A stretch of DNA of 64,000 nucleotides, taken from positions 124,566 through 188,565 of the forward strand of contig NZ_RZUF01000004.1 in assembly GCF_004005375.1 (NCBI RefSeq). The letters run 5' to 3'. The notes beneath the pieces were generated by a model. The model was not told the origin of the DNA. It was given only the letters and a program-made list of their open reading frames with translations, and made no database searches. Source of the DNA: Rheinheimera sediminis (GTDB lineage Bacteria; Pseudomonadota; Gammaproteobacteria; Enterobacterales; Alteromonadaceae). Below are positions 1 to 64,000 of this stretch, piece after piece (position 1 is the stretch's first letter; each line of letters opens with the position of its first letter). The translations under genes were made by a program, and so were the position numbers.

Positions 1-683
1 TGTAATTCAATAGTCAGATAAGAGATACAGCGTCTGGCGTCCACAGTGTAAGGCGCGACTATGGCTTGAGTAGGACAAATAGTAATACAGGCGACACAAG
101 CACCACAGTCACCGGTATGAACAGCATCAACAGGCAGGGGAATATCAACCAACAACTCGCCAAGGAAAAACCAGGAGCCCGCATCCTGGTTGAGTACCAG
201 GCTATGTTTTCCTTGCCAGCCTAAACCAGCCTTAATCGCAAGCGGCCGCTCCAGAATAGGAGCTGAATCAACAAAAGGCCGAAAACCTAAAGCCCCTAAC
301 TCTTTTTCAATTCGTTCACCCAGTTGTTTTAAGCGGTTGCGAATGAGCTTATGGTAATCCCGGCCCAAGGCATAACGGCTGATATAGGCCATCGACGGAT
401 CGGCCAGATTAGCTGCAAATTGCGCATGTTCTGGCAGGTAATCCATTCGGGCGCTGATGACCCGGATAGTTCCGGGATGTAATTCGGCAGGGCGCGCTCT
501 TTTCATGCCATGAGCGGCCATATATTCCATTTCACCATGAAAACCATCATCCAGCCATTGCTGCAATTTAGCCTCTTCCGATGCTAAATCTGTATCTGTA
601 ATACCTATCTGCTGAAAGCCAAGTTGTTGGCCCCAGACTTTTATTTGCTCTGCAAGATGCAGCCAATTGATGGTGCTGGTCAT
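1..683 (-). CDS. queG: Epoxyqueuosine reductase QueG (3' end outside window)
   Basis: QueG is the cobalamin- and iron-sulfur-dependent enzyme that reduces epoxyqueuosine to queuosine in the wobble position of tRNAs reading NAY codons. Only the N-terminal 227 codons are in the window; the gene runs off the left edge. Reading the minus strand from the ATG at 683 gives MTSTINWLHLAEQIKVWG, followed by the family region SRYALGRDYHKLIRNRLK, the segment PILERPLAIKAGLGW, and near the edge a ferredoxin-type cysteine cluster (GDCGACVACITICPTQAI). Upstream, GGATC lies a few bases before the ATG as a modest ribosome binding site. In E. coli queG is divergent from nnr-tsaE; here it is divergent from tsaE directly. 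Certain as to family. Confidence 0.93.
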   Translation of the reverse strand, partial: MTSTINWLHLAEQIKVWGQQLGFQQIGITDTDLASEEAKLQQWLDDGFHGEMEYMAAHGMKRARPAELHPGTIRVISARMDYLPEHAQFAANLADPSMAYISRYALGRDYHKLIRNRLKQLGERIEKELGALGFRPFVDSAPILERPLAIKAGLGWQGKHSLVLNQDAGSWFFLGELLVDIPLPVDAVHTGDCGACVACITICPTQAIVAPYTVDARRCISYLTIEL

Positions 684-780
684 AGTAAGATCCGCTGATT
701 TTCGCCACGCATTTTAGCATAAAAGCCGATCTGATTTTTGCTTTGACCTTTAAGCCGCCCCAAAGTCATTACAGTTGCAG

Positions 781-872
781 CGAGAACTTGCAGGTCATGT
801 CAGCCGCCATGTGCTTCAAGCTACTGAAGCGAGGGTATGTAGCCAACAACGCAACAGCTTCAAGTAGAAAGG
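781..872. repeat. Degenerate copy of the intergenic repeat, in the queG-tsaE gap
   Basis: The 314-bp gap between queG and tsaE holds no convincing gene. Around 841-872 the text GCCAACAACGCAACAGCTTCAAGTA resembles, with several mismatches, the element end found intact at 32749-32778. The stretch 781-797 (CGAGAACTTGCAGGTC) resembles the bases that precede that end in the intact copy. Between them lies a small hairpin, GCTTCA/TGAAGC. I read this as a decayed repeat copy. A 72-codon frame at 743-961 overlaps it and looks accidental. Confidence 0.4.
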
Positions 873-997
873 AGAGAGAAAGAAACTGGCTGCTTTGCGC
901 TGTTTTTGTTAGCATAGCGGCCAATTCATCTGCTGTACTTGAACAGCACGTGCGCTTATAAAATAGTTATGACTGAGATGACTCAGCTTAGGTACAG

Positions 998-1483
998 ATG
1001 ACAGCTAAAAGCTACATTTTTCATTTAGCGGATGAAGCCGCTACTTTGGCATTGGCCGCCTTGTTTTCACCTTATTTACGGCAAGGTGCTGTGCTCTATT
1101 TGCAAGGTGATTTAGGTGCGGGAAAAACCACCTTCAGCCGTGGTCTGTTGCAGGCTATGGGGCATCAGGGCAATGTAAAAAGCCCAACTTACACTTTGGT
1201 TGAGCCTTACAGTATTTGCGACCAGCAGGTGTTTCATTTTGATTTATACCGCTTGCGCGATCCGGAAGAGCTGGAGTTTATGGGCATTCGGGATTATTTC
1301 TCCAAAGGCAACTTGTGTTTGATTGAATGGCCAGAACGTGGCTATGGCTTGCTGGCTGAAGCAGATTTAGAACTGCAATTACAGATTGAGCAAAATCAAC
1401 GTCAACTTCGAGTGACAGCCAATCAGTCACAAGCTGTGGTATGGATGGACGCTATCGATCTTCAATGGAATCAGGCTCAATGA
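998..1483 (+). CDS. tsaE: tRNA threonylcarbamoyladenosine biosynthesis ATPase TsaE
   Basis: TsaE (YjeE) is the small P-loop ATPase that works with TsaB and TsaD to form threonylcarbamoyladenosine at position 37 of ANN-decoding tRNAs. The 161 residues match the usual length. Visible motifs are the Walker A loop GDLGAGKTT (residues 37-45), the switch-like SPTYTLVE (62-69), HFDLYRL (80-86) and the family motif IEWPER (109-114). The gene overlaps amiB by 4 bases (ATGA), so the two are translationally coupled at the head of the tsaE-amiB-mutL-miaA-hfq string. The ribosome binding site is weak. The usual upstream partner nnr is missing. Confidence 0.95.
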   Translation: MTAKSYIFHLADEAATLALAALFSPYLRQGAVLYLQGDLGAGKTTFSRGLLQAMGHQGNVKSPTYTLVEPYSICDQQVFHFDLYRLRDPEELEFMGIRDYFSKGNLCLIEWPERGYGLLAEADLELQLQIEQNQRQLRVTANQSQAVVWMDAIDLQWNQAQ

Positions 1484-2928
1484 GTCTGATAGTGCGGGTG
1501 TTTAGCCTGATGCTCTTGCTGCTCTGCAGCCACAGCTGGGCGGTGAACAGTGTCAAAGGCGTACGGATTTGGCATGCACCTGATAACACCCGACTGGTGC
1601 TGGATTTAGCGAATGCACCTTCACATAAAGTAAAACGCTTAAGTAATCCAAGCCGGTTGGAAATCGAACTGGCCGGCGTAAACAGCTTAAATATCGGCGC
1701 TGTCACTGGTGACTCTCCCTTAGTTAAACGTGTGTATGCCAGCCGCGCTCCAAGTGCTGCCACAGCCATAGTGATTGAACTGTCTTTCCCTGTCAGCGAT
1801 AGCATTTTCTCTTTGCCACCTTCACCTCCATATGGCCACCGTTTAGTGGTTGATTTAAAAGCTCAGGGTGCTGCCTCGTCAGGCCATCAGGGCGCGCCAG
1901 TGACTTCAGTCACACCATCCACCCCTGCACCTGCTGTGTCTCAATCTGTTCCGTCAGCGTCACCAGGAGCAACAAATAGCAGAGCCACTGGCCGCGATAT
2001 TATTATTGCTATTGATGCCGGTCATGGTGGTCAGGACCCTGGTGCTGTGGGGCCAAAAGGTACACACGAAAAAATCATTACTCAGTCTGTATCGCGGCAG
2101 TTAGCCGCCATGATCAATCAACAGCCAGGTTTAAAAGCTGTATTAACCCGTACCGGTGATTATTACATTCATCCGAACAAAAGACCTGAGATAGCAAGGC
2201 AAAAACAAGCCGATTTACTCATCTCCATTCATGCAGATGCAGTGCAAAACCGCAAAGCTCATGGTGCTTCGGTGTGGGTGTTGTCAATGCGTCGGGCTAC
2301 TACTGAAGTGGGGCGGATGCTGGAGCAAACCGAACAACATTCTGAGTTGTTAGGAGGTGTCGCTGAAATTATCAAAGACTCTGCCAACGAGCGTTATCTG
2401 GCCCAAACCGTATTAGATTTATCGATGAATCATTCTATGGTCACAGGTTTTGAAGTGGCCAAAGAAGTACTACGTGAAATGTCGACCGTGGCGCATTTGC
2501 ATAAAAAAGAGCCCCAGGCGGCCAGTCTTGCAGTTTTAAAAGCGCCTGATATTCCATCTATTCTGGTAGAAACCGGTTTTATCTCTAACTACAATGAAGA
2601 GCGTTTACTGAAAGACCCAAATCATCAGCATAAGCTGGCGCTGGCGATTTTCAGGGCTATTAAAGGTTATTTTGAGAAATCACCACCTGCAGATTCATTA
2701 TTTGCCGCACATAAAAATAATGGTCGTTCTGTGCCTACTGTGATGCCCACTTCACAGAATAGATCAGCGACTGTGGCTAGCAATGGTCACCGCACTCATA
2801 AAGTAAAACGTGGTGAGTCTTTGTCCAGAGTGGCAAAACAGTATGGCGTCAGCATGGCCGAACTGCGTCGGCACAATAATCTGAAAAGTGACAATATTCT
2901 GATTGGTCAGGTGCTAAGGATCCCCTGA
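1480..2928 (+). CDS. amiB: N-acetylmuramoyl-L-alanine amidase AmiB with LysM domain
   Basis: This periplasmic zinc amidase cleaves the bond between MurNAc and the stem peptide and separates daughter cells. I chose the ATG at 1480, overlapping the tsaE stop, because it opens directly on a signal peptide ([21 protein letters not shown]). The upstream ATG at 1441 would put a charged 13-residue stretch in front. The order is signal peptide, AMIN domain (about 25-125), Ser/Pro/Ala-rich linker, Amidase_3 domain with zinc or catalytic residues His182 (DAGHGG), Glu197 (THEK), His251 (SIHADA) and Glu364 (LVETGF), then a C-terminal LysM domain (about 440-482, [19 protein letters not shown]). A single LysM at the C terminus is common in marine Gammaproteobacteria. 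The stop overlaps the mutL start by one base. Confidence 0.95.
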
Positions 2929-4661
2929 TGCCTATCCAGATTTTACCTCCTCAACTGGCAAACCAAATCGCTGCAGGCGAAGTGGTAGAGCGGCCGGCTT
3001 CTGTTGTCAAAGAACTGGTCGAAAACAGCCTGGATGCTGGTGCCGATCAGATTCTGATTGAAATAGAGCGGGGTGGCAGTAAAAAAATCCTTATTCGTGA
3101 CAATGGTTCAGGTATAGCTGAAGCAGAATTAGGCTTGGCTTTGAGCCGGCATGCCACCAGTAAAATTAGTTGTTTGGATGATTTGGAGCAAATTGTCAGC
3201 CTTGGATTCAGGGGCGAAGCTCTAGCCTCTATTAGTTCTGTCTCCCGCCTGACTTTAACTTCCAAGCCCGCAACTCAGGATAAAGCCTGGCAAGCCTATG
3301 CCGAAGGCCGTGATATGCAGGTGCAAATTAAACCAGCAGCTCATCCGGATGGCAGCAGTATTGAAGTACTGGATCTATTTTTTAATACTCCGGCGCGGCG
3401 TAAGTTTTTACGCAGCGATAAAACCGAGTTCGCCCATATTGATGAATTAGTTAAGCGCTTAGCCTTGAGCCGTTTTGACGTCAGCTGGACTTTAATTCAT
3501 AACGGCCAGACAGTGCGGCAGTTGAAAAAAGCCGACAGTCGTGAAGCTCAGCAAAAACGAGTTGCCGCTTTGTGTGGTAAGAACTTTCTTGAGCAGGCCG
3601 CTTTTGTTGAAGTGGCATACGATGACTTAAAGCTTTGGGGCTGGGTATTGCAACCTTCAGCCTGTAAAGAGCAATTGCAATGTCAGTACAGCTATGTAAA
3701 CGGCCGTATGATGAAGGATAAATTGCTCAATCATGCGATACGTCAGGCCTATGGCTCAATGCTAAGCGCTGAGCAGCAACCGGCTTTTGTGCTCTATCTG
3801 GACATCAATCCACGTCAGGTGGATGTCAATGTGCATCCTGCCAAACATGAAGTACGTTTTCATCAGGCCCGTTTAGTACACGACTTTGTTGCATCGGCTT
3901 TAACCAATGCTTTGCTGCAGTTAGAACCACAACAATGCAGTGTGCAGCTGACAGCTCCGTTGAAATCTGCGGCCTTTGTTATGCCGGAATTGCCTGCGCA
4001 GAGACAAGTGCAGCCATCAGCTCCAACACCTTCTTATGCGGCCCGACCTTCAGCTTATGCAGGTCAACCCTACAGACCAGCTGTGGCGCAACCTGTAGCA
4101 CCAAGCTGGCCAGTTTTTGCTGAAAAAACTCAGCGAATGGAACAATCAGATCCTGTGGTACAACAGGAAGCTCTGATAAGCCAGAATCGTTATCTGCTGT
4201 GCTCTGTTTCAGATCAACTATGGGTCATCGATATAGCTGCCAGCGTTGCCAGATTATGGCTTGAACAAGGTGCAGCTCCTTTGCCTTTGTTAATGCCGGT
4301 GCGGTTAACGTTGCAACAGACAGAACAGCAGTTTTTGCTAAGCAAAGCGGATTTATTAAGCCAGCTGGGTTTTGATTTTTTAATCAATAACCAGACACTG
4401 ATTGTCAGAGCTGTGCCTGCCTGGTTGCGTCAAAGTGCGGTAGCGCAGTGGTTACCTTTGTGGTTGCAAGGCTGGTTGCAACAGCAGGACCATCAACTGC
4501 TAAGCTTGTTACTGCAGCAGCTACTGAGTTCCGCTCTGTTGCCTGCTGAAGTTTTAATCAAAAATTTCCCACTGTTAAGCCAACAGGGGCCACATTGGCA
4601 CGCCGTGCCGCTGGATTTAACAGCTTCTATTCAGGTATTACGGGACTCAGATGGATCCTAA
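2928..4661 (+). CDS. mutL: DNA mismatch repair protein MutL
   Basis: MutL couples mismatch recognition by MutS to strand incision and unwinding. The GHKL ATPase motifs are clear: ENSLDAGA (around residues 32-39), DNGSGI (58-63) and GFRGEAL (93-99). A Pro/Ala/Gln-rich linker (about 335-410) joins the N-terminal ATPase to the C-terminal dimerisation domain. The C-terminal domain begins [18 protein letters not shown] where endonuclease-type MutL proteins carry DQHA(X)2E(X)4E. The metal motif is absent, which fits a MutH-dependent system as in enteric relatives. At 577 residues it is slightly shorter than E. coli MutL (615), mostly in the linker. It overlaps miaA by 11 bases. Confidence 0.96.
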
Positions 4662-5571
4662 AGTTATTTTCTTAATGGGACCTACTGCCAGCGGTAAAAC
4701 TGCACTGGCTATTGATCTGTTCAACAGCATTCCGTCTGAGCTGATTAGTGTCGACAGCGCCTTAATCTATAAAGGCATGGATATAGGCACTGCTAAGCCT
4801 ACAGCTGCAGAATTGCTGGATGCACCCCATCACTTAATTGATATTCTTGACCCTGCTTCCGCGTATTCGGCTGCAGATTTTCGCACTGATGCATTACGAC
4901 TTATTGCTGATATTCACAGCAGGGGCAAAACTGCTATTCTGGTCGGTGGCACCATGTTGTATTTCCGTACTTTGCTTCAAGGCATATCGCCGCTGCCGGA
5001 AGCCGATCCGCAAATCCGACAGCAGATAGAAGCTGAAGCTGCAGAGCATGGCTGGGGATATTTGCATCAGCAACTGGCAGTGTTTGATCCAGTATCGGCG
5101 GCTCGTATTCACCCGAATGATCCACAACGAGTGAACAGAGCAGTGGAGGTGTACCGGCTGACAGGCAAAAGTTTAACTGAGCTGACAGAGCAAAAAGGCG
5201 AGCCTTTTCCCTATGCTGTGCAACAATTTGCTATCAATCCAACAGATCGATCTGAACTTCACCATCGTATTGCTGTCAGATTCCGGCAAATGTTAGATTC
5301 TGGCTTTGCCGATGAAGTGAAAATTTTAATGCAACGACCTGATCTGCATTTAGATTTACCGTCGATGCGTTGCGTAGGCTATCGCCAGATGTGGTTGCAC
5401 CTGCAAGGGCAATTGTCTGAACAGGAAATGTTCGAACAGGGTATAGCTGCTACCCGTCAGTTGGCGAAACGGCAGCTGACCTGGTTACGTAGCTGGCCCG
5501 GGTTAAATTGGTTAAAAACTGAAGACAAACCGAGCGAAAACTTGCAAGCCGTTTTAACTTCGCTAAGCTAG
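4651..5571 (+). CDS. miaA: tRNA dimethylallyltransferase MiaA
   Basis: MiaA transfers the isopentenyl group from dimethylallyl diphosphate to A37 of tRNAs that read codons starting with U. The P-loop GPTASGKT is at residues 10-17, followed by the family motif [18 protein letters not shown] (33-50) and the C-terminal [10 protein letters not shown] segment. Length (306) is normal. The ATG at 4651 lies inside mutL, in the same arrangement as in E. coli. Downstream the hfq promoter region follows, so miaA may also be transcribed into hfq. Confidence 0.96.
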
Positions 5572-5592
5572 TTGAAGATAATTGAAAAAAAG

Positions 5593-5623
5593 TTGTTATT
5601 TAACGACTTGAAAACAATATAAT
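5593..5623 (+). promoter_or_regulatory. Candidate promoter of hfq
   Basis: A perfect TATAAT (5618-5623) is preceded at a rather long 19-base spacing by TTGTTA (5593-5598). The transcript would start about 40 bases before the hfq ATG. The box is good but the spacing is not ideal, so this is a moderate inference. Confidence 0.4.
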
Positions 5624-5667
5624 AATCCATACATAGAGAAACATAATTAGAAATAAGGAAAGCGAAA

Positions 5668-5925
5668 ATGGCAAAGGGCCAATCGTTACAAGACCCGTTT
5701 TTAAATACATTAAGACGCGAGCGCATACCAGTGTCCATTTATTTGGTTAATGGTATTAAACTGCAGGGACAAATCGAGTCTTTTGATCAATTTGTGATCC
5801 TTCTGAAAAACACAGTCAGCCAAATGGTGTATAAACATGCCATTTCTACTGTAGTCCCAGCTCGAGCTGTCAATACTATGGCTAGCCATGGTACTGGTAC
5901 AGGCGAGATGGACGAGATGGAATAA
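5668..5925 (+). CDS. hfq: RNA chaperone Hfq
   Basis: Hfq is the hexameric Sm-like protein that pairs small RNAs with target mRNAs. The N terminus [19 protein letters not shown] is nearly invariant in the family. The Sm1 motif runs over residues 18-55 and the Sm2 motif [10 protein letters not shown] over 55-64. The C-terminal tail is short and ends in an acidic GEMDEME, giving 85 residues, shorter than the 102 of E. coli. A strong ribosome binding site (AAGGAAAGCG) precedes the ATG. hflX follows 16 bases after the stop. Confidence 0.98.
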
Positions 5926-5941
5926 CCAGGAATACTAAAGC

Positions 5942-7228
5942 TTGTTTGACAGCGATGTGGTGCCCGAGCAAGCAATCCTTGTGCATATCTATCTTTCACA
6001 AGACAGTGCCAGTGAAGATTTGCAGGAACTGGAAATGCTTGTTTCGTCGGCTGGAGTGCAATCACGTGCTGTGATGACTGCCAACCGTAGTACGATTGAC
6101 GCCAAATTTTTTCTTGGTAGTGGCAAAGCGGCAGAACTAGCGCAAGCTGTCGCTGAGCTCCAAGTCGATCTGATTATTTTCAATCATTCTTTAACCCCAG
6201 CTCAAACCCGTAACCTGGAACTACTTTGTCAGTGCCGGGTTATTGATCGTACTACCCTGATACTGGATATTTTTGCCCAAAGAGCCCGCAGCTATGAAGG
6301 TAAGCTGCAGGTAGAGTTGGCACAGTTGAAGCATTTATCGTCGCGTTTAGTGCGTGGTTGGGACAATGCTGAGCGGCAAAAGGGTGGCATAGGCATGAGA
6401 GGGCCGGGTGAAACCCGGCTAGAAACTGACAGGCGTTTGCTACGTGATAAGATTACGGCACTTTTATTAAAGTTGGAAAAAGTCAGTAAGCAACGTGAGC
6501 AAGGCCGCAAAGCCCGGCAACGTGCCGAAATTCCTGTGGTGTCCTTAGTGGGCTACACCAACGCTGGCAAATCTACCTTGTTTAATCGTCTGACCAGTGC
6601 CGATGTGTATGCAGCCGATCAGTTGTTTGCAACCTTGGATCCCACCTTAAGGCAAGTAAAATTGCCTGAGTTTGGTTCTATTATTTTTGCAGATACAGTA
6701 GGTTTTATCCGGCATTTGCCTCATGACTTAGTCGCAGCCTTTAAATCTACCTTGCAGGAAAGCCGCGATGCCGACTTGCAGTTGCACGTGATTGATGTAG
6801 CCGACCAGCGTATGGCTGACAATATTAAGCAAGTGCAACTGGTGTTGCGTGAAATTGACGCTGATCAGGTGCCACAGTTATTGGTGTTTAATAAAATTGA
6901 CCAGACTGAGCAGCAGGCCCGTATAGAATACAATGAACAGGCCGAACCCATAGCTGTATATATTTCTGCGAAGCAAGGTGTGGGTATCGAATTATTGCTG
7001 CAGGTGATCCGCGAGCGTTTGGCGGATGACTATATGCAACTGGAATTAAAATTGCCTGCTGATGCAGCGGCCTGGCGGGCGCGTTTACATGAATTATCAG
7101 CGGTTCAGACCGAATCTTTTACCGAGCTGGGTGAAACGCAAGTAAGAATAGCTTTATCAAAAGCAGAGTGGGCTCGGTTACTGAAACAAAGTGACGGACT
7201 GTTACAAAACTATATCGTCAGTCTTTAG
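5942..7228 (+). CDS. hflX: Ribosome-associated GTPase HflX
   Basis: HflX is a TRAFAC-class GTPase that binds 50S subunits and rescues stalled or heat-damaged ribosomes. The start is TTG at 5942, giving MFDSDVVPEQAILVHIY, which aligns with the E. coli N terminus; AGGAATA lies at good spacing in front. Motifs are the glycine-rich linker GGIGMRGPGETRLETDRR (148-165), G1 GYTNAGKST (204-212), G3 DTVGF (251-255) and G4 NKID near residue 317. At 428 residues it is full length. It stands between hfq and hflK as in enteric bacteria. Confidence 0.95.
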   Translation: MFDSDVVPEQAILVHIYLSQDSASEDLQELEMLVSSAGVQSRAVMTANRSTIDAKFFLGSGKAAELAQAVAELQVDLIIFNHSLTPAQTRNLELLCQCRVIDRTTLILDIFAQRARSYEGKLQVELAQLKHLSSRLVRGWDNAERQKGGIGMRGPGETRLETDRRLLRDKITALLLKLEKVSKQREQGRKARQRAEIPVVSLVGYTNAGKSTLFNRLTSADVYAADQLFATLDPTLRQVKLPEFGSIIFADTVGFIRHLPHDLVAAFKSTLQESRDADLQLHVIDVADQRMADNIKQVQLVLREIDADQVPQLLVFNKIDQTEQQARIEYNEQAEPIAVYISAKQGVGIELLLQVIRERLADDYMQLELKLPADAAAWRARLHELSAVQTESFTELGETQVRIALSKAEWARLLKQSDGLLQNYIVSL

Positions 7229-7299
7229 TTTTTTATCGTCAGTACAGAGCTTTTTTTGATACATTAGTTTCAATATCACAATTAGAGATGGAGTGAAGC

Positions 7300-8460
7300 A
7301 TGGCTTGGAACGAGCCGGGCAAGAACGGCAAAGACAACGACCCTTGGAAACAAGGCGGTCGTGATCAGGGCCCGCCCGATTTAGATGAAGTCTTCCGTAA
7401 CTTAAGCAAAAAGTTCGGTGGTATCTTTGGTGGCAATAAAAACACCAGCAATAGTAGCAACAACAGCGGTGCTTCCGCCGCTTTGATATTAATTCTGGTC
7501 GTTGCATTACTGGTTTGGGCTTTTAGTGGTTTTTACACCATTAAAGAATCCGAGCGGGGTCTGATCCTAAGATTTGGTCAGTATCATTCTGAAGTGATGC
7601 CCGGTATTCATTGGAAACCGACGTTTATCGATACAGTGACTCCGGTTGATATCACCAGCGTGCGTTCATTACGTACTGATGGTTTTATGCTGACTCAGGA
7701 TCAAAACCTGGTTCGTGTCACCTTTGAAATCCAGTATCGTGTGTTTGATGCCCGTGCTTACAAGTTCTCTGTAGTCGATGCCGACAGCAGCTTACGTGAA
7801 GCAACAGACGCAGCCTTACGTTATGTAGTGGGTCACTCCATTATGGATGACGTACTAACCAAAGGTCGTGAAGTGATCCGCCAGAATACAAGAACTGAGC
7901 TGGAGCAAATTATTTCACCTTACGCTATGGGGTTACAGTTGGTTGATGTCAACTTCCGTGATGCCCGTCCACCTGAAGAAGTGAAAGAAGCTTTTGATGA
8001 TGCCATAGCGGCTCAGGAAGATGAGCAACGTTATATCCGTGAAGCTGAAGCTTATGCTCGTGAAATCGAACCTCGTGCCCGTGGTCAGGTTAACCGCATG
8101 ATGCAGGAAGCCGAAGCGTATAAGCAGCAGATACTGCTAAAAGCTCAGGGTGAAGTGGCTCGTTTTGAAAAACTGTTACCTGAATACTTGGCTGCTCCAC
8201 AAGTGACCCGTGACCGTATGTATTTAGAGACGATGGAACAGGTTTATCGCAACAGCTCCAAAGTATTGGTTGATGTGAAAAATGGTAATAACATTATGTA
8301 TTTACCTCTGGACAAAATGATTAATAACAGCGGCGATGCTAAAGCTCCTGTGATGAATCCATTAGCGCCAAGCAGCAGAACCAACACCAACGACAGCAGA
8401 ACTCCTGATCTGCGTCCTGAAACAAGCCGTGCTGACAGCACCAGAACTGGCAGAGGTTAA
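7300..8460 (+). CDS. hflK: FtsH protease modulator HflK
   Basis: HflK and HflC form the periplasmic-facing membrane cage around the FtsH protease. The N terminus is a Gly/Asn/Asp-rich cytoplasmic tail (1-57), then one membrane segment (about 59-78), an SPFH/band 7 domain (about 80-260) and a coiled, charged region (EAEAYAREIEPRARGQVNRM). The C terminus is a disordered tail rich in Ser, Thr, Arg and Asn. A GGAG ribosome binding site (ATGGAGTGAAGC) precedes the ATG. The gene is followed immediately by hflC. Confidence 0.95.
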   Translation: MAWNEPGKNGKDNDPWKQGGRDQGPPDLDEVFRNLSKKFGGIFGGNKNTSNSSNNSGASAALILILVVALLVWAFSGFYTIKESERGLILRFGQYHSEVMPGIHWKPTFIDTVTPVDITSVRSLRTDGFMLTQDQNLVRVTFEIQYRVFDARAYKFSVVDADSSLREATDAALRYVVGHSIMDDVLTKGREVIRQNTRTELEQIISPYAMGLQLVDVNFRDARPPEEVKEAFDDAIAAQEDEQRYIREAEAYAREIEPRARGQVNRMMQEAEAYKQQILLKAQGEVARFEKLLPEYLAAPQVTRDRMYLETMEQVYRNSSKVLVDVKNGNNIMYLPLDKMINNSGDAKAPVMNPLAPSSRTNTNDSRTPDLRPETSRADSTRTGRG

Positions 8461-8463
8461 GTG

Positions 8464-9348
8464 ATGAAAAATTTAGTATTAGCCTTAATTGCTATCCTGG
8501 GTATTGTTGTAGTGTCTTCTGTCTTTGTTGTCCCGGAAGGCGAACGCGGTATTGTGATCCGTTTTGGTAAAATTCAGCGTGATGATGCAGAAGCTGTCAG
8601 AGTGTTTGAACCAGGTCTGCATTTTAAAATGCCGCTGATTGAAAACGTTCGTAAGCTCGATGCTCGGATCCAGACCTTGTCTGATCCATCGTCAGATCGT
8701 TTTGTAACGGCTGAGAAAAAAGACTTGTTGGTTGACAGTTATGTGAAGTGGCGTATCTCCGACTTTGGTAAGTATTTCTTATCCACTGGCGGTAATTTGT
8801 CACAAGCTGAAGTGCTGTTAAAGCAATACATCAACAACGGTTTACGGACTGAGTTTGGTAGCCGTACCATTCAGGAAATAGTGTCGGGTGAACGTACTCA
8901 ACTGATGCAACGAGCGATGGAACAGGCTGATGCCGGTGCAAAGGAGTTAGGTATTGATGTGCTTGACGTTCGGGTGAAGAAAATCAATTTACCTGACGAA
9001 ATCAGTAACTCTATTTTCCAGCGTATGCGTGCTGAGCGCACTGCAGTGGCAAAAGAACACCGCAGCCGTGGTATGGAGCAGTCTGAGATTATCAAAGCAG
9101 ATGTGGATGCCCGAGTGACTATTATGGTGGCTGACGCTGAGCGTAACTCCCGTACTGTGCGTGGTGAAGGCGATGCTTCTGCAGCTAAAGTTTATGCAGA
9201 GGTGTACAGCAAAAATGGTGAGTTTTATAGCTTCGTTCGTAGTTTAGAGGCATACAAAAACAGCTTCCAAAACCAAAACGACGTAATGGTAATCCAACCA
9301 GACAATGACTTCTTTAAATACATGAAGTCGGATAAAGTGCAAAACTAA
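8464..9348 (+). CDS. hflC: FtsH protease modulator HflC
   Basis: HflC is the partner of HflK in the FtsH-modulating complex. It has an N-terminal membrane segment (MKNLVLALIAILGIVVVSS) and an SPFH/band 7 domain beginning VFVVPEGERGIVIRFGK. I prefer the ATG at 8464 over the GTG at 8461 because AGAGG (8452-8456) then sits seven bases upstream. At about 294 residues it is somewhat shorter than E. coli HflC (334); the coiled-coil region is still present (DADARVTIMVADAERNSRT). A strong terminator follows 21 bases after the stop and closes this transcription unit. Confidence 0.94.
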   Translation: MKNLVLALIAILGIVVVSSVFVVPEGERGIVIRFGKIQRDDAEAVRVFEPGLHFKMPLIENVRKLDARIQTLSDPSSDRFVTAEKKDLLVDSYVKWRISDFGKYFLSTGGNLSQAEVLLKQYINNGLRTEFGSRTIQEIVSGERTQLMQRAMEQADAGAKELGIDVLDVRVKKINLPDEISNSIFQRMRAERTAVAKEHRSRGMEQSEIIKADVDARVTIMVADAERNSRTVRGEGDASAAKVYAEVYSKNGEFYSFVRSLEAYKNSFQNQNDVMVIQPDNDFFKYMKSDKVQN

Positions 9349-9369
9349 ACTGACAACAGTGTTGTTTTG

Positions 9370-9409
9370 TTTAAATAGAAAAGGCCCTGTTGGGCCTTTT
9401 CTATTTAAA
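9370..9409 (+). terminator. Strong intrinsic terminator after hflC
   Basis: A perfect 18-bp stem (arms 9370-9387 and 9392-9409, loop TGTT) has a GGCCC/GGGCC core flanked by AAAA and TTTT. It is symmetric and could work in both directions. Confidence 0.85.
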
Positions 9410-9453
9410 CTACTTTCGGTTACTCTGCCTGTGTCTTTCGTAAGGATCTTCCT

Positions 9454-10617
9454 ATGTATCAGCAGTTTTATCAGCACTTTTTAAAAGCCAACCCGGGTAA
9501 ACAACATTTTGCCTGCCACTCCCACCATTATTGGCCTGACGTGACTCGTGACGCTACCTTGGCGTACTGGGATGATAGCGCGAGATTAGTAGATGATAAA
9601 TGGGAGCTGGTGTTTGGCGAAAAAGTGCCTGCGGTACAACAACATATAGCCCGTATTTTAAAGCTGCCTGACGCAGCACAAATTGTGTTTGCGCCTAATA
9701 CCCACGAATTTGTTATGCGGTTATTAAGCTGCTTTGACTGGTCAAAACCTCTGACCGTGGTCACTACAGACAGTGAGTTTCATAGCTTTCATCGTCAAAT
9801 CAACCGTCTATCTGAATTAAATACAGTTAATGTGATTCGGGTGCCCACTGAACCTTTTGCTACTTTGCCAGAGCGATTAGAAGCCGCAGTGGCTGCTCAG
9901 CACACAGATTTGGTGTTTTTCAGTCAGGTGTTTTTTAACTCTGGCGTCGGTATTAAAGACTTAACTGCATTAGTTCAGGCGTTGGATAAAGTCACAGATG
10001 CTATGATAGTGGTCGATGCTTACCATGGTTTTATGGCTGTGCCGACTGATTTATCTACTATAGCAGATCGGGTTTTTTATCTGGCTGGCAGTTATAAATA
10101 TGCCCAAGGTGGGGAAGGTTGCTGTTTTATGGCTGTGCCAAAAAGCAGTGAACACAGACCCATCTACACAGGTTGGTTTGCTGAATTTGGTGAACTGGCG
10201 CAGGCCAAACAAGGGCAAGTGCAATACGCCAACAACGGCTATCGTTTTGCTGGTGCTACTATGGATTGCTCGGCTTTATACCGTGTATTGGCAGTCTTTG
10301 AGTTGTACCAACAGCAAGAATTGACAGTGGAAAAAGTGCAGGCCTATATCCAAAGCCTACAGCACTCTTTCCTCTCTATATTAGATGAAATACAGCATCC
10401 ACAGCTAAATCGAACTCATCTGTTGGATAAACAAAACCAGCAACAAGGCCAGTTTTTAACTTTTCGTTTTGCCGCTGAGGACGTTGCCCGTATTGCTGCT
10501 GTATTAAAACAGCAGGGCATCATCACGGATTATCGGGGGGACAGACTACGTTTTGGTTTTGCTTTGTATCACAATGCTGCAGATTACAACTTAAGTTGCC
10601 TGAAGGATATTGGTTAA
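9454..10617 (+). CDS. PLP-dependent aminotransferase class V / kynureninase-like protein
   Basis: This is a fold-type I PLP enzyme of the class V (kynureninase, cysteine desulfurase) superfamily with unknown substrate. The internal-aldimine lysine is most likely Lys215 in AGSYKYAQGGEG, and Asp188 in IVVDAYHGF should contact the pyridine nitrogen. The N-terminal ACHSHHYWPDV segment resembles the NSLG/HH region of kynureninase-type proteins. At 387 residues it is a complete domain. The gene stands between hflC and yjeT, a place where E. coli has nothing; it begins a new unit after the hflC terminator and abuts yjeT with no gap. No kynurenine-pathway gene is nearby, so I do not assign a reaction. 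Confidence 0.75.
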   Translation: MYQQFYQHFLKANPGKQHFACHSHHYWPDVTRDATLAYWDDSARLVDDKWELVFGEKVPAVQQHIARILKLPDAAQIVFAPNTHEFVMRLLSCFDWSKPLTVVTTDSEFHSFHRQINRLSELNTVNVIRVPTEPFATLPERLEAAVAAQHTDLVFFSQVFFNSGVGIKDLTALVQALDKVTDAMIVVDAYHGFMAVPTDLSTIADRVFYLAGSYKYAQGGEGCCFMAVPKSSEHRPIYTGWFAEFGELAQAKQGQVQYANNGYRFAGATMDCSALYRVLAVFELYQQQELTVEKVQAYIQSLQHSFLSILDEIQHPQLNRTHLLDKQNQQQGQFLTFRFAAEDVARIAAVLKQQGIITDYRGDRLRFGFALYHNAADYNLSCLKDIG

Positions 10618-10806
10618 ATGGCTGACTACTGGTGGGCTGCTTTAGGGCTGGTTCTGATCATTGAAGGTTTGGGTCCTATGTTTTTTCCGAACCGATGGCG
10701 TGCATACCTGCGGAAAATTGCAGATCAACCTACAATACAGATGCAACAGCTGGGTGGTTTTTTGGTGATAGCCGGAGTTTTACTGCTGATTTTCTTTGCG
10801 CCTTAA
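10618..10806 (+). CDS. yjeT: DUF2065 inner-membrane protein, YjeT-like
   Basis: A 62-residue protein with two hydrophobic segments (about 5-21 and 43-60) separated by a basic loop, FFPNRWRAYLRKIAD. This matches the DUF2065/YjeT family, which stands just before purA in many Gammaproteobacteria. Function is unknown. The ATG follows directly on the stop of the PLP enzyme, so the two are probably co-transcribed and coupled. Confidence 0.85.
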   Translation: MADYWWAALGLVLIIEGLGPMFFPNRWRAYLRKIADQPTIQMQQLGGFLVIAGVLLLIFFAP

Positions 10807-10837
10807 GCTTTTTTTGCCCCTTTAGTTGTTGAAAAAG

Positions 10838-10868
10838 AACCAGAAAGAAAATATCTGGTTTTTTTTTC
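10838..10868 (+). terminator. Intrinsic terminator after yjeT
   Basis: The arms AACCAGA (10838-10844) and TCTGGTT (10854-10860) are followed by a long T run. Confidence 0.75.
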
Positions 10869-10878
10869 TTAATCGCGC

Positions 10879-12238
<1,360 letters not shown>

Positions 12239-12252
12239 TCTGCGGTAAGTAG

Positions 12253-12282
12253 AAAAAAACGCTGCCATGTGCAGCGTTTTTT
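12253..12282 (+). terminator. Intrinsic terminator of purA
   Basis: The stem AAAAAACGCTG/CAGCGTTTTTT with a 7-base loop ends in a T run, 15 bases after the purA stop. Confidence 0.85.
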
Positions 12283-12289
12283 GATCCTC

Positions 12290-12550
12290 GTCGTACTTGC
12301 TGCCGCAGCGTTGTTGACGGCACGTCTTCGCCCCAGTCACATAGGACTACTATGCTCCTGGGGACTCAAACGATTGTCGCCTAGCTGCAACAGCAATTAC
12401 TTAGAGGATAGATATGTCGTACTTGCTGCCGCAGCGTTGTTGACTGCCTGATTTTACGGAAAGTGGCTCGACCCAGTCACATAGTGAACTATGCTGCTGG
12501 GGACTCGAACTATTGTCGCCTAGCTGCAACAGCAATTACATAGAGGATAG
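12290..12550 (+). repeat. Two tandem copies of an intergenic hairpin repeat
   Basis: Two head-to-tail units (12290-12415, 126 bp; 12416-12550, 135 bp) each begin GTCGTACTTGCTGCCGCAGC, contain a two-part hairpin, and end CTAGCTGCAACAGCAATTAC followed by TAGAGGATAG. The hairpin has an outer CCCCAG/CTGGGG stem and an inner CATAG/CTATG stem (12331-12363 and 12472-12501). The same element occurs in the other orientation at 32619-32778. A 60-codon frame over the first copy is only the repeat read in frame. The remaining bases up to motX (12551-12694) show no gene; they should hold the motX promoter, which I could not place firmly. Confidence 0.8.
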
Positions 12551-12694
12551 CATTCATTATGGTCCTTGTGTCGTAGGCTATTTTGCTGTGGCGAACTAAA
12601 CAGGATATGCTGGTGTCAGAACACCGTCTTTTGCGATGGCCTGATTTTTGTATGTTTTTTATCTATCAGTCGTTGGCTATAACCTGGGGTAACT

Positions 12695-13312
12695 ATGAAG
12701 TTTTGTTTTTTAGTCCTAAGTTCAGTCCTTGTGCTACTTGGTTTGCCTGTTAAAGCGCAACAAGTTTCTGTAGTACAGCTTTATACACAGGATGAGCTAC
12801 TAGATTTAATTAAGCAAAATACCCATTTGCAACGGGTGCAAAAAGATGATTGCCAGTTGGTGAGCGATATTCAGGCCAGAGCAGATGTGATGAAAGTGCC
12901 AGCCTATCAATTTTTATATGGTGATATGCTGGCATTTGGCGTTTGTGTGAAAAAAGACGTTGAACGTGGTTGGGATTTAATGCAACAAGCAGCATCTCAG
13001 GGTCTACCTGAAGCATTGGAACAAGTAGGGCGTTATCATCACATTGGTCGTTTTGTTCAGCAAGACAACAGCAAAGCTGTGTTATATCTGCGTGAAGCCG
13101 CAGGCTTGGGCAACTTAAAAGCGCAAATGCGTTTTGCCCAAATGCTGATTAAAGGCGACGCCAGTCCACTGGATATGGAAGATTGTTACCGTTGGCTGCA
13201 TCACTCAGTGATCGCCGACACCAAAACGCACCAAGAGGTGCAACAGCTGTTAGCTCAGCTGGCGACTAAAATGCCGGGTGCTGCGCTAACGAGGGCCAAA
13301 AGGCCATTGTAG
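12695..13312 (+). CDS. motX: Sodium-driven flagellar motor protein MotX (Sel1 repeats)
   Basis: MotX is a periplasmic T-ring protein needed to assemble the PomAB sodium stator at polar flagella of Vibrio and Shewanella relatives. The 205 residues start with a signal peptide (MKFCFLVLSSVLVLLGLPVKA), then the family-typical VVQLYTQDELLDLIKQN and QRVQKDDCQLV. Sel1-like repeats follow (around 70-170: YQFLYGDMLAFGVCV, EALEQVGRYHHIGRFV, KAQMRFAQMLIKG), and the end is RAKRPL. Two cysteines near the N terminus and one in the first repeat may form a disulfide. Position between purA and rnr is the same as in Vibrio. A generic Sel1 protein is the alternative, but start, end and synteny favour MotX. Confidence 0.85.
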   Translation: MKFCFLVLSSVLVLLGLPVKAQQVSVVQLYTQDELLDLIKQNTHLQRVQKDDCQLVSDIQARADVMKVPAYQFLYGDMLAFGVCVKKDVERGWDLMQQAASQGLPEALEQVGRYHHIGRFVQQDNSKAVLYLREAAGLGNLKAQMRFAQMLIKGDASPLDMEDCYRWLHHSVIADTKTHQEVQQLLAQLATKMPGAALTRAKRPL

Positions 13313-13369
13313 TGAAAAATTCACCTGCGACTGCTACACTGCAGGCTGAATTAGTGAAAAAGAGAAAAC

Positions 13370-15802
13370 ATGACGGTCAAAGATCCGCATCTTGCGCGTG
13401 AGCAAGAAAAATATGAAAACCCCATCCCTAGTCGGGAATTTATCCTCGAACACTTAAAGCAGCGGCAACAACCTGCCTACTTTGAAGAGTTGGCCGCTGA
13501 ATTAAAGCTGACAGACGATGAAGCGCTGTTTGCGCTAAAAAAACGTCTGCGCGCCATGGAACGTGACGGCCAGTTGCTGTTTAACAAAAGCAAACGCTAT
13601 GGTCTGGTCGACGATCTGGATTTAGTCAAAGGTACTGTATTAGGTCACCGTGATGGTTTTGGCTTCTTAAAGCTGGAACAAGGTGGGCCAGACTGGTTTA
13701 TTCCTAACTTTGAAATGAAACGTCTGCTGCATGGCGACGTGGTGCTGGCATCGAAAAGCGATTTTGCCAGCCGCGATAAAGTGGAAGCCCGTATAGTCCG
13801 CATTTTAGAAGCCCGTAATGAACCTATAGTAGGCCGTTACTTTAAAGATTTTGCTTTAGGTGTTGTGGTACCAGACGATCCACGTCTGAGCCAGGATATT
13901 GTAATACCACCAGGTGAAGAAGGCGCGGCGCGTCATGGTCAGGTGGTGTTGGTTGAAATCAGCCAACGTCCAAGCAAAAGAGTCAATGCAGTAGGCAAAG
14001 TCATCGAAGTACTGGGCGAACATATGGCGCCTGGTATGGAAATTGAAATCGCTATTCGTAACCACCAGCTCCCCCACGAATTTTCCAAAGCTGTTGAACA
14101 GCAAGTGGCAGGTTATGGCACTGAAGTACCAGTAGAAGCCAAAGCAGGTCGCGTTGATTTGACCCAATTGGGTTTAATCACCATAGATGGTGAAGATGCC
14201 CGTGACTTTGATGATGCAGTGTACTGTGAACGTAAAGCCGATGGCGGCTGGCATTTATGGGTTGCTATTGCGGACGTAAGTGCTTATGTACTGCCTGATA
14301 CTCCGCTGGATAAAGAAGCGCTGGACCGTGGTAACTCGGTGTATTTCCCGGACCATGTGGTTCCTATGCTGCCTGAAGTGTTATCCAACGGTTTATGTTC
14401 ACTGAATCCGCATACAGACCGGCTTTGTTTTGTTGCTGAAATGCACATCAGCAAACAAGGCAAACTGGATGAGTATCAGTTTTATGAAGCTGTGATGCAC
14501 TCCAGTGCCCGTCTGACCTACAACAAGGTTCACGCCATTTTAGAAGGCGATCCTAAGTTACGTCAGCAGTATGAAGCTAATTTAACCAATATCGACAACC
14601 TGTATTCGCTGTATAAACAAATGGCGAAAGTACGGGCTGAACGTGGTGCTATTGAATTTGAAACGGTCGAAACCCGTTTTATATTTAACAGCCATCGTAA
14701 AATTGAACAGATAGTGCCAATTCACCGTAACGAAGCGCATAAGATCATTGAAGAATGTATGATTTTAGCCAACGTGTCGGCTGCTAAGCTGATTGAAAAA
14801 CATGAGGCTTTTGCCTTGTTCCGTGTGCATGAGCGCCCGGATGGCGATCGTTTTGCTAACTTCAGACGTTTCCTTGCTGAATTAGGTATTGAAGCTAATC
14901 TGCCGGTGGAACCAACACCTCTGGATCTGATGCTGACTTTGCAAAAACTGCAGGACAGACCGGACAAAGAGCTGATTGAAACCACTATGCTGCGCTCTAT
15001 GAAGCAGGCTGTGTATCAGGGCGACAACTTAGGTCACTTTGGTCTGGCGTTAGAAGCTTATGCGCACTTTACCTCGCCTATTCGTCGTTATCCGGATCTG
15101 GTATTGCACCGTGCTATTAAAGCCATTCTGCAAACTCAGGGTCAGAAAGTCACTGGGCCTAAAGGTTACACTGAAAAACAAATTCATCCTTTGGGTGAAC
15201 AATGTTCGATGACGGAGCGCCGTGCAGACGATGCAACGCGTGAAGTAGCGGACTGGTTGAAATGTGAGTATATGCAGGATCACATTGGCGATAGCTTCAA
15301 AGGTGTGGTGTCGACTGTGACTAACTTTGGTTTGTTTGTCCGTATCAGCGACTTGTATATCGAAGGTTTGGTGCACGTCACTTCGCTTCAGAACGACTAT
15401 TACCACTTTGATACCGAACGTCAGGTGCTGAAAGGCGAGCATAGCAATGTGCAATACCGCATGGGCGATCTGATTGAAGTTAAAGTGCTGGCTGTGAACT
15501 TGGAAGCGCGCAAAATTGATTTAGGCATAGTCGGCATGGAAAAACGCACGACCTCAAATCGTAAAATCAGTGCCAGCAAAAAAGCCGCTATGACACCAGC
15601 GGAAGAAAAAGCCTCGATGCGCAAAAAAGGCGCCCGCAAAGCCGGTGTTGAACAAACTGCTCCGGCTAAAGCGGGCAAGAAACCAGCGGGTAAAAAGCCT
15701 GCCGCGAAAAAACCAGCGGGTAGCAAGCCAGCTGCAAAGAGTCCTGTAGCGAAAAGTCCTGCGGGCCCAAGACCTGGCAAAGCACCGCGTAAGCGTAAGT
15801 AG
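13370..15802 (+). CDS. rnr: Ribonuclease R
   Basis: RNase R is the 3'-5' exoribonuclease that degrades structured RNA, acts in trans-translation and matures rRNA. The order is a winged-helix N-terminal domain (about 20-90), cold-shock/OB domains (about 90-240), the RNB catalytic domain with DGEDARDFDDAVYCE near residue 272, and an S1 domain (about 640-722, GVVSTVTNFGLFVRISD). From about 725 there is a very basic Lys/Ala/Pro tail made of short KKPAGKKPAAKKP-type repeats. At 810 residues it matches E. coli (813). The tail is low-complexity and likely to vary between strains. Confidence 0.96.
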   Translation: MTVKDPHLAREQEKYENPIPSREFILEHLKQRQQPAYFEELAAELKLTDDEALFALKKRLRAMERDGQLLFNKSKRYGLVDDLDLVKGTVLGHRDGFGFLKLEQGGPDWFIPNFEMKRLLHGDVVLASKSDFASRDKVEARIVRILEARNEPIVGRYFKDFALGVVVPDDPRLSQDIVIPPGEEGAARHGQVVLVEISQRPSKRVNAVGKVIEVLGEHMAPGMEIEIAIRNHQLPHEFSKAVEQQVAGYGTEVPVEAKAGRVDLTQLGLITIDGEDARDFDDAVYCERKADGGWHLWVAIADVSAYVLPDTPLDKEALDRGNSVYFPDHVVPMLPEVLSNGLCSLNPHTDRLCFVAEMHISKQGKLDEYQFYEAVMHSSARLTYNKVHAILEGDPKLRQQYEANLTNIDNLYSLYKQMAKVRAERGAIEFETVETRFIFNSHRKIEQIVPIHRNEAHKIIEECMILANVSAAKLIEKHEAFALFRVHERPDGDRFANFRRFLAELGIEANLPVEPTPLDLMLTLQKLQDRPDKELIETTMLRSMKQAVYQGDNLGHFGLALEAYAHFTSPIRRYPDLVLHRAIKAILQTQGQKVTGPKGYTEKQIHPLGEQCSMTERRADDATREVADWLKCEYMQDHIGDSFKGVVSTVTNFGLFVRISDLYIEGLVHVTSLQNDYYHFDTERQVLKGEHSNVQYRMGDLIEVKVLAVNLEARKIDLGIVGMEKRTTSNRKISASKKAAMTPAEEKASMRKKGARKAGVEQTAPAKAGKKPAGKKPAAKKPAGSKPAAKSPVAKSPAGPRPGKAPRKRK

Positions 15803-15858
15803 CTAAGTAACAACAGCAAGACCTTGGTGTTTTTGCTACACTAGCGTCAAGTTTAACT

Positions 15859-15885
15859 GAGCCCGGTCCTGCCGGGCTCGGTCAT
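15859..15885 (+). terminator. GC-rich hairpin between rnr and rlmB
   Basis: GAGCCCGG and CCGGGCTC form a perfect 8-bp stem with a TCCTG loop. The following T stretch is short, so termination may be partial. rlmB starts 23 bases after the stem. Confidence 0.5.
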
Positions 15886-15901
15886 TTTCAAAGAGGTTGC
15901 G

Positions 15902-16636
15902 ATGAGCGCAGATTTTGTATTTGGTATTCATGCGGTAAGTGCGTTATTTGAACGTGCGCCGGAAGATGTTCTTGAACTTTTTATCTTAAAAGACAAAGAC
16001 GATCAGCGTTTACAGCCTTTGCTGAAATTCGCCCGTGATTTTGGCGTGTCAGTGCAGTACTGCAACCGCAGAGCTTTGGATGAAAAGGTCAATGGTGCGC
16101 AGCATCAGGGCGTAGTGGCAAGAGCCCGGGCTCAGCAATCAGGTAATGAGCAGGATTTAGCCCGTATTATCGCTGAGCAATCCAGTCCTTTTATTCTGAT
16201 TTTAGATGGCATTACCGACCCGCATAACTTAGGCGCTATTTTACGTAGTGCCGATGCAGCAGGCGTGCATGCAGTAGTGGCGGCAAAAGACAGGTCAGTC
16301 AAGGTCACGCCTGTGGTGCGTAAAGTGGCCTGTGGTGCTGCCGAAGTAGTGCCTTTTATTACGGTGACTAACTTAGCCCGCACTATTCGCGAGTTAAAAG
16401 ACGCTGGTATTTGGGTGGTGGGCGCTGCAGGTGAAACTGACACTACGATTTATCAAACCAAGCTGAATGGCCCTTTGGCAATAGCTTTAGGCGCTGAAGG
16501 CGATGGTTTACGTCGTTTAACCCGCGAGCTCTGTGATTCGCTGATGAAGATCCCTATGTTTGGTTCTGTCTCGAGCTTAAACGTATCTGTTGCGACTGGT
16601 ATCTGCTTATTTGAAGCCGTGCGTCAGCGCCAGTAA
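15902..16636 (+). CDS. rlmB: 23S rRNA (guanosine-2'-O)-methyltransferase RlmB
   Basis: RlmB is a SPOUT-class (TrmH family) enzyme that methylates the ribose of G2251 in the peptidyl-transferase P loop. The N-terminal substrate-binding domain begins [19 protein letters not shown]. The knotted SAM-binding domain shows [32 protein letters not shown] and the final [20 protein letters not shown]. The 244 residues match the family. It follows rnr as in E. coli and converges on fumC. Confidence 0.96.
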
Positions 16637-16640
16637 TCTG

Positions 16641-16664
16641 ATGGGGGTCAGGCCTGACCCCCAT
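16641..16664. repeat. 24-bp perfect palindrome between convergent rlmB and fumC
   Basis: The sequence is self-complementary over 24 bases (ATGGGGGTCAGG and its complement) with no spacer. It starts right after the rlmB stop and ends next to the fumC stop. Its GGGTCAGGCCT head is shared with the longer hairpin at 22349-22404, which suggests a REP-like family; it could also act as a two-way terminator. Confidence 0.65.
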
Positions 16665-16666
16665 TG

Positions 16667-18031
16667 TTAACCCTGACTTAAAAGGGCTGGATCTAATAAC
16701 TGTTCTAACTCAGCTCTGCTGTAACTGGTTTGCTCCACTGCGACATCAATGACTGGTCGCTTTTCTTTGTAAGCCTGCTTGGCAATATCTGCTGCTTTTA
16801 AATAACCAATCAATGGATTCAGTGCAGTCACCAGGATTGGGTTGCGCGACAAAGCCTCGTTTATCTTGTCTGTTTGCACTGTAAAACCCGCTATGGCTTT
16901 GTCACCTAAGGCAGAGCTTGCTGAATTTAACAGCTCCAGGCTTTGTAAGATGTTATGGGCTATGACGGGTAACATCACATTCAGCTCGAAGTGACCGGAT
17001 TGGCCTGCCACTGTAATAGTGGCATCGTTGCCAATCACTTGGGCCGCCACCATTGCCACCGCTTCAGGGATCACAGGGTTCACTTTGCCCGGCATAATGG
17101 AGGAGCCTGGTTGCAAAGCCGGCAGGGCTATTTCGCCTAAACCTGCCAGTGGGCCTGAGTTCATCCAGCGTAAGTCATTGGCTATTTTCATTAACGCCAC
17201 TGCCAGTACTTTAGTGGCACCTGACAAAGCCACAATAGAGTCTTGTGAGCCTAAACTGAAAAAGAAGTTGGAGCTGGGTTTGAATTTTAGACCTGTCTGG
17301 TCGCTTAGTTTCTGACAAAACAAGGCCGCAAAATCCGGATGGGCATTAATACCTGTACCCACAGCTGTGCCGCCCTGAGCCAACGCTAATACTTGTTGTT
17401 GAGCAAACTCCAGTTGCTGCCGTGCATGGGCAATTTGGGCCTTCCAGCCGGATAACACCTGCGCAAAAGTCACAGGCATCGCATCCATTAAATGAGTGCG
17501 GCCAGTTTTGACTATATGACCCACCTCTTGAGCTTTAGTCGCTATTACAGCTTCCAGCCTGGTCAGCGTCTCAATCAACTGATGGTTGGCAACCGCAGCA
17601 CTTAAATGAATGGCGGTTGGGATCACATCATTGCTGCTTTGGCCCAGATTAATATGATCGTTGGGGCTAATAGCCAGGCCTGAATTTTTGCTGGCTAAGG
17701 TGGCCAGCACTTCGTTCACATTCATATTGGTGCTGGTGCCAGAGCCGGTCTGAAACAGGTCTATAGGGTAGTGCGCCATATCCAGTTCGAGCCGTTGTTG
17801 CTCAGCGGCCATATTGATCGCCGAAGCAATCGCTGGTTCCAGTAACTTCAGCTCAAGATTGGTAGCAGCTGCAGCTTGTTTCACCCGCAGCACGGCCTTA
17901 ATAAAAGCCGGAGGCATAGTCAAAGTGCTGATTTGAAAGTTATCCAAAGCGCGTTGGGTTTGTGCCTGATATAAGGCCTCTGCCGGTAATTGCACGTCCC
18001 CCATACTGTCGCGTTCTGTTCTAAAGCTCAT
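16667..18031 (-). CDS. fumC: Class II fumarate hydratase FumC
   Basis: FumC is the iron-independent tetrameric fumarase of the TCA cycle. The signature GSSIMPGKVNPV is near residues 308-319; other conserved stretches are TGSGTSTNMNVNEV, GQSSNDVIPTAIH and GRTHLMDAMPVTFAQ. I chose the ATG at 18031, which gives MSFRTERDSMGDVQLP, the normal fumarase start, with AGGAATA just upstream. An in-frame start at 18106 would add 25 residues unlike the family. The length is then 454. Aspartase is the nearest alternative, but GRTHLMDA fits fumarase better. Convergent with rlmB and divergent from rpsF. Confidence 0.92.
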   Translation of the reverse strand: MSFRTERDSMGDVQLPAEALYQAQTQRALDNFQISTLTMPPAFIKAVLRVKQAAAATNLELKLLEPAIASAINMAAEQQRLELDMAHYPIDLFQTGSGTSTNMNVNEVLATLASKNSGLAISPNDHINLGQSSNDVIPTAIHLSAAVANHQLIETLTRLEAVIATKAQEVGHIVKTGRTHLMDAMPVTFAQVLSGWKAQIAHARQQLEFAQQQVLALAQGGTAVGTGINAHPDFAALFCQKLSDQTGLKFKPSSNFFFSLGSQDSIVALSGATKVLAVALMKIANDLRWMNSGPLAGLGEIALPALQPGSSIMPGKVNPVIPEAVAMVAAQVIGNDATITVAGQSGHFELNVMLPVIAHNILQSLELLNSASSALGDKAIAGFTVQTDKINEALSRNPILVTALNPLIGYLKAADIAKQAYKEKRPVIDVAVEQTSYSRAELEQLLDPALLSQG

Positions 18032-18146
18032 GACTTTATTCCTGTTTATTTCTTGCTCAGTTGGAAATGTTATGGGGGCTTTGCCGTTAAATAGCAATAT
18101 CGCCAAGGAATTGCTGCCATAGCCTGATAAAAATCTGTGCTGCTGC

Positions 18147-18175
18147 TTGTTTTAGCAGCGAGAAACCCCTAGAAT
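18147..18175 (+). promoter_or_regulatory. Promoter of the rpsF operon
   Basis: TTGTTT (18147-18152) and TAGAAT (18170-18175) are separated by exactly 17 bases. They lie in the fumC-rpsF divergent gap and would give a leader of about 80 bases before rpsF. Confidence 0.65.
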
Positions 18176-18205
18176 ACCGCCCCTTCGGCCATCCAGAACG
18201 TTCCT

Positions 18206-18252
18206 TGCCTCTATGCGAGTCTGGCCGAGCTCACCCGAGGCTAACTAACCGT
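18206..18252 (+). promoter_or_regulatory. Possible S6:S18 autoregulatory leader
   Basis: The rpsF leader contains AGTCTGGCCGAGC and TCACCCGAGGCTAACT, which can pair AGTC with GGCT and CTC with GAG around an ACCCG loop. rpsF operons in many bacteria carry an RNA leader bound by the S6:S18 complex with an essential CCG. I infer a candidate from position and the CCG; no folding was run. Confidence 0.3.
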
Positions 18253-18263
18253 AAGGAGCTACA

Positions 18264-18641
18264 ATGCGTCATTACGAAATCGTGTTTATGGTTCACCCAG
18301 ATCAAAGTGAACAAGTTCCAGGAATGATCGAGCGTTACACTGGCGCGATCAAAGAAGCTGGTGGTTCAATTCACCGCTTAGAAGACTGGGGCCGTCGTCA
18401 ATTAGCTTATCCAATCGAAAAGCTGCACAAAGCTCACTATGTTCTGATGAACGTAGAAGCGCCACAGGCAGTAATTGACGAGCTGGAAACTAACTTCCGC
18501 TTCAACGACGCTGTATTGCGTAACCTGATCATGCGCACTAACACTGCCGTGACTGAGCCATCACCAATGGCCAAGGTACGTGACGAACGTCGTGACCGTG
18601 CTCCTCGTGATTCAGATGAGCTGGTAGCAAACGACGAGTAA
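18264..18641 (+). CDS. rpsF: 30S ribosomal protein bS6
   Basis: bS6 binds bS18 and the 16S rRNA platform. [20 protein letters not shown] and the [22 protein letters not shown] stretch (split here only for reading) are diagnostic. The C-terminal tail is charged ([20 protein letters not shown]), and the E. coli homologue can be glutamylated there. At 125 residues the length is typical. GTAAGGAG provides a strong ribosome binding site. It heads rpsF-priB-rpsR-rplI. Confidence 0.98.
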
Positions 18642-18648
18642 TTTGCAG

Positions 18649-18954
18649 ATGGACAATAGCCTGGTCGTGACTGGCACTATCTGCCGTCAGGTCGACCATA
18701 GCGAAAGTCCGGCCGGTATTCCTCACAGTTATTTAGTGATTGAGCACCAATCGGTGCAGCAGGAAGCCGGTTTTAACCGTCAGGCTTATGTCAGACTACA
18801 AGTAGTCTGTGCCGGAGCCGGGTTAGCGCAACAAACTCACAATTTGAAACTGGGAAACAAAGTTCGGGTGACAGGTTTTTTAAACCGCCACCAGAGCCGC
18901 AGCGGTCAGTCTAAACTGGTGCTGCATGCCCAACAGATTGAAATATTAAGTTAG
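18649..18954 (+). CDS. priB: Primosomal replication protein N, PriB
   Basis: PriB is a dimeric OB-fold protein that helps PriA reload DnaB at stalled forks. The sequence [18 protein letters not shown], then [20 protein letters not shown] and the end [13 protein letters not shown], matches PriB closely. I prefer the ATG at 18649 to the TTG at 18643; a GACGAG lies about nine bases upstream. At 101 residues it is family length. It sits between rpsF and rpsR as in E. coli, placing restart and ribosomal genes in one unit with dnaB downstream. Confidence 0.93.
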
Positions 18955-18964
18955 GAGAAATTTC

Positions 18965-19192
18965 ATGGCTCGTTATTTCCGTCGCCGTAAATTCTGCCGT
19001 TTCTCTGCAGAAGGCGTGATTGAGATCGATTACAAAGATACAGCTACGTTAAAGAATTATGTCACTGAAAGTGGCAAAATTGTCCCAAGCCGTATCACTG
19101 GTACCAGCGCTAAGTATCAACGTCAATTAGCTCGCGCCATCAAACGCGCACGCTACCTGGCCTTGTTACCATACAGCGATTCACATAGCTAA
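18965..19192 (+). CDS. rpsR: 30S ribosomal protein bS18
   Basis: bS18 is the small-subunit protein that pairs with bS6. [20 protein letters not shown] and [20 protein letters not shown] are nearly identical to other gammaproteobacterial S18. The 75 residues are standard. A TTAGGAGAAATTTC ribosome binding site lies directly upstream, 10 bases after priB. Confidence 0.98.
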
Positions 19193-19230
19193 CAGCGACT
19201 GGTTAAACCGTATACAGAGAGGGTATTACA

Positions 19231-19683
19231 ATGGAAATTATTCTGTTGGACAAAGTCGCTAACCTTGGTGGTTTAGGCGACAACGTAACTGTTAAATCTG
19301 GTTATGCTCGTAACTTCTTATTCCCACAGGGAAAAGCAGTTCCAGCTACCAAAGCTAACATCGAAAAATTTGAACAGCGTCGTGCTGAGTTAGAAGCCAA
19401 ACTGGCTGAAACTTTAGCAACTTCTCAAGCTCGTGCTGAGAAGATCGCTGCTCTGGCTGAAGTGACTTTAGCTTCTAAAGCTGGTGACGAAGGCAAATTG
19501 TTCGGTTCAGTTGGTACACGCGATATCGCTGATGCTATCACTGCTGCAGGTGTTGCAGTAACGAAAGCTGAAGTGAAGTTACCTAACGGTACTATCCGTG
19601 AAACTGGCGAATTCGACATCGCACTGCAGTTACACGCAGAAGTAACAGCTACTATCAAAGTAGTAGTGGTTGCTGAGGCTTAA
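19231..19683 (+). CDS. rplI: 50S ribosomal protein bL9
   Basis: bL9 binds 23S rRNA near the base of the L1 stalk with its N-terminal domain and reaches out along the 30S with a long helix. [19 protein letters not shown] and [20 protein letters not shown] are the family signature; an Ala/Glu-rich helix (about 42-75) joins the C-terminal domain. The 150 residues are typical. A GAGAGGGTATTACA region supplies the ribosome binding site. A hairpin follows the stop. Confidence 0.98.
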
Positions 19684-19691
19684 TAAGCCTT

Positions 19692-19717
19692 TTGGGCACA
19701 CAGTTTTGTGTGCCCAA
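19692..19717 (+). terminator. Hairpin after rplI
   Basis: A perfect 10-bp stem TTGGGCACAC/GTGTGCCCAA with loop AGTTTT starts 9 bases after the stop. The T run is poor (TCCCTTCCTGTTTT), so it may be Rho-assisted or only stabilising. Confidence 0.6.
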
Positions 19718-19875
19718 TCCCTTCCTGTTTTACCTTAGTTTCAGACTAAAAAAATTCCGCTTAGCTGATTTTTCCACTGCTTGATACATGCTTTAATGGT
19801 AGGCTATCGCTTCCATGCAGAGCTGCTATACCTTGGGTATACAAGCCTGTCGCAATTTCTTGAACTTCTGGTGTT

Positions 19876-21267
19876 ATGGACAATAAGCAAAGAGATAAAC
19901 AAGTCGCAGCGGTAAAAATGCCGCCCCATTCTATTGAAGCCGAGCAATCCGTCTTAGGCGGCTTAATGCTGGACAATGACGCATGGGACAAAGTCTCAGA
20001 AAAAGTGGTGGAGCAGGACTTCTATTTACGTTCACACCGTTTTATTTTTTCTGCCATGTCGCGGGTAGCTGAAGCCAACCAGCCGATAGACTTAATTACT
20101 GTTTCCGAAACCTTAGAGCGTAGTCAGCAATTAGCTGACGTTGGTGGTTTTGCTTATTTAGGCGAAATTGCCAAAAACACCCCAAGTGCGGCCAATATTC
20201 TTGCTTATGCCGACATAGTGCGTGAGCGTGCCGTGGTGCGGGATATGATTTCAGTGGCACATGATATTGCCGATGCAGGTTACGACCCGCAAGGTCGCAA
20301 TAGTGCTGAACTACTCGATTTCGCTGAAACCAAAGTTTTTAAAATTGCCGAACAGCGTGCTAACTCGAATGAAGGCCCTGAGCCTATCAACAGCATTCTG
20401 TCGAAAACCATAGATAAAATAGACGAGCTGTTCCGTAACCCAAGCGCTGGTGGTTTAACTGGTGTATCCACGGGTTATATGGATTTGGATAAAATGACCA
20501 ACGGTATGCAGCCGTCGGATCTGATTATTGTTGCAGCCCGTCCTTCTATGGGTAAAACCACTTTTGCAATGAACCTCTGTGAACATGCTGCTATTACCAG
20601 TGACAAGCCGGTGCTTATTTTCAGCTTAGAGATGCCGTCTGAACAAATCATGATGAGGATGCTGGCGTCTTTAGGCCGTATTGATCAAACCAAAGTGCGG
20701 ACAGGCCAGCTGGACGATGAAGATTGGGCGCGTTTATCCTCTGCCATCGAACTTCTGAACAGTAAAGGCAAAATGTATATCGATGATGCCTCGGGCTTAA
20801 CACCAACTGAAGTTCGCTCCCGTGCCCGCCGTGTGGCGCGTGAACATGGTGGCTTGAGTATGATCATGGTCGACTACCTGCAGCTGATGACAGTGCCTGG
20901 CTTATCAGAAAATCGTACTTTAGAAATCGCTGAGATTTCGCGTTCACTCAAAGCTTTAGCCAAAGAGTTAAAAGTGCCTGTGGTCGCTTTGTCGCAGCTG
21001 AACCGTAGTTTGGAACAACGAGCCGACAAACGCCCTGTGAACTCCGACTTAAGGGAATCAGGTTCTATAGAGCAGGATGCCGACTTAATTATGTTTATCT
21101 ACCGTGATGAGGTCTATCACGACGATAGCCCGGATAAAGGCACGGCTGAGGTGATTATAGGTAAACAACGTAACGGCCCTATAGGTCGTATTCGCCTGAC
21201 CTTCCATGGTCGTTATTCACGTTTTGACAACTACGCAGGTTCTGCCCGTTTTGAGGACGAATATTAA
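19876..21267 (+). CDS. dnaB: Replicative DNA helicase DnaB
   Basis: DnaB is the hexameric 5'-3' helicase of the replication fork. The N-terminal DnaG-interaction domain (about 15-120) begins PPHSIEAEQSVLGGLMLDN. The RecA-like motor has Walker A ARPSMGKTT (near 221-229), Walker B MIMVDYLQLM and the arginine-rich EQRADKRPVNSDLRESG loop; it ends normally with KQRNGPIGRIRLTFHGRY. The 463 residues show no intein or insertion. The ribosome binding site is weak. The TAA overlaps the alr ATG by one base. Confidence 0.97.
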   Translation: MDNKQRDKQVAAVKMPPHSIEAEQSVLGGLMLDNDAWDKVSEKVVEQDFYLRSHRFIFSAMSRVAEANQPIDLITVSETLERSQQLADVGGFAYLGEIAKNTPSAANILAYADIVRERAVVRDMISVAHDIADAGYDPQGRNSAELLDFAETKVFKIAEQRANSNEGPEPINSILSKTIDKIDELFRNPSAGGLTGVSTGYMDLDKMTNGMQPSDLIIVAARPSMGKTTFAMNLCEHAAITSDKPVLIFSLEMPSEQIMMRMLASLGRIDQTKVRTGQLDDEDWARLSSAIELLNSKGKMYIDDASGLTPTEVRSRARRVAREHGGLSMIMVDYLQLMTVPGLSENRTLEIAEISRSLKALAKELKVPVVALSQLNRSLEQRADKRPVNSDLRESGSIEQDADLIMFIYRDEVYHDDSPDKGTAEVIIGKQRNGPIGRIRLTFHGRYSRFDNYAGSARFEDEY

Positions 21268-22343
21268 TGAGTCGTCGTCCACTGGCCCGCATTGATTTAG
21301 CGGCCTTATTGCATAATTTACAACAAGTCCGTGCCGCTGCGCCGAACAGCAAAGTATTAGCTGTATTAAAAGCCAATGCCTATGGCCATGGGTTACTGAA
21401 AGTGGCTGAACAGCTCAAAGACGCCAGTGCTTTTGGTGTGGCTCGCATCGATGAAGCATTAATGTTGCGTGCTGGTGGCATAGTGAAACCTATAGTGCTG
21501 CTGGAAGGTTTTTTCCATGCCGACGAATTGCCTCAGATAGTTGCCAGTAACTTACAAGTGGTGGTGCATCATCCAAGTCAGGTTGAAGCCTTAGTTGCAG
21601 CAGAGCTGGATTCTCCCATTCATGTCTGGCTGAAAATGGACAGTGGTATGCACCGCTTGGGTTTATTGCCGGAGCAGTTTTTGCAGGCTTATCAACAGCT
21701 GAGTCAAAGCCCTAATGTGACTCAGCCTATGCGTCTGATGACCCACTTTGCCAGTGCAGATGAACTGAGTTCTGAAAGCACTCAAACACAAATTGCTCTC
21801 TTTATGAAGACGGTTGAAGGCCTTGCAGGCGAGCTTTGTTTGGCTAATTCGGCCGGCACTCTGGCCTGGCCACAAAGTCATGGCCACTGGATCCGCCCAG
21901 GATTAGCTTTATACGGCGTTTCGCCGATAGAGCAGGGCAGAGCAGAGCAGCATCAGCTAAAAGCAGTCATGAGCTTTAGCAGCAGTATTATTGCGGTGCG
22001 TGATGTCAAGCAGGGCGATAAAGTAGGATATGGTGGCACCTGGACTGCGCCAGTTGACACTCGCTTGGCCGTAGTGGCAGTCGGCTATGGCGACGGCTAT
22101 CCAAGAGCTGCCAGTAATGGTTGCCCTGTACTGATTAAAGGCCAACGTTATCCAATAGTGGGTCGTGTCTCTATGGACATGACCACTGTCGATATTGGCG
22201 ATGCTGATGTACAAATTGGTGACGAAGTTCTGTTATGGGGCGCAGATTTACCTGTGGAAGAAATTGCAGAACAAGTACAAACCATTCCTTACGAGTTGCT
22301 GTGTAATATCACCAGCAGAGTAGAATTTCGTTATCTCGAATAG
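21267..22343 (+). CDS. alr: Alanine racemase
   Basis: Alr interconverts L- and D-alanine for peptidoglycan synthesis. The PLP lysine is Lys35 in VLKANAYGHG; the second catalytic base, a tyrosine near residue 255, is in DKVGYGGTW. The barrel stretch VWLKMDSGMHRLG and the C-terminal VGRVSMDMTTVDI are standard. The 358 residues match the family. dnaB-alr synteny is as in E. coli, and the one-base overlap implies coupling. Whether it is the only alanine racemase cannot be told here. Confidence 0.96.
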   Translation: MSRRPLARIDLAALLHNLQQVRAAAPNSKVLAVLKANAYGHGLLKVAEQLKDASAFGVARIDEALMLRAGGIVKPIVLLEGFFHADELPQIVASNLQVVVHHPSQVEALVAAELDSPIHVWLKMDSGMHRLGLLPEQFLQAYQQLSQSPNVTQPMRLMTHFASADELSSESTQTQIALFMKTVEGLAGELCLANSAGTLAWPQSHGHWIRPGLALYGVSPIEQGRAEQHQLKAVMSFSSSIIAVRDVKQGDKVGYGGTWTAPVDTRLAVVAVGYGDGYPRAASNGCPVLIKGQRYPIVGRVSMDMTTVDIGDADVQIGDEVLLWGADLPVEEIAEQVQTIPYELLCNITSRVEFRYLE

Positions 22344-22348
22344 CAATA

Positions 22349-22404
22349 GGGTCAGGCCTTGAATGTTGAATGCGCAGCATAATTCAACATTCAAGGCTTG
22401 ACCC
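22349..22404. terminator. Long hairpin between convergent alr and cheX (REP-like)
   Basis: Arms 22349-22371 and 22382-22404 pair over 23 bases with a single G-T wobble and a 10-base loop. It fills the gap between two convergent genes, so a bidirectional terminator role is natural. The GGGTCAGGCCT head is shared with the palindrome at 16641-16664, and such heads are typical of REP sequences. Confidence 0.7.
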
Positions 22405-22413
22405 CGTTAGCCG

Positions 22414-22878
22414 TTATTCGTCGAAGCTGACTTCAATAAATACTTTTCCGAAATCTGAGTCAAACGGCATCAGAATTTTTGCACCAGTCGTTTTATGAGT
22501 GATGGTGTGGCCTTTTCCTGAGACCACAACAGGAGTGGCCATACTGAATTCATGGCCTTTTTCGCCCAGAATACGCTTAGCACCACCCGTCACCATGTTA
22601 GTAATCTCACCTACCATATCCGTGACTTCTTCATTGATGCTGTCGGGCCGTTCACCCAGCATTCTGGACATGATTTCCAGCGCTAGAGATTCCTCAAAAG
22701 TGACTGAGAACGACCCTTTCGTGGTTGGGCCAATCATACCAATCAAACCTGATACTTCACCGCGAGCCTGCTCGTCTTTCTTTAATCTGGGTTGACCGGG
22801 CACAATAGTTGTATTGGCCATGGTACCTAGTACATTGACTAACGAAGAGAGAAACGGATTTACATACTCAACATTCAT
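22414..22878 (-). CDS. cheX: CheX-like chemotaxis phosphatase
   Basis: A 154-residue single-domain protein of the CheC/CheX/FliY superfamily that dephosphorylates CheY-P. The catalytic ExxN motif is seen as EITN in MVGEITNMVTGGAKRILGE, after VSGLIGMIGPTTKGSFSVTF. Only one such motif is present, as in CheX. No che genes are adjacent; the motX and methyl-accepting protein genes elsewhere in the window fit a chemotactic cell. It converges on alr and is divergent from the unmarked 22.9-23.0 kb gap, which should hold its promoter. Confidence 0.85.
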   Translation of the reverse strand: MNVEYVNPFLSSLVNVLGTMANTTIVPGQPRLKKDEQARGEVSGLIGMIGPTTKGSFSVTFEESLALEIMSRMLGERPDSINEEVTDMVGEITNMVTGGAKRILGEKGHEFSMATPVVVSGKGHTITHKTTGAKILMPFDSDFGKVFIEVSFDE

Positions 22879-23045
22879 TTAATTAGCCTGTTCGGATTCT
22901 GGACCTGATTACATTACCAACTTCAAGATTAGGTGTCTCTTCTGCATAACACAAGTCTAGCTTATTGTTTTGGTATGAATTTTTCTAAAGTTTTTACATT
23001 TTGTTCAGTGCAGCTTAATAAAATAGCGACTGATGGCCGAAAGCG

Positions 23046-23504
23046 TCAAGCAGATTCAGCATTAGGCTCATGCTTGAGGCAGCTTTTGCAGCGTCCATGT
23101 GCTTCTACAGTTTGTCTCTGAATTAAAAAGCCTTTTTCTGAGGCTAATTTAACAAACTCTTGCTGCAATGGCGACGAATGTAACTCCTCTACTTGGCCAC
23201 ATTGGTCACAAATCAGCAATTGAGCTGGGTGGTGTTGTTCAAAGTGGTGGCAAAGTAAAAATGCATTGGTCGACTCAATCTTATGAATAAAACCTTGTTC
23301 AGTCAGAAAATCCAGAGCGCGATAAATAGTGGCAGGTTTTGCTGCTGGTTCACTGGCTTTGAGTTGTTCAAGCAGTTCATAAGCGCCTATTCCACCATGA
23401 GTGTCGGCTAATAAACGAAACACTTTTTCACGAATGCTGGTAAAGCGGGCTCCATTCACATCACAAATATGACGGGCTCTGGTAACCAAAGATTCAATCG
23501 ACAT
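23046..23504 (-). CDS. zur: Fur-family transcriptional regulator, probably Zur
   Basis: A winged-helix metalloregulator of the Fur family, most like the zinc uptake repressor Zur. The DNA-binding half includes RFTSIREKVFRLLAD and PATIYRALDFLTEQGFIHKIES. The regulatory half has HHFEQHHPAQLLICDQCGQV and a C-terminal CKSC pair, so a structural CxxC...CxxC zinc site is present. I take the ATG at 23504 (152 residues) over a TTG at 23516. No znuABC genes are in the window, so the Zur assignment rests on sequence style; Fur is less likely because of the C-terminal cysteines and long N-terminal helix. Confidence 0.8.
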   Translation of the reverse strand: MSIESLVTRARHICDVNGARFTSIREKVFRLLADTHGGIGAYELLEQLKASEPAAKPATIYRALDFLTEQGFIHKIESTNAFLLCHHFEQHHPAQLLICDQCGQVEELHSSPLQQEFVKLASEKGFLIQRQTVEAHGRCKSCLKHEPNAESA

Positions 23505-23742
23505 AAGGTAGCTCAATCCGGAAGCAATGTTGGCAGTTTATCACAGAAGTTTGCTGGCTCCAGCCTTTGTATCGGTAATTCCTGATACAAAACAAAAGTG
23601 AAGATGGTGTGTGACCAATAAAGCGCTATTAAATCTTGCCACGTCATCTTTATAGCCTTTATTCGGTGACTGTTAGCTCAATTTTGTGTTCATAATGGCT
23701 TGTTACTTAGTTCGATTCTAGTTACTATTGCGCCCAAGATGA

Positions 23743-23766
23743 ATTTGTTACTAATTAGTAACAAAT
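23743..23766. promoter_or_regulatory. 24-bp perfect palindrome upstream of the glycosyltransferase
   Basis: ATTTGTTACTAA and its exact complement form an uninterrupted 24-bp palindrome, 66 bases before the glycosyltransferase ATG. Two further GTTACT half-sites stand at 23702-23707 and 23721-23726. This looks like an operator cluster for an unidentified dimeric regulator. The rest of the 328-bp gap between zur and this gene shows no other feature I can support. Confidence 0.5.
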
Positions 23767-23832
23767 GATTACATGCCAGCTCTGGCAAATCCATAAAATA
23801 TTCAACAATTTCTTTTATCAAAATCAGACGCT

Positions 23833-24633
23833 ATGAGCATTCCTAAAGTTATTCATTACGTATGGGTAGGCCATGCCCCAAAAAGCGAACTGGTATTGCG
23901 CTGCATAGCGAGTTGGAAAAAGTTTCTGCCAGACTACGACATTATTGAGTGGAATAATCAGGCGTTGGCGCACATTCAGCATCCTTATGTACAGCAGGCT
24001 TTTGCAGCCGAAAAGTGGGCTTTTGTTTCTGATTATTTGCGGTTATATGCGTTGTATTCGATGGGTGGTTTTTATTTTGATGCAGATCTGGAAGTGACTG
24101 CCGATCTTGAACCCTTTAGAACTCATCAGTTTGTCAGTGGCTATGAGGTTTATCGTGGGCGTCCCTCTCCTGTTACGGCTCTGATGGGTGCGCAAAAAGG
24201 TAGTTCACTTATTGCTCAGTTGTTAGATTTGTACAGGGAAAAATCTTTTGTTCAACCTGATGGCGGCTTAGATCTCACTCCAAATACCAAGCTAATTAGC
24301 CAGTTTTTTGCTACCAAGTTCGGTTTAACCAAGCCCTATCAATACGACCAGCGCTCTGAGTTATGCGAAGGTTGCTGGATTTATCCCAGCCACTACTTCT
24401 GCACTCCTGTTGCCGGTAAAGCATCTTTTAGTATTCATCATTTTAACGGTTCATGGATGGCGGAATACAGCAGAAAGGTGCTGGCTAAGATTTCTGGTTA
24501 CCAATTGTTGAAGCTTAAACGTAATAAAGTTCGCTCTGGCGACCTGCCGTTGTTACAGGGGGAGCAACGTATGCTACATCTTGGGGTAACAGCCCGCTAT
24601 AGTTTGTTACTGGTTAAGCTGCAAAACAGCTGA
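23833..24633 (+). CDS. DXD glycosyltransferase (capsular polysaccharide/mannosyl type)
   Basis: A 266-residue sugar transferase of the family that carries the glycosyltransferase sugar-binding region with a DXD motif. It opens IPKVIHYVWVGHAPKSEL, has the helix WAFVSDYLRLYALYSMGGFY and then the metal-nucleotide-sugar motif DAD at residues 83-85 (YFDADLEV). The C-terminal FNGSWM segment is also typical. There is no signal peptide or membrane segment, so it acts in the cytoplasm or peripherally at the membrane. It is a lone gene with no polysaccharide locus around it; the acceptor is unknown. Confidence 0.82.
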   Translation: MSIPKVIHYVWVGHAPKSELVLRCIASWKKFLPDYDIIEWNNQALAHIQHPYVQQAFAAEKWAFVSDYLRLYALYSMGGFYFDADLEVTADLEPFRTHQFVSGYEVYRGRPSPVTALMGAQKGSSLIAQLLDLYREKSFVQPDGGLDLTPNTKLISQFFATKFGLTKPYQYDQRSELCEGCWIYPSHYFCTPVAGKASFSIHHFNGSWMAEYSRKVLAKISGYQLLKLKRNKVRSGDLPLLQGEQRMLHLGVTARYSLLLVKLQNS

Positions 24634-24876
24634 TTTTATAAGGCTTTATAGGCTGAAACCTTCCCTGATATAGCTGCTTGTGTTGCAGTCTTCTTGTCCC
24701 ACATATTATGTTTTCATTCATCGGATTGAGAGCCGCTGCTTAGCTGACAGACTCTGTATCAAAGAAAAACTATGGCACCAGACGAGCAGAATCGAACTGC
24801 TGAAGCAAGCGTTACACTGAAAAGCCCTACAGCCTGGTGTATACCGGCCTTACCTTTTTGTAGTCTTTATCCAAAG

Positions 24877-24996
24877 ATGCAAAAAGCAGCAGATCAACCA
24901 GATGGCAGCCGTTTTATGACAATTTCCACTATCGCAACTTCACAGCCTGTGAGCATCGATCACCGTTTCTCCATTGCCCCTATGCTGGATTGGTGA
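24877..24996 (+). pseudogene. dusA: Displaced original 5' end of dusA
   Basis: A 39-codon frame from the ATG at 24877 (MQKAADQPDGSRFMTIS...) runs into the dusA coding text ([13 protein letters not shown]) and then meets a stop directly after the 40-bp repeat. It is best read as the original N terminus of dusA, cut off when the element between 24954 and 28992 integrated. A shorter start at 24916 is equally possible. It is presumably still transcribed from the old dusA promoter. The 24634-24876 stretch before it shows no other gene. Confidence 0.75.
24954..24993 (+). repeat. Left attachment site (attL), 40-bp direct repeat in dusA
   Basis: Forty bases from CATCGATCACCGTTTC to CTATGCTGGATTGG are identical to 28953-28992. 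They code for residues [13 protein letters not shown] of DusA. The repeat marks the crossover core left by site-specific integration. Confidence 0.9.
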
Positions 24997-25168
24997 GATT
25001 TTGGCTGCAGCCCCTATCTGGCAAGGGCTGAGCTTCTCATGGGGCAGGTATCTTAAATTTTTGCCGTTTTTGCCCGTTTTTTGTTCTGCTTTTATCTATT
25101 CACTGCAGCTTAAAGTTTGAATTCAGGTTCTGGATTTGAACTGCCGAACAGCTTGGTATGTGCCTCTG

Positions 25169-25438
25169 TCAGCATTTCCTTTTGAACCAGGTGAATATTC
25201 CAGCCAACGCGTTTTTGATCGCGCCATGCCGCAGGGTTTTGGCAATCAGTTCCAGAGTGTCTGGACCTTTTTTATGATGTGACAAAGCATAAAGGTAGAT
25301 GCCACGAGCCGCCCTTTCCAGAATGTTCTGTCGTACCAAAGGCTCAAGTCCAGCGTGAAGGGTATGTTTGCTATCTTCAGGAAAGATTTTTTCAAGATCG
25401 CGCTGGTTAAATACATAGCGCTTTTGCTGGTCTAGCAT
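25169..25438 (-). pseudogene. Truncated AbiEi-type antitoxin
   Basis: The frame starts MLDQQKRYVFNQRDLEKIF and continues PLVRQNILERAARGIYLYAL, which is the winged-helix N-terminal domain of AbiEi-family type IV antitoxins. After LIAKTLRHG the sequence leaves the family pattern and stops at 89 residues, whereas intact proteins have about 200. No AbiEii nucleotidyltransferase toxin follows. I read it as the 5' remnant of an abortive-infection toxin-antitoxin operon. The space between its end and the left att site (24997-25168) shows no further gene. Confidence 0.7.
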
Positions 25439-25439
25439 T

Positions 25440-25700
25440 ACTTAAATGCTGGATCGCAGTAGTCTGTTGCATAGTTTATATCTGTGCGTGAAATAGACTT
25501 ATTCATAGTATAAGTTTCCATTTGTCGATATGGCTGCGAACCCTGTATCGGTGCAAAATTTATAACTGTTGCGTAACGTGGTCTTTGCCTGCCCAAACGT
25601 CTTTAATTACTACTGGTCTTGGATTTGTGGCACAGCCAGTAAGCGCCAGAGCAAAGGAAAGCTCTAATAATGATCGTTTGTACGTTGAGAGTTTCCCCAA
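25440..25700 (-). pseudogene. Small lipoprotein frame broken by a frameshift
   Basis: A minus-strand frame beginning at a TTG near 25700 reads a lipoprotein signal (KRSLLELSFALALTGC, lipobox LTGC) and then ATNPRPVVIKDVWAGKDHV, stopping at 25560. A second frame overlaps it (YATVINFAPIQGSQPYRQME...) and continues open to 25440, where its TAA overlaps the ATG of the AbiEi remnant. One indel would join them into a protein of roughly 85 residues. I do not recognise the family. Equally possible is a short intact lipoprotein followed by noncoding DNA. Confidence 0.4.
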
Positions 25701-25710
25701 TAAAAAATTT

Positions 25711-27021
25711 TCAAAGGAGGTGTAACCGGTGACTCTTTGCCGCAAAGTCAATTAACCATTGGGGAACCCCCTCATGCACCGCTAGTTGGGGCCATGTTTT
25801 GACTACTTCAATGGTGTCACGAACAATTTGCTTAGCTTTAGCTTCATTTAAATTTGTAATGAGCTTGGCGACTGAAAGTATGTCTGAAAGCATAAAGTTG
25901 TCTCTTTTACCATTTACTGATAGCTGGTGCTGATCTACCCAAGGTGAGCCTGGCTTGTAGCTGAACGCCACATCATATGCTGGTGCTAACCGCCATTGAA
26001 AATCATCGTCCACCATAAAAGAGAAATTCTTGGAGTGGTCATCCTGATTTCTGGCAACAATGTTAAAAACCATTCGTTTAAATATCTGCTCTTGCTCTTC
26101 ATAGCCAAAATTAAGCTTTCTCAAAACCCCCAGTAGTTGCTCATAGCTATATTGGCCTGGCTTTTTAAAGTCAGCGTGGTCAATAGCGCATAAAGTTGCA
26201 ACGTGGTACTTCTGGTTAGAAATTCGGTCAAAACGTTTCGTGAGAAAATGCTTTCTGCCTGAACCCTTCTCATGTAGAAGGCTGCACTCTGCCATATCTA
26301 TGCCGCATTGAGTCGCCAATTTGTAGTAAACGTACTCCATTACTCCATAACCTAGCGGATCTCCAAAAGTTTCTTTGTCCTTATTTTCAGAGGTAATACC
26401 ATCAAATTTGAGCAGGTAGTGTTCAAAGCCAACTGGCACATCTGTTTGCCCCGAAAGGACCTTAGTCCGCTCTGCATTCAAGGCGATAAGTGCTTTTGGT
26501 CTGGCACCGCCAGCGGATGTTCCAACTTGAAGTAATTGAACCATGGCATGGTCATATTCAAGGCTGGCATTGAACTCTTGTCGTTTGTTAAGGACAGAAT
26601 CAGCAAGCTCGACTAGACCTGCGATATCAACTTCAAATGATTCATGCTTAGTAAGCTTTGCTGCGGGATAGTATTCAAGCGCACCCATACCTCTTTTTCC
26701 GGTATAGAGTAATCGTTCAACTGGTTTGAAGTCAGCTGGGTCTAAACCTTTACCGGCTAGCCACGCGTTGATAACTGAGTTACCAAAGTCATCGGGCAAA
26801 GAATCTGCAAAAACAGCTGGTAAGCCTTTGTATGTCTCATACGACAAAGCTGGAAAAACAAACACCCCTTTTCTAAGTGGCAGATGGATAGGTGAGAGTG
26901 AAAAACCATATTGCAACCACTCAGGGGTATATTCAAATCTAGTCAGATTGTCGTCATCGCTGTAAAGCAGCGCCCCTACAGCTGTATCCCCAAACATAAC
27001 TTGGCAAACATTTGCTACCAC
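25711..27021 (-). CDS. hipA: HipA-family serine/threonine kinase toxin
   Basis: HipA toxins phosphorylate glutamyl-tRNA synthetase or related targets and induce growth arrest; HipB neutralises them. Visible are the Gly-rich phosphate loop region VGTSAGGARPK (166-176), which holds the regulatory autophosphorylated serine in E. coli HipA, the catalytic loop NQDDHSKN (325-332) and the metal-binding Asp350 in APAYDVAFSY. At 436 residues it is intact and close to E. coli HipA (440). It follows hipB by 4 bases. Codon use is more AT-rich than in the flanking core genes, fitting transfer with the element. The catalytic residues look intact, so the module should be active. Confidence 0.9.
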   Translation of the reverse strand: MVANVCQVMFGDTAVGALLYSDDDNLTRFEYTPEWLQYGFSLSPIHLPLRKGVFVFPALSYETYKGLPAVFADSLPDDFGNSVINAWLAGKGLDPADFKPVERLLYTGKRGMGALEYYPAAKLTKHESFEVDIAGLVELADSVLNKRQEFNASLEYDHAMVQLLQVGTSAGGARPKALIALNAERTKVLSGQTDVPVGFEHYLLKFDGITSENKDKETFGDPLGYGVMEYVYYKLATQCGIDMAECSLLHEKGSGRKHFLTKRFDRISNQKYHVATLCAIDHADFKKPGQYSYEQLLGVLRKLNFGYEEQEQIFKRMVFNIVARNQDDHSKNFSFMVDDDFQWRLAPAYDVAFSYKPGSPWVDQHQLSVNGKRDNFMLSDILSVAKLITNLNEAKAKQIVRDTIEVVKTWPQLAVHEGVPQWLIDFAAKSHRLHLL

Positions 27022-27025
27022 TGTA

Positions 27026-27445
27026 CTACTCCTTCACCAGTAGTCGCTGTCTTCTTGCAAGAAGCGGGTTAGTTTCTGCTTTTGCTCCTGTGCCAATTTC
27101 CATAGGTCGTCCTAAGCGGCTATCTTGCTTGTTTTGTACTCGAAAAGGCATGAGCCTGCCCTGAACTTGGCTCTTGTTGCTATTTTTTGATGCCAAGAGC
27201 GGACTAATTTCCGGTTTACTAACCAAAAGATCCAAATTATCTAAAAGCTCAAGATGCCTAATTATGGCTATAAAAGTAGCCATTTTGGTAATTCCCTTTT
27301 CAAGACCAGCATATGACTTACGAGTAATGCCTACACGACAGGCTAGCTCTTCTTGAGTCAAGTTCAGCTCTTTGCGTCTTGACTCCAATCTTGAGAAAAT
27401 CTCTGCTGCAATAGCACCATCAGACATCGAGTTTGAAATCTTCAT
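27026..27445 (-). CDS. hipB: HipB-like helix-turn-helix antitoxin
   Basis: A 139-residue DNA-binding antitoxin and autorepressor for HipA. The HTH (Xre/Cro type) covers about 25-75 (RRKELNLTQEELACRVGITR then KSYAGLEKG), followed by an unusually long basic tail (about 85-139) ending LLARRQRLLVKE. E. coli HipB has 88 residues, so the tail is an extra; it is rich in Lys, Arg and Gln and probably flexible. It lies directly upstream of hipA. Repeated TTACTCATTT boxes upstream are probable operators. Confidence 0.85.
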   Translation of the reverse strand: MKISNSMSDGAIAAEIFSRLESRRKELNLTQEELACRVGITRKSYAGLEKGITKMATFIAIIRHLELLDNLDLLVSKPEISPLLASKNSNKSQVQGRLMPFRVQNKQDSRLGRPMEIGTGAKAETNPLLARRQRLLVKE

Positions 27446-27466
27446 AAAAGCCTCATGGGTAACTAA

Positions 27467-27594
27467 TTACTCATTTATAGAGATTAATGTCAATTATGTG
27501 TAATTATTTACTCATTTCTTTGTTTTTTCAATGGGTGGGTAAATAATTATACTTTGTCGAGGTAAAATAATTGATATGGGTATTTTTTTACTCA
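27467..27594. promoter_or_regulatory. Candidate HipB operator array
   Basis: TTACTCATTT occurs at 27467-27476 and 27508-27517, and TTACTCA again at 27588-27594; the spacings are 41 and 80 bases. In addition TAATTATTTAC (27501-27511) is matched by its exact complement GTAAATAATTA (27539-27549). The stretch is AT-rich and lies just upstream of hipB, where autoregulatory sites are expected. The bases from 27595 to 27703 carry nothing I can name. Confidence 0.55.
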
Positions 27595-27703
27595 AAAAAT
27601 GATTTGAATGCCCCTATTCTGCGTTATGTCTTGGCTGGCACACCTGATCTCTATTATGAGCTAGTATAGCTCATAACATTTCCCACTTTTCCCAGTTTCC
27701 AGA

Positions 27704-28795
27704 TCAGTTTTGGCGCTTACCCTGTTGCAACCTTTCAAACTTCGCATGCACCCGGTTTGGGAAAAAGTCGGTGTAGATTTGCCATAGGATGTTGATATTC
27801 CTATGGCCTGTGACCTAGGCGACTTCGTCAATGACAAAACCGGCTTCGAATAAACGGCAGGCGCCTTCGCGGCGTAGGTCGTGCCAGCGCAAATCTTCAA
27901 TGCCAAGCTCTTTTCTGACCCGTTGAAAACCTGCTGTGACGCTTTTACCGTTGTAGGGAAAGATCAGCTCATCTGTTTTAGGCTGGCGTTGTAAGATCTC
28001 CCAGGCTTCGCCCAGTAACGGCACCAGCATATGGTTACCGGCTTTTTTCCTTGGGTCTTTGCGGTCTTCTACCATCACTGCTTTGTTTTTTTCGTCAACG
28101 CCAGACCATTTGATTTTGCAGACTTCGCTGATCCGCATGCAGCTTAAAATGGCAAAGTTGAGTATTTCGGTAAAAGGGATTTTGGCCGTGACATGTTCCT
28201 GGCGTTTTTCTAAACCCTTGATGATGCGCTCTAACTTGTCACTCACTGGCCGTCTGGTGCATTTTTGTGCCTTACCAACCAGTTTCAGATCATTGAGGGT
28301 TTTACGGCCTTCGGTAATCAGCTTGTTGTCGACAGCAATATTAAACACTGGCTTGGCTGCGGCAAACACTGAACTCAGGTAGCTAATATCATGTGCAATA
28401 GTGGCAGCTGAAGCTCCGGCCTTGCGTCTGGCCTGGCAATGGTCGACTAAATCTTTGATAGTCAGCTCATCGGCCTGAATCGCCGCCAGATCACAGTCTG
28501 CCACTCAGTTCAGGCAATAAGCTTTGGTGCGGCCTATGGTTGGAGCTATTGCCGAGTGGTTGCGGTACATCGCAATCAGCTCGCGGATAATTGGCACCGG
28601 CTCCACTGCGCCAGGGAGGCCATCACGCTCGATCATGGTCACCATCTGCATGCCCCAGCTCTTCGCGTCTGACTGTCTGCCAAAGGTCCGCGATTCGCGG
28701 TATACTACCGCCTAGCCTTTATGTTCCCGGACGGTACAGCGATAGCGTAATTCGCCTTTGCTGGTTTTGCGTTTTTCAATGGTATAACCGGCCAT
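27704..28795 (-). pseudogene. Tyrosine integrase with three in-frame stop codons
   Basis: Read from the ATG at 28795 (MAGYTIEKRKTSKGELRY) a single frame of 364 codons runs to the stop at 27704 with no frameshift, but is interrupted by TAG at codon 28, TGA at codon 97 and TAG at codon 327. The catalytic pattern of tyrosine recombinases is recognisable: MRISEVCKIKW (first Arg), WHDLRREG (His-x-x-Arg), and after the third stop VTGHRNINILWQIY with the second His and the nucleophilic Tyr. The longest uninterrupted piece (27815-28504) lacks the last two. Position beside the att site and orientation away from dusA suit the element's own integrase. Confidence 0.88.
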
Positions 28796-28884
28796 GACTA
28801 ACCTCTTGGAATTTACCTGCCCCATGGAGTGGTGGGGCAGATATGGGGCAGGTGCAACCAATAAATGACTGGAAACGACCCAAA

Positions 28885-29916
28885 ATGACTCAGAAACAGA
28901 ACAACGAAAACTCAGTAAAAACAGGCTCTGTAGCTGATTCTCAAAGTAAAATCATCGATCACCGTTTCTCCATTGCCCCTATGCTGGATTGGACTGACAG
29001 GCATTGTCGCTATTTCCATCGCCTCTTGTCTGAACATGCGGTGCTCTATACCGAGATGGTTACGACTGGCGCGATCATTTATGGTCAGGGCGATTATCTG
29101 GCTTTTAATGAAGAAGAGCATCCTGTGGTAGTACAGTTGGGTGGTTCTGATCCTAAAGATATGGCGCACAGTGCTCAGCTTTGTCAGGAACGCGGTTACG
29201 ACGCCATCAATATCAATGTTGGCTGCCCGTCAGACAGAGTGCAAAACGGTATGTTTGGTGCTTGCCTGATGTCAAAGCCTGAACTGGTGGCTGCTTGTAT
29301 CCATGAAATGCGGTCTGTAGTCGATATTCCTGTCACAGTAAAAAGCCGTATTGGGATTGATGATCAGGATAGCTATCAGTTTTTAGTAGATTTTGTTGGC
29401 ACTATCGCTGAATCTGGCTGTAACCAATTTATTGTGCATGCCCGTAAAGCCTGGTTAAGTGGTTTGAGCCCTAAAGAGAACCGCGAAATTCCGCCATTAG
29501 ATTACGAACGGGTGTATCAGTTGAAAAAGGATTTCCCGCATTTAGATATCTCAATTAATGGTGGTGTTAAAACCCTGGCTGACTGTTTAACCCATTTGCA
29601 GCACGTGGATGGGGTTATGGTTGGACGTGAAGCTTATGCTAACCCTTTGATGCTAGCGCAAATTGATGCCGCTATTTATAACAACCCACGCGCTGTGCCA
29701 ACGCCGCATCAGGTGGTTGAGCTGATGTTACCGTACATTGAGCGTCAAATGGCACAGGGTGCCCGTTTCTGGCATATAGCACGGCATATGCTTGGGTTAT
29801 TTCAGGGGGTACCTGGTGCACGTTTATGGCGGCGGCATTTAAGTGAAATAGGCCACTTACCGACCAGTGGTCCGCAAGTCATGCTGGACGCGCTGAAAAA
29901 GGTGCCACAGCTTTAA
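28885..29916 (+). CDS. dusA: tRNA-dihydrouridine(20/20a) synthase DusA
   Basis: DusA is the FMN enzyme that reduces U20 and U20a in the tRNA D loop. The (beta/alpha)8 barrel shows [49 protein letters not shown]-type text (here [20 protein letters not shown]), VKSRIGIDD and [11 protein letters not shown]. The N-terminal 23 residues before the att core come from the inserted element and replace the original start stranded at 24877. I chose the ATG at 28885 (343 residues) because a GGAAACGA lies upstream; an ATG at 28843 would add 14 residues. The downstream protein is intact, so the enzyme should be functional under a new promoter. Confidence 0.92.
28953..28992 (+). repeat. Right attachment site (attR), 40-bp direct repeat within dusA
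   Basis: Identical over 40 bases to 24954-24993. From here rightward the dusA reading frame is the native one; leftward it is supplied by the element. Confidence 0.9.
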
Positions 29917-29938
29917 TGGTGTGAGTATCAAGTTTTTT

Positions 29939-29970
29939 CAAAAAAAGTGGTGAATTTCACCACTTTTTTG
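29939..29970 (+). terminator. Intrinsic terminator of dusA
   Basis: AAAAAAGTGGTGAA pairs with TTCACCACTTTTTT and ends in a T run, about 23 bases after the dusA stop. Confidence 0.85.
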
Positions 29971-30028
29971 TTTTTAATATTTGCGTGGTGTTTTTAAAAT
30001 CCGTTCCGTCATTGTTTAATTTTTTAAA

Positions 30029-30041
30029 TATCAATAAGTTA
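30029..30041 (+). promoter_or_regulatory. ihf site: IHF-like site upstream of the first sigma-54 promoter
   Basis: TATCAATAAGTTA is a perfect match to the WATCAANNNNTTR consensus of integration host factor. It ends 15 bases before the -24 promoter element, the place where IHF bends DNA for enhancer-bound activators. Confidence 0.55.
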
Positions 30042-30056
30042 ATAATTTATTTTAGT

Positions 30057-30073
30057 CTGGCACGTACCTTGAA
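30057..30073 (+). promoter_or_regulatory. Sigma-54-type promoter 1
   Basis: CTGGCACGTACCTTGAA matches the -24/-12 consensus YTGGCACGRNNNTTGCW at 15 of 17 positions, with the GG at 30059-30060 and correct spacing; the -12 GC reads GA. The expected start is near 30085, about 30 bases before the 88-residue gene. Confidence 0.6.
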
Positions 30074-30114
30074 ATAGAGATAGTGAACTTCACTACTCAT
30101 TAAGGATCACGACC

Positions 30115-30381
30115 ATGAAAACACTTGCTACCTTAGTTCTTGTTACCACTACAGCTTTTGCTACTGCACCTTCAGTTCAGGCCAATGAACTGAGCTTACC
30201 TTCTGTTAATACAGCAGCTATTAGCACTTTTACTGCGGAACTAATAAATCAGCAAATGGCTGAATTGAAAGTTGCCATTCTGGAACAAAGTCAAAAAGCT
30301 CTGGCTGAACTGGACACTAATCTAGTGACCAGCGCTGAAACTGAAAAAGAAGTTGTGGTTACAGTAGCTAAGGCGAACTAA
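30115..30381 (+). CDS. Small exported protein of unknown function
   Basis: An 88-residue protein that I do not recognise. The N terminus is a signal peptide (MKTLATLVLVTTTAFATAPS with a probable cut after VQA). The mature part is about 65 residues, rich in Ala, Glu, Lys, Gln and Thr and likely helical (LINQQMAELKVAILEQSQKA). A TTAAGGATCACG ribosome binding site precedes the ATG. It is the first gene after a sigma-54-type promoter and is followed after 2 bases by a 41-residue membrane peptide. The neighbourhood (PspC-domain gene) suggests an envelope stress role, by inference only. Confidence 0.65.
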   Translation: MKTLATLVLVTTTAFATAPSVQANELSLPSVNTAAISTFTAELINQQMAELKVAILEQSQKALAELDTNLVTSAETEKEVVVTVAKAN

Positions 30382-30383
30382 GG

Positions 30384-30509
30384 ATGCTGAGCTTAACATT
30401 AGGGTTATTGGGGCTGTTTTTATTACCCGTAGTTAGTGTTGGCCTGGTGTCTGTGATCTGGCATTGGTTATTACCCCCCTTTGATATTCCTGCGTCAACC
30501 CGGTCTTAA
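30384..30509 (+). CDS. 41-residue membrane peptide
   Basis: An ATG two bases after the preceding stop opens a 41-codon frame: MLSLTLGLLGLFLLPVVSVG, then LVSVIWHWLLPPFDIPASTRS. It is almost entirely hydrophobic up to residue 30, so a single long or hairpin membrane segment is expected. Its own ribosome binding site (ACTAAGG) overlaps the upstream stop, pointing to translational coupling. I know no family for it. From its stop to 30767 the sequence has no gene; it is AT-rich and leads into the second sigma-54-type promoter. Confidence 0.5.
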   Translation: MLSLTLGLLGLFLLPVVSVGLVSVIWHWLLPPFDIPASTRS

Positions 30510-30739
30510 GTAGTACCGGGTTTTGTTATTTTAAGTCCTTACTCCGCTGTTTATCTGCTGCTGAAAATCTCATTTCTCTTTATTCACATACCTCTTTGCT
30601 TTGTCCTTTTAAGTTGCCCACTAACCCCGAAATCACATTTTTAAAATGGCTAAGAAGTGGTCAAAATTGCCATTTAATATTTCAAGTAAAACTCAGAGAA
30701 TGATCTGAAATAAGTTTTAATTAATAAAAATTCCAATTA

Positions 30740-30752
30740 AATCAATATTATA
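30740..30752 (+). promoter_or_regulatory. ihf site: IHF-like site upstream of the second sigma-54 promoter
   Basis: AATCAATATTATA matches WATCAANNNNTTR except for the first base of TTR. It is 15 bases before the -24 element at 30768, the same spacing as at the first promoter. Confidence 0.4.
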
Positions 30753-30767
30753 TAATTTATTTTTAAG

Positions 30768-30784
30768 TTGGCATAACAGCTGCA
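30768..30784 (+). promoter_or_regulatory. Sigma-54-type promoter 2
   Basis: TTGGCATAACAGCTGCA carries the essential GG (30770-30771) and GC (30782-30783) ten bases apart. It agrees with the -24/-12 consensus at all but three positions. The transcript would start near 30796, about 55 bases before the first micropeptide gene. Confidence 0.6.
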
Positions 30785-30851
30785 ATGCATAGATATCAAC
30801 AGATAAGCTGATGATGAATTAAACCACTAACTAAGATTGAGGAGAGTAAAA

Positions 30852-30926
30852 ATGGAAGTAGTAGCACTGATGGTTGTATTAGCTTGGTTCGGTATTGTTG
30901 GCAGCTGGGCTGCAGACGAAGTCTGA
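30852..30926 (+). CDS. Membrane micropeptide, copy 1 (24 residues)
   Basis: Reads MEVVALMVVLAWFGIVG followed by SWAADEV. Residues 3-20 are a membrane segment; the acidic end ADEV is presumably exposed. A strong GAGGAGAG ribosome binding site lies seven to eight bases upstream. Compared with copy 2 it has synonymous changes in the Gly-Ile-Val codons and one Val/Ile exchange, which argues that the peptide is made and selected. No family recognised; too short for standard gene calling. Confidence 0.65.
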   Translation: MEVVALMVVLAWFGIVGSWAADEV

Positions 30927-30992
30927 ATAACTAAGCGTTGATGAAAGTTAGCAAAAGCACAAACAACATAAACAAAGGTAAGGAAAGTCAAA

Positions 30993-31067
30993 ATGGAAAT
31001 AGTAGCACTGATGGTTGTATTAGCTTGGTTCGGCATAGTAGGCAGCTGGGCTGCAGACGAAGTCTGA
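30993..31067 (+). CDS. Membrane micropeptide, copy 2 (24 residues)
   Basis: Reads MEIVALMVVLAWFGIVG plus SWAADEV, one residue different from copy 1. AAGGAAAG lies seven bases before the ATG. One membrane segment is expected, with the N terminus probably inside or out undetermined. Same cluster and promoter as copy 1. Confidence 0.65.
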   Translation: MEIVALMVVLAWFGIVGSWAADEV

Positions 31068-31133
31068 ATAACTAAGCGTTGATGAAAGTTAGCAAAAGCA
31101 CAAACAACATAAACAAAGGTAAGGAAAGTCAAA

Positions 31134-31208
31134 ATGGAAATAGTAGCACTGATGGTTGTATTAGCTTGGTTCGGCATATTCGGCAGCTGGGCTGCAGACG
31201 AAATCTGA
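31134..31208 (+). CDS. Membrane micropeptide, copy 3 (24 residues)
   Basis: Reads MEIVALMVVLAWFGIFG plus SWAADEI, so it differs from copy 2 at Val16 to Phe and at the last residue, Val to Ile, both conservative. Same ribosome binding site. The following gene is 32 bases downstream. Confidence 0.65.
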   Translation: MEIVALMVVLAWFGIFGSWAADEI

Positions 31209-31240
31209 ATGGGTAAAGCCAGTTTAGGGAGGAACAGAAC

Positions 31241-31336
31241 ATGTCATTAATTATTATCAATATTGTCGTGGTCTGGGCTTTGGCTGGTTTGATGTGGATG
31301 TTGGATAAAGCTGTAATTTATAAGGTTGGGGAGTGA
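31241..31336 (+). CDS. 31-residue membrane peptide next to pspC
   Basis: MSLIIINIVVVWALAGLMWM followed by LDKAVIYKVGE: one membrane segment and a short basic tail. GGGAGGAAC is a very strong ribosome binding site. Four bases separate its stop from the pspC-like ATG, so the two are surely in one unit. It occupies the position of small Psp membrane proteins (PspB, PspD) but I see no sequence match to them. Confidence 0.6.
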   Translation: MSLIIINIVVVWALAGLMWMLDKAVIYKVGE

Positions 31337-31340
31337 TAAC

Positions 31341-31550
31341 ATGAGTATAGGCAGAGACAAAAGCGCCTGGTTTGTAAACAAGGCCAAACGTAAAATTTCA
31401 GGTGTCTGTGCAGGTTTTGCGGCTTTTTATGAGCAACCCATCTGGTTGGTCCGCGCAGTTGTAGTATTGCTGGCGTTCTGTTTTCCAGTGGCTGTAGTAG
31501 TCGCTTACATCGCTGCTGCGTTAATACTGCCAGAACGTTGGGTATACTAA
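31341..31550 (+). CDS. pspC: PspC-domain membrane protein
   Basis: A 69-residue protein consisting of one PspC domain: basic lead (NKAKRKISGVCAGFAAFYE), then two hydrophobic stretches (about 33-50 and 50-63) and a short tail PERWVY. PspC in E. coli senses envelope stress with PspB and recruits PspA; there it is longer (119 residues), with a periplasmic part lacking here. GGGGAG precedes the ATG at 31341. No pspA, pspB or pspF lies in this window. The family is clear; its partner set is not. Confidence 0.82.
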   Translation: MSIGRDKSAWFVNKAKRKISGVCAGFAAFYEQPIWLVRAVVVLLAFCFPVAVVVAYIAAALILPERWVY

Positions 31551-31615
31551 TGAGTTTGTTAGAGACAGGCGACCGGGCAGGTCGCCTGTATAGCAGTTAG
31601 GCTATAGATAAGGCT

Positions 31616-32500
31616 TTAAACTTTCTTGCGCGCTGTTAAGCGCACCCATTCTTCTTTGACTGCTACAGGGTCAAACTCAAATTCTGCCGCATAGGCATCG
31701 ATCACCGACTGCGCCTGACTTTCCAGAATACCGGACAGCGCCAATAAACCACCTGGTTTGACATAAGCACTGATAATGCCTGAGAGCTGAGCTAATGGGC
31801 CGGCCAGAATATTCGCCACTACTACATCTGCTTGTAATGAAGCAGGTTGATCCTTGGGTAAATACAGCTCAATTTGTTGCTCTACGCCGTTACGGGTAGC
31901 GTTGGCGAGGCTGGATTCAATAGCTTGTGGGTCAATGTCGATACCAACCACACGTTTAGCGCCCAACTTTAATGCGGCAATACCTAAAATACCTGAGCCA
32001 CAGCCAAAATCGACCACTAAACTTTGCGACAATTCCTGCGCATCCAGCCATTCCATACAAAGCGCTGTGGTTGGGTGAGTACCGGTACCAAAAGCCAAGC
32101 CAGGATCAAGCATCACGTTGACAGCCGTTGGATCCGGAATATCGCGCCAGCTTGGGCAAACCCATAATCTGTGACCAAAACGGATAGGGTGGAAGTTATC
32201 CATCCATTCTCTTTCCCAGTCTTTGTCTTCCAGTTGTTCCAGCTTGTACTGCACACCGTTTTTGAAAATAGCAGCTTTTTCCAGCTGACGAACCACTTTA
32301 TCCATTTGATGTTCAGCATCAAACAAACCCACCACCACCGTATTTTCCCAATACAAGACTTCACCCGGCAGAGGTTCGTAAATAGGGGTGTCTTTGGCGT
32401 CAACAAAACTGACAGCTTGCGCACCCCAGCTCATCAGCATATCGCTGACCTGCTCGGCTTGTTTTTCAGTGCTGTTTACGCGTAATTGGATCCACGGCAT
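31616..32500 (-). CDS. prmA: Ribosomal protein L11 methyltransferase PrmA
   Basis: PrmA trimethylates lysines and the N terminus of ribosomal protein uL11. The N-terminal ferredoxin-like domain begins [20 protein letters not shown]. The SAM-binding motif is [20 protein letters not shown], with [20 protein letters not shown] before it and VANILAGPL after. I took the ATG at 32500 (294 residues, family length) rather than the GTG at 32515. It is the last gene of the minus-strand run and is separated from accC by a repeat and terminator. Confidence 0.95.
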
Positions 32501-32573
32501 GGCGTTGCTCTTCACTCTCTGGAAATGGGCGCGAATTGTAGCAGTTTGGCGGCGTAAAATCAGCGCTTAGGTG

Positions 32574-32607
32574 GCGCAAAAAGCAAAGCCACCGGGAAGG
32601 TGGCTTT
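32574..32607 (-). terminator. Intrinsic terminator after accC and the repeat
   Basis: AAAGCCACC and GGTGGCTTT pair around GGGAA; read on the minus strand the stem is followed by GCTTTTTG. It should end the aroQ-accB-accC transcript before prmA. Confidence 0.65.
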
Positions 32608-32618
32608 GGCTCTGGCAC

Positions 32619-32778
32619 GCAGTCAACAACGCTGCGGCTTCAAGTACGACGGCAAGACCAATACCCAAAGTAGTTGATGTTGCAGCTAGGCGACAAGAGC
32701 TTGAGACCCCAGGAGCATAGTTGCCTATGCGACTGGGGCGAGAGCTTGCAGTCAACAACGCTGCGGCTTCAAGTACGA
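32619..32778 (-). repeat. Inverted copy of the intergenic hairpin repeat
   Basis: On the minus strand this reads TCGTACTTGAAGCCGCAGC..., then the CCCCAG/CTGGGG hairpin with inner CATAG/CTATG stem (32707-32738), then CTTGTCGCCTAGCTGCAAC. The element end occurs twice (32619-32649 and 32749-32778) as 30-bp direct repeats flanking the hairpin. It is the same family as 12290-12550. It lies between the accC stop and the terminator, so it is transcribed as part of the accC 3' tail. Confidence 0.8.
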
Positions 32779-32784
32779 AGGGTA

Positions 32785-34128
32785 TTACTTCAGGCCGAGT
32801 TTATGTTCCAAATAGTGGATGTTAGTTCCACCTTTATTGAAGTTCTCGTCTGTCATAATCAGCTTGTGCAGTTCGATATTGGTTTTGATACCACCGACCA
32901 GCAGTTCGCTTAATGCATTACGCATACGTGCTATAGCTATATCACGGTTTTCACCGTAAGTGATCAGCTTACCAACCATTGAATCGTAGTTTGGCGGCAC
33001 TGTGTAATCAGCGTAAATATGCGAATCCCAACGTACACCGTTACCACCTGGTGGGTGGAAGCGGGTGATGGTGCCTGGCGACGGAATAAAGGTCTTGGCA
33101 TCTTCAGCATTGATACGGCATTCCACAGCATGACCACGGATCACAATATCTGACTGCTTAATGCTCAGCGGCATGCCAGAGGCGATGCGCAGCTGCTCTT
33201 TAATCAGATCCACACCAGTGATCATTTCTGTCACAGGGTGTTCTACCTGAATACGGGTGTTCATTTCGATGAAATAAAACTCGCCGTCTTCAAACAGGAA
33301 TTCGAAAGTACCAGCACCTCGGTAGTTCAGGTCGATACAAGCCTGCACACAACGGCCACCGATAAAGTTACGCAGTTCAGGAGTAATGCCCGGAGCTGGC
33401 GCTTCTTCCACTACTTTCTGGTGACGACGTTGCATAGAGCAGTCACGTTCACCTAAGTGAATGGCATTGCCCTGACCGTCAGCCAGCACCTGAATTTCGA
33501 TATGACGTGGGTTTTCCAGGAATTTTTCCATGTACACCATGTCATTACCAAAAGCAGTGCCTGCTTCGTTTTTGGTCATCGCAATAGATTCAACCAGCTC
33601 TTCTTCGCTGCGCACTACACGCATACCACGACCACCGCCGCCGCCTGCCGCTTTCACGATAATCGGATAACCGATACGTTTAGCAATAGCTTTGTTGACT
33701 TCGTCGTCGTCGCCCACAGCGCCGTCAGAACCTGGTACACAAGGTACACCAGCTTTTTTCATCGCTTCAATGGCAGAAACTTTGTCACCCATTAAACGGA
33801 TAGACTCAGGGCGTGGGCCGATAAACACCAGACCACTTTCTTCCACTTGCTGCGCAAAGTCAGCACGTTCAGCTAAAAAACCATAGCCTGGGTGAATAGC
33901 CTGAGCATTGGTCACTTCAGCTGCGGCAATCAGCGCAGGAATATTTAAGTAACTTTGTGGTGATGGTGCAGGACCAATACAAATGGTCTCGTCGGCCAGC
34001 AGCACGTGTTTCAGGTTACGGTCAACTGTGGAATGCACAGCTACCGTTTTGATACCGAGTTCTTTACACGCACGTAAAATACGCAGTGCAATTTCACCCC
34101 GGTTGGCGATCAGTACTTTTTCTAGCAT
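32785..34128 (-). CDS. accC: Biotin carboxylase subunit of acetyl-CoA carboxylase
   Basis: AccC carboxylates the biotin on AccB using ATP and bicarbonate, the first half of malonyl-CoA formation. [20 protein letters not shown] is the typical start; the ATP-grasp loop is [14 protein letters not shown]; the catalytic [15 protein letters not shown] is intact. The 447 residues match E. coli (449). It follows accB by 16 bases. Confidence 0.97.
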
Positions 34129-34144
34129 GAGTCTGCCTTTTAAC

Positions 34145-34597
34145 TTATTCGATCACAAATAATGGCTGGTCAAACTCAACCGGCTCGCCGTTTTCTACCA
34201 GAATTTGCGTCACCACACCGGCCTTGTCAGACTGGATCTGGTTCATCATTTTCATCGCTTCGATAATACACAGGGTGTCGCCCACTTTAACGCTCTGGCC
34301 AACTTCAACAAAAGATTTAGAAGTAGGAGAAGCAGCGCGGTAGAAGGAACCTACCATAGGTGAACGCATCTGGTGACCAGTGACTACAGGCTTGGCAGCT
34401 TCAGCAGGAGCAGCGGCAGCAACTGGTGCTGCAGGAGCTTGTTGCATTGGCGCAGCAGCATAGTGCATTGGAGCATATTGCTGCATTGGGCCATTGCGGC
34501 TGATACGAACGGATTCTTCACCTTCAGTTATTTCAAGCTCGTTAATGCCTGACTCTTCCAGCAGTTCGATCAATTTTTTAATTTTTCTGATATCCAT
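34145..34597 (-). CDS. accB: Biotin carboxyl carrier protein
   Basis: AccB carries biotin between the carboxylase and transferase sites. The N-terminal [20 protein letters not shown] is followed by a Pro/Ala/Met/Gln linker (about 37-72) and the biotinyl domain with EAMKM (113-117), so Lys116 is biotinylated. The 150 residues match the family. In the aroQ-accB-accC operon, spacing 16 bases on each side. Confidence 0.97.
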
Positions 34598-34612
34598 GAC
34601 GTAGTTGCCTAA

Positions 34613-35068
34613 TTAATTTGATGGAATGGTTGATAAGGACGACACCGCCGATTCCAGTGCGTAGTGGTAGCCTTTGGCCCCTAAACCACAAATCACACCT
34701 TTGGCGATATCGGATAAATACGAGTGACGACGAAATTCTTCCCGCGCATGTACATTGGACAAATGCACTTCAATAAAAGGGATAGCCACAGCCAGCAACG
34801 CATCACGAATGGCCACACTGGTATGGGTATAGGCGCCCGGGTTGATAATAATAAAGTCCTGTTGTCCAAGGCTTTGCTGAATGGCGTTGATAAGCTCATG
34901 TTCGGCGTTGGATTGCAGATGAGTTAAAGTGGCATTCAACTCTTTAGCATGGGCAATTAAACCATCAACAATCTGCGGTAAAGTGGCTGCGCCATAAATT
35001 TGAGGCTCGCGTTTGCCTAACATATTTAAGTTAGGGCCGTTAAGCAGCAAAATACGTAAGTTTGTCGA
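34613..35068 (-). CDS. aroQ: Type II 3-dehydroquinate dehydratase
   Basis: AroQ forms 3-dehydroshikimate in the shikimate pathway. The N-terminal [38 protein letters not shown] and [20 protein letters not shown] are diagnostic. The start is open between ATG 35068 (151 residues, family length) and ATG 35101 (11 more); neither has a good ribosome binding site. It heads the accBC operon as in many Gammaproteobacteria. The 35102-35276 gap should hold the operon promoter. Confidence 0.94.
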
Positions 35069-35276
35069 CATAGAGCGCAAATTTCCCGTCAATTTATTCA
35101 TTGTTTACTATCTTGCCGAAGCTAGAAAACAATTGCATCTTTTTTGTTCAGCGACAAGCTGTCGCTGCAGATTTGCCGCTTATTATAGTGAAATCGTTGC
35201 AAATGGCAGCAAAATACTGGTCTTATCAGCAGAACGGAACTTTTTTGCGAAGTTGAAACTGAAGTTGAGAAATTCA

Positions 35277-35305
35277 GGCAAAGTCAGAGCCAGTCTGACT
35301 TTGCC
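35277..35305 (-). terminator. Hairpin after dsbD
   Basis: GGCAAAGTCAGA and TCTGACTTTGCC form a perfect 12-bp stem with loop GCCAG, 20 bases beyond the dsbD stop. The T run is weak. Confidence 0.6.
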
Positions 35306-35324
35306 GTGAGTAGTGCGGAAATTT

Positions 35325-37148
35325 TTACTGCAGTATTGGGCCTAAATGGGCACTAAAATCTTTCGGTCCCATGAAGCCAGTGATGCGAGATTGCGTTAAT
35401 TCGCTGCCGTTTTTCTCAAATAACAGCAAAGTTGGCAAACCTAAAACCTGAAAATGATCCAACAATTGCTGATCCTGTTCAGTGGCATGGGTCACATCCA
35501 CCTTAATTAAGGTGAACTGCGCCATTAAACTTTTCACTTGTGCATCAGCAAAAGTGATGTGCTCAAACTCTTTACAAGCCACACACCATTCGGCGTATAA
35601 ATCCACCAGCACTGGTCTACCTGCTTCGGCCGACTTTTTCACTTCCTGTTGCAGCTCATCCAGCGTTTTTACCAGTTTAAATTCGGTATTTTGTATTTGA
35701 GTGGCTTGCGTCGTTGTCACTGTAGAGCCAGGCAACCAATACCATAAGTTAGCGCCTGTGGTACCCAGTAGGATCACTAAAGCCAGCATCCAACTGATGC
35801 TTTGGCCTGTAGTGCCGGAAGATAGCTGCTGCGATAAGCGGTGTAAATACACGGCCAGCATCAACAAGACTAGAGTTGCGGCAATCACCACCACGTAAGC
35901 AGGCAGGAAACGGCTCAGTAACCAGACTGGTACTGCTAATAACAGGAAACCAAAACTGGCTTTGACCACATCCATCCAGGCGCCGGCTTTGGGTAAAAAC
36001 TTACCGCCTGTGCTGCCTAGAATCAGCAAAGGCAAACCCATACCCATACTTAAGATATACAGGGTTAAAGCGCCCAAAGCTAAATCGCCGGATTGAGCCA
36101 CATATAAAAGTGCTGCTGTCAGTGGTGCAGTGGTGCAAGGGGAGGCGACTAACCCTGATAACAAGCCCATCAAAGCTGCACCTTTAATGCTACCGCCTTG
36201 TTGTTTGTTGCTTAAGCTAGTTACCTTATTTTGCCACTTTTCCGGCAGGCTTAAGTTAAAGACGCCAAACATCGCCAAAGCCAAAGCGACAAATAAAATG
36301 CTGATGGCAACTAAAACTATAGGGTGCTGAAAGTAGGTCTGGAACTGTAAACCTAAGCTTGCGACCAATAAACCTAATAGTGAGTAGCTGACCGCCATAC
36401 CCTGCACATAAGCCATAGACAAACTAAAAGCGCGTTTGCCGGAGAGCTGCTGGCCTTGCCCTACAATAATGCTGGTTAGAATTGGATACATAGGAAACAC
36501 ACAAGGCGTAAAAGCCAAACCTAAACCCAATAGAAAAAACAAAAATAGCGCTTTGAGGGTGCTGTCGCTTTGCAGTTTATCCAGCAGCTGTAGTTGTTCT
36601 GAAACCGGTGCTGTCGAAGCTGTTGCTGAATCATTTATAGCCGTATTGATACCCAAAGCTGCTGCAGTATCAGTTGAACTGGCGCTTTCCGTTGAAACTG
36701 GTGCTATCAAAGGAATATCCAGAGTTTGCACCGGGTAACATAAACCCGCTTCTGCACAGCCCTGGAAGCGCACTTTGAGCATGGCTTCAGAACCCAATTG
36801 GCTCAGTGGAATATCCAGCACCACTTGGTGAAAATACACTTCGGACTCACCGAAGTATTCGTCCGTAATCATCATGCCTTTTGGATACTGCGGATGAGAA
36901 AAGGCGGCATCTATACCCACAAACTTAAACTTGTCTTTATACAGGTAATAACCGTCTGCTATGGTAAAGCTGACTTGTAATTTTTGTTGACCACCCGAGC
37001 TGGCCTGCTGACGGAAATCCATCACGAAGGCCTGCTCTACCGGCAGAAACTGCGAACCTTGCTGCAAGGCGGCCAGCGCATTGGTGCTTTGAGCCTGGCT
37101 AAAAAAAGCAAGGCTTAATAGCAGGCTAAATAAAAAACTCTTAATCAC
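35325..37148 (-). CDS. dsbD: Thiol:disulfide interchange protein DsbD
   Basis: DsbD passes electrons from cytoplasmic thioredoxin across the inner membrane to periplasmic DsbC, DsbG and CcmG. The 607 residues run: signal peptide (to about 21), N-terminal DsbD-alpha domain with the CAEAGLCYPVQ cysteine pair, an eight-helix membrane core with CVFPMYPILTS and SPCTTAPLTA as the two redox cysteine sites, and a C-terminal thioredoxin domain with CVAC near residue 525 (LYAEWCVACKEFE). All three cysteine pairs are present. It overlaps cutA by 8 bases, as in the E. coli cutA-dsbD operon. Confidence 0.96.
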   Translation of the reverse strand: MIKSFLFSLLLSLAFFSQAQSTNALAALQQGSQFLPVEQAFVMDFRQQASSGGQQKLQVSFTIADGYYLYKDKFKFVGIDAAFSHPQYPKGMMITDEYFGESEVYFHQVVLDIPLSQLGSEAMLKVRFQGCAEAGLCYPVQTLDIPLIAPVSTESASSTDTAAALGINTAINDSATASTAPVSEQLQLLDKLQSDSTLKALFLFFLLGLGLAFTPCVFPMYPILTSIIVGQGQQLSGKRAFSLSMAYVQGMAVSYSLLGLLVASLGLQFQTYFQHPIVLVAISILFVALALAMFGVFNLSLPEKWQNKVTSLSNKQQGGSIKGAALMGLLSGLVASPCTTAPLTAALLYVAQSGDLALGALTLYILSMGMGLPLLILGSTGGKFLPKAGAWMDVVKASFGFLLLAVPVWLLSRFLPAYVVVIAATLVLLMLAVYLHRLSQQLSSGTTGQSISWMLALVILLGTTGANLWYWLPGSTVTTTQATQIQNTEFKLVKTLDELQQEVKKSAEAGRPVLVDLYAEWCVACKEFEHITFADAQVKSLMAQFTLIKVDVTHATEQDQQLLDHFQVLGLPTLLLFEKNGSELTQSRITGFMGPKDFSAHLGPILQ

Positions 37149-37461
37149 GACTTGTTACCTCTTGAACCCACTGTAAATAGGGGGCGAATACTTGTTGCGC
37201 GGCAATGGCAATAATTTCAGGCACCTGATACGGGTGTAATGCACAAATAGCCTGTTCGACTTCGATAAAATCTTCTTTTCTGGCTTTGATTAACAATGGA
37301 ATTTCAGTGCTCTGTTCCAGTTGACCTTGCCAGACATAGTGCGATTGCACAGCGGGCAAAACGTTAACACAAGCCGCCAGTTTTCGCTGCAGCAAGTGCT
37401 GTGTGATGCGCTCAGCCACTTCTGTATCGGGACAATTGCATAAAATCAGTTCCATCATCAT
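37141..37461 (-). CDS. cutA: Divalent cation tolerance protein CutA
   Basis: CutA1 proteins are small trimeric ferredoxin-like proteins linked to copper tolerance, with debated function. The 106 residues include LAACVNVLPAVQSHYVWQG, EIPLLIKARKEDF and HPYQVPEIIA, all typical. Three ATG codons stand in a row at the start; the exact one is undecided. Upstream partner of dsbD in the same transcript. Confidence 0.93.
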   Translation of the reverse strand: MMMELILCNCPDTEVAERITQHLLQRKLAACVNVLPAVQSHYVWQGQLEQSTEIPLLIKARKEDFIEVEQAICALHPYQVPEIIAIAAQQVFAPYLQWVQEVTSRD

Positions 37462-37582
37462 GGCGTCATCCTCTTTATCACGGCAAACAAGACCGGTGAA
37501 CTGCTGGTTTTGTTGCGCAAACCGAATTGATTGATTGAAAAGTGAACAGTTAATCTCAGTAATAAGATTTTTTAAAAAATAG

Positions 37583-37613
37583 CCCTTGGGTTCACAAGGA
37601 GATTACCCCATAT
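37583..37613 (+). promoter_or_regulatory. Sigma-32 heat-shock promoter of groESL
   Basis: CCCTTGGGT and CCCCATAT are separated by 14 bases, close to the sigma-32 consensus CTTGAAA-N(11-16)-CCCCATNT. It lies 65 bases before groES. Confidence 0.8.
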
Positions 37614-37677
37614 AGCAAGCACAACAAATTTAACACCCCATGTTAAAACTCAAATCGCTTTTAGGAGATAAAAAAGC

Positions 37678-37968
37678 ATGAATATTCGTCCATTACACGA
37701 TCGCGTCATCATCAAGCGTTTAGAAGCTGAAAGCAAATCTGCTGGTGGTATTGTGCTGACTGGCGCTTCTGCTGAAAAATCTACTCGTGGTGAAGTGGTT
37801 GCAGTAGGCAACGGCCGCATTTTAGAAAACGGCACAGTCCGTCCTTTAGATGTGAAAGTCGGTGACAAAGTGATCTTTGGTGCTTACGTAGAACGCACTG
37901 AAAAAATCGAAGGCCAGGAATATGTCATCACCAAAGAAGACAACATCCTTGGCGTGATCACCGAATAA
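37678..37968 (+). CDS. groES: Co-chaperonin GroES
   Basis: GroES caps the GroEL folding chamber. [20 protein letters not shown], the mobile loop around [15 protein letters not shown] and the end [10 protein letters not shown] are standard. The 96 residues match. TTAGGAGATAAAAAAGC is a strong ribosome binding site. First gene of the heat-shock operon. Confidence 0.98.
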
Positions 37969-37986
37969 TTAAACCGAACTTTCTAA

Positions 37987-39657
<1,671 letters not shown>

Positions 39658-39683
39658 CTTAGTTACGTCATTGTTTCTTAAAG

Positions 39684-39709
39684 GAAAACCCGGCTTTTGC
39701 CGGGTTTTC
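39684..39709 (+). terminator. Intrinsic terminator of groESL
   Basis: GAAAACCCGG and CCGGGTTTTC pair around CTTTTG, 27 bases after groEL. The 39710-39967 stretch that follows has no gene I can support; it contains a GC-rich run near 39777-39813 (TTCGCCCGTTCGCGCC) and then becomes AT-rich toward the next gene. Confidence 0.85.
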
Positions 39710-39967
39710 TGTTTATGGGGATAGTGGATTTTGAAAGGGCCAAACCGCTCTCCAAACCAGCCCAACCACCACCAACTACTACGTTCGCCCGTTCGCGCCT
39801 CCCGCGCTCACTTTTGATCGCTCACTACGCAGTTGCTGGTGTTTGGAAGTTATACCCCAGAATAAAACCATTGCTCTAAAATCGAAACTGAATTAGCTTT
39901 TAGCTGATGACTTTTAAATTACGTATTTAATATCAGATGTTTGAAATCTAGCAGAGCAGAATAATTT

Positions 39968-40783
39968 ATGAACCAGATCATGGAAATAGACCTTAGTAAG
40001 AGGTTAGAGATCAGAATTAACAATACAAAGCCGGTCGCATTAGAAGATTTATCACTATCACTGTTGGCTTTTAACCATCAATTTCATAAGTTTGTAGATT
40101 CGGAAACAAATAAAGAAACAGAAATTTGTACTGAATTACTTATTAAAGAGGTTAGAACTGGCTCAATTGTTATTGAGCTCGTCTCATATGCCGCGCCTAT
40201 TCTTCCACTTTTGTGGGAAGGAGGGACACTAACGCAGTGGGCTAGTGTTGTGCAAAACACATGTAAGTGGCTTCTTGGCAAACTCGACAGACCTCCGAGA
40301 GAGCTTACGAAACAAGACCTTCAAGATTGGAATAAATTTGTTGAACCAGTCGCAAAAGATAACGCCTCACAACTTAATATTAATGTCTCCGACAATGGTA
40401 AGGTTATTAATCAGTTTTTTATTAATTCAAATGACGCCAATACAATACAAAAGCGTATCAGTGGATTAATTGAGAATTACGACACTCCTGAAGACAATAT
40501 CCATCGCAGAAAGGTTATGTACTGGTATCAAACTAAGTTCGATCCTAATTCGGATACGGGTAATAAGGCTATTATTGACGGCTTATCAAAAACTGCTTTA
40601 AAGGTTATGTTTGAAAATAATGCTGTTAAAGATGCAATGCTCCATGCCGATTCGAAATTTGGTAAGCCGTGGCATGAACTAGCGTACATTGTAGATGTTG
40701 AAGTCCAGACAGTTAGGGGGATTCCGAAATTGTACAAAGTATTGAAATATTACCCAGAACATACATTTGATCCTGAAGACTAG
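39968..40783 (+). CDS. Hypothetical 271-residue protein
   Basis: I do not recognise this protein. It has no signal peptide. The N-terminal third has alternating strands (LEIRINNTKPVALEDLSLSL, ELLIKEVRTGSIVIELVSYA) and then a short hydrophobic run (PILPLLWEGGTLTQWASVV) that might be a helix or a membrane-touching segment. A charged middle follows (KLDRPPRELTKQDLQDWNKF), and the C-terminal half is strand-rich and ends in acidic DPED. Codon use is AT-rich (about 38-40% GC by eye) compared with groEL, which points to horizontal gain. It lies between groESL and a toxin-antitoxin pair, so a defence or mobile origin is possible but unproven. Confidence 0.6.
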   Translation: MNQIMEIDLSKRLEIRINNTKPVALEDLSLSLLAFNHQFHKFVDSETNKETEICTELLIKEVRTGSIVIELVSYAAPILPLLWEGGTLTQWASVVQNTCKWLLGKLDRPPRELTKQDLQDWNKFVEPVAKDNASQLNINVSDNGKVINQFFINSNDANTIQKRISGLIENYDTPEDNIHRRKVMYWYQTKFDPNSDTGNKAIIDGLSKTALKVMFENNAVKDAMLHADSKFGKPWHELAYIVDVEVQTVRGIPKLYKVLKYYPEHTFDPED

Positions 40784-40837
40784 ATTTATTCGTCGCCAGA
40801 GGATAGCAAGTAAAATCAAGCTATCCGTTTGCTATTC

Positions 40838-41125
40838 TCAAAAATCCCAATCCCCCAGCATTTGACGACAATTACGCACTGTCAGGATTCGTACCTCGTG
40901 GTCTACGCAGTAAATGATTCTGTAGTGGCCGAAGATGATTTCACGATAATTGCTGTAGAGGAGTTCGGGTACAGATCGTCCCATTTCAGGAAGTGAACTC
41001 AACAGTGCTGTTTTATCGAATACCTCATTCACCCATCGTTCCGCTGCTACAGGATTATCCAGCGCAATAAAATCTGTTGCGTCACCCTGCTTTTCTAAAG
41101 CTAAAGGCGACCAAACCACATTCAT
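40838..41125 (-). CDS. RelE/ParE-family toxin
   Basis: A 95-residue toxin of the RelE/ParE superfamily; ParE members poison gyrase and RelE members cut mRNA. The text VVWSPLALEKQGDATDFIA, LPEMGRSVPELL and YREIIFGHYRIIYCVD is typical of the ParE branch. The start overlaps the antitoxin stop by 4 bases, so the pair is coupled with the antitoxin first. Which branch it acts through cannot be settled from sequence alone. Confidence 0.85.
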   Translation of the reverse strand: MNVVWSPLALEKQGDATDFIALDNPVAAERWVNEVFDKTALLSSLPEMGRSVPELLYSNYREIIFGHYRIIYCVDHEVRILTVRNCRQMLGDWDF

Positions 41126-41403
41126 TTTTTCAGCCGCGCTAGCAGCAAACTACGAGCGTCTTCGTTTGAAACTCCTGCACCTGACGCCAGTTGGGCTTCG
41201 GCAGTGCGTAGTTCTTCCAGCAGTTCAATTTTCTCCTGCATGGCTTCATATTCAGCAACGTCTAACAGCACAGCGACGCCTTTGCCATGCTGTGTAATTA
41301 CTAAAGGACGGCGGGTTTCGTTAATTTGCCGGATATAAGAAGCAACACTGGATCTGAATTCAGAAAGAGGTTGGATGTCCTGATCAAGTCGGAGACGTGC
41401 CAC
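41122..41403 (-). CDS. Phd/YefM-family antitoxin
   Basis: A 93-residue antitoxin: the DNA-binding N-terminal fold (LSEFRSSVASYIRQINETRR, PLVITQHGKGVAVLLDVAEY) followed by a helical toxin-binding tail rich in Glu, Leu and Ala. It is the first gene of the pair with the ParE-like toxin. It should repress its own promoter, where a GTACG/CGTAC inverted repeat is seen. Confidence 0.87.
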   Translation of the reverse strand: MARLRLDQDIQPLSEFRSSVASYIRQINETRRPLVITQHGKGVAVLLDVAEYEAMQEKIELLEELRTAEAQLASGAGVSNEDARSLLLARLKK

Positions 41404-41419
41404 AATAAAAGCCTTTTAA

Positions 41420-41435
41420 GTACGAAATAACGTAC
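41420..41435. promoter_or_regulatory. Candidate operator of the Phd/ParE pair
   Basis: GTACG (41420-41424) and CGTAC (41431-41435) form an inverted repeat around AAATAA, 17 bases upstream of the antitoxin start. Confidence 0.45.
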
Positions 41436-41476
41436 AAAATATAGTTTAAATTGCACTGTCAGGCAAGGTGGTTGTA

Positions 41477-41923
41477 TTAGAAAGATCCGTTTCTCCAATG
41501 TATCAGCTTAAGGTCATGTCTGGTTACATACCAGGCCGCAATAAAGGGAACCACCAATAAAATCGCAGGCTGGACAAAAAGTTTATAGATGGACCAAAGT
41601 TCAGGGCTAAAAAGTTGGCTTGCGGCGAAGCCCAGCCAAACTAAATTGACAAAAATGACTAACAAAATCAGGTTGAACTGTCGCCACACTCGCTCTGTAA
41701 GTTGAAGCCTTTTGCCAAAAATAATGTAGGTCACGCCATTGGGCTGAACAGCGGTAACAACCAGCAAAACTAAGCTGATCACACCCCAGAACACTGATGG
41801 CCACAATCCGGTATCGCCGATGTTATTCATTAGCGCGAATTGGCTATCGAAGAATGCCAGAAGAAAAACAGATGCACTTATCGAGATCAAATATCGCCAG
41901 TAAAGTCCCCAAATCTTATTCAT
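41477..41923 (-). CDS. Hypothetical inner-membrane protein
   Basis: 148 residues with four hydrophobic segments (about 8-30, 42-58, 86-104 and 116-132) joined by short loops; LQLTERVWRQFNLILLVIF marks the second half. No known domain recognised. No neighbours suggest a role: a toxin-antitoxin pair lies downstream and the katG upstream region on the other side. Start MNKIWGLYWRY fits a membrane protein without cleaved signal. Confidence 0.6.
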   Translation of the reverse strand: MNKIWGLYWRYLISISASVFLLAFFDSQFALMNNIGDTGLWPSVFWGVISLVLLVVTAVQPNGVTYIIFGKRLQLTERVWRQFNLILLVIFVNLVWLGFAASQLFSPELWSIYKLFVQPAILLVVPFIAAWYVTRHDLKLIHWRNGSF

Positions 41924-42058
41924 CCATTATTCCTTATTCTGCTTCTTCACCCACGCTAAATAGAGTTTTGTTGTTCATAGGCAAGCTCTGATAGTTGTGC
42001 CTGTTGATGGTAGCTTAATGTTGGAGTTGGCAGAATCGGCATTTATAAAAATAGCCTT

Positions 42059-42114
42059 GTTGCACTGTCGCTGCGCTCCGAGTGCAACCTACCTGCGCTC
42101 CGAGTGCAACCTAC
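42059..42114. repeat. 22-bp tandem duplication with a GTTGCACT hairpin
   Basis: CTGCGCTCCGAGTGCAACCT plus AC occurs twice without a gap (42071-42092, 42093-42114). GTTGCACT at 42059-42066 is complementary to AGTGCAAC in each copy, so a hairpin can form with either. It is part of the 350-bp gap between the membrane protein and katG. Confidence 0.75.
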
Positions 42115-42178
42115 ATTCCCACAAAGCCATTTTACCAACCCCCTGTCCCTAATTCTTTACGGATAGCTTAAATATCGA

Positions 42179-42199
42179 TCAATCATTTAAATTGATTGA
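42179..42199. promoter_or_regulatory. Inverted repeat upstream of katG
   Basis: TCAATCA and TGATTGA are exact complements around TTTAAAT, 75 bases before the katG start. It may be an operator. A clear OxyR site (ATAG-N7-CTAT repeated) could not be found. Confidence 0.4.
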
Positions 42200-42255
42200 A
42201 ACCACATTTTCTATTCTGTTGGTCTAGTGTTTAGCTCGGTGCAGGTTAACTTTAA

Positions 42256-44502
<2,247 letters not shown>

Positions 44503-44578
44503 CCGCTCTGCTATTGAAGTAACTTGAGAAGATAAAACAGCGGCGGCCTTTGGGTCGCCGTGTTTATAACTGTATTCA

Positions 44579-44806
44579 CTACTTACTTCTTTTATGGCTG
44601 GCTGCAGAATCCACAATTTGTGCCATTAAGCTCTTGTTCTGCATTACATAAAGTGTTTCTTGTTCGCGCTCCCAGTCGTCAGCACTGAGCATCACAAAGG
44701 CTTTACCGCAATCAAGAGTCACTTTGATTGGGTTGTGACTATCGATCACTTGATCAATATGGGTATTAATATGATCTCTGAATTGATTGATACTTAGGGT
44801 GTGCAT
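44579..44806 (-). CDS. Orphan Phd/YefM-family antitoxin
   Basis: A 75-residue protein starting MHTLSINQFRDHINTHIDQV, with PIKVTLDCGKAFVMLSADDW in the middle. This is the YefM fold. I start it at the ATG 44806; an upstream in-frame GTG would add 14 residues. The expected YoeB- or Doc-type toxin downstream is absent: the next gene on that side is katG on the other strand. It may be a solitary repressor or the survivor of a broken pair. Confidence 0.75.
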   Translation of the reverse strand: MHTLSINQFRDHINTHIDQVIDSHNPIKVTLDCGKAFVMLSADDWEREQETLYVMQNKSLMAQIVDSAASHKRSK

Positions 44807-44959
44807 AGTCGTCACCAGAAAGAAGCTATGATTCAGTTCTATTGCCACAAACTATGACAGCTCATCTTCGGGAATGCCAGAACCGCCCATTCTTACCTCT
44901 TCCCAACTGCATCAAGCCCAGCTAGGCTAGAGCTATCCACACTATTCCAAGAGCCATGT

Positions 44960-46438
44960 ATGCGCCAGCAAGCCATTTTATCTATAGACCAGGGCACTTC
45001 TTCCAGCCGCGCCTTGTTATTTAACCGCGAGGGTAAAGTACTGGCTGTGGCGCAGCAGGAGCTGGATTGCGTCTATCCACAGCAGGGCTGGGTGGAGCAA
45101 GAAGCAGAGCTAATTTGGTTGTCTGTGCTGAAGGTCTGTCGGCAGGTATTGGCGCAGGCGGTGCAGCTGGGTATTGAAGTGCTGGGTGTCAGTATCAGTA
45201 ATCAGCGCGAAACCACTGTGCTTTGGCATAAGGCCAAAGACCAAGTGCTGGCTCCTGCTATTGTCTGGCAAGACAGACGCACAGCTGGCTATTGCCAACA
45301 ACTGAAAGATCAGGGCCATGAAGACTGGGTGCAGCAAAAAACTGGTTTATTGCTCGACCCTTATTTTTCCGCCAGCAAAATTCAGTGGTTACTTACTCAC
45401 AATACCGATGTGCAGCAGGCGCTTGCCGACAATGAACTGGCTTTTGGCACTATAGATAGTTTTTTACTCTGGCGTTTAACATCGGGGCAAGTGCATGCCA
45501 CAGACAGCACCAATGCCAGCCGCACTTTATTGCTGAATATTCAAAGCTTAAATTGGGATCAAGAACTGCTGCAGTTGTTTGGCGTGCCGGAGCAAATACT
45601 GCCGCAGGTTAAACAAAGTGCTGATAGTTATGGCCTTTGCGATACCCGCTTATTTGGTTTGGCCTTGCCTGTGCTGGCGCTGGTGGGCGATCAACAAGCT
45701 GCGGCTTTAGGTCAGGGCTGTATCACTGCAGGCTCGTTAAAAAGCACTTATGGCACAGGCTGCTTTGCCTTGTTAAACACAGGCTGTAGCCCGTTATTTT
45801 CCAAACACAGATTACTGACCACTGTAGCTTTTACTGTGCAGGGTCAGACTTTTTATGCGCTGGAAGGCGCCATTTTTGTCGCTGGTGCTGCAGTCAAATG
45901 GCTGCGAGATCAGCTGGGTGTTATTCGTGAAGCCAGTGAAACCGGAGCTTTGGCGCAAAGTCTGCCGGATAACGGCGGTGTGTATTTAGTACCGGCTTTT
46001 ACCGGTTTAGCCGCACCACATTGGCAACCTGAAGCTCGTGCTGCTTTGGTTGGCATGACGCTGGGCACAGGCAAAGCGCATTTAGCCCGCGCTGCATTGG
46101 AAGCAGTGGTGTATCAGACCGCTGATTTACTCTCCGCCATGTTGGCTGATGGGGCACAGGTAGAGCAACTACAAATAGATGGTGGTATGGTAGCGAATAA
46201 CTGGCTCTGCCAGCATCTGGCCGATGTGTTGAATCTGCCAGTACTCAAACCCAGTCAAAACGAGGCTTCAGCTTATGGTGCTGCGGTATTGGCCGGAGTA
46301 GCAATGGGCTGGTTTGAAAATCTGGCTGACGTGCAGTTTAGCTCTGACGCTCAAGAGTTTTTACCGCAAATGTCAGCAGATAAACGCCAGCAGTTGCTAA
46401 ACGGCTGGCGGAAAGCTCTGGCTTCGGTGCTGGCTTAA
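44960..46438 (+). CDS. glpK: Glycerol kinase
   Basis: GlpK phosphorylates glycerol with ATP. The FGGY signature region is seen in SIDQGTSSSRALLFNREGKV, WQDRRTAGYCQQLKDQG, IDSFLLWRLTSGQVHATDST and LQIDGGMVANNWLCQHLADV. The 492 residues match. Neither glpF nor glpD is adjacent, so uptake and oxidation genes lie elsewhere. E. coli-type EIIA regulation cannot be judged. Confidence 0.92.
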   Translation: MRQQAILSIDQGTSSSRALLFNREGKVLAVAQQELDCVYPQQGWVEQEAELIWLSVLKVCRQVLAQAVQLGIEVLGVSISNQRETTVLWHKAKDQVLAPAIVWQDRRTAGYCQQLKDQGHEDWVQQKTGLLLDPYFSASKIQWLLTHNTDVQQALADNELAFGTIDSFLLWRLTSGQVHATDSTNASRTLLLNIQSLNWDQELLQLFGVPEQILPQVKQSADSYGLCDTRLFGLALPVLALVGDQQAAALGQGCITAGSLKSTYGTGCFALLNTGCSPLFSKHRLLTTVAFTVQGQTFYALEGAIFVAGAAVKWLRDQLGVIREASETGALAQSLPDNGGVYLVPAFTGLAAPHWQPEARAALVGMTLGTGKAHLARAALEAVVYQTADLLSAMLADGAQVEQLQIDGGMVANNWLCQHLADVLNLPVLKPSQNEASAYGAAVLAGVAMGWFENLADVQFSSDAQEFLPQMSADKRQQLLNGWRKALASVLA

Positions 46439-46514
46439 AAGATGCCGTAGGGGCGACCTTTATAGTCACCCGTTTTGCATTTCAAATTTGAACCTGAGGT
46501 TATCAGCGTACCCT

Positions 46515-47384
46515 TCACACCGAACCTGTTTTATCTTTGCGTAACACCCACACCGTAAACAAACTGGCCGTGATAAACATCAGCAAGCTGTAAACACTGG
46601 GGGCTATCGACATGGCGGTGTTTTGTAAAATACCTGTAGTGATCATTAAAGCCAGCGTGCCATTTTGCAGGCCCACTTCAAGGCAGATGGTTCTGGCCTG
46701 TTTTTCCTGCTGTAGTAAAAACCGGCCTAGCCAATAACCTGTAACCATAGTTAGCAGATTTAAAGCTAAAGTGGCCGGTCCTGTTTTTGCTAAAAACAGC
46801 CAAAGATCCGCGCCCAGATCGGTCGCTATGCTGATGATTAATAACACCAGTACTATCACCGAAAAGCGGCTGATCAAGGGTTGAATGCGATGTGAGCGTT
46901 CAGGCCATTTAAAGTTAAACCACATGCCAAGCAATACAGGAAAAACACTGACAATCATCAAGGTCAGCCAGGTTTTTAATAGCGGAAGTTGCAGCGAGGT
47001 ATTTTCGCCTAAAAAGTGCTCTATGGCCCAGACGGTCAGTAGTGGCAAGGTAAAGGGCGTAATAAAACCAACCAGCGCAGTTAAAGCCACAGATAAACCC
47101 AGATCGGCTTTACACAAGTAGCTATATAAATTGGAGGTAGTACCACCTGGACATAAGGCCAGAATAAATAAACCTACCGCCAGTTCACCTTGCAATTCAA
47201 ACAGGTAAATCACCCCTAAGGCACAGAGAGGGAGCAGTAGTAACTGTGCCAGCGCTCCTACAAAAAATGCTTTTGGCTGGCGGGCAACTTCTGCAAAATT
47301 TGCTGGCCGCAGGCTCATACCTACACCAGTCATAATCAGTATTAATGCGATGGGTAAACCAATCTGGGTTAGCGCTTCAAACAT
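46515..47384 (-). CDS. Bile acid:sodium symporter (SBF) family transporter
   Basis: A ten-helix-type secondary transporter of about 289 residues. The motif LALCPGGTTSNLYSYLCKAD is the conserved crossover region of the SBF/BASS family, and LEVGLQNGTLALMITTGIL is the second. Relatives move bile acids, pantothenate, pyruvate or other organic anions with sodium; the substrate is not predictable here. I took the ATG at 47384 with AAGAAGAAC upstream instead of the TTG at 47399. Convergent with glpK and divergent from padR. Confidence 0.85.
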   Translation of the reverse strand: MFEALTQIGLPIALILIMTGVGMSLRPANFAEVARQPKAFFVGALAQLLLLPLCALGVIYLFELQGELAVGLFILALCPGGTTSNLYSYLCKADLGLSVALTALVGFITPFTLPLLTVWAIEHFLGENTSLQLPLLKTWLTLMIVSVFPVLLGMWFNFKWPERSHRIQPLISRFSVIVLVLLIISIATDLGADLWLFLAKTGPATLALNLLTMVTGYWLGRFLLQQEKQARTICLEVGLQNGTLALMITTGILQNTAMSIAPSVYSLLMFITASLFTVWVLRKDKTGSV

Positions 47385-47536
47385 CTTGTTCTTCTTCAAA
47401 GAGATACTGTGGTTAACCTACCTTGGAATTCCTTACTGAGCAAGAGTTGCTCCATTCTGGCTGCCGTAGTGAAGTTGTTTCACTTTAGCCTTGCAGTGAA
47501 ACAACTAAAAAACTTTGCTTTCCAATCACTTAAATT

Positions 47537-47618
47537 TTGTTTAAAAAATAAGCTTGCACCTATACTGTGTCTTGCCTAGTATTGTGCTGTGTGTTGCACA
47601 GTATGTGAGGCACAGTAT
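47537..47618 (+). promoter_or_regulatory. padR promoter with repeated CACAGTAT boxes
   Basis: TTGTTT (47537-47542) and TATACT (47561-47566) with an 18-base spacer form the likely promoter. ATACTGTG (47562-47569) overlaps the -10 box, and its complement CACAGTAT occurs at 47597-47604 and 47611-47618. PadR proteins often bind such inverted repeats and repress themselves. Confidence 0.6.
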
Positions 47619-47648
47619 TAGTGATTTATCACAACACAGGATTTTTTT

Positions 47649-48029
47649 ATGACTAGCTCACAGCTGGACAAAATGCGTCTGGAACTGCGTCGTGGTGTGC
47701 TGGTGCTGGCCGTGCTGGCCTCGTTGAAGCAGCCACATTATGGCTACTCGCTCAGAAAGCAGCTGCAGGACAGAGGCATAGACATAGACGAAGGGACTTT
47801 GTATCCGTTGGTGCGGCGTTTAGCTGAACAAGGTTTGCTGGACAGCGAATGGCAGCAAGCCGAAGGCCGCGAGCGGCGTTATTACTTGCTGTCGGAGCAC
47901 GGCAAAGCACTGCTGCTGCAGCTGACCGACGAATGGCAACAACTGAATTCAGCTTTAACTCCTTTGCTAGCAGAAAGCGAAGCACTGAGCCAAAGCCTTG
48001 AACTGACTCAAAGCGGGGAGACAGAATAA
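47649..48029 (+). CDS. PadR-family transcriptional regulator
   Basis: A 126-residue winged-helix regulator. RGVLVLAVLASLKQPHYGYS, DEGTLYPLVRRLAEQGLLDS and RERRYYLLSEHGKALL are the family core; a short C-terminal helical part serves dimerisation. The stop overlaps the next ATG by one base, so it is coupled to the membrane protein gene. CACAGTAT boxes in its promoter are likely its own sites. Confidence 0.9.
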   Translation: MTSSQLDKMRLELRRGVLVLAVLASLKQPHYGYSLRKQLQDRGIDIDEGTLYPLVRRLAEQGLLDSEWQQAEGRERRYYLLSEHGKALLLQLTDEWQQLNSALTPLLAESEALSQSLELTQSGETE

Positions 48030-48976
48030 TGGAACTGGTAGAGCGTTATGTTGCTGCTGTGCAGCGCGAGTTACCTGAAGATAAAAGGCAGGAAATAGGC
48101 CGTGAGCTGAACGCTAATATTATGGACCAGCTCGATGCGCTGAAGGAGCAGCAAGGCCAGTTGTCAGAAGATGATATTGCAGCAGCTTTAAAGCAAATGG
48201 GTCGGCCAAGAGTTGTGGCTTATCAGTTTGTACCGCCTAAAGCTTTAGTCGCAGTTGAAGATATGCCTTTGTTGAAACACACTTTATATATGGTGTTGGG
48301 TGTGCTTTTTGTGTTGCAGGTGATAGGTGCCACTACGCATTGGATAGGCAGCAGTGATGGCAATTTGATTCGCTTTTTGCTGCAGTTGGCAGCAGGTTTT
48401 ATGGAGGATGCCTGCTTTGCTTTCACAGCTGTAGTGCTAAGTTTTGCAGCTTTGAATGGCACAGGGCATAAGCTCGGCAATTGCCAGGGCAAAGACTGGT
48501 CGCCGAAGGATCTACCCAGAGCAGATTTGGGTTGGCAGCATATTCACCTGAGCGATATCTTTACCGATCTGGCGACTTGTATCTTTCTGCTCATTGTTAT
48601 TTGGTATCCGCTATGGATGAATCCAGCAGAATTTGCTGCTCGTAGCGTCACTTTTACCGACACAGCGTTGTTGATGTTGCAATGGTTTAGCCCAGTGATT
48701 GTGTTCTCTGTGCTGTTGAGCTTATGGCAGTTGCAGCAACGCATCTGGAACCGCAGTTTGTTGCTTAGCAGCATTGCAGTTAACGCAGCTTTTACGCTGT
48801 TTTTAGTGGTGTTGGCTTTGAGTGGTCCTTTGTTACAGGCCGGTCCTGCTGAGCTAAATAGCCTGTTTAGTGTGATGCAGCTGGAAAAGAGCTTCACTTA
48901 TGGTCTTTTAATCACCGCCTGTTTCCCTGGCTATGAAGTAGTCAGGGATTTAATCAGATTACGTCAGTTCAGTTAA
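48029..48976 (+). CDS. Membrane protein with N-terminal HAAS-like domain
   Basis: 315 residues. The first 75 (VERYVAAVQRELPEDKRQEI, then GRELNANIMDQLDAL and DDIAAALKQMGRPRVVAYQF) form a HAAS-type helical domain that commonly accompanies PadR regulators. Six or so hydrophobic segments follow from residue 80 onward. This pair (PadR plus HAAS membrane protein) is a recurring two-gene signalling unit of unknown signal. Coupled to padR by a one-base overlap. Confidence 0.75.
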   Translation: MELVERYVAAVQRELPEDKRQEIGRELNANIMDQLDALKEQQGQLSEDDIAAALKQMGRPRVVAYQFVPPKALVAVEDMPLLKHTLYMVLGVLFVLQVIGATTHWIGSSDGNLIRFLLQLAAGFMEDACFAFTAVVLSFAALNGTGHKLGNCQGKDWSPKDLPRADLGWQHIHLSDIFTDLATCIFLLIVIWYPLWMNPAEFAARSVTFTDTALLMLQWFSPVIVFSVLLSLWQLQQRIWNRSLLLSSIAVNAAFTLFLVVLALSGPLLQAGPAELNSLFSVMQLEKSFTYGLLITACFPGYEVVRDLIRLRQFS

Positions 48977-48989
48977 TCGCTGAGCATTT

Positions 48990-49016
48990 AATGCCTACAG
49001 CTCTTTTGTGGGCATT
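48990..49016 (+). terminator. Hairpin after the padR operon
   Basis: AATGCCTACA pairs with TGTGGGCATT (one G-T wobble). A T run (TTTTTTC) comes about 13 bases later, so it is a moderate terminator candidate. Confidence 0.5.
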
Positions 49017-49102
49017 AGTAATTCTGCAATTTTTTCAACTAAAAAGCAGCTTTTAAAAACTCCGTTATACTCAAATCCTGTCCGTTAAATTGCGGTAAGC
49101 CT

Positions 49103-50206
49103 ATGCTAAAGCTAAAGGTTTTTTCCCTCGCATTTTTATCGTTTTCATCTTTATCCTTGTATGCATCTGAAGCCATTACTCCGGGCTTTGCGCTGACGCT
49201 GGAGCATGTGCAAAATCTGGATGGCGGCGTGGACCAGGGGTCACGAAGTCTGGCCAGCGCCGATTTCACTCTGACTGCGGATACTGGCGAAGCTGGCTGG
49301 TGGCAAGGCGGAGAGCTATTTGGTTATGCGCTTGCTAACTATGGCGGCGATCCTTCTGAACTGGTTGGTGATGTACAGGGCATGTCTAATATTGCAGCTG
49401 ATGATGAAACCAAACTGTACGAGTTGTGGTATCAACATAGCTTTATGGAGGGGCAGCTTAAAGCTCTTGTAGGCTTACATGATTACAATTCTGTATTTTA
49501 TAGCCTCGACAGCGCTGCACTTTTTACTCACCCCTCTTTTGGTATAGGGCCTGATACCTCTCAGGCTACTCCTTCTATTTTTCCAACTACGGCTGTGGCT
49601 GCCTTACTAAGCCTTCAGGTGGAGCACTATTATGCTCATCTGGCGATTTATGACGGTGTGCCAGGTCATCCGCAAGGGCGACGTGGCACTCATATTCGTT
49701 TTGAAGAAGGCGAAGGCGTATTTCGTGCTGCTGAATTTGGCAGGGTGTCTGAGCGCTACAAAATAGGGCTTGGCGTCTGGCAGCACAACGCATTAGTAGA
49801 AAACCCGGTGAACGCTGAGCTGCATCGTGATAACAGTGGTATGTATTTGAATGCTCATTATCAGTGGCTGCAACAACTTTCACTTTTTCTGCAGGCAGGT
49901 GTGGCCGATCAGGACCACAATCAATTAGAAAACTACTATGGCGCAGGTGCTGTTTATACAGATCTGTGGCATCCAGCCGATGCTTTAGGTCTGGCCATGG
50001 CGAAAGCCAGCAATGGTTCTCCTTATATGCAACAAAATTCTGCTGTGGGTCAGAGTGAAACTACTTGGGAGCTGAGCTACGCTTTGCCTGTACTAGAGCA
50101 AATGACAGTACAAGGTAGTCTTTACTATGTGGTCAATCCATCCATGGATCCAGATTTGGATAATGCCTTTGCGCTCGGACTCCGGCTACTTTTCTCTTTG
50201 GAATAA
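49103..50206 (+). CDS. OprB-like carbohydrate-selective outer-membrane porin
   Basis: 367 residues with a signal peptide ([20 protein letters not shown] to about residue 21) and an amphipathic beta-barrel body. [40 protein letters not shown] and [20 protein letters not shown] resemble the OprB family, and the chain ends with an aromatic-rich strand ([11 protein letters not shown]). It should admit sugars or other neutral solutes. A chemoreceptor gene follows after 11 bases, suggesting a shared ligand. TTATACT near 49064 may be the -10 box. Confidence 0.78.
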
Positions 50207-50217
50207 CAGGATCAACT

Positions 50218-51816
50218 ATGAAAATTAAGATGGCTATTACATTAGGCGTCGCAAGCTTTTTACTTGTCGTGGCAATGAACAGTTATATAGGTATGCAGGC
50301 CAGCAGCAAACTTGGTGAAATGCTGGAGTACTTAAGCGGGCCTGCCTGGGATACGGCGGATGGCGCTATGGAAGGGCAAATTGGTATACAGCAGGAAATT
50401 ATAATACTGCAGCAGTTTTATCATGCAGAGTTGACGCCAGCAGAGACTGAAACTCAATTGGCTGCAGCCAGTGCTATGGCCAAAGAGGCGCTGACCAGAA
50501 TGGAACAAAGCGGTTTATTAAAAAGCGCAACGATCGCAGAATTTGAGCGGCTTTGGACTGGTTATCAACAACAGCGTGATCTGTTGCATCAGCAACTCAA
50601 AGCCGGACAAAATTCTAAAGACCAGTATGAAAAGTTTCAGACTTCAGTGGTCAGCTTGCTCGACTTTGTCGGCACTATGGAAGAAGAGGCTGATTCAGCG
50701 GTAGAGTCCGAAACTGCTGCAGTGGATTCGTTACAAAGTTCGGCTCGTTGGAATTTAAGTTTAGGCCTGAGTGTAAGCGTGGTGATAGCTGTACTGATTT
50801 TTATATTCGCTCAGTCCATTATTCTGGAACCTATTTCCAGATTAAAACGACATTTAACCGATTTGGGGCGTGGTTCTGGTGATTTGACGTCCAGGCTTAG
50901 TACTAAAGGAGCTGATTCAGAAGTCAAAGATTTAGCACTAGCCTTTAACCATTTTATCGCTCAATTGCAGCAACTGATGCAATCCGCTAAGGAAAGCCAC
51001 GACTCGCTTAGTTCAGCTCATCACGATATTTCCGCTGCGATAGAACAAACGACCTCAGCAGTTAGCGTGCAACTTAAGGAAACAGTTGCAGTGGCTGACG
51101 CTATTGAAGAGTTGAGCAAAGCCATTGATCATATCAGTCAGGCTGTACACAAGGCGGATTCCGCATCAGGTGAGGCTGCAGGCATTACTTCGCAAGGTGC
51201 TCAGGTGGTGCAGGCGGCACGTTCCGGGGTGAATGAAGTCGCAGATGAAATCAATAACGCTTCTAAGGTGATTAGTGCTCTGGTGGAAGACAGTAAAAAT
51301 ATTAGCTCTATGCTCGAAGTGATCCGCAGTATTGCTGAACAGACTAACTTGCTGGCACTGAATGCTGCGATCGAAGCAGCCCGGGCTGGTGAGTCTGGCC
51401 GGGGTTTTGCTGTAGTGGCCGATGAGGTACGTAGTCTGGCGTCCCGTACTCAGGATTCCACCAAGCAAATTGAAGCTATTATCAATAATCTGACCAATGG
51501 TTCAGGCTTGGCGGTGAAAGTGATGGCTGGTGCTCAGCAAAAAGCTCTGGCTATTACCGAACGTATCGCTGATACCAGCAAAGCTTTTGCCTCTATAGTT
51601 GAAGTGGTAAACAAAATCCGCTCCGTCAGTGAAGATATCAAAGATTCGGCGCGACTAGAGCAAACAGAAATGAAGCATATACACAGTAGTATGGATTCAA
51701 TAGTGCAGCAGGCGAAAACCAATGAAAGCATTGGTCAGCATGTTCGTCGGAGCAGTACTAATTTAAGTAAAGAAATGCATAATCTGGCCGGATTACTGGC
51801 TCAGTTCAGAACCTGA
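50218..51816 (+). CDS. Methyl-accepting chemotaxis protein
   Basis: A 532-residue transmembrane chemoreceptor. The first membrane helix is about 5-24, a helical periplasmic sensor of about 150 residues follows (four-helix-bundle type, with [20 protein letters not shown] near its end), the second membrane helix is about 180-202, then HAMP (about 203-257). The signalling hairpin tip is [20 protein letters not shown] followed by [15 protein letters not shown]. No CheR-binding pentapeptide is seen at the C terminus ([10 protein letters not shown]). It is probably co-transcribed with the OprB-like porin. Confidence 0.92.
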
Positions 51817-51942
51817 GGCGATTGATTGTGACAAGGTAATCATTTTAACACTGACCGCCTTGCCTTTAATTAATTGAATTCCTGCTATCTCACCCCCATA
51901 ACCTTCACAGGCAATCCGCCTCTATCTGACTGAAGGTCTGTT

Positions 51943-52341
51943 ATGGCTTTACATCTTCCCGCTATCGTCACCCTGCTGGCACTTTTATTATTTGTTTATA
52001 GTTTTCTGGCCGTGGGTATGGCGCGGAAGAAATATGGGGTGGCCGCTCCTGCTACTACGGGTCATGCCGGGTTTGAAGTGGTGTACCGGGTACAAATGAA
52101 TACACTGGAACAACTGGTGCTGTTTTTGCCTGCGCTTTGGTTATTCAGTGATTATATCAGTCCTCTCTGGGCTGGGCTCTTGGGTTTCGTCTGGTTAGCA
52201 GGCCGGGTTTTGTATGCTGTCAGTTATATCAAAGATCCGAAAAGTCGGGGGCCTGGTTTTATCATTAGTTTTCTTGCCGTCATGCTGCTGATTTTTGGCA
52301 CCGCAATAGGTGTAGTCATGCGTATTATGGCTGGCTTGTAA
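51943..52341 (+). CDS. MAPEG-family membrane protein
   Basis: 132 residues with four hydrophobic helices. RVQMNTLEQLVLFLPALWLF and AGRVLYAVSYIKDPKSRGPG are the MAPEG (membrane-associated eicosanoid/glutathione metabolism) signature. Bacterial members may have glutathione transferase or peroxidase activity. Three bases separate it from the ABC exporter, so the two are one operon. Confidence 0.87.
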   Translation: MALHLPAIVTLLALLLFVYSFLAVGMARKKYGVAAPATTGHAGFEVVYRVQMNTLEQLVLFLPALWLFSDYISPLWAGLLGFVWLAGRVLYAVSYIKDPKSRGPGFIISFLAVMLLIFGTAIGVVMRIMAGL

Positions 52342-52344
52342 CTG

Positions 52345-54153
52345 ATGAGCAGCCAATCTGTGCTATCCAAAGCAGAGCCTGACAATGAAGTTCAGGCTCC
52401 TGCCAAAAAAATGGGGCCGCTTTTTAGCTTAGTGCCGTTTTTAACGCCTTATGCCAGCCGCTGGATGTTAACTTTTGTTGCCTTAACGGTAGCTGCTGCT
52501 GCTACTCTGACCTTGCCTGTGGCTTTTCGTTATTTGATTGACGCAGGGTTTTCGACCGATCAGGCGGGTCATATCGATCAATATTTTCTGGCGTTATTTG
52601 GTCTTTCTGTAGTTCTTGCTGTGGCTACTGCGTTGCGGTTTTATTATGTGTCCTGGCTGGGTGAACGTGTCACTGCAGATTTACGCAGCGCCGTCTATGC
52701 CCACGTGGTGAAAATGAGCCCGCAGTTTTTTGAATTGACTAAAACCGGCGAAGTCTTGTCGCGCTTAACCACTGACACCACCTTAATTCAGGCTGTGGTG
52801 GGTACTAGTTTGTCTATGGGCTTACGTAACACTTTTTTGCTGCTTGGCGGATTGGTGATGCTCTTTGTTACCAGCGCAAAGTTAGCTGCTTTTATCTTAC
52901 TGACCTTGGTGCTGGTGATTTTGCCGATTTTCTTGTTTGGCAGAAAAGTCCGGAAGTTGTCACGTGACAGCCAGGATCGTATTGCCGACGCCAGCGCTGT
53001 GGCAGGTGAAGTGTTAAATGCTATTCCAACAGTGCAGTCATACCGGCAGGAACAGCGCGAAACGGTGCGTTTTACCGACTCGGTTGAAACTGCCTTTACT
53101 ACAGCTTTATCCCGTATTCGTGCCCGCTCTATGCTGACTTTAGTGGCTATAGTACTGGTGTTTGGTGCTATTTCTTTTGTGCTCTGGTTAGGTGCTCAGG
53201 CGGTACTTGCCAATGAAATGACAGGCGGCGAGTTATCGCAATTTATTTTATATGCAGTGCTGACAGCTGGTGCTATCGGCGCCATTGCCGAAGTCTGGGG
53301 CGATCTGCAACGTGCTGCTGGTGCAGCTGAACGCTTAATGCAGCTGCTCAATGTGCAATCTCCTGTGGTTGAAACAACAGATCCTTTGCCTTTTGTCGTG
53401 CCTGAACATAATCTGGCGGGCACTGGTATTGAGTTTAACGGCGTTCATTTTAGTTACCCGTCGCGGCCAGACACTTTGGCCTTGCAGGATTTTTCACTGC
53501 AGATCAAACCCAGTGAACATATAGCTTTGGTTGGCCCTTCAGGCGCAGGCAAAACTACCTTGTTCCAGTTGCTGCTAAGGTTTTACGATCCACAACTAGG
53601 CCAGGTTAAATTTAATGGCATGGATTTAAAAGATCTGCGTTTAACAGATGCCCGTCAGCCCTTTGGCATAGTGCTGCAGGATACTGTAATTTTTGCAGCT
53701 TCGGTGTTGGATAATATCCGTTATGCCCGCCCTGAAGCTTCTGAAGACGAAGTAAAACAAGCTGCGCAAATGGCAGCAGCACACGACTTTATTCTGGCTT
53801 TGCCCGAAGGCTACAACACCTATTTAGGTGAGCGTGGTGTGCGGTTATCTGGTGGACAGCGCCAGCGTATATCCATTGCCAGGGCCATCTTAAGTAACCC
53901 TTCAGTGTTGTTACTGGATGAAGCCACCAGTGCTTTAGATGCAGAAAGCGAACGGCAAGTGCAGCAAGCTTTGGATAATGCGGCACAAAACCGTACTACC
54001 TTAGTGATAGCGCACCGCTTGGCTACAGTCTTGGCAGCCGATCGTATTGTAGTGCTGGAAGCGGGCCGCATTGTAGCTCAGGGCACTCATAGCGAATTGC
54101 TGCAAAACAGTGAGTTGTATGCCCGTTTGGCAGCTTTGCAGTTTAGCCATTAA
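52345..54153 (+). CDS. ABC exporter, fused permease and ATPase
   Basis: A 602-residue half-transporter of the MsbA/LmrA type. Six membrane helices span about 35-320 and the ATPase about 355-595: Walker A GPSGAGKTTL, signature LSGGQRQRISIARA, Walker B VLLLDEATSALDAESE and switch His in VIAHRLATV. It would act as a homodimer exporting lipid, drug or peptide substrates. It follows the MAPEG gene directly. MsbA itself is less likely because lpxK is not adjacent. Confidence 0.9.
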   Translation: MSSQSVLSKAEPDNEVQAPAKKMGPLFSLVPFLTPYASRWMLTFVALTVAAAATLTLPVAFRYLIDAGFSTDQAGHIDQYFLALFGLSVVLAVATALRFYYVSWLGERVTADLRSAVYAHVVKMSPQFFELTKTGEVLSRLTTDTTLIQAVVGTSLSMGLRNTFLLLGGLVMLFVTSAKLAAFILLTLVLVILPIFLFGRKVRKLSRDSQDRIADASAVAGEVLNAIPTVQSYRQEQRETVRFTDSVETAFTTALSRIRARSMLTLVAIVLVFGAISFVLWLGAQAVLANEMTGGELSQFILYAVLTAGAIGAIAEVWGDLQRAAGAAERLMQLLNVQSPVVETTDPLPFVVPEHNLAGTGIEFNGVHFSYPSRPDTLALQDFSLQIKPSEHIALVGPSGAGKTTLFQLLLRFYDPQLGQVKFNGMDLKDLRLTDARQPFGIVLQDTVIFAASVLDNIRYARPEASEDEVKQAAQMAAAHDFILALPEGYNTYLGERGVRLSGGQRQRISIARAILSNPSVLLLDEATSALDAESERQVQQALDNAAQNRTTLVIAHRLATVLAADRIVVLEAGRIVAQGTHSELLQNSELYARLAALQFSH

Positions 54154-54248
54154 TACCTTTAGTAATTAAAGCCGCAGTTTTGTTGGTTGATGTTCACCAG
54201 ACTGGCACAGTCTTCCTGGTAAAACAGTTGGTAGTTGGCTTAGCTCTT

Positions 54249-54407
54249 TTAGCTCCAGTGGCAGCTGTTTTTCACTGGGTAAGCCTGTCGGGCGGCATGT
54301 TCCCCGGCGTTTAAACTCTGAGGTTTTGAGCTAAGTACGCCATACCAAAGCGCTACAACTTCCGCCACTACAATACCAATAGTCAACATTGTTTTTCCTT
54401 TTGTCAT
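54249..54407 (-). CDS. Possible small single-pass membrane protein
   Basis: A 52-residue frame from the ATG at 54407 reads MTKGKTMLTIGIVVAEVVAL then WYGVLSSKPQSLNAGEHAAR and ends NSCHWS. It has one membrane segment and a soluble tail with one cysteine. CAGGACAGG lies upstream as a possible ribosome binding site. No family recognised; it could be accidental. The rest of the 54154-54615 gap shows nothing else I can support. Confidence 0.3.
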   Translation of the reverse strand: MTKGKTMLTIGIVVAEVVALWYGVLSSKPQSLNAGEHAARQAYPVKNSCHWS

Positions 54408-54615
54408 TGCCGTTGCCTGTCCTGATGAGCGATGCAGCAGCCAAAGAAGTAACAATATGAGTAAAAGTTAAAGAGAATGCAGCATTAAATGTCAAAACAA
54501 TGTGAATTAGTTAAATCTTAGTTTAGGTGCGCAAATATCTAAAGCCAGATTAGTCAGAATACTGCTAGAGTGAAGATTGCATCAGTAATCGTCTTTGTTT
54601 TTGTGGTTGTGATAT

Positions 54616-55338
54616 ATGCTGAAGTTTTTGCTCTGGGGCTCACTGTGGTTGGCTTTTTTTTTACAGGCCGCGGCAGAGCAACCATTAAAATTTTTGATGC
54701 CAGATTATCCGCCTTATAGTTACCAGATTAGCGGACAGAATCATGGCCTGGGTTACGAAGCTGTAGCAGCTATTATGGCAGATATTCAGCAGCCATTTTT
54801 TGTGCAGTTAGTACCTCACTTTGGCTATGCGATTAGCGATATGCAACGTGAGCGGGCAGACGGTTTTTTTCTTGCTACAGAGAGCGCTGAGCGTAACAAA
54901 GTTGCTGAGTTTTCTGCAGCAGTGTTGACCATTGAGTGGACCTGGGTGTGGTTAAAACAGCACTCCAATTTGGATCCTGATTCAACTCATTTTCAGCAGA
55001 ATGCTCAGGTGTCAGCCCAATCCAATAGCAATATTCACAGCTGGTTAAAAGCACAGAATTATCAGGTAACGGCTGGAACTACTGATATCAGAGGCTTATT
55101 GAATTTACTGAACCGTAAAAGAGTCGATGCTATCTTATTGCCAGAATTAACTGTGAGGACTTTAATTGCTCAACAAGATATTGATGCCAACTTGTACAGT
55201 TTTCAGCAGGAGATGCGTTTACCTTTTGCCATTTATATCAATAAAAACTACTTGAAAAAACATCCCGATTTTATGAAAAAACTCAATGCGGCTATTCATC
55301 GTTATCAAATGAGGGCGGCGATAATTAGCGGCTCATAG
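54616..55338 (+). CDS. Periplasmic solute-binding protein, family 3
   Basis: 240 residues with a signal peptide (MLKFLLWGSLWLAFFLQAAA) and the bilobal SBP_bac_3 fold: LKFLMPDYPPYSYQISGQNH, then GLGYEAVAAIMADI and ERADGFFLATESAERNKVAE. Lone binding proteins of this kind occur widely in Shewanella and relatives without ABC partners and may have sensory rather than transport roles. No permease or ATPase is adjacent. Confidence 0.82.
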   Translation: MLKFLLWGSLWLAFFLQAAAEQPLKFLMPDYPPYSYQISGQNHGLGYEAVAAIMADIQQPFFVQLVPHFGYAISDMQRERADGFFLATESAERNKVAEFSAAVLTIEWTWVWLKQHSNLDPDSTHFQQNAQVSAQSNSNIHSWLKAQNYQVTAGTTDIRGLLNLLNRKRVDAILLPELTVRTLIAQQDIDANLYSFQQEMRLPFAIYINKNYLKKHPDFMKKLNAAIHRYQMRAAIISGS

Positions 55339-55405
55339 AGCAATTGCCTCAACTAAGGTCACTGCTGAGTCTGGCTTTCGTTTTTGCAACTCATGGCTGT
55401 AGGAA

Positions 55406-55441
55406 CAGGTAAATCTGTGCTGTTCAGCACAGATTTACCTG
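55406..55441. repeat. 36-bp perfect inverted repeat
   Basis: CAGGTAAATCTGTGCTG (55406-55422) is followed by TT and then its exact complement (55425-55441). No T run follows, so it is not a classical terminator. It lies 68 bases after the binding-protein gene and about 100 before the next gene on the same strand. Confidence 0.7.
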
Positions 55442-55538
55442 GGGCTGGGATACTGGCAGTTGTTTTAATCTCTGAGTCACTGAATGGTTGCAAATCGGTC
55501 GTGTTCTCCTACAATAGCGCGGCAACTGGAGAATGGTG

Positions 55539-56264
55539 ATGAAATTTTCGGCAGTAATAATGTTCGCCTTGACAGCCAATGCGGTGATGGCGACTGAGTG
55601 GTGGCAAACAAAACAGGACCCAAATAATACGCAGGTGATAGCCTTGGGTAAAAAAGCCGTATTGTCTGTCTCCAGCTGCCCGGAAGATACCGCGCTGCGG
55701 TACTATCTAAAAACCGATAAAATTACGGCTCTGCAAAACACCTGGTATCAGCAAGCCAGTAAAGAACCTCATACGGCTTTATATCGCTGGATTTATGGCG
55801 CTACCTGGGGGGAAAGATTAAAACAGGCGATATGGCCTGGTGCTGAAGCTTTCATACAGGCAGCTCTCCCCGGTGACACTCAGCAACTCACCATGGAATT
55901 CCCTCAGTCTGAACAAGACAATTTGGTTTTTGAAGATGTGCTGGTATTTAAACTGGAGTTTGCCGGTTTTACTTCCCAGCATAAACCTGATTTACATATT
56001 AGTTTAGACAGAGATTTAAGCAGAATCGCTGGAGTCGCAGACTTGGATTTAGCGCTGAATCATCGTTTAGCCAATAATATTTGTGTGGTGCATAGCCTGA
56101 ACAAACTGGCACAGGACAAGCAGGTTGAGCTGAAAATTAGAGGTAAAACAGTGCCACAGCTGAAAATCAGCTCAGAGGCTGTTGCCAGTCAGCTCTGTCT
56201 GGTTGAAATTTATCAGCAGCAAGTGGTGAAAGGTTCTCTGACATTACCTGTCACCCAGTGTTAA
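55539..56264 (+). CDS. Hypothetical exported protein
   Basis: A 241-residue protein with a signal peptide (MKFSAVIMFALTANAVMA) that I do not recognise. The mature part has three cysteines besides the one at the very end (SSCPEDTA, NNICVVH, SQLCLVE, TQC), so disulfides are likely. ALYRWIYGATWGERLKQAIW is a notable aromatic stretch. I chose the ATG at 55539 because GGAG then has seven-base spacing; the ATG at 55533 is too close. Convergent with fpr. Confidence 0.6.
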   Translation: MKFSAVIMFALTANAVMATEWWQTKQDPNNTQVIALGKKAVLSVSSCPEDTALRYYLKTDKITALQNTWYQQASKEPHTALYRWIYGATWGERLKQAIWPGAEAFIQAALPGDTQQLTMEFPQSEQDNLVFEDVLVFKLEFAGFTSQHKPDLHISLDRDLSRIAGVADLDLALNHRLANNICVVHSLNKLAQDKQVELKIRGKTVPQLKISSEAVASQLCLVEIYQQQVVKGSLTLPVTQC

Positions 56265-56289
56265 CAGCTCAATAGCCTCTATCAGTAAG

Positions 56290-57033
56290 CTATTTCCAGT
56301 ATTGCTCTACTGTGATTTGGCCCGGATCGCGGCGTAAATTCTTTTTCAGACCAAGGTTTTCCAGCACGGCTTTGGTTTCAGTGATCATTTGTGGATTACC
56401 GCACAATAAGACTTGAGATTGTGTGCCCAGGTTCTGGCCACAAGTTGCCTGAAGCCTGCTGCTTTGGATTAAATCCGGAATACGTTGCTGCAAAGCGCCC
56501 ACTGACTTTTCTCTGGTGACTACAGGCTGATAATGCAGTTGCTCAGCGTAACGCTGCTGAAACTGCCGGATCAGCGGCTGATACACCAATTCAGCTTCAA
56601 AGCGCACACTGTGCAGCAGAATAATAGAAGAAAAACGTTGCCATGGAGTCTCTGTGCCTAACATGGACAGATAAGGCCCAATCCCAGTGCCGGTGGAAAT
56701 CAGCCACAGGTTTTCGCCGTCAGGGACTTCATCCAGAATAAAAAATCCGCTGGCAGGTTGGCTAACCTGCACTGTGTCGCCTGGTTTTAATTGCTGCAGC
56801 AAAGGCGATAGTAAGCCATCCGCTACAGTGCTGATTAAAAACTCCTGTTCTTTACTGCCAGGGCTATTGAGCAGCGAATAAGCGCGCTGCGCCTTGCCAT
56901 CTGCTGAATCCAAAGCCAACCGCACAAACTGACCGGCAACAAAGTCGAAGGGCTCTGTTTGCACTTTGATACTGAACAAAGTATCAGTCCAGTGCGAAGT
57001 TGCTGTTACTGTGCCGTCAAGCCACTGCGCCAT
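56290..57033 (-). CDS. fpr: Ferredoxin--NADP(+) reductase
   Basis: A 247-residue FAD enzyme that exchanges electrons between NADPH and ferredoxin or flavodoxin. The FAD motif RAYSLLNSPGS, the NADP loop LISTGTGIGPYLSML and the VLLCGNPQMITETKAVLENL stretch match E. coli Fpr (248 residues). The C-terminal QYWK resembles the YW ending of Fpr. Single gene; a SoxS-type control cannot be seen. Confidence 0.92.
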   Translation of the reverse strand: MAQWLDGTVTATSHWTDTLFSIKVQTEPFDFVAGQFVRLALDSADGKAQRAYSLLNSPGSKEQEFLISTVADGLLSPLLQQLKPGDTVQVSQPASGFFILDEVPDGENLWLISTGTGIGPYLSMLGTETPWQRFSSIILLHSVRFEAELVYQPLIRQFQQRYAEQLHYQPVVTREKSVGALQQRIPDLIQSSRLQATCGQNLGTQSQVLLCGNPQMITETKAVLENLGLKKNLRRDPGQITVEQYWK

Positions 57034-57126
57034 AAGTTGCTTCCTGTAGGATTACTACCTGGATCAAGACTAACAAAACTATACTTATATACAAGCTACA
57101 GTGCTCGCTGGCTTTTCGCTTGGCAA

Positions 57127-57149
57127 AAAAAGCCCGGAAATCCGGGCTT
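57127..57149 (-). terminator. Intrinsic terminator of the S9 peptidase gene
   Basis: AAGCCCGGA and TCCGGGCTT pair, and on the minus strand the stem is followed by seven T. It is 18 bases beyond the peptidase stop. Confidence 0.8.
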
Positions 57150-57166
57150 GATGGGGTGAGGCGCTT

Positions 57167-59236
57167 TTAGTTTGAACTGGTTTTGTATTGCTCAAACCAG
57201 GCCAGAATATATTCCACTTTAGTGATCATCCGGCTGGGTTTATTGGCGATGCCATGAGGCGCGCCAGGAATACGAACCAGAGCTGTATCTACTTTGCGAA
57301 TTTTTAAGGCCTGATAAAACTGCTCAGATTCACTGATGGGCGTGCGTCTGTCATTTTCACCTGTCATCAGCATGGTAGGTGTTGTGACATTCCCCACCAG
57401 CGATAAAGGCGAACGCTGCCAGTAATGCTCTACATTTTCCCAAGGCACACCAGGGAATTGGTGGAAGGTCTGGTACAGGTACGTATCTCCTGTCAGCACT
57501 TTACTTAGCCAGTTGATAATAGGTTTGACCACAGCCGCTGCTTTATAACGCTGAGTTAACCCAACTGCATAGGCTGTTGCTATACCACCCGCTGAACCAC
57601 CAGCGATAAACAGGTTGTCTTTATCGACAAAGCCCAGCTCAATCATCGCATTCACACCTGAATCGTGATCGGCATAGTCTTCTGGCGAGCTGTATTTTCC
57701 ATGCAACAACATGGCAAAACGCTCACCGTAGGATGAGCTGCCTCTGTGGTTGTTGTAGAACACTACATAACCTTCAGTAGCAAAACGTTGCATCTCAGCG
57801 CTGAAATGCGGGCCATAAGCCAGATGTGGGCCGCCGTGAATTTCCAGCATCATCGGGTATTTTTTCTTCGGGTCAAAGTCTGGCGGCGTAATGTACCAGC
57901 CTTGGATTGGCTCGCCATCAAAAGAGGATTTGTAGTTAATTTCATGCACCTGCCCCAACTTCTTATGCCCCAGCAGATCTTCGTTGAGCTGAGTTAAAGT
58001 GCGGGTTTTGCCATTCACTATCACAGCCACATCGGCCGGACGCTGGGCGTTGCCCTGAGTAAAAGCAATGACTTCGTTAGCAACACTGTATTCGCCACTT
58101 AAATAAGGCTGAGGTAAACCAGCGCCCGACAATTGATCCGTCAGCTGCTGCAGCTTACCGGATAAAGACACCGATGCCAGCGTACGTTTACCTTTGTCGT
58201 CAAACTGGATCACTAAACTACCATTATCCAGCCACTGTGGGTTTTCGACATCACGATCAAGCTCTTTCGTCAGATCTTTAATTTCACCTGAGCGCCAGTC
58301 CATCAGTTTCAGCTTGCCATTGGTGTATGGCACTTTTTCATTATTGCCCCAGACAAATGCCAGATACTTGCCATCAGGCGAAAATACCGCTGAGCTTTCT
58401 CTTCCTGCCATACTGGTCAGTTGTTTTAACTCGCTGCTGGCCAGCGTAAATTGATACAAGTCGCTGTCGCGTGGCTGATATTCCCATTCTTTGTGGGTAT
58501 TAGCAGAAAAAATCAGTGCTTTACCGTCTGGTGTCCAGCTCAAATCTGAACCGTAGTTCAAATCACCGCTCGTCAGCTGACGTTCTTTGCCTCCTGTGGC
58601 AGGCAACACAAAAAGATGGCGGAACTCTGATTTTAAAAAGCCCTGACCATCAGCCTGATACTGAGCCCGTTCAATGAGAACCGCAGGTTCTGACCATTTT
58701 GCGCCTTCAGGTTTTTTTGGCATTTTGGTGGCTTTGGCAAGCTTGGTCGGTTGAGCCGGCACATTAATGGTAAAAGCCAGGTGTTCGCCATCTGGTGACC
58801 AGCTTAAGTTACCCGGGCTTTTAGGCAGTTGGCTGACTAAAGCCGTTTTGTTTTCTTTGAGATAATGCACATGGATTTGACGTGAGCCTGAGCGATCAGA
58901 AATAAAGGCAATCCGACTACCATCGTCAGACCAGCGTGGGCTGCCATAGTTAAATTGATCAACAAACAAAGGGCTTTGACGGCCGGTCTTTACATCCAGT
59001 AACCACAAACTGCTATGGGTGCCATCCGTCATAATATCGTTGCTGTTGCGCACATAGACAACCTGCTTGCCGTCTGGTGATACTTGTGGGTCGTTGGCGT
59101 ATTCCAGCGCAAAAATATCTTCGGATTCAAAATAGGGGCTGGTTGCAGCAGATGCCAAAACCGGCGCTGCGCAGAGTAAAGCAGTACTGGCGATACAGGA
59201 ATAAATAAAAGGCGCAAAGGCCAGGGGCTTTTTCAT
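57167..59236 (-). CDS. S9-family prolyl oligopeptidase-like peptidase
   Basis: 689 residues exported by a signal peptide (about 1-31). A beta-propeller of WD40/PD40-like blades (about 35-420; for example WSDDGSRIAFISDRSGSRQI and LSWTPDGKALIFSANTH) guards a C-terminal alpha/beta hydrolase. The catalytic serine is in AGGSAGGIATAY (near residue 548), the acid in GENDRRTPISES and the histidine in PGAPHGI. Likely a dipeptidyl or acylaminoacyl peptidase in the periplasm. Single gene with its own terminator. Confidence 0.9.
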   Translation of the reverse strand: MKKPLAFAPFIYSCIASTALLCAAPVLASAATSPYFESEDIFALEYANDPQVSPDGKQVVYVRNSNDIMTDGTHSSLWLLDVKTGRQSPLFVDQFNYGSPRWSDDGSRIAFISDRSGSRQIHVHYLKENKTALVSQLPKSPGNLSWSPDGEHLAFTINVPAQPTKLAKATKMPKKPEGAKWSEPAVLIERAQYQADGQGFLKSEFRHLFVLPATGGKERQLTSGDLNYGSDLSWTPDGKALIFSANTHKEWEYQPRDSDLYQFTLASSELKQLTSMAGRESSAVFSPDGKYLAFVWGNNEKVPYTNGKLKLMDWRSGEIKDLTKELDRDVENPQWLDNGSLVIQFDDKGKRTLASVSLSGKLQQLTDQLSGAGLPQPYLSGEYSVANEVIAFTQGNAQRPADVAVIVNGKTRTLTQLNEDLLGHKKLGQVHEINYKSSFDGEPIQGWYITPPDFDPKKKYPMMLEIHGGPHLAYGPHFSAEMQRFATEGYVVFYNNHRGSSSYGERFAMLLHGKYSSPEDYADHDSGVNAMIELGFVDKDNLFIAGGSAGGIATAYAVGLTQRYKAAAVVKPIINWLSKVLTGDTYLYQTFHQFPGVPWENVEHYWQRSPLSLVGNVTTPTMLMTGENDRRTPISESEQFYQALKIRKVDTALVRIPGAPHGIANKPSRMITKVEYILAWFEQYKTSSN

Positions 59237-59439
59237 CGGTAAACCTCTTCTGATAAGATAGCGACTAAACTAACCTGCATTGCTCTGCCGCACAATTTAG
59301 CAGCGACCAAAACCTGAATTTAAGCGTTCAGTTTGTCGGCTGATTTAGTCTGAAGCCAGCCAGTACGGCGCTAGCGGCTGGATTTTAGCATTCACTTTGT
59401 TTACACTGGCGTCACCCGTCTTTTGTTTTGTAGTCTGTT

Positions 59440-60474
59440 ATGTCGTTAAAAAGCTTCAGTGTTTTGGCCTTTCTTCTTATTGGTTTAACAGCCTGTAGTC
59501 AACCCGATCCGATACAACGTATTTCAGGCCCTGCTCAGGGTTCAAGCTTTACTGTCAGTTTCTGGACTGAACAGGATTTGGACAGAAGTGGTTTGGAAAA
59601 ACAGCTCAAAGATGAGCTGGATCGTATCGACCTGCTGATGTCGAATTACAGACCAGACTCTGTGATTGAGGCCTTTAACGCCCAGCAAAGCCAGGATCTG
59701 ATGGAAGTAGGGCAAGAACTGGTGCTGATGGTGGATATTGCCAAACAAATATCAGCTCAAAGTGAAGGTTGTTATGACTTAACGGTAAAACCCTATTTTG
59801 AGCTGTGGGGCTTTCGTGGTGACAAATTAACCAAACCCAGTGCTGAACAAATTCAAACCTTGAAACAAAGGGTCGGCTTAGACAAAGTGAGTATTGACGG
59901 TAGCCGCATGGCGAAGCAGAGTCCAGATCTAAGGGTCGATGTCTCTTCGATAGCTCAGGGCTACACAGTAGGTCAACTGGCAAAGATTCTCGATAAAGCA
60001 GGTATTGACAATTATCTGGTAGAGGTAGGGGGCGAACTGGTCAGTAAAGGCAAAAAGCCGGAAGCCAAAGCCTGGCGTGTTGCTATTGAAAAACCTTTGC
60101 CTGACTCACAAAAACTACAAAAAATTATCAGTGTGCAGCAAGACGAACCTTTATCAATCATGACATCTGGCACTTATCGCCATTTTTATGATTTGGATGG
60201 TGTACGCTACAGTCATGTACTGGATGCCCGCACTGGCTCCCCTGTAACCCACAATACGGTGTCCACTACTGTTTTGATAGCAGACCCAAGCTGGGGTGAT
60301 GCCTGGTCGACCGCCTTTTTATGTATGGGCAGCGAGCAGGGACTGAAAGTAGCAGATAAACTGAAGTTACCTGTGCTATTTATCGATCAGCAAGGTGCTG
60401 ATTTTATTGAAAAACCAAGTCAGGCTTTAACTGAAGCTCTGGCGTCAGGTTCGTCGTTCAGTTTTGTGGAGTAA
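59440..60474 (+). CDS. apbE: FAD:protein FMN transferase ApbE (lipoprotein)
   Basis: ApbE attaches FMN covalently to threonine in flavoproteins such as NqrB, NqrC and RnfG. It has a lipoprotein signal with lipobox LTAC (Cys19), the conserved MSNYRPDSVIEAFN and DVSSIAQGYTVGQLAKILDK stretches, and SGTYRHFYDLDGVRYSHVLD then RTGSPV. The 344 residues match. nqr genes are not in the window. Six bases separate it from yihY. Confidence 0.94.
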   Translation: MSLKSFSVLAFLLIGLTACSQPDPIQRISGPAQGSSFTVSFWTEQDLDRSGLEKQLKDELDRIDLLMSNYRPDSVIEAFNAQQSQDLMEVGQELVLMVDIAKQISAQSEGCYDLTVKPYFELWGFRGDKLTKPSAEQIQTLKQRVGLDKVSIDGSRMAKQSPDLRVDVSSIAQGYTVGQLAKILDKAGIDNYLVEVGGELVSKGKKPEAKAWRVAIEKPLPDSQKLQKIISVQQDEPLSIMTSGTYRHFYDLDGVRYSHVLDARTGSPVTHNTVSTTVLIADPSWGDAWSTAFLCMGSEQGLKVADKLKLPVLFIDQQGADFIEKPSQALTEALASGSSFSFVE

Positions 60475-60480
60475 AGCCTG

Positions 60481-61371
60481 ATGGCTCAGGGATGGGACAA
60501 ACAGAAACTGCAGCAATGGCGTTTGAAAGGCAATGATTTTTTAGTTTTGTATTTCAAACGTTGTCAGCAAGACCAAATCAATGTGATTGGTGGTTATCTG
60601 GCCTATATCTCGCTATTGTCCCTGGTACCTTTTATTGCTGTGATGTTTTCGGTGATGGGTGCTTTTCCTATGTTTGGCGAGCTGCGCGAACAGCTAGAGG
60701 CATTTTTGTATGCCAATGTAGCGCCAGCGAAAGGCGATGAATTAAGGTTATATATTGCTGGGTTTGTTGAAAATATAGGCAAAATGACAGCTGTGGGTAT
60801 TGGTGCTTTGGTGCTGGTGGCCTTGATGTTGATCCACAATATAGACAAGACCATTAACAGTATATTCCGCATCAAAAAACGGCCGCGCTTAATTATTTCG
60901 TTTTCTATTTATTGGATGGTACTGACCTTTGGCCCCATCCTGCTTGGCGCCTCCATCGCAATAACCTCTTATGTTTTGTCTTTATCCAGTCTGGCCGAAG
61001 GTTATACCCCGGGGTTAAGCTCTGTATTGCTGGGTCTTACTCCTTATGTGTTTTCTATTCTGGCGTTTTTCCTGCTGTATCTGGTGGTCCCCAATGCCAA
61101 AGTGCAGTATCGCCATGCTCTGGTTGGTGCTGTAACCGCCAGCCTGATGTTTGAAGTGTTAAAAAAAGGTTTTGCCCTTTACATTACCCATTTCCCTTCT
61201 TATCAAGCCATTTATGGTGCTTTAGCTTTAGTTCCCATTTTGTTTTTATGGATTTATCTGGTGTGGCTGGTGGTGTTGTTAGGCGCTGAGTTAACGGCTT
61301 TGCTGGAAGAACGTGAACTGCAGGCTGCGTCGGAAGTCGAAAAAGCAGCAGAAAAGGACAGCACCAGATGA
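60481..61371 (+). CDS. yihY: YihY/virulence factor BrkB-family membrane protein
   Basis: 296 residues with about six membrane helices. QINVIGGYLAYISLLSLVPF and KKGFALYITHFPSYQAIYGA are the family (UPF0761, formerly called RNase BN) hallmarks, as is FLWIYLVWLVVLLGAELTAL. The function is unsettled; a nuclease role was withdrawn. The C-terminal tail is charged. It overlaps pip by 4 bases; yihY-dtd proximity is also seen in E. coli. Confidence 0.9.
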   Translation: MAQGWDKQKLQQWRLKGNDFLVLYFKRCQQDQINVIGGYLAYISLLSLVPFIAVMFSVMGAFPMFGELREQLEAFLYANVAPAKGDELRLYIAGFVENIGKMTAVGIGALVLVALMLIHNIDKTINSIFRIKKRPRLIISFSIYWMVLTFGPILLGASIAITSYVLSLSSLAEGYTPGLSSVLLGLTPYVFSILAFFLLYLVVPNAKVQYRHALVGAVTASLMFEVLKKGFALYITHFPSYQAIYGALALVPILFLWIYLVWLVVLLGAELTALLEERELQAASEVEKAAEKDSTR

Positions 61372-62342
61372 ATACAATGGCAGTCATAGATACTTTTGCG
61401 ACTCAGTGGTTAGAAACTCCTGATGGGCAACAAATTTATCTGGAACAAAGTGGCAACCCCGATGGTATTCCGGTGATTTATTGTCATGGTGGACCCGGAG
61501 GCGGAAGTTCGCCTTTTCATCGTCAGTTGTTTGACCCAAAGTTGTACCATATTATTATTTTTGACCAGCGAGGTTGTGGTTTATCCACTCCTGCTTTGCA
61601 ATTGGAGAGCAACAGCACTGCGCATTTGATTGCTGATATGGAGCAAATTCGCCAGTATCTGCAGATCCAAAGCTGGGTTGTTGCTGGAGGTTCATGGGGC
61701 AGTACTTTAGCTTTAGCTTATGGCCAGGCTTACCCGGAGCATTGTTTGGGTTTTATTTTACGTGGTATTTTCCTTGGCCGACAGCAGGATATTGATTGGC
61801 TGTATCGAGCTGGGGGTGGAGCAAGTCAGGTTTTTCCTGACTATTATCAGGATTTTTTGCAGCCAGTGGCTCAATTGTCACATCTGGATATTTTAGAGGC
61901 CTATCAGTTGCAGTTGCATCATCGGGACGATAGTGTTCGGCTGGAAGCTGCGTTAGCCTGGAGCATTTGGGAATCCCGTATTGCTACTTTGTTACCTAAC
62001 GAGTTTTCCTGTGGCGGCGATATGGATGCCCAATCGGCTTTGGCATTGGCCTTGATTGAACATCATTATTTTCAGCATCATTGTTTTTTTGAGCCTGATC
62101 AACTGCTTAATAATATAGATAAAATCAATCATTTACCCTGTCAGATAGTACATGGCCGTTACGATATAGTCTGCAAAGCTGAAAACGCTTTTAGTCTGGC
62201 TTCGCTGTGGCCTGGCGCAGAATTGAAATGGGTAGTGGATGCTGGTCATTCTGCTTCGGAAGTTGGGATCCGTAGTGCTTTGGTTCAGGCCAGTTTGGCG
62301 ATAGCTGTGCAATTACAAGCTGGGGAGCAAAAAGCTAAATGA
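61368..62342 (+). CDS. pip: Proline iminopeptidase-like alpha/beta hydrolase
   Basis: 324 residues of the S33 peptidase family, which release N-terminal proline. The oxyanion [11 protein letters not shown] is at 40-50, DQRGCG at 66-71 and the nucleophile Ser109 in GGSWGS; the C-terminal DAGHSA gives the histidine. The ATG overlaps the yihY TGA and the stop overlaps dtd, so yihY-pip-dtd is one coupled operon. Confidence 0.9.
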
Positions 62343-62776
62343 AAGCTCTGATCCAGCGAGTCAGCTCTGCCAGTGTCACTGTAGAACAGCAAGTGGTCGG
62401 TGCTATCCAGACAGGTTTATTAGTATTGCTTGGGGTAGAAAAAGATGACACTGAGCAGCAGCTGAAGAAGTTGGCCGATAAAGTACTGAAATACAGAGTG
62501 TTTTCTGATGAAAACGGCAAAATGAACTTAAATGTGCAACAAGCTGGTGGTGCTCTACTCGTGGTCTCGCAATTTACCTTAGCTGCTGATACCAATTCAG
62601 GTTTAAGACCCAGTTTCTCTACTGCTGCAGTGCCTGATACGGCATTGAAATTGTATCAGGACTTTGTCGTTTATTGCAGAAGTTGTGGTATTGAGGTTGC
62701 TACAGGGCAGTTTGGTGCCGATATGCAGGTGGCTTTGGTGAACAATGGCCCTGTCACTTTTCTGTTAGAGACTTAA
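62339..62776 (+). CDS. dtd: D-aminoacyl-tRNA deacylase
   Basis: Dtd removes D-amino acids (and glycine from tRNA-Ala) wrongly attached to t[23 protein letters not shown], the active-site [17 protein letters not shown] and the closing GPVTFLLET (the Gly-cis-Pro motif) are invariant. The 145 residues match. The 3' end overlaps the convergent neighbour by 23 bases. Confidence 0.96.
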
Positions 62777-63371
62777 CTTCGTACAGCAGATTCAGATAGC
62801 CTTCTATGGGGTGACATTGATAGCTGCGCTCCGTCAGTAATGCTTCCAGTTGGTGCTGATAGTCAGGTTGTGACAAATTAATCAAAATAGTTCCGCTTTG
62901 CTCCAATGTTTTTTGCATCGCCTGCTGCCAGCCGTCAAAAAGAGGAAAAATATCCCAAATCACAAAACACCATTGCTCCGTATTGTGCTGCAGAAAATCC
63001 TGAGCAGGCAGGGCTATAAACTCTTCTTTGCCGTGCAGACAAAAATAACGCTGATAGGCATCAATCACAGTCTGATTCAGTTCCACTGTAACCAGCCGAG
63101 TGTTGGGTAACACAGTGCTGATAAAACGATTGATATCACCACCACCCAAACCCAGTTGTAACACAGACTGTGGTTTAAGCTGTTGTAATGATAGAAGAAT
63201 GGGGTCCAAATGTCTGGAAAGTGTCGCCGCTGGTGCTAACTGATTCATCTTGCTTTGCATGATACCGTCCAGATAAAGGCATAAAAATGGACCTTCTTCA
63301 GTCAGCTCCAGCCGGGGTGGCCCCGCTTGAAACCAGACTAAGTGTTGTATAGCGTTAGGTTTTTGTTCCAC
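62754..63371 (-). CDS. Spermidine synthase-like Rossmann protein
   Basis: A 205-residue protein with the spermidine synthase/methyltransferase fold. The nucleotide loop is [37 protein letters not shown] supplies the acidic residue after strand 2. It lacks the N-terminal strand domain and the clear gatekeeper motif of true SpeE, so aminopropyl transfer is uncertain. The start is GTG at 63371 with GAGG four to five bases upstream. It is divergent from the GNAT gene with only 35 bases between starts. Confidence 0.75.
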
Positions 63372-63406
63372 AATACCCTCAAATGAACTGATTACAGGAT
63401 GATGAT

Positions 63407-64000
63407 GTGAACTGGCAGCTTAGCGCTCCACAAACGGAAGCTCAATGGTTAGCTTATTATCAATTGCGTTGGCTCATTTTAAGAGCGCCCTGGGCTCAAC
63501 CCAAAGGCTCTGAGCAGGATGAGTTGGAGGCTGAGTCTTTTCATCGCATGGTGTGCACAGAAGACGGCGAGGTGGTGGCTGTTGGACGTTTGCATAAGGT
63601 AGACGAGCAGACGGCTCAGGTGCGTTATATGGCGGTGTCAGATCAATGGCAGGGTCATGGTTTAGGCGCTATGGTGCTACACCAATTAGAACAGGTTGCG
63701 CTGGAGCTGGGCATGCAGCGGATTATTTTGAATGCCCGCGATACGGCTTCAGGTTTTTATCAAAAAGTAGGGTACAGCTACCTTGAACCCGCCAACTCAT
63801 TATTTGGTATTGCTCATCATCGTTATGTAAAAACTGTTAGCTTTTCTGCATCCACCGATTTGTTACAGCGATGGCAGTCTGAGTTACAGCGCACCTTTTG
63901 GCAAAAAATTCCATTGTCGGCTTCAATGCAATTGCTGGTGCAGTCGGTGGATACCCATAAAATCTGTTGCTCAATTCCTTTAGAACCAAATATTAATCTG
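63407..64000 (+). CDS. GNAT acetyltransferase fused to a thioesterase domain (3' end outside window)
   Basis: The frame begins at a GTG (63407) preceded by CAGGATGAT and is open for 198 codons to the window edge. The first 140 residues are a GNAT domain with the acetyl-CoA loop QWQGHGLGAMVLHQLEQVAL and the segment FYQKVGYSYLEPANSLFGIA. After it comes TDLLQRWQSELQRTFWQKIP then LSASMQLLV, the start of a YiiD-type thioesterase domain. That combination is a known fusion in Gammaproteobacteria. Substrates are unknown. Confidence 0.82.
   Translation, partial: MNWQLSAPQTEAQWLAYYQLRWLILRAPWAQPKGSEQDELEAESFHRMVCTEDGEVVAVGRLHKVDEQTAQVRYMAVSDQWQGHGLGAMVLHQLEQVALELGMQRIILNARDTASGFYQKVGYSYLEPANSLFGIAHHRYVKTVSFSASTDLLQRWQSELQRTFWQKIPLSASMQLLVQSVDTHKICCSIPLEPNINL

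Follow-up and report, generated by a model that had tools for sequence, protein, structure and literature searches.

A tandem array of membrane micropeptide genes, probably a lineage-specific part of the phage shock response in Rheinheimera

Three tandem genes, each encoding a 24-residue (24-aa) membrane micropeptide, precede a small pspC gene in a 64,000-nucleotide stretch of the Rheinheimera sediminis genome (hereafter the window). This array is probably a newly evolved part of the phage shock response. On the best explanation, to which we assign a probability of about 60%, it would form the lineage-specific head of an operon driven by PspF and sigma54 that places acidic membrane micropeptides together with a small PspC in the phage-shock envelope response. 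The array exceeds what chance would give: its frames are found again in 12 of the 22 genomes of the genus and vary with a third-position bias. On comparison of these sequences the frames are likely to be translated, selected and under PspF-type regulation. We infer translation, PspF binding, membrane insertion, a protective role, the partner of the peptide and the value of extra copies.

The three 24-codon ATG frames start 141 bases apart and are separated by two identical 66-base spacers, and the leaders in front of the start codons (TGAGGAGAGTAAAA for copy 1, TAAGGAAAGTCAAA for copy 2 and TAAGGAAAGTCAAA for copy 3) are good ribosome binding sites. The original prediction, which was made from this stretch only, had described the array in these terms and had placed it ahead of a 31-residue peptide and a PspC-domain protein, and both descriptions were borne out (table 1). 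It had also held that copies 1 and 2 differ mainly by synonymous changes. This is correct, since three of the four changes are silent and one alters an amino acid (V3I), but it does not extend to copies 2 and 3, which differ by amino acid changes only (V16F and V24I). The array is present once in its own genome. Searches of Pfam and NCBIfam returned no match above the cut-off for the 24-aa, 31-aa, 41-aa and 88-aa frames.

Table 1. Features of the micropeptide locus and of the unit upstream of it (positions within the window).
Feature	Position	Strand	Basis
PspF-type enhancer-like site, palindrome AAGTGGTGAATTTCACCAC, upstream unit	29945..29963	+	Together with a reverse reading at 29947 that overlaps it, ranks in the top three of the window for the canonical pspF-pspA matrix; 112 bases before the sigma54 site
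Sigma54-like promoter CTGGCACGTACCTTGAA, upstream unit	30057..30073	+	Consensus scan; also in relatives
88-aa secreted-looking protein (by eye), no family	30115..30381	+	Pfam/NCBIfam search
41-aa hydrophobic peptide, probably single-TM, no family over cut-off	30384..30509	+	Pfam/NCBIfam search
Terminator-like inverted repeat AACCCGG...CCGGGTTTTG	30497..30530	+	By eye; not listed by the scan (loops of 3-8 only)
PspF-type enhancer-like site AAGTGGTCAAAATTGCCAT, array unit	30655..30673	+	Matrix score 14.7, fifth of 127964 places
Sigma54 promoter-like site TTGGCATAACAGCTGCA, array unit	30768..30784	+	Present in 12/12 array genomes
24-aa membrane micropeptide, copy 1	30852..30926	+	Frame, leader, copies in relatives, selection test
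Spacer 1, 66 nt; small hairpin 30937-30952	30927..30992	+	Sequence comparison and hairpin alignment
24-aa membrane micropeptide, copy 2	30993..31067	+	Frame, leader, copies in relatives, selection test
Spacer 2, same as spacer 1; hairpin 31078-31093	31068..31133	+	Hairpin carried over from spacer 1
24-aa membrane micropeptide, copy 3	31134..31208	+	Frame, leader, copies in relatives, selection test
31-aa hydrophobic peptide	31241..31336	+	Strong matches confined to the 12 array genomes, of 395 family genomes sampled
69-aa PspC-domain protein	31341..31550	+	PF04024 match

In the 24-aa peptide, E2 and D22-E23 flank a stretch of 19 residues, most of them apolar, and the net charge is -3 without any K or R. 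Both W12 and W19 are found in every unbroken copy, and W12, W19 and D22 are constant among the 11 distinct unbroken peptides. The 24-aa and 31-aa peptides were considered as paralogs, as they have M1, V9, W12, W19 and D22 in common register, but the relationship is not secure: the alignment score gave P = 0.004 against full shuffles (0.02 over offsets) and 0.05 when only residues 2-21 were shuffled, the identities gave P = 0.18 and the DNA identity P = 0.12.

The distribution of the array was determined by a search with the small PspC over 60 genomes (its own included), from which 30 loci were read in one orientation. The array was found in 12 of the 22 genomes of the genus (the named matches are Rheinheimera), at a single place and always ahead of the small pspC, and these are the 12 genomes nearest to its own. 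They contain 31 copies in total, with two copies in six genomes, three in five and four in one, and at least two unbroken copies in 12/12. The only broken copy is the second of the four in genome G016 (locus L003, 1016-1090), in which a TGA takes the place of W19; its three neighbors are intact. The 24-aa frame is absent from all ten other genomes of the genus, which contain an 87-97-aa secreted-looking frame (nine genomes) and a 42-43-aa frame (eight genomes) before pspC. A profile search for the 24-aa peptide in 395 family genomes, an even sample of a larger group, gave strong matches in the same 12 genomes only (the rest had E values of at least 0.019), and in an order sample of 394 genomes it gave its own genome and one weak match (E = 0.005); the weak matches elsewhere (E = 0.005-1) are short and partial. 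The exact pattern MVVLAWFGI was found in ten records of the species genome collection: six are from named strains of Rheinheimera and one is from a MAG of this genus, two are from gammaproteobacterial MAGs and the last is from a Verrucomicrobia MAG. The Verrucomicrobia match (L096) was taken as chance, as its letters continue in frame within a longer protein that we presume to be a cytochrome c assembly tail. Thus, the search for copies beyond the genus by family sample, order sample and exact pattern yielded no convincing copy outside Rheinheimera-type genomes, and no array copy was found in viral contigs.

In a phylogenetic tree of PspF (25 rows) a single branch separates the 12 array genomes from the others (92/92, and recovered in 94% of 200 bootstrap trees), which makes a single gain the simplest history. 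The PspF tree was used for this placement because PrmA lies within the stretches read for only 12 of the 30 loci, all of them from array genomes, and cannot place the array. Among the literature matches listed, as judged from titles and abstract openings and with subscription papers outside the scope, no report of such an array was found, and a term search in the main text of two Psp surveys found neither 'Rheinheimera' nor 'Alteromonad'.

The pattern of variation among the copies indicates that selection acts on the peptide, as had been predicted. For the 30 unbroken copies dN/dS is 0.083 over the 24 pairs within genomes and 0.101 over the 411 pairs between genomes, with 11 codons that vary only synonymously and six that vary with an amino acid change. 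Over all 31 copies the third codon positions account for 16 of the 23 variable columns (P = 1.5e-5, a generous value since related copies are not independent), and the residue is constant at codons 1, 2, 5-15, 18, 20, 22 and 23. All 31 copies have the same leader bases at -11 to -9, at -7 to -5 and at -3 to -1. Because dN/dS is about 0.1 while the spacers drift, the frames are probably translated.

It is most improbable that the repeat unit matters as an RNA, through the spacer hairpin or mRNA processing, with the frames being incidental. Such a noncoding or leader repeat would agree with the first codons, which are nearly invariant even at silent sites, and with a 6-pair hairpin that is kept in the 11 aligned spacers (of 19) in 65 of 66 pair cells, including one compensatory change. 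Of the eight spacers outside this alignment one is identical to spacer 1 of the window, the one in G003, the one in G012 and two in G010 show the hairpin by eye, and three (two in G007 and one in G008) lack it. Evidence against a noncoding function comes from the third-position variation and the low dN/dS, from a unit length that ranges from 118 to 141 bases across the genomes, and from G008, in which most of the hairpin region is lost and the frames are still open.

The number of copies is a separate matter from the function of the peptide. Spacer identity averages 95% within genomes (8 pairs) versus 77% between genomes (163 pairs), a contrast that the coding part does not display (93% vs. 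92%), and the likeness of spacers within a genome is a sign of recent duplication or homogenization. Together with a copy number of two to four across close species and the tolerated broken copy in G016, this likeness fits unequal crossing-over without selection just as well as the dose effect of copy number put forward in the original prediction. It is therefore quite conceivable, though we consider it somewhat less than an even chance, that the peptide is functional but one copy is enough and the copy number is neutral. The presence of at least two unbroken copies in every array genome speaks against neutrality, which concerns dosage only and is compatible with the array being a part of the phage shock response.

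The regulatory part of the best explanation is based on two elements ahead of copy 1. By sequence, a sigma54 promoter of the GG-N10-GC type precedes copy 1 in 12/12 array genomes; TTGGCAYARCAGCTGCA upstream of copy 1 is kept in all 12, and much of the flank further up diverges. In a scan for sigma54 sites alone a place at 51395 scored above both psp promoters and more than 100 places in the window reached the threshold, so that the motif alone is weak and the argument is carried by conservation and spacing. The array genomes are close relatives, and the conservation of promoter and spacing is partly due to shared ancestry. Sigma54-like sites within the copies (TTGGCAGCTGGGCTGCA at 30898 and weaker ones at 31039 and 31180) were rejected as codon-driven, as they are coded by G-S-W-A-A and are lost in some of the copies in relatives.

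The second element was identified with a matrix built on a block conserved across 14 canonical pspF-pspA intergenic regions (11 from array genomes and three from genomes without the array; five distinct sites, all from one genus) that PspF presumably binds. When both strands of the window were scanned, the score of the site at 30655 was reached by five of 127964 places, three of which lie in two psp promoters (29945, 29947 and 30655); the other two (14573 on the minus strand and 30353 on the plus strand) lie outside and both exceed 30655. A further matrix, built on another canonical block (site B), ranked 30649 third, behind two places without a link to psp. A composite pattern matched eight places in the organism's own genome, three of them psp promoters, and none when it was read backwards. 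When the region from 41 to 170 bases ahead of the sigma54 site was scanned, the best matrix match lay at a distance of 112-113 bases in 12/12 array genomes (scores 11.2-16.3), although in L009 the match at 113 (11.2) is barely above another at 59 (11.1). The canonical pspF-pspA spacing is 111-112 in 14/14 loci and in seven of 11 further loci, three of the seven being from genomes already counted and the other four not matching the search expression. The ten genomes without the array all keep a sigma54-like site at the pspC promoter; in five the best enhancer-like match is on the opposite strand, at 106 or 116 (scores 11.5-16.5), and in five it scores below 10. In E. coli the pspA promoter has two PspF sites and the pspG promoter has one, with IHF assisting PspF binding and looping (PMC3709507); an AT-rich stretch between the enhancer-like site and the array promoter would allow IHF-type assistance. 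The original prediction is partly supported: its proposal that the peptides may be envelope-stress effectors gains from the sigma54 promoter and a PspF-type enhancer-like site at canonical spacing in 12/12 array genomes.

The alternative offered by the original prediction, a tandem family of type I toxin peptides of the Ldr or Ibs kind that could be checked by antisense RNA, found no support and is highly unlikely. The frames are indeed tandem, tiny and hydrophobic, and tandem duplication was one search criterion by which the type I toxin ZorO was reached (PMC8309996). The type I toxins listed there have mainly basic C-terminal residues, and the exceptions IbsC, ShoB and DinQ indicate that a basic C-terminus is not required (PMC8309996). 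The 24-aa peptide is acidic without a single basic residue, and the copies have one common sigma54 promoter in an operon with pspC. On the two strands together, sigma70-like sites occur at the level of chance (three found, two of them on the minus strand, vs. 4.2 expected), and no Rfam family exceeds its cut-off at the array. The minus strand has an open stretch of 133 codons in the window and of 45-103 codons in the other 11 genomes (from regions of different length), which also counts against a toxin.

Canonical pspF and pspA lie on another contig of the same genome and are followed by pspB (by eye) and a longer PspC, and a PspF gene exceeds the TIGR02974 cut-off in 22/22 genomes of the genus. 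The 69-aa PspC of the array operon matches PF04024 (E = 4.8e-14, 52.3 bits vs. a cut-off of 25) but remains under the PspC equivalog cut-offs (48.7 vs. 104 bits for TIGR02978 and 39.3 vs. 136 bits). A search with the PspG model (PF09583) found no match in any of the 22 genomes and found PspG in the E. coli control. In E. coli, pspG is reported to be the only known target of PspF apart from the psp operon (PMC9239133).

The 88-aa and 41-aa frames make up a separate unit, the first of the two, for which the upstream sigma54-like promoter and PspF-type palindrome serve, and similar frames are found in most of the 22 genomes. Its best enhancer matches lie at 109-114 in 11 of the 12 array genomes, the stretch of L003 being too short, and a terminator-like element similar to the one in table 1 was seen by eye in relatives without the array. 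The palindromic enhancer-like site is also part of a terminator-like hairpin with a T run (29941-29969) after a dus-like gene (by eye), a possible double use. Elsewhere in the window, a HipA-like protein and a small helix-turn-helix-like partner (25711-27445, by eye), a possible toxin-antitoxin pair, adjoin integrase-like frames (27815-28651, by eye), and there is a perfect 22-base direct duplication at 42071-42114. In six of the seven loci from other genera of the family (L024-L030, all but L027) the small pspC is preceded by a PspA-like frame (by eye), ahead of which lies a sigma54-like site; they represent a second psp locus. A 96-101-aa secreted-looking frame precedes the PspA-like frame in L025, L029 and L030, and a 30-36-aa hydrophobic frame follows it in L025 and L030. 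Within the genus no PspA-like frame was seen at the small-pspC locus. In the array clade two promoter-like sites define two units, and the 24-aa and 31-aa frames lie between the second promoter and pspC.

The proposed mechanism starts with envelope damage, upon which PspA would release PspF. PspF on the enhancer-like site (30655-30673) would then activate the sigma54 polymerase at 30768-30784, and a single transcript would cover the three 24-aa frames, the 31-aa frame and the small pspC. With a ribosome binding site for each copy, this one transcript would load the inner membrane with the single-pass 24-aa peptide, which would most likely assemble into helix oligomers or pack against the small PspC and would help to hold the proton barrier. 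Published observations on BAL341 upon phage infection (PMC9305737) may support this envelope-response reading. The peptides might instead be feedback regulators that bind PspC, PspB or PspA in the membrane and damp or prolong the Psp signal without protecting the membrane. Small single-TM peptides often act by binding a larger membrane protein, the array seems to share a transcript with the gene for a PspC-domain protein, behind a promoter of the PspF type, and the constant W12, W19 and D22 could be a binding face. We consider this regulatory role unlikely, as the PspC of the operon is a 69-aa stub under the equivalog cut-offs and may not signal.

A bolder proposal, which we put forward tentatively as the less probable outcome, is that the array represents a new kind of Psp effector, a lineage-born micropeptide array whose size shifts by recombination and whose summed dose sets the sealing of the inner membrane in the PspF-induced cell. 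If true, dose-set sealing would have arisen in a genus without a PspG match, at a second psp locus without the PspA-like gene of other genera. Independent of this proposal, a PspF-type promoter stands before peptides of no known family that are present in two to four copies among close species. The array provides a natural copy-number series for asking what role small membrane peptides have when the envelope is stressed. It also offers an example of a membrane micropeptide gene that would have emerged within a stress operon of a single clade and then been amplified.

Several known systems resemble the array in part. The PspF/sigma54 regulon of E. coli (the psp operon and pspG) is similar in its PspC-domain gene within an operon and its small membrane products, and the array has a sigma54-like promoter and an enhancer-like site at the canonical psp spacing of its own genome; the array differs as a separate second locus without PspA, with 24-aa tandem peptides and in a genus without a PspG match. 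Like PspG, the array peptide is small, belongs to the membrane and is encoded in a PspF-type unit that is distant from pspA, but it has 24 residues compared with the 64 positions of the PspG model, it is tandem, and the genus has no match to that model. The 31-aa frame lies directly before a PspC-domain gene and overlaps, by eye, the ribosome-binding-like stretch of the 69-aa PspC within its 3' end, just as pspB precedes the canonical pspC (by eye), but it has no Pfam or NCBIfam match. The Ldr, Ibs and Zor toxins are likewise tandem, tiny and hydrophobic, whereas the array is acidic, belongs to an operon with pspC and has a sigma54-like promoter, and no antisense gene was seen by Rfam or the promoter scan. 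YohP of E. coli (27 aa), compared by description, is also a tiny, stress-linked single membrane helix; it differs in that its overproduction lowers the membrane potential and raises PspA and PspC (PMC12719787).
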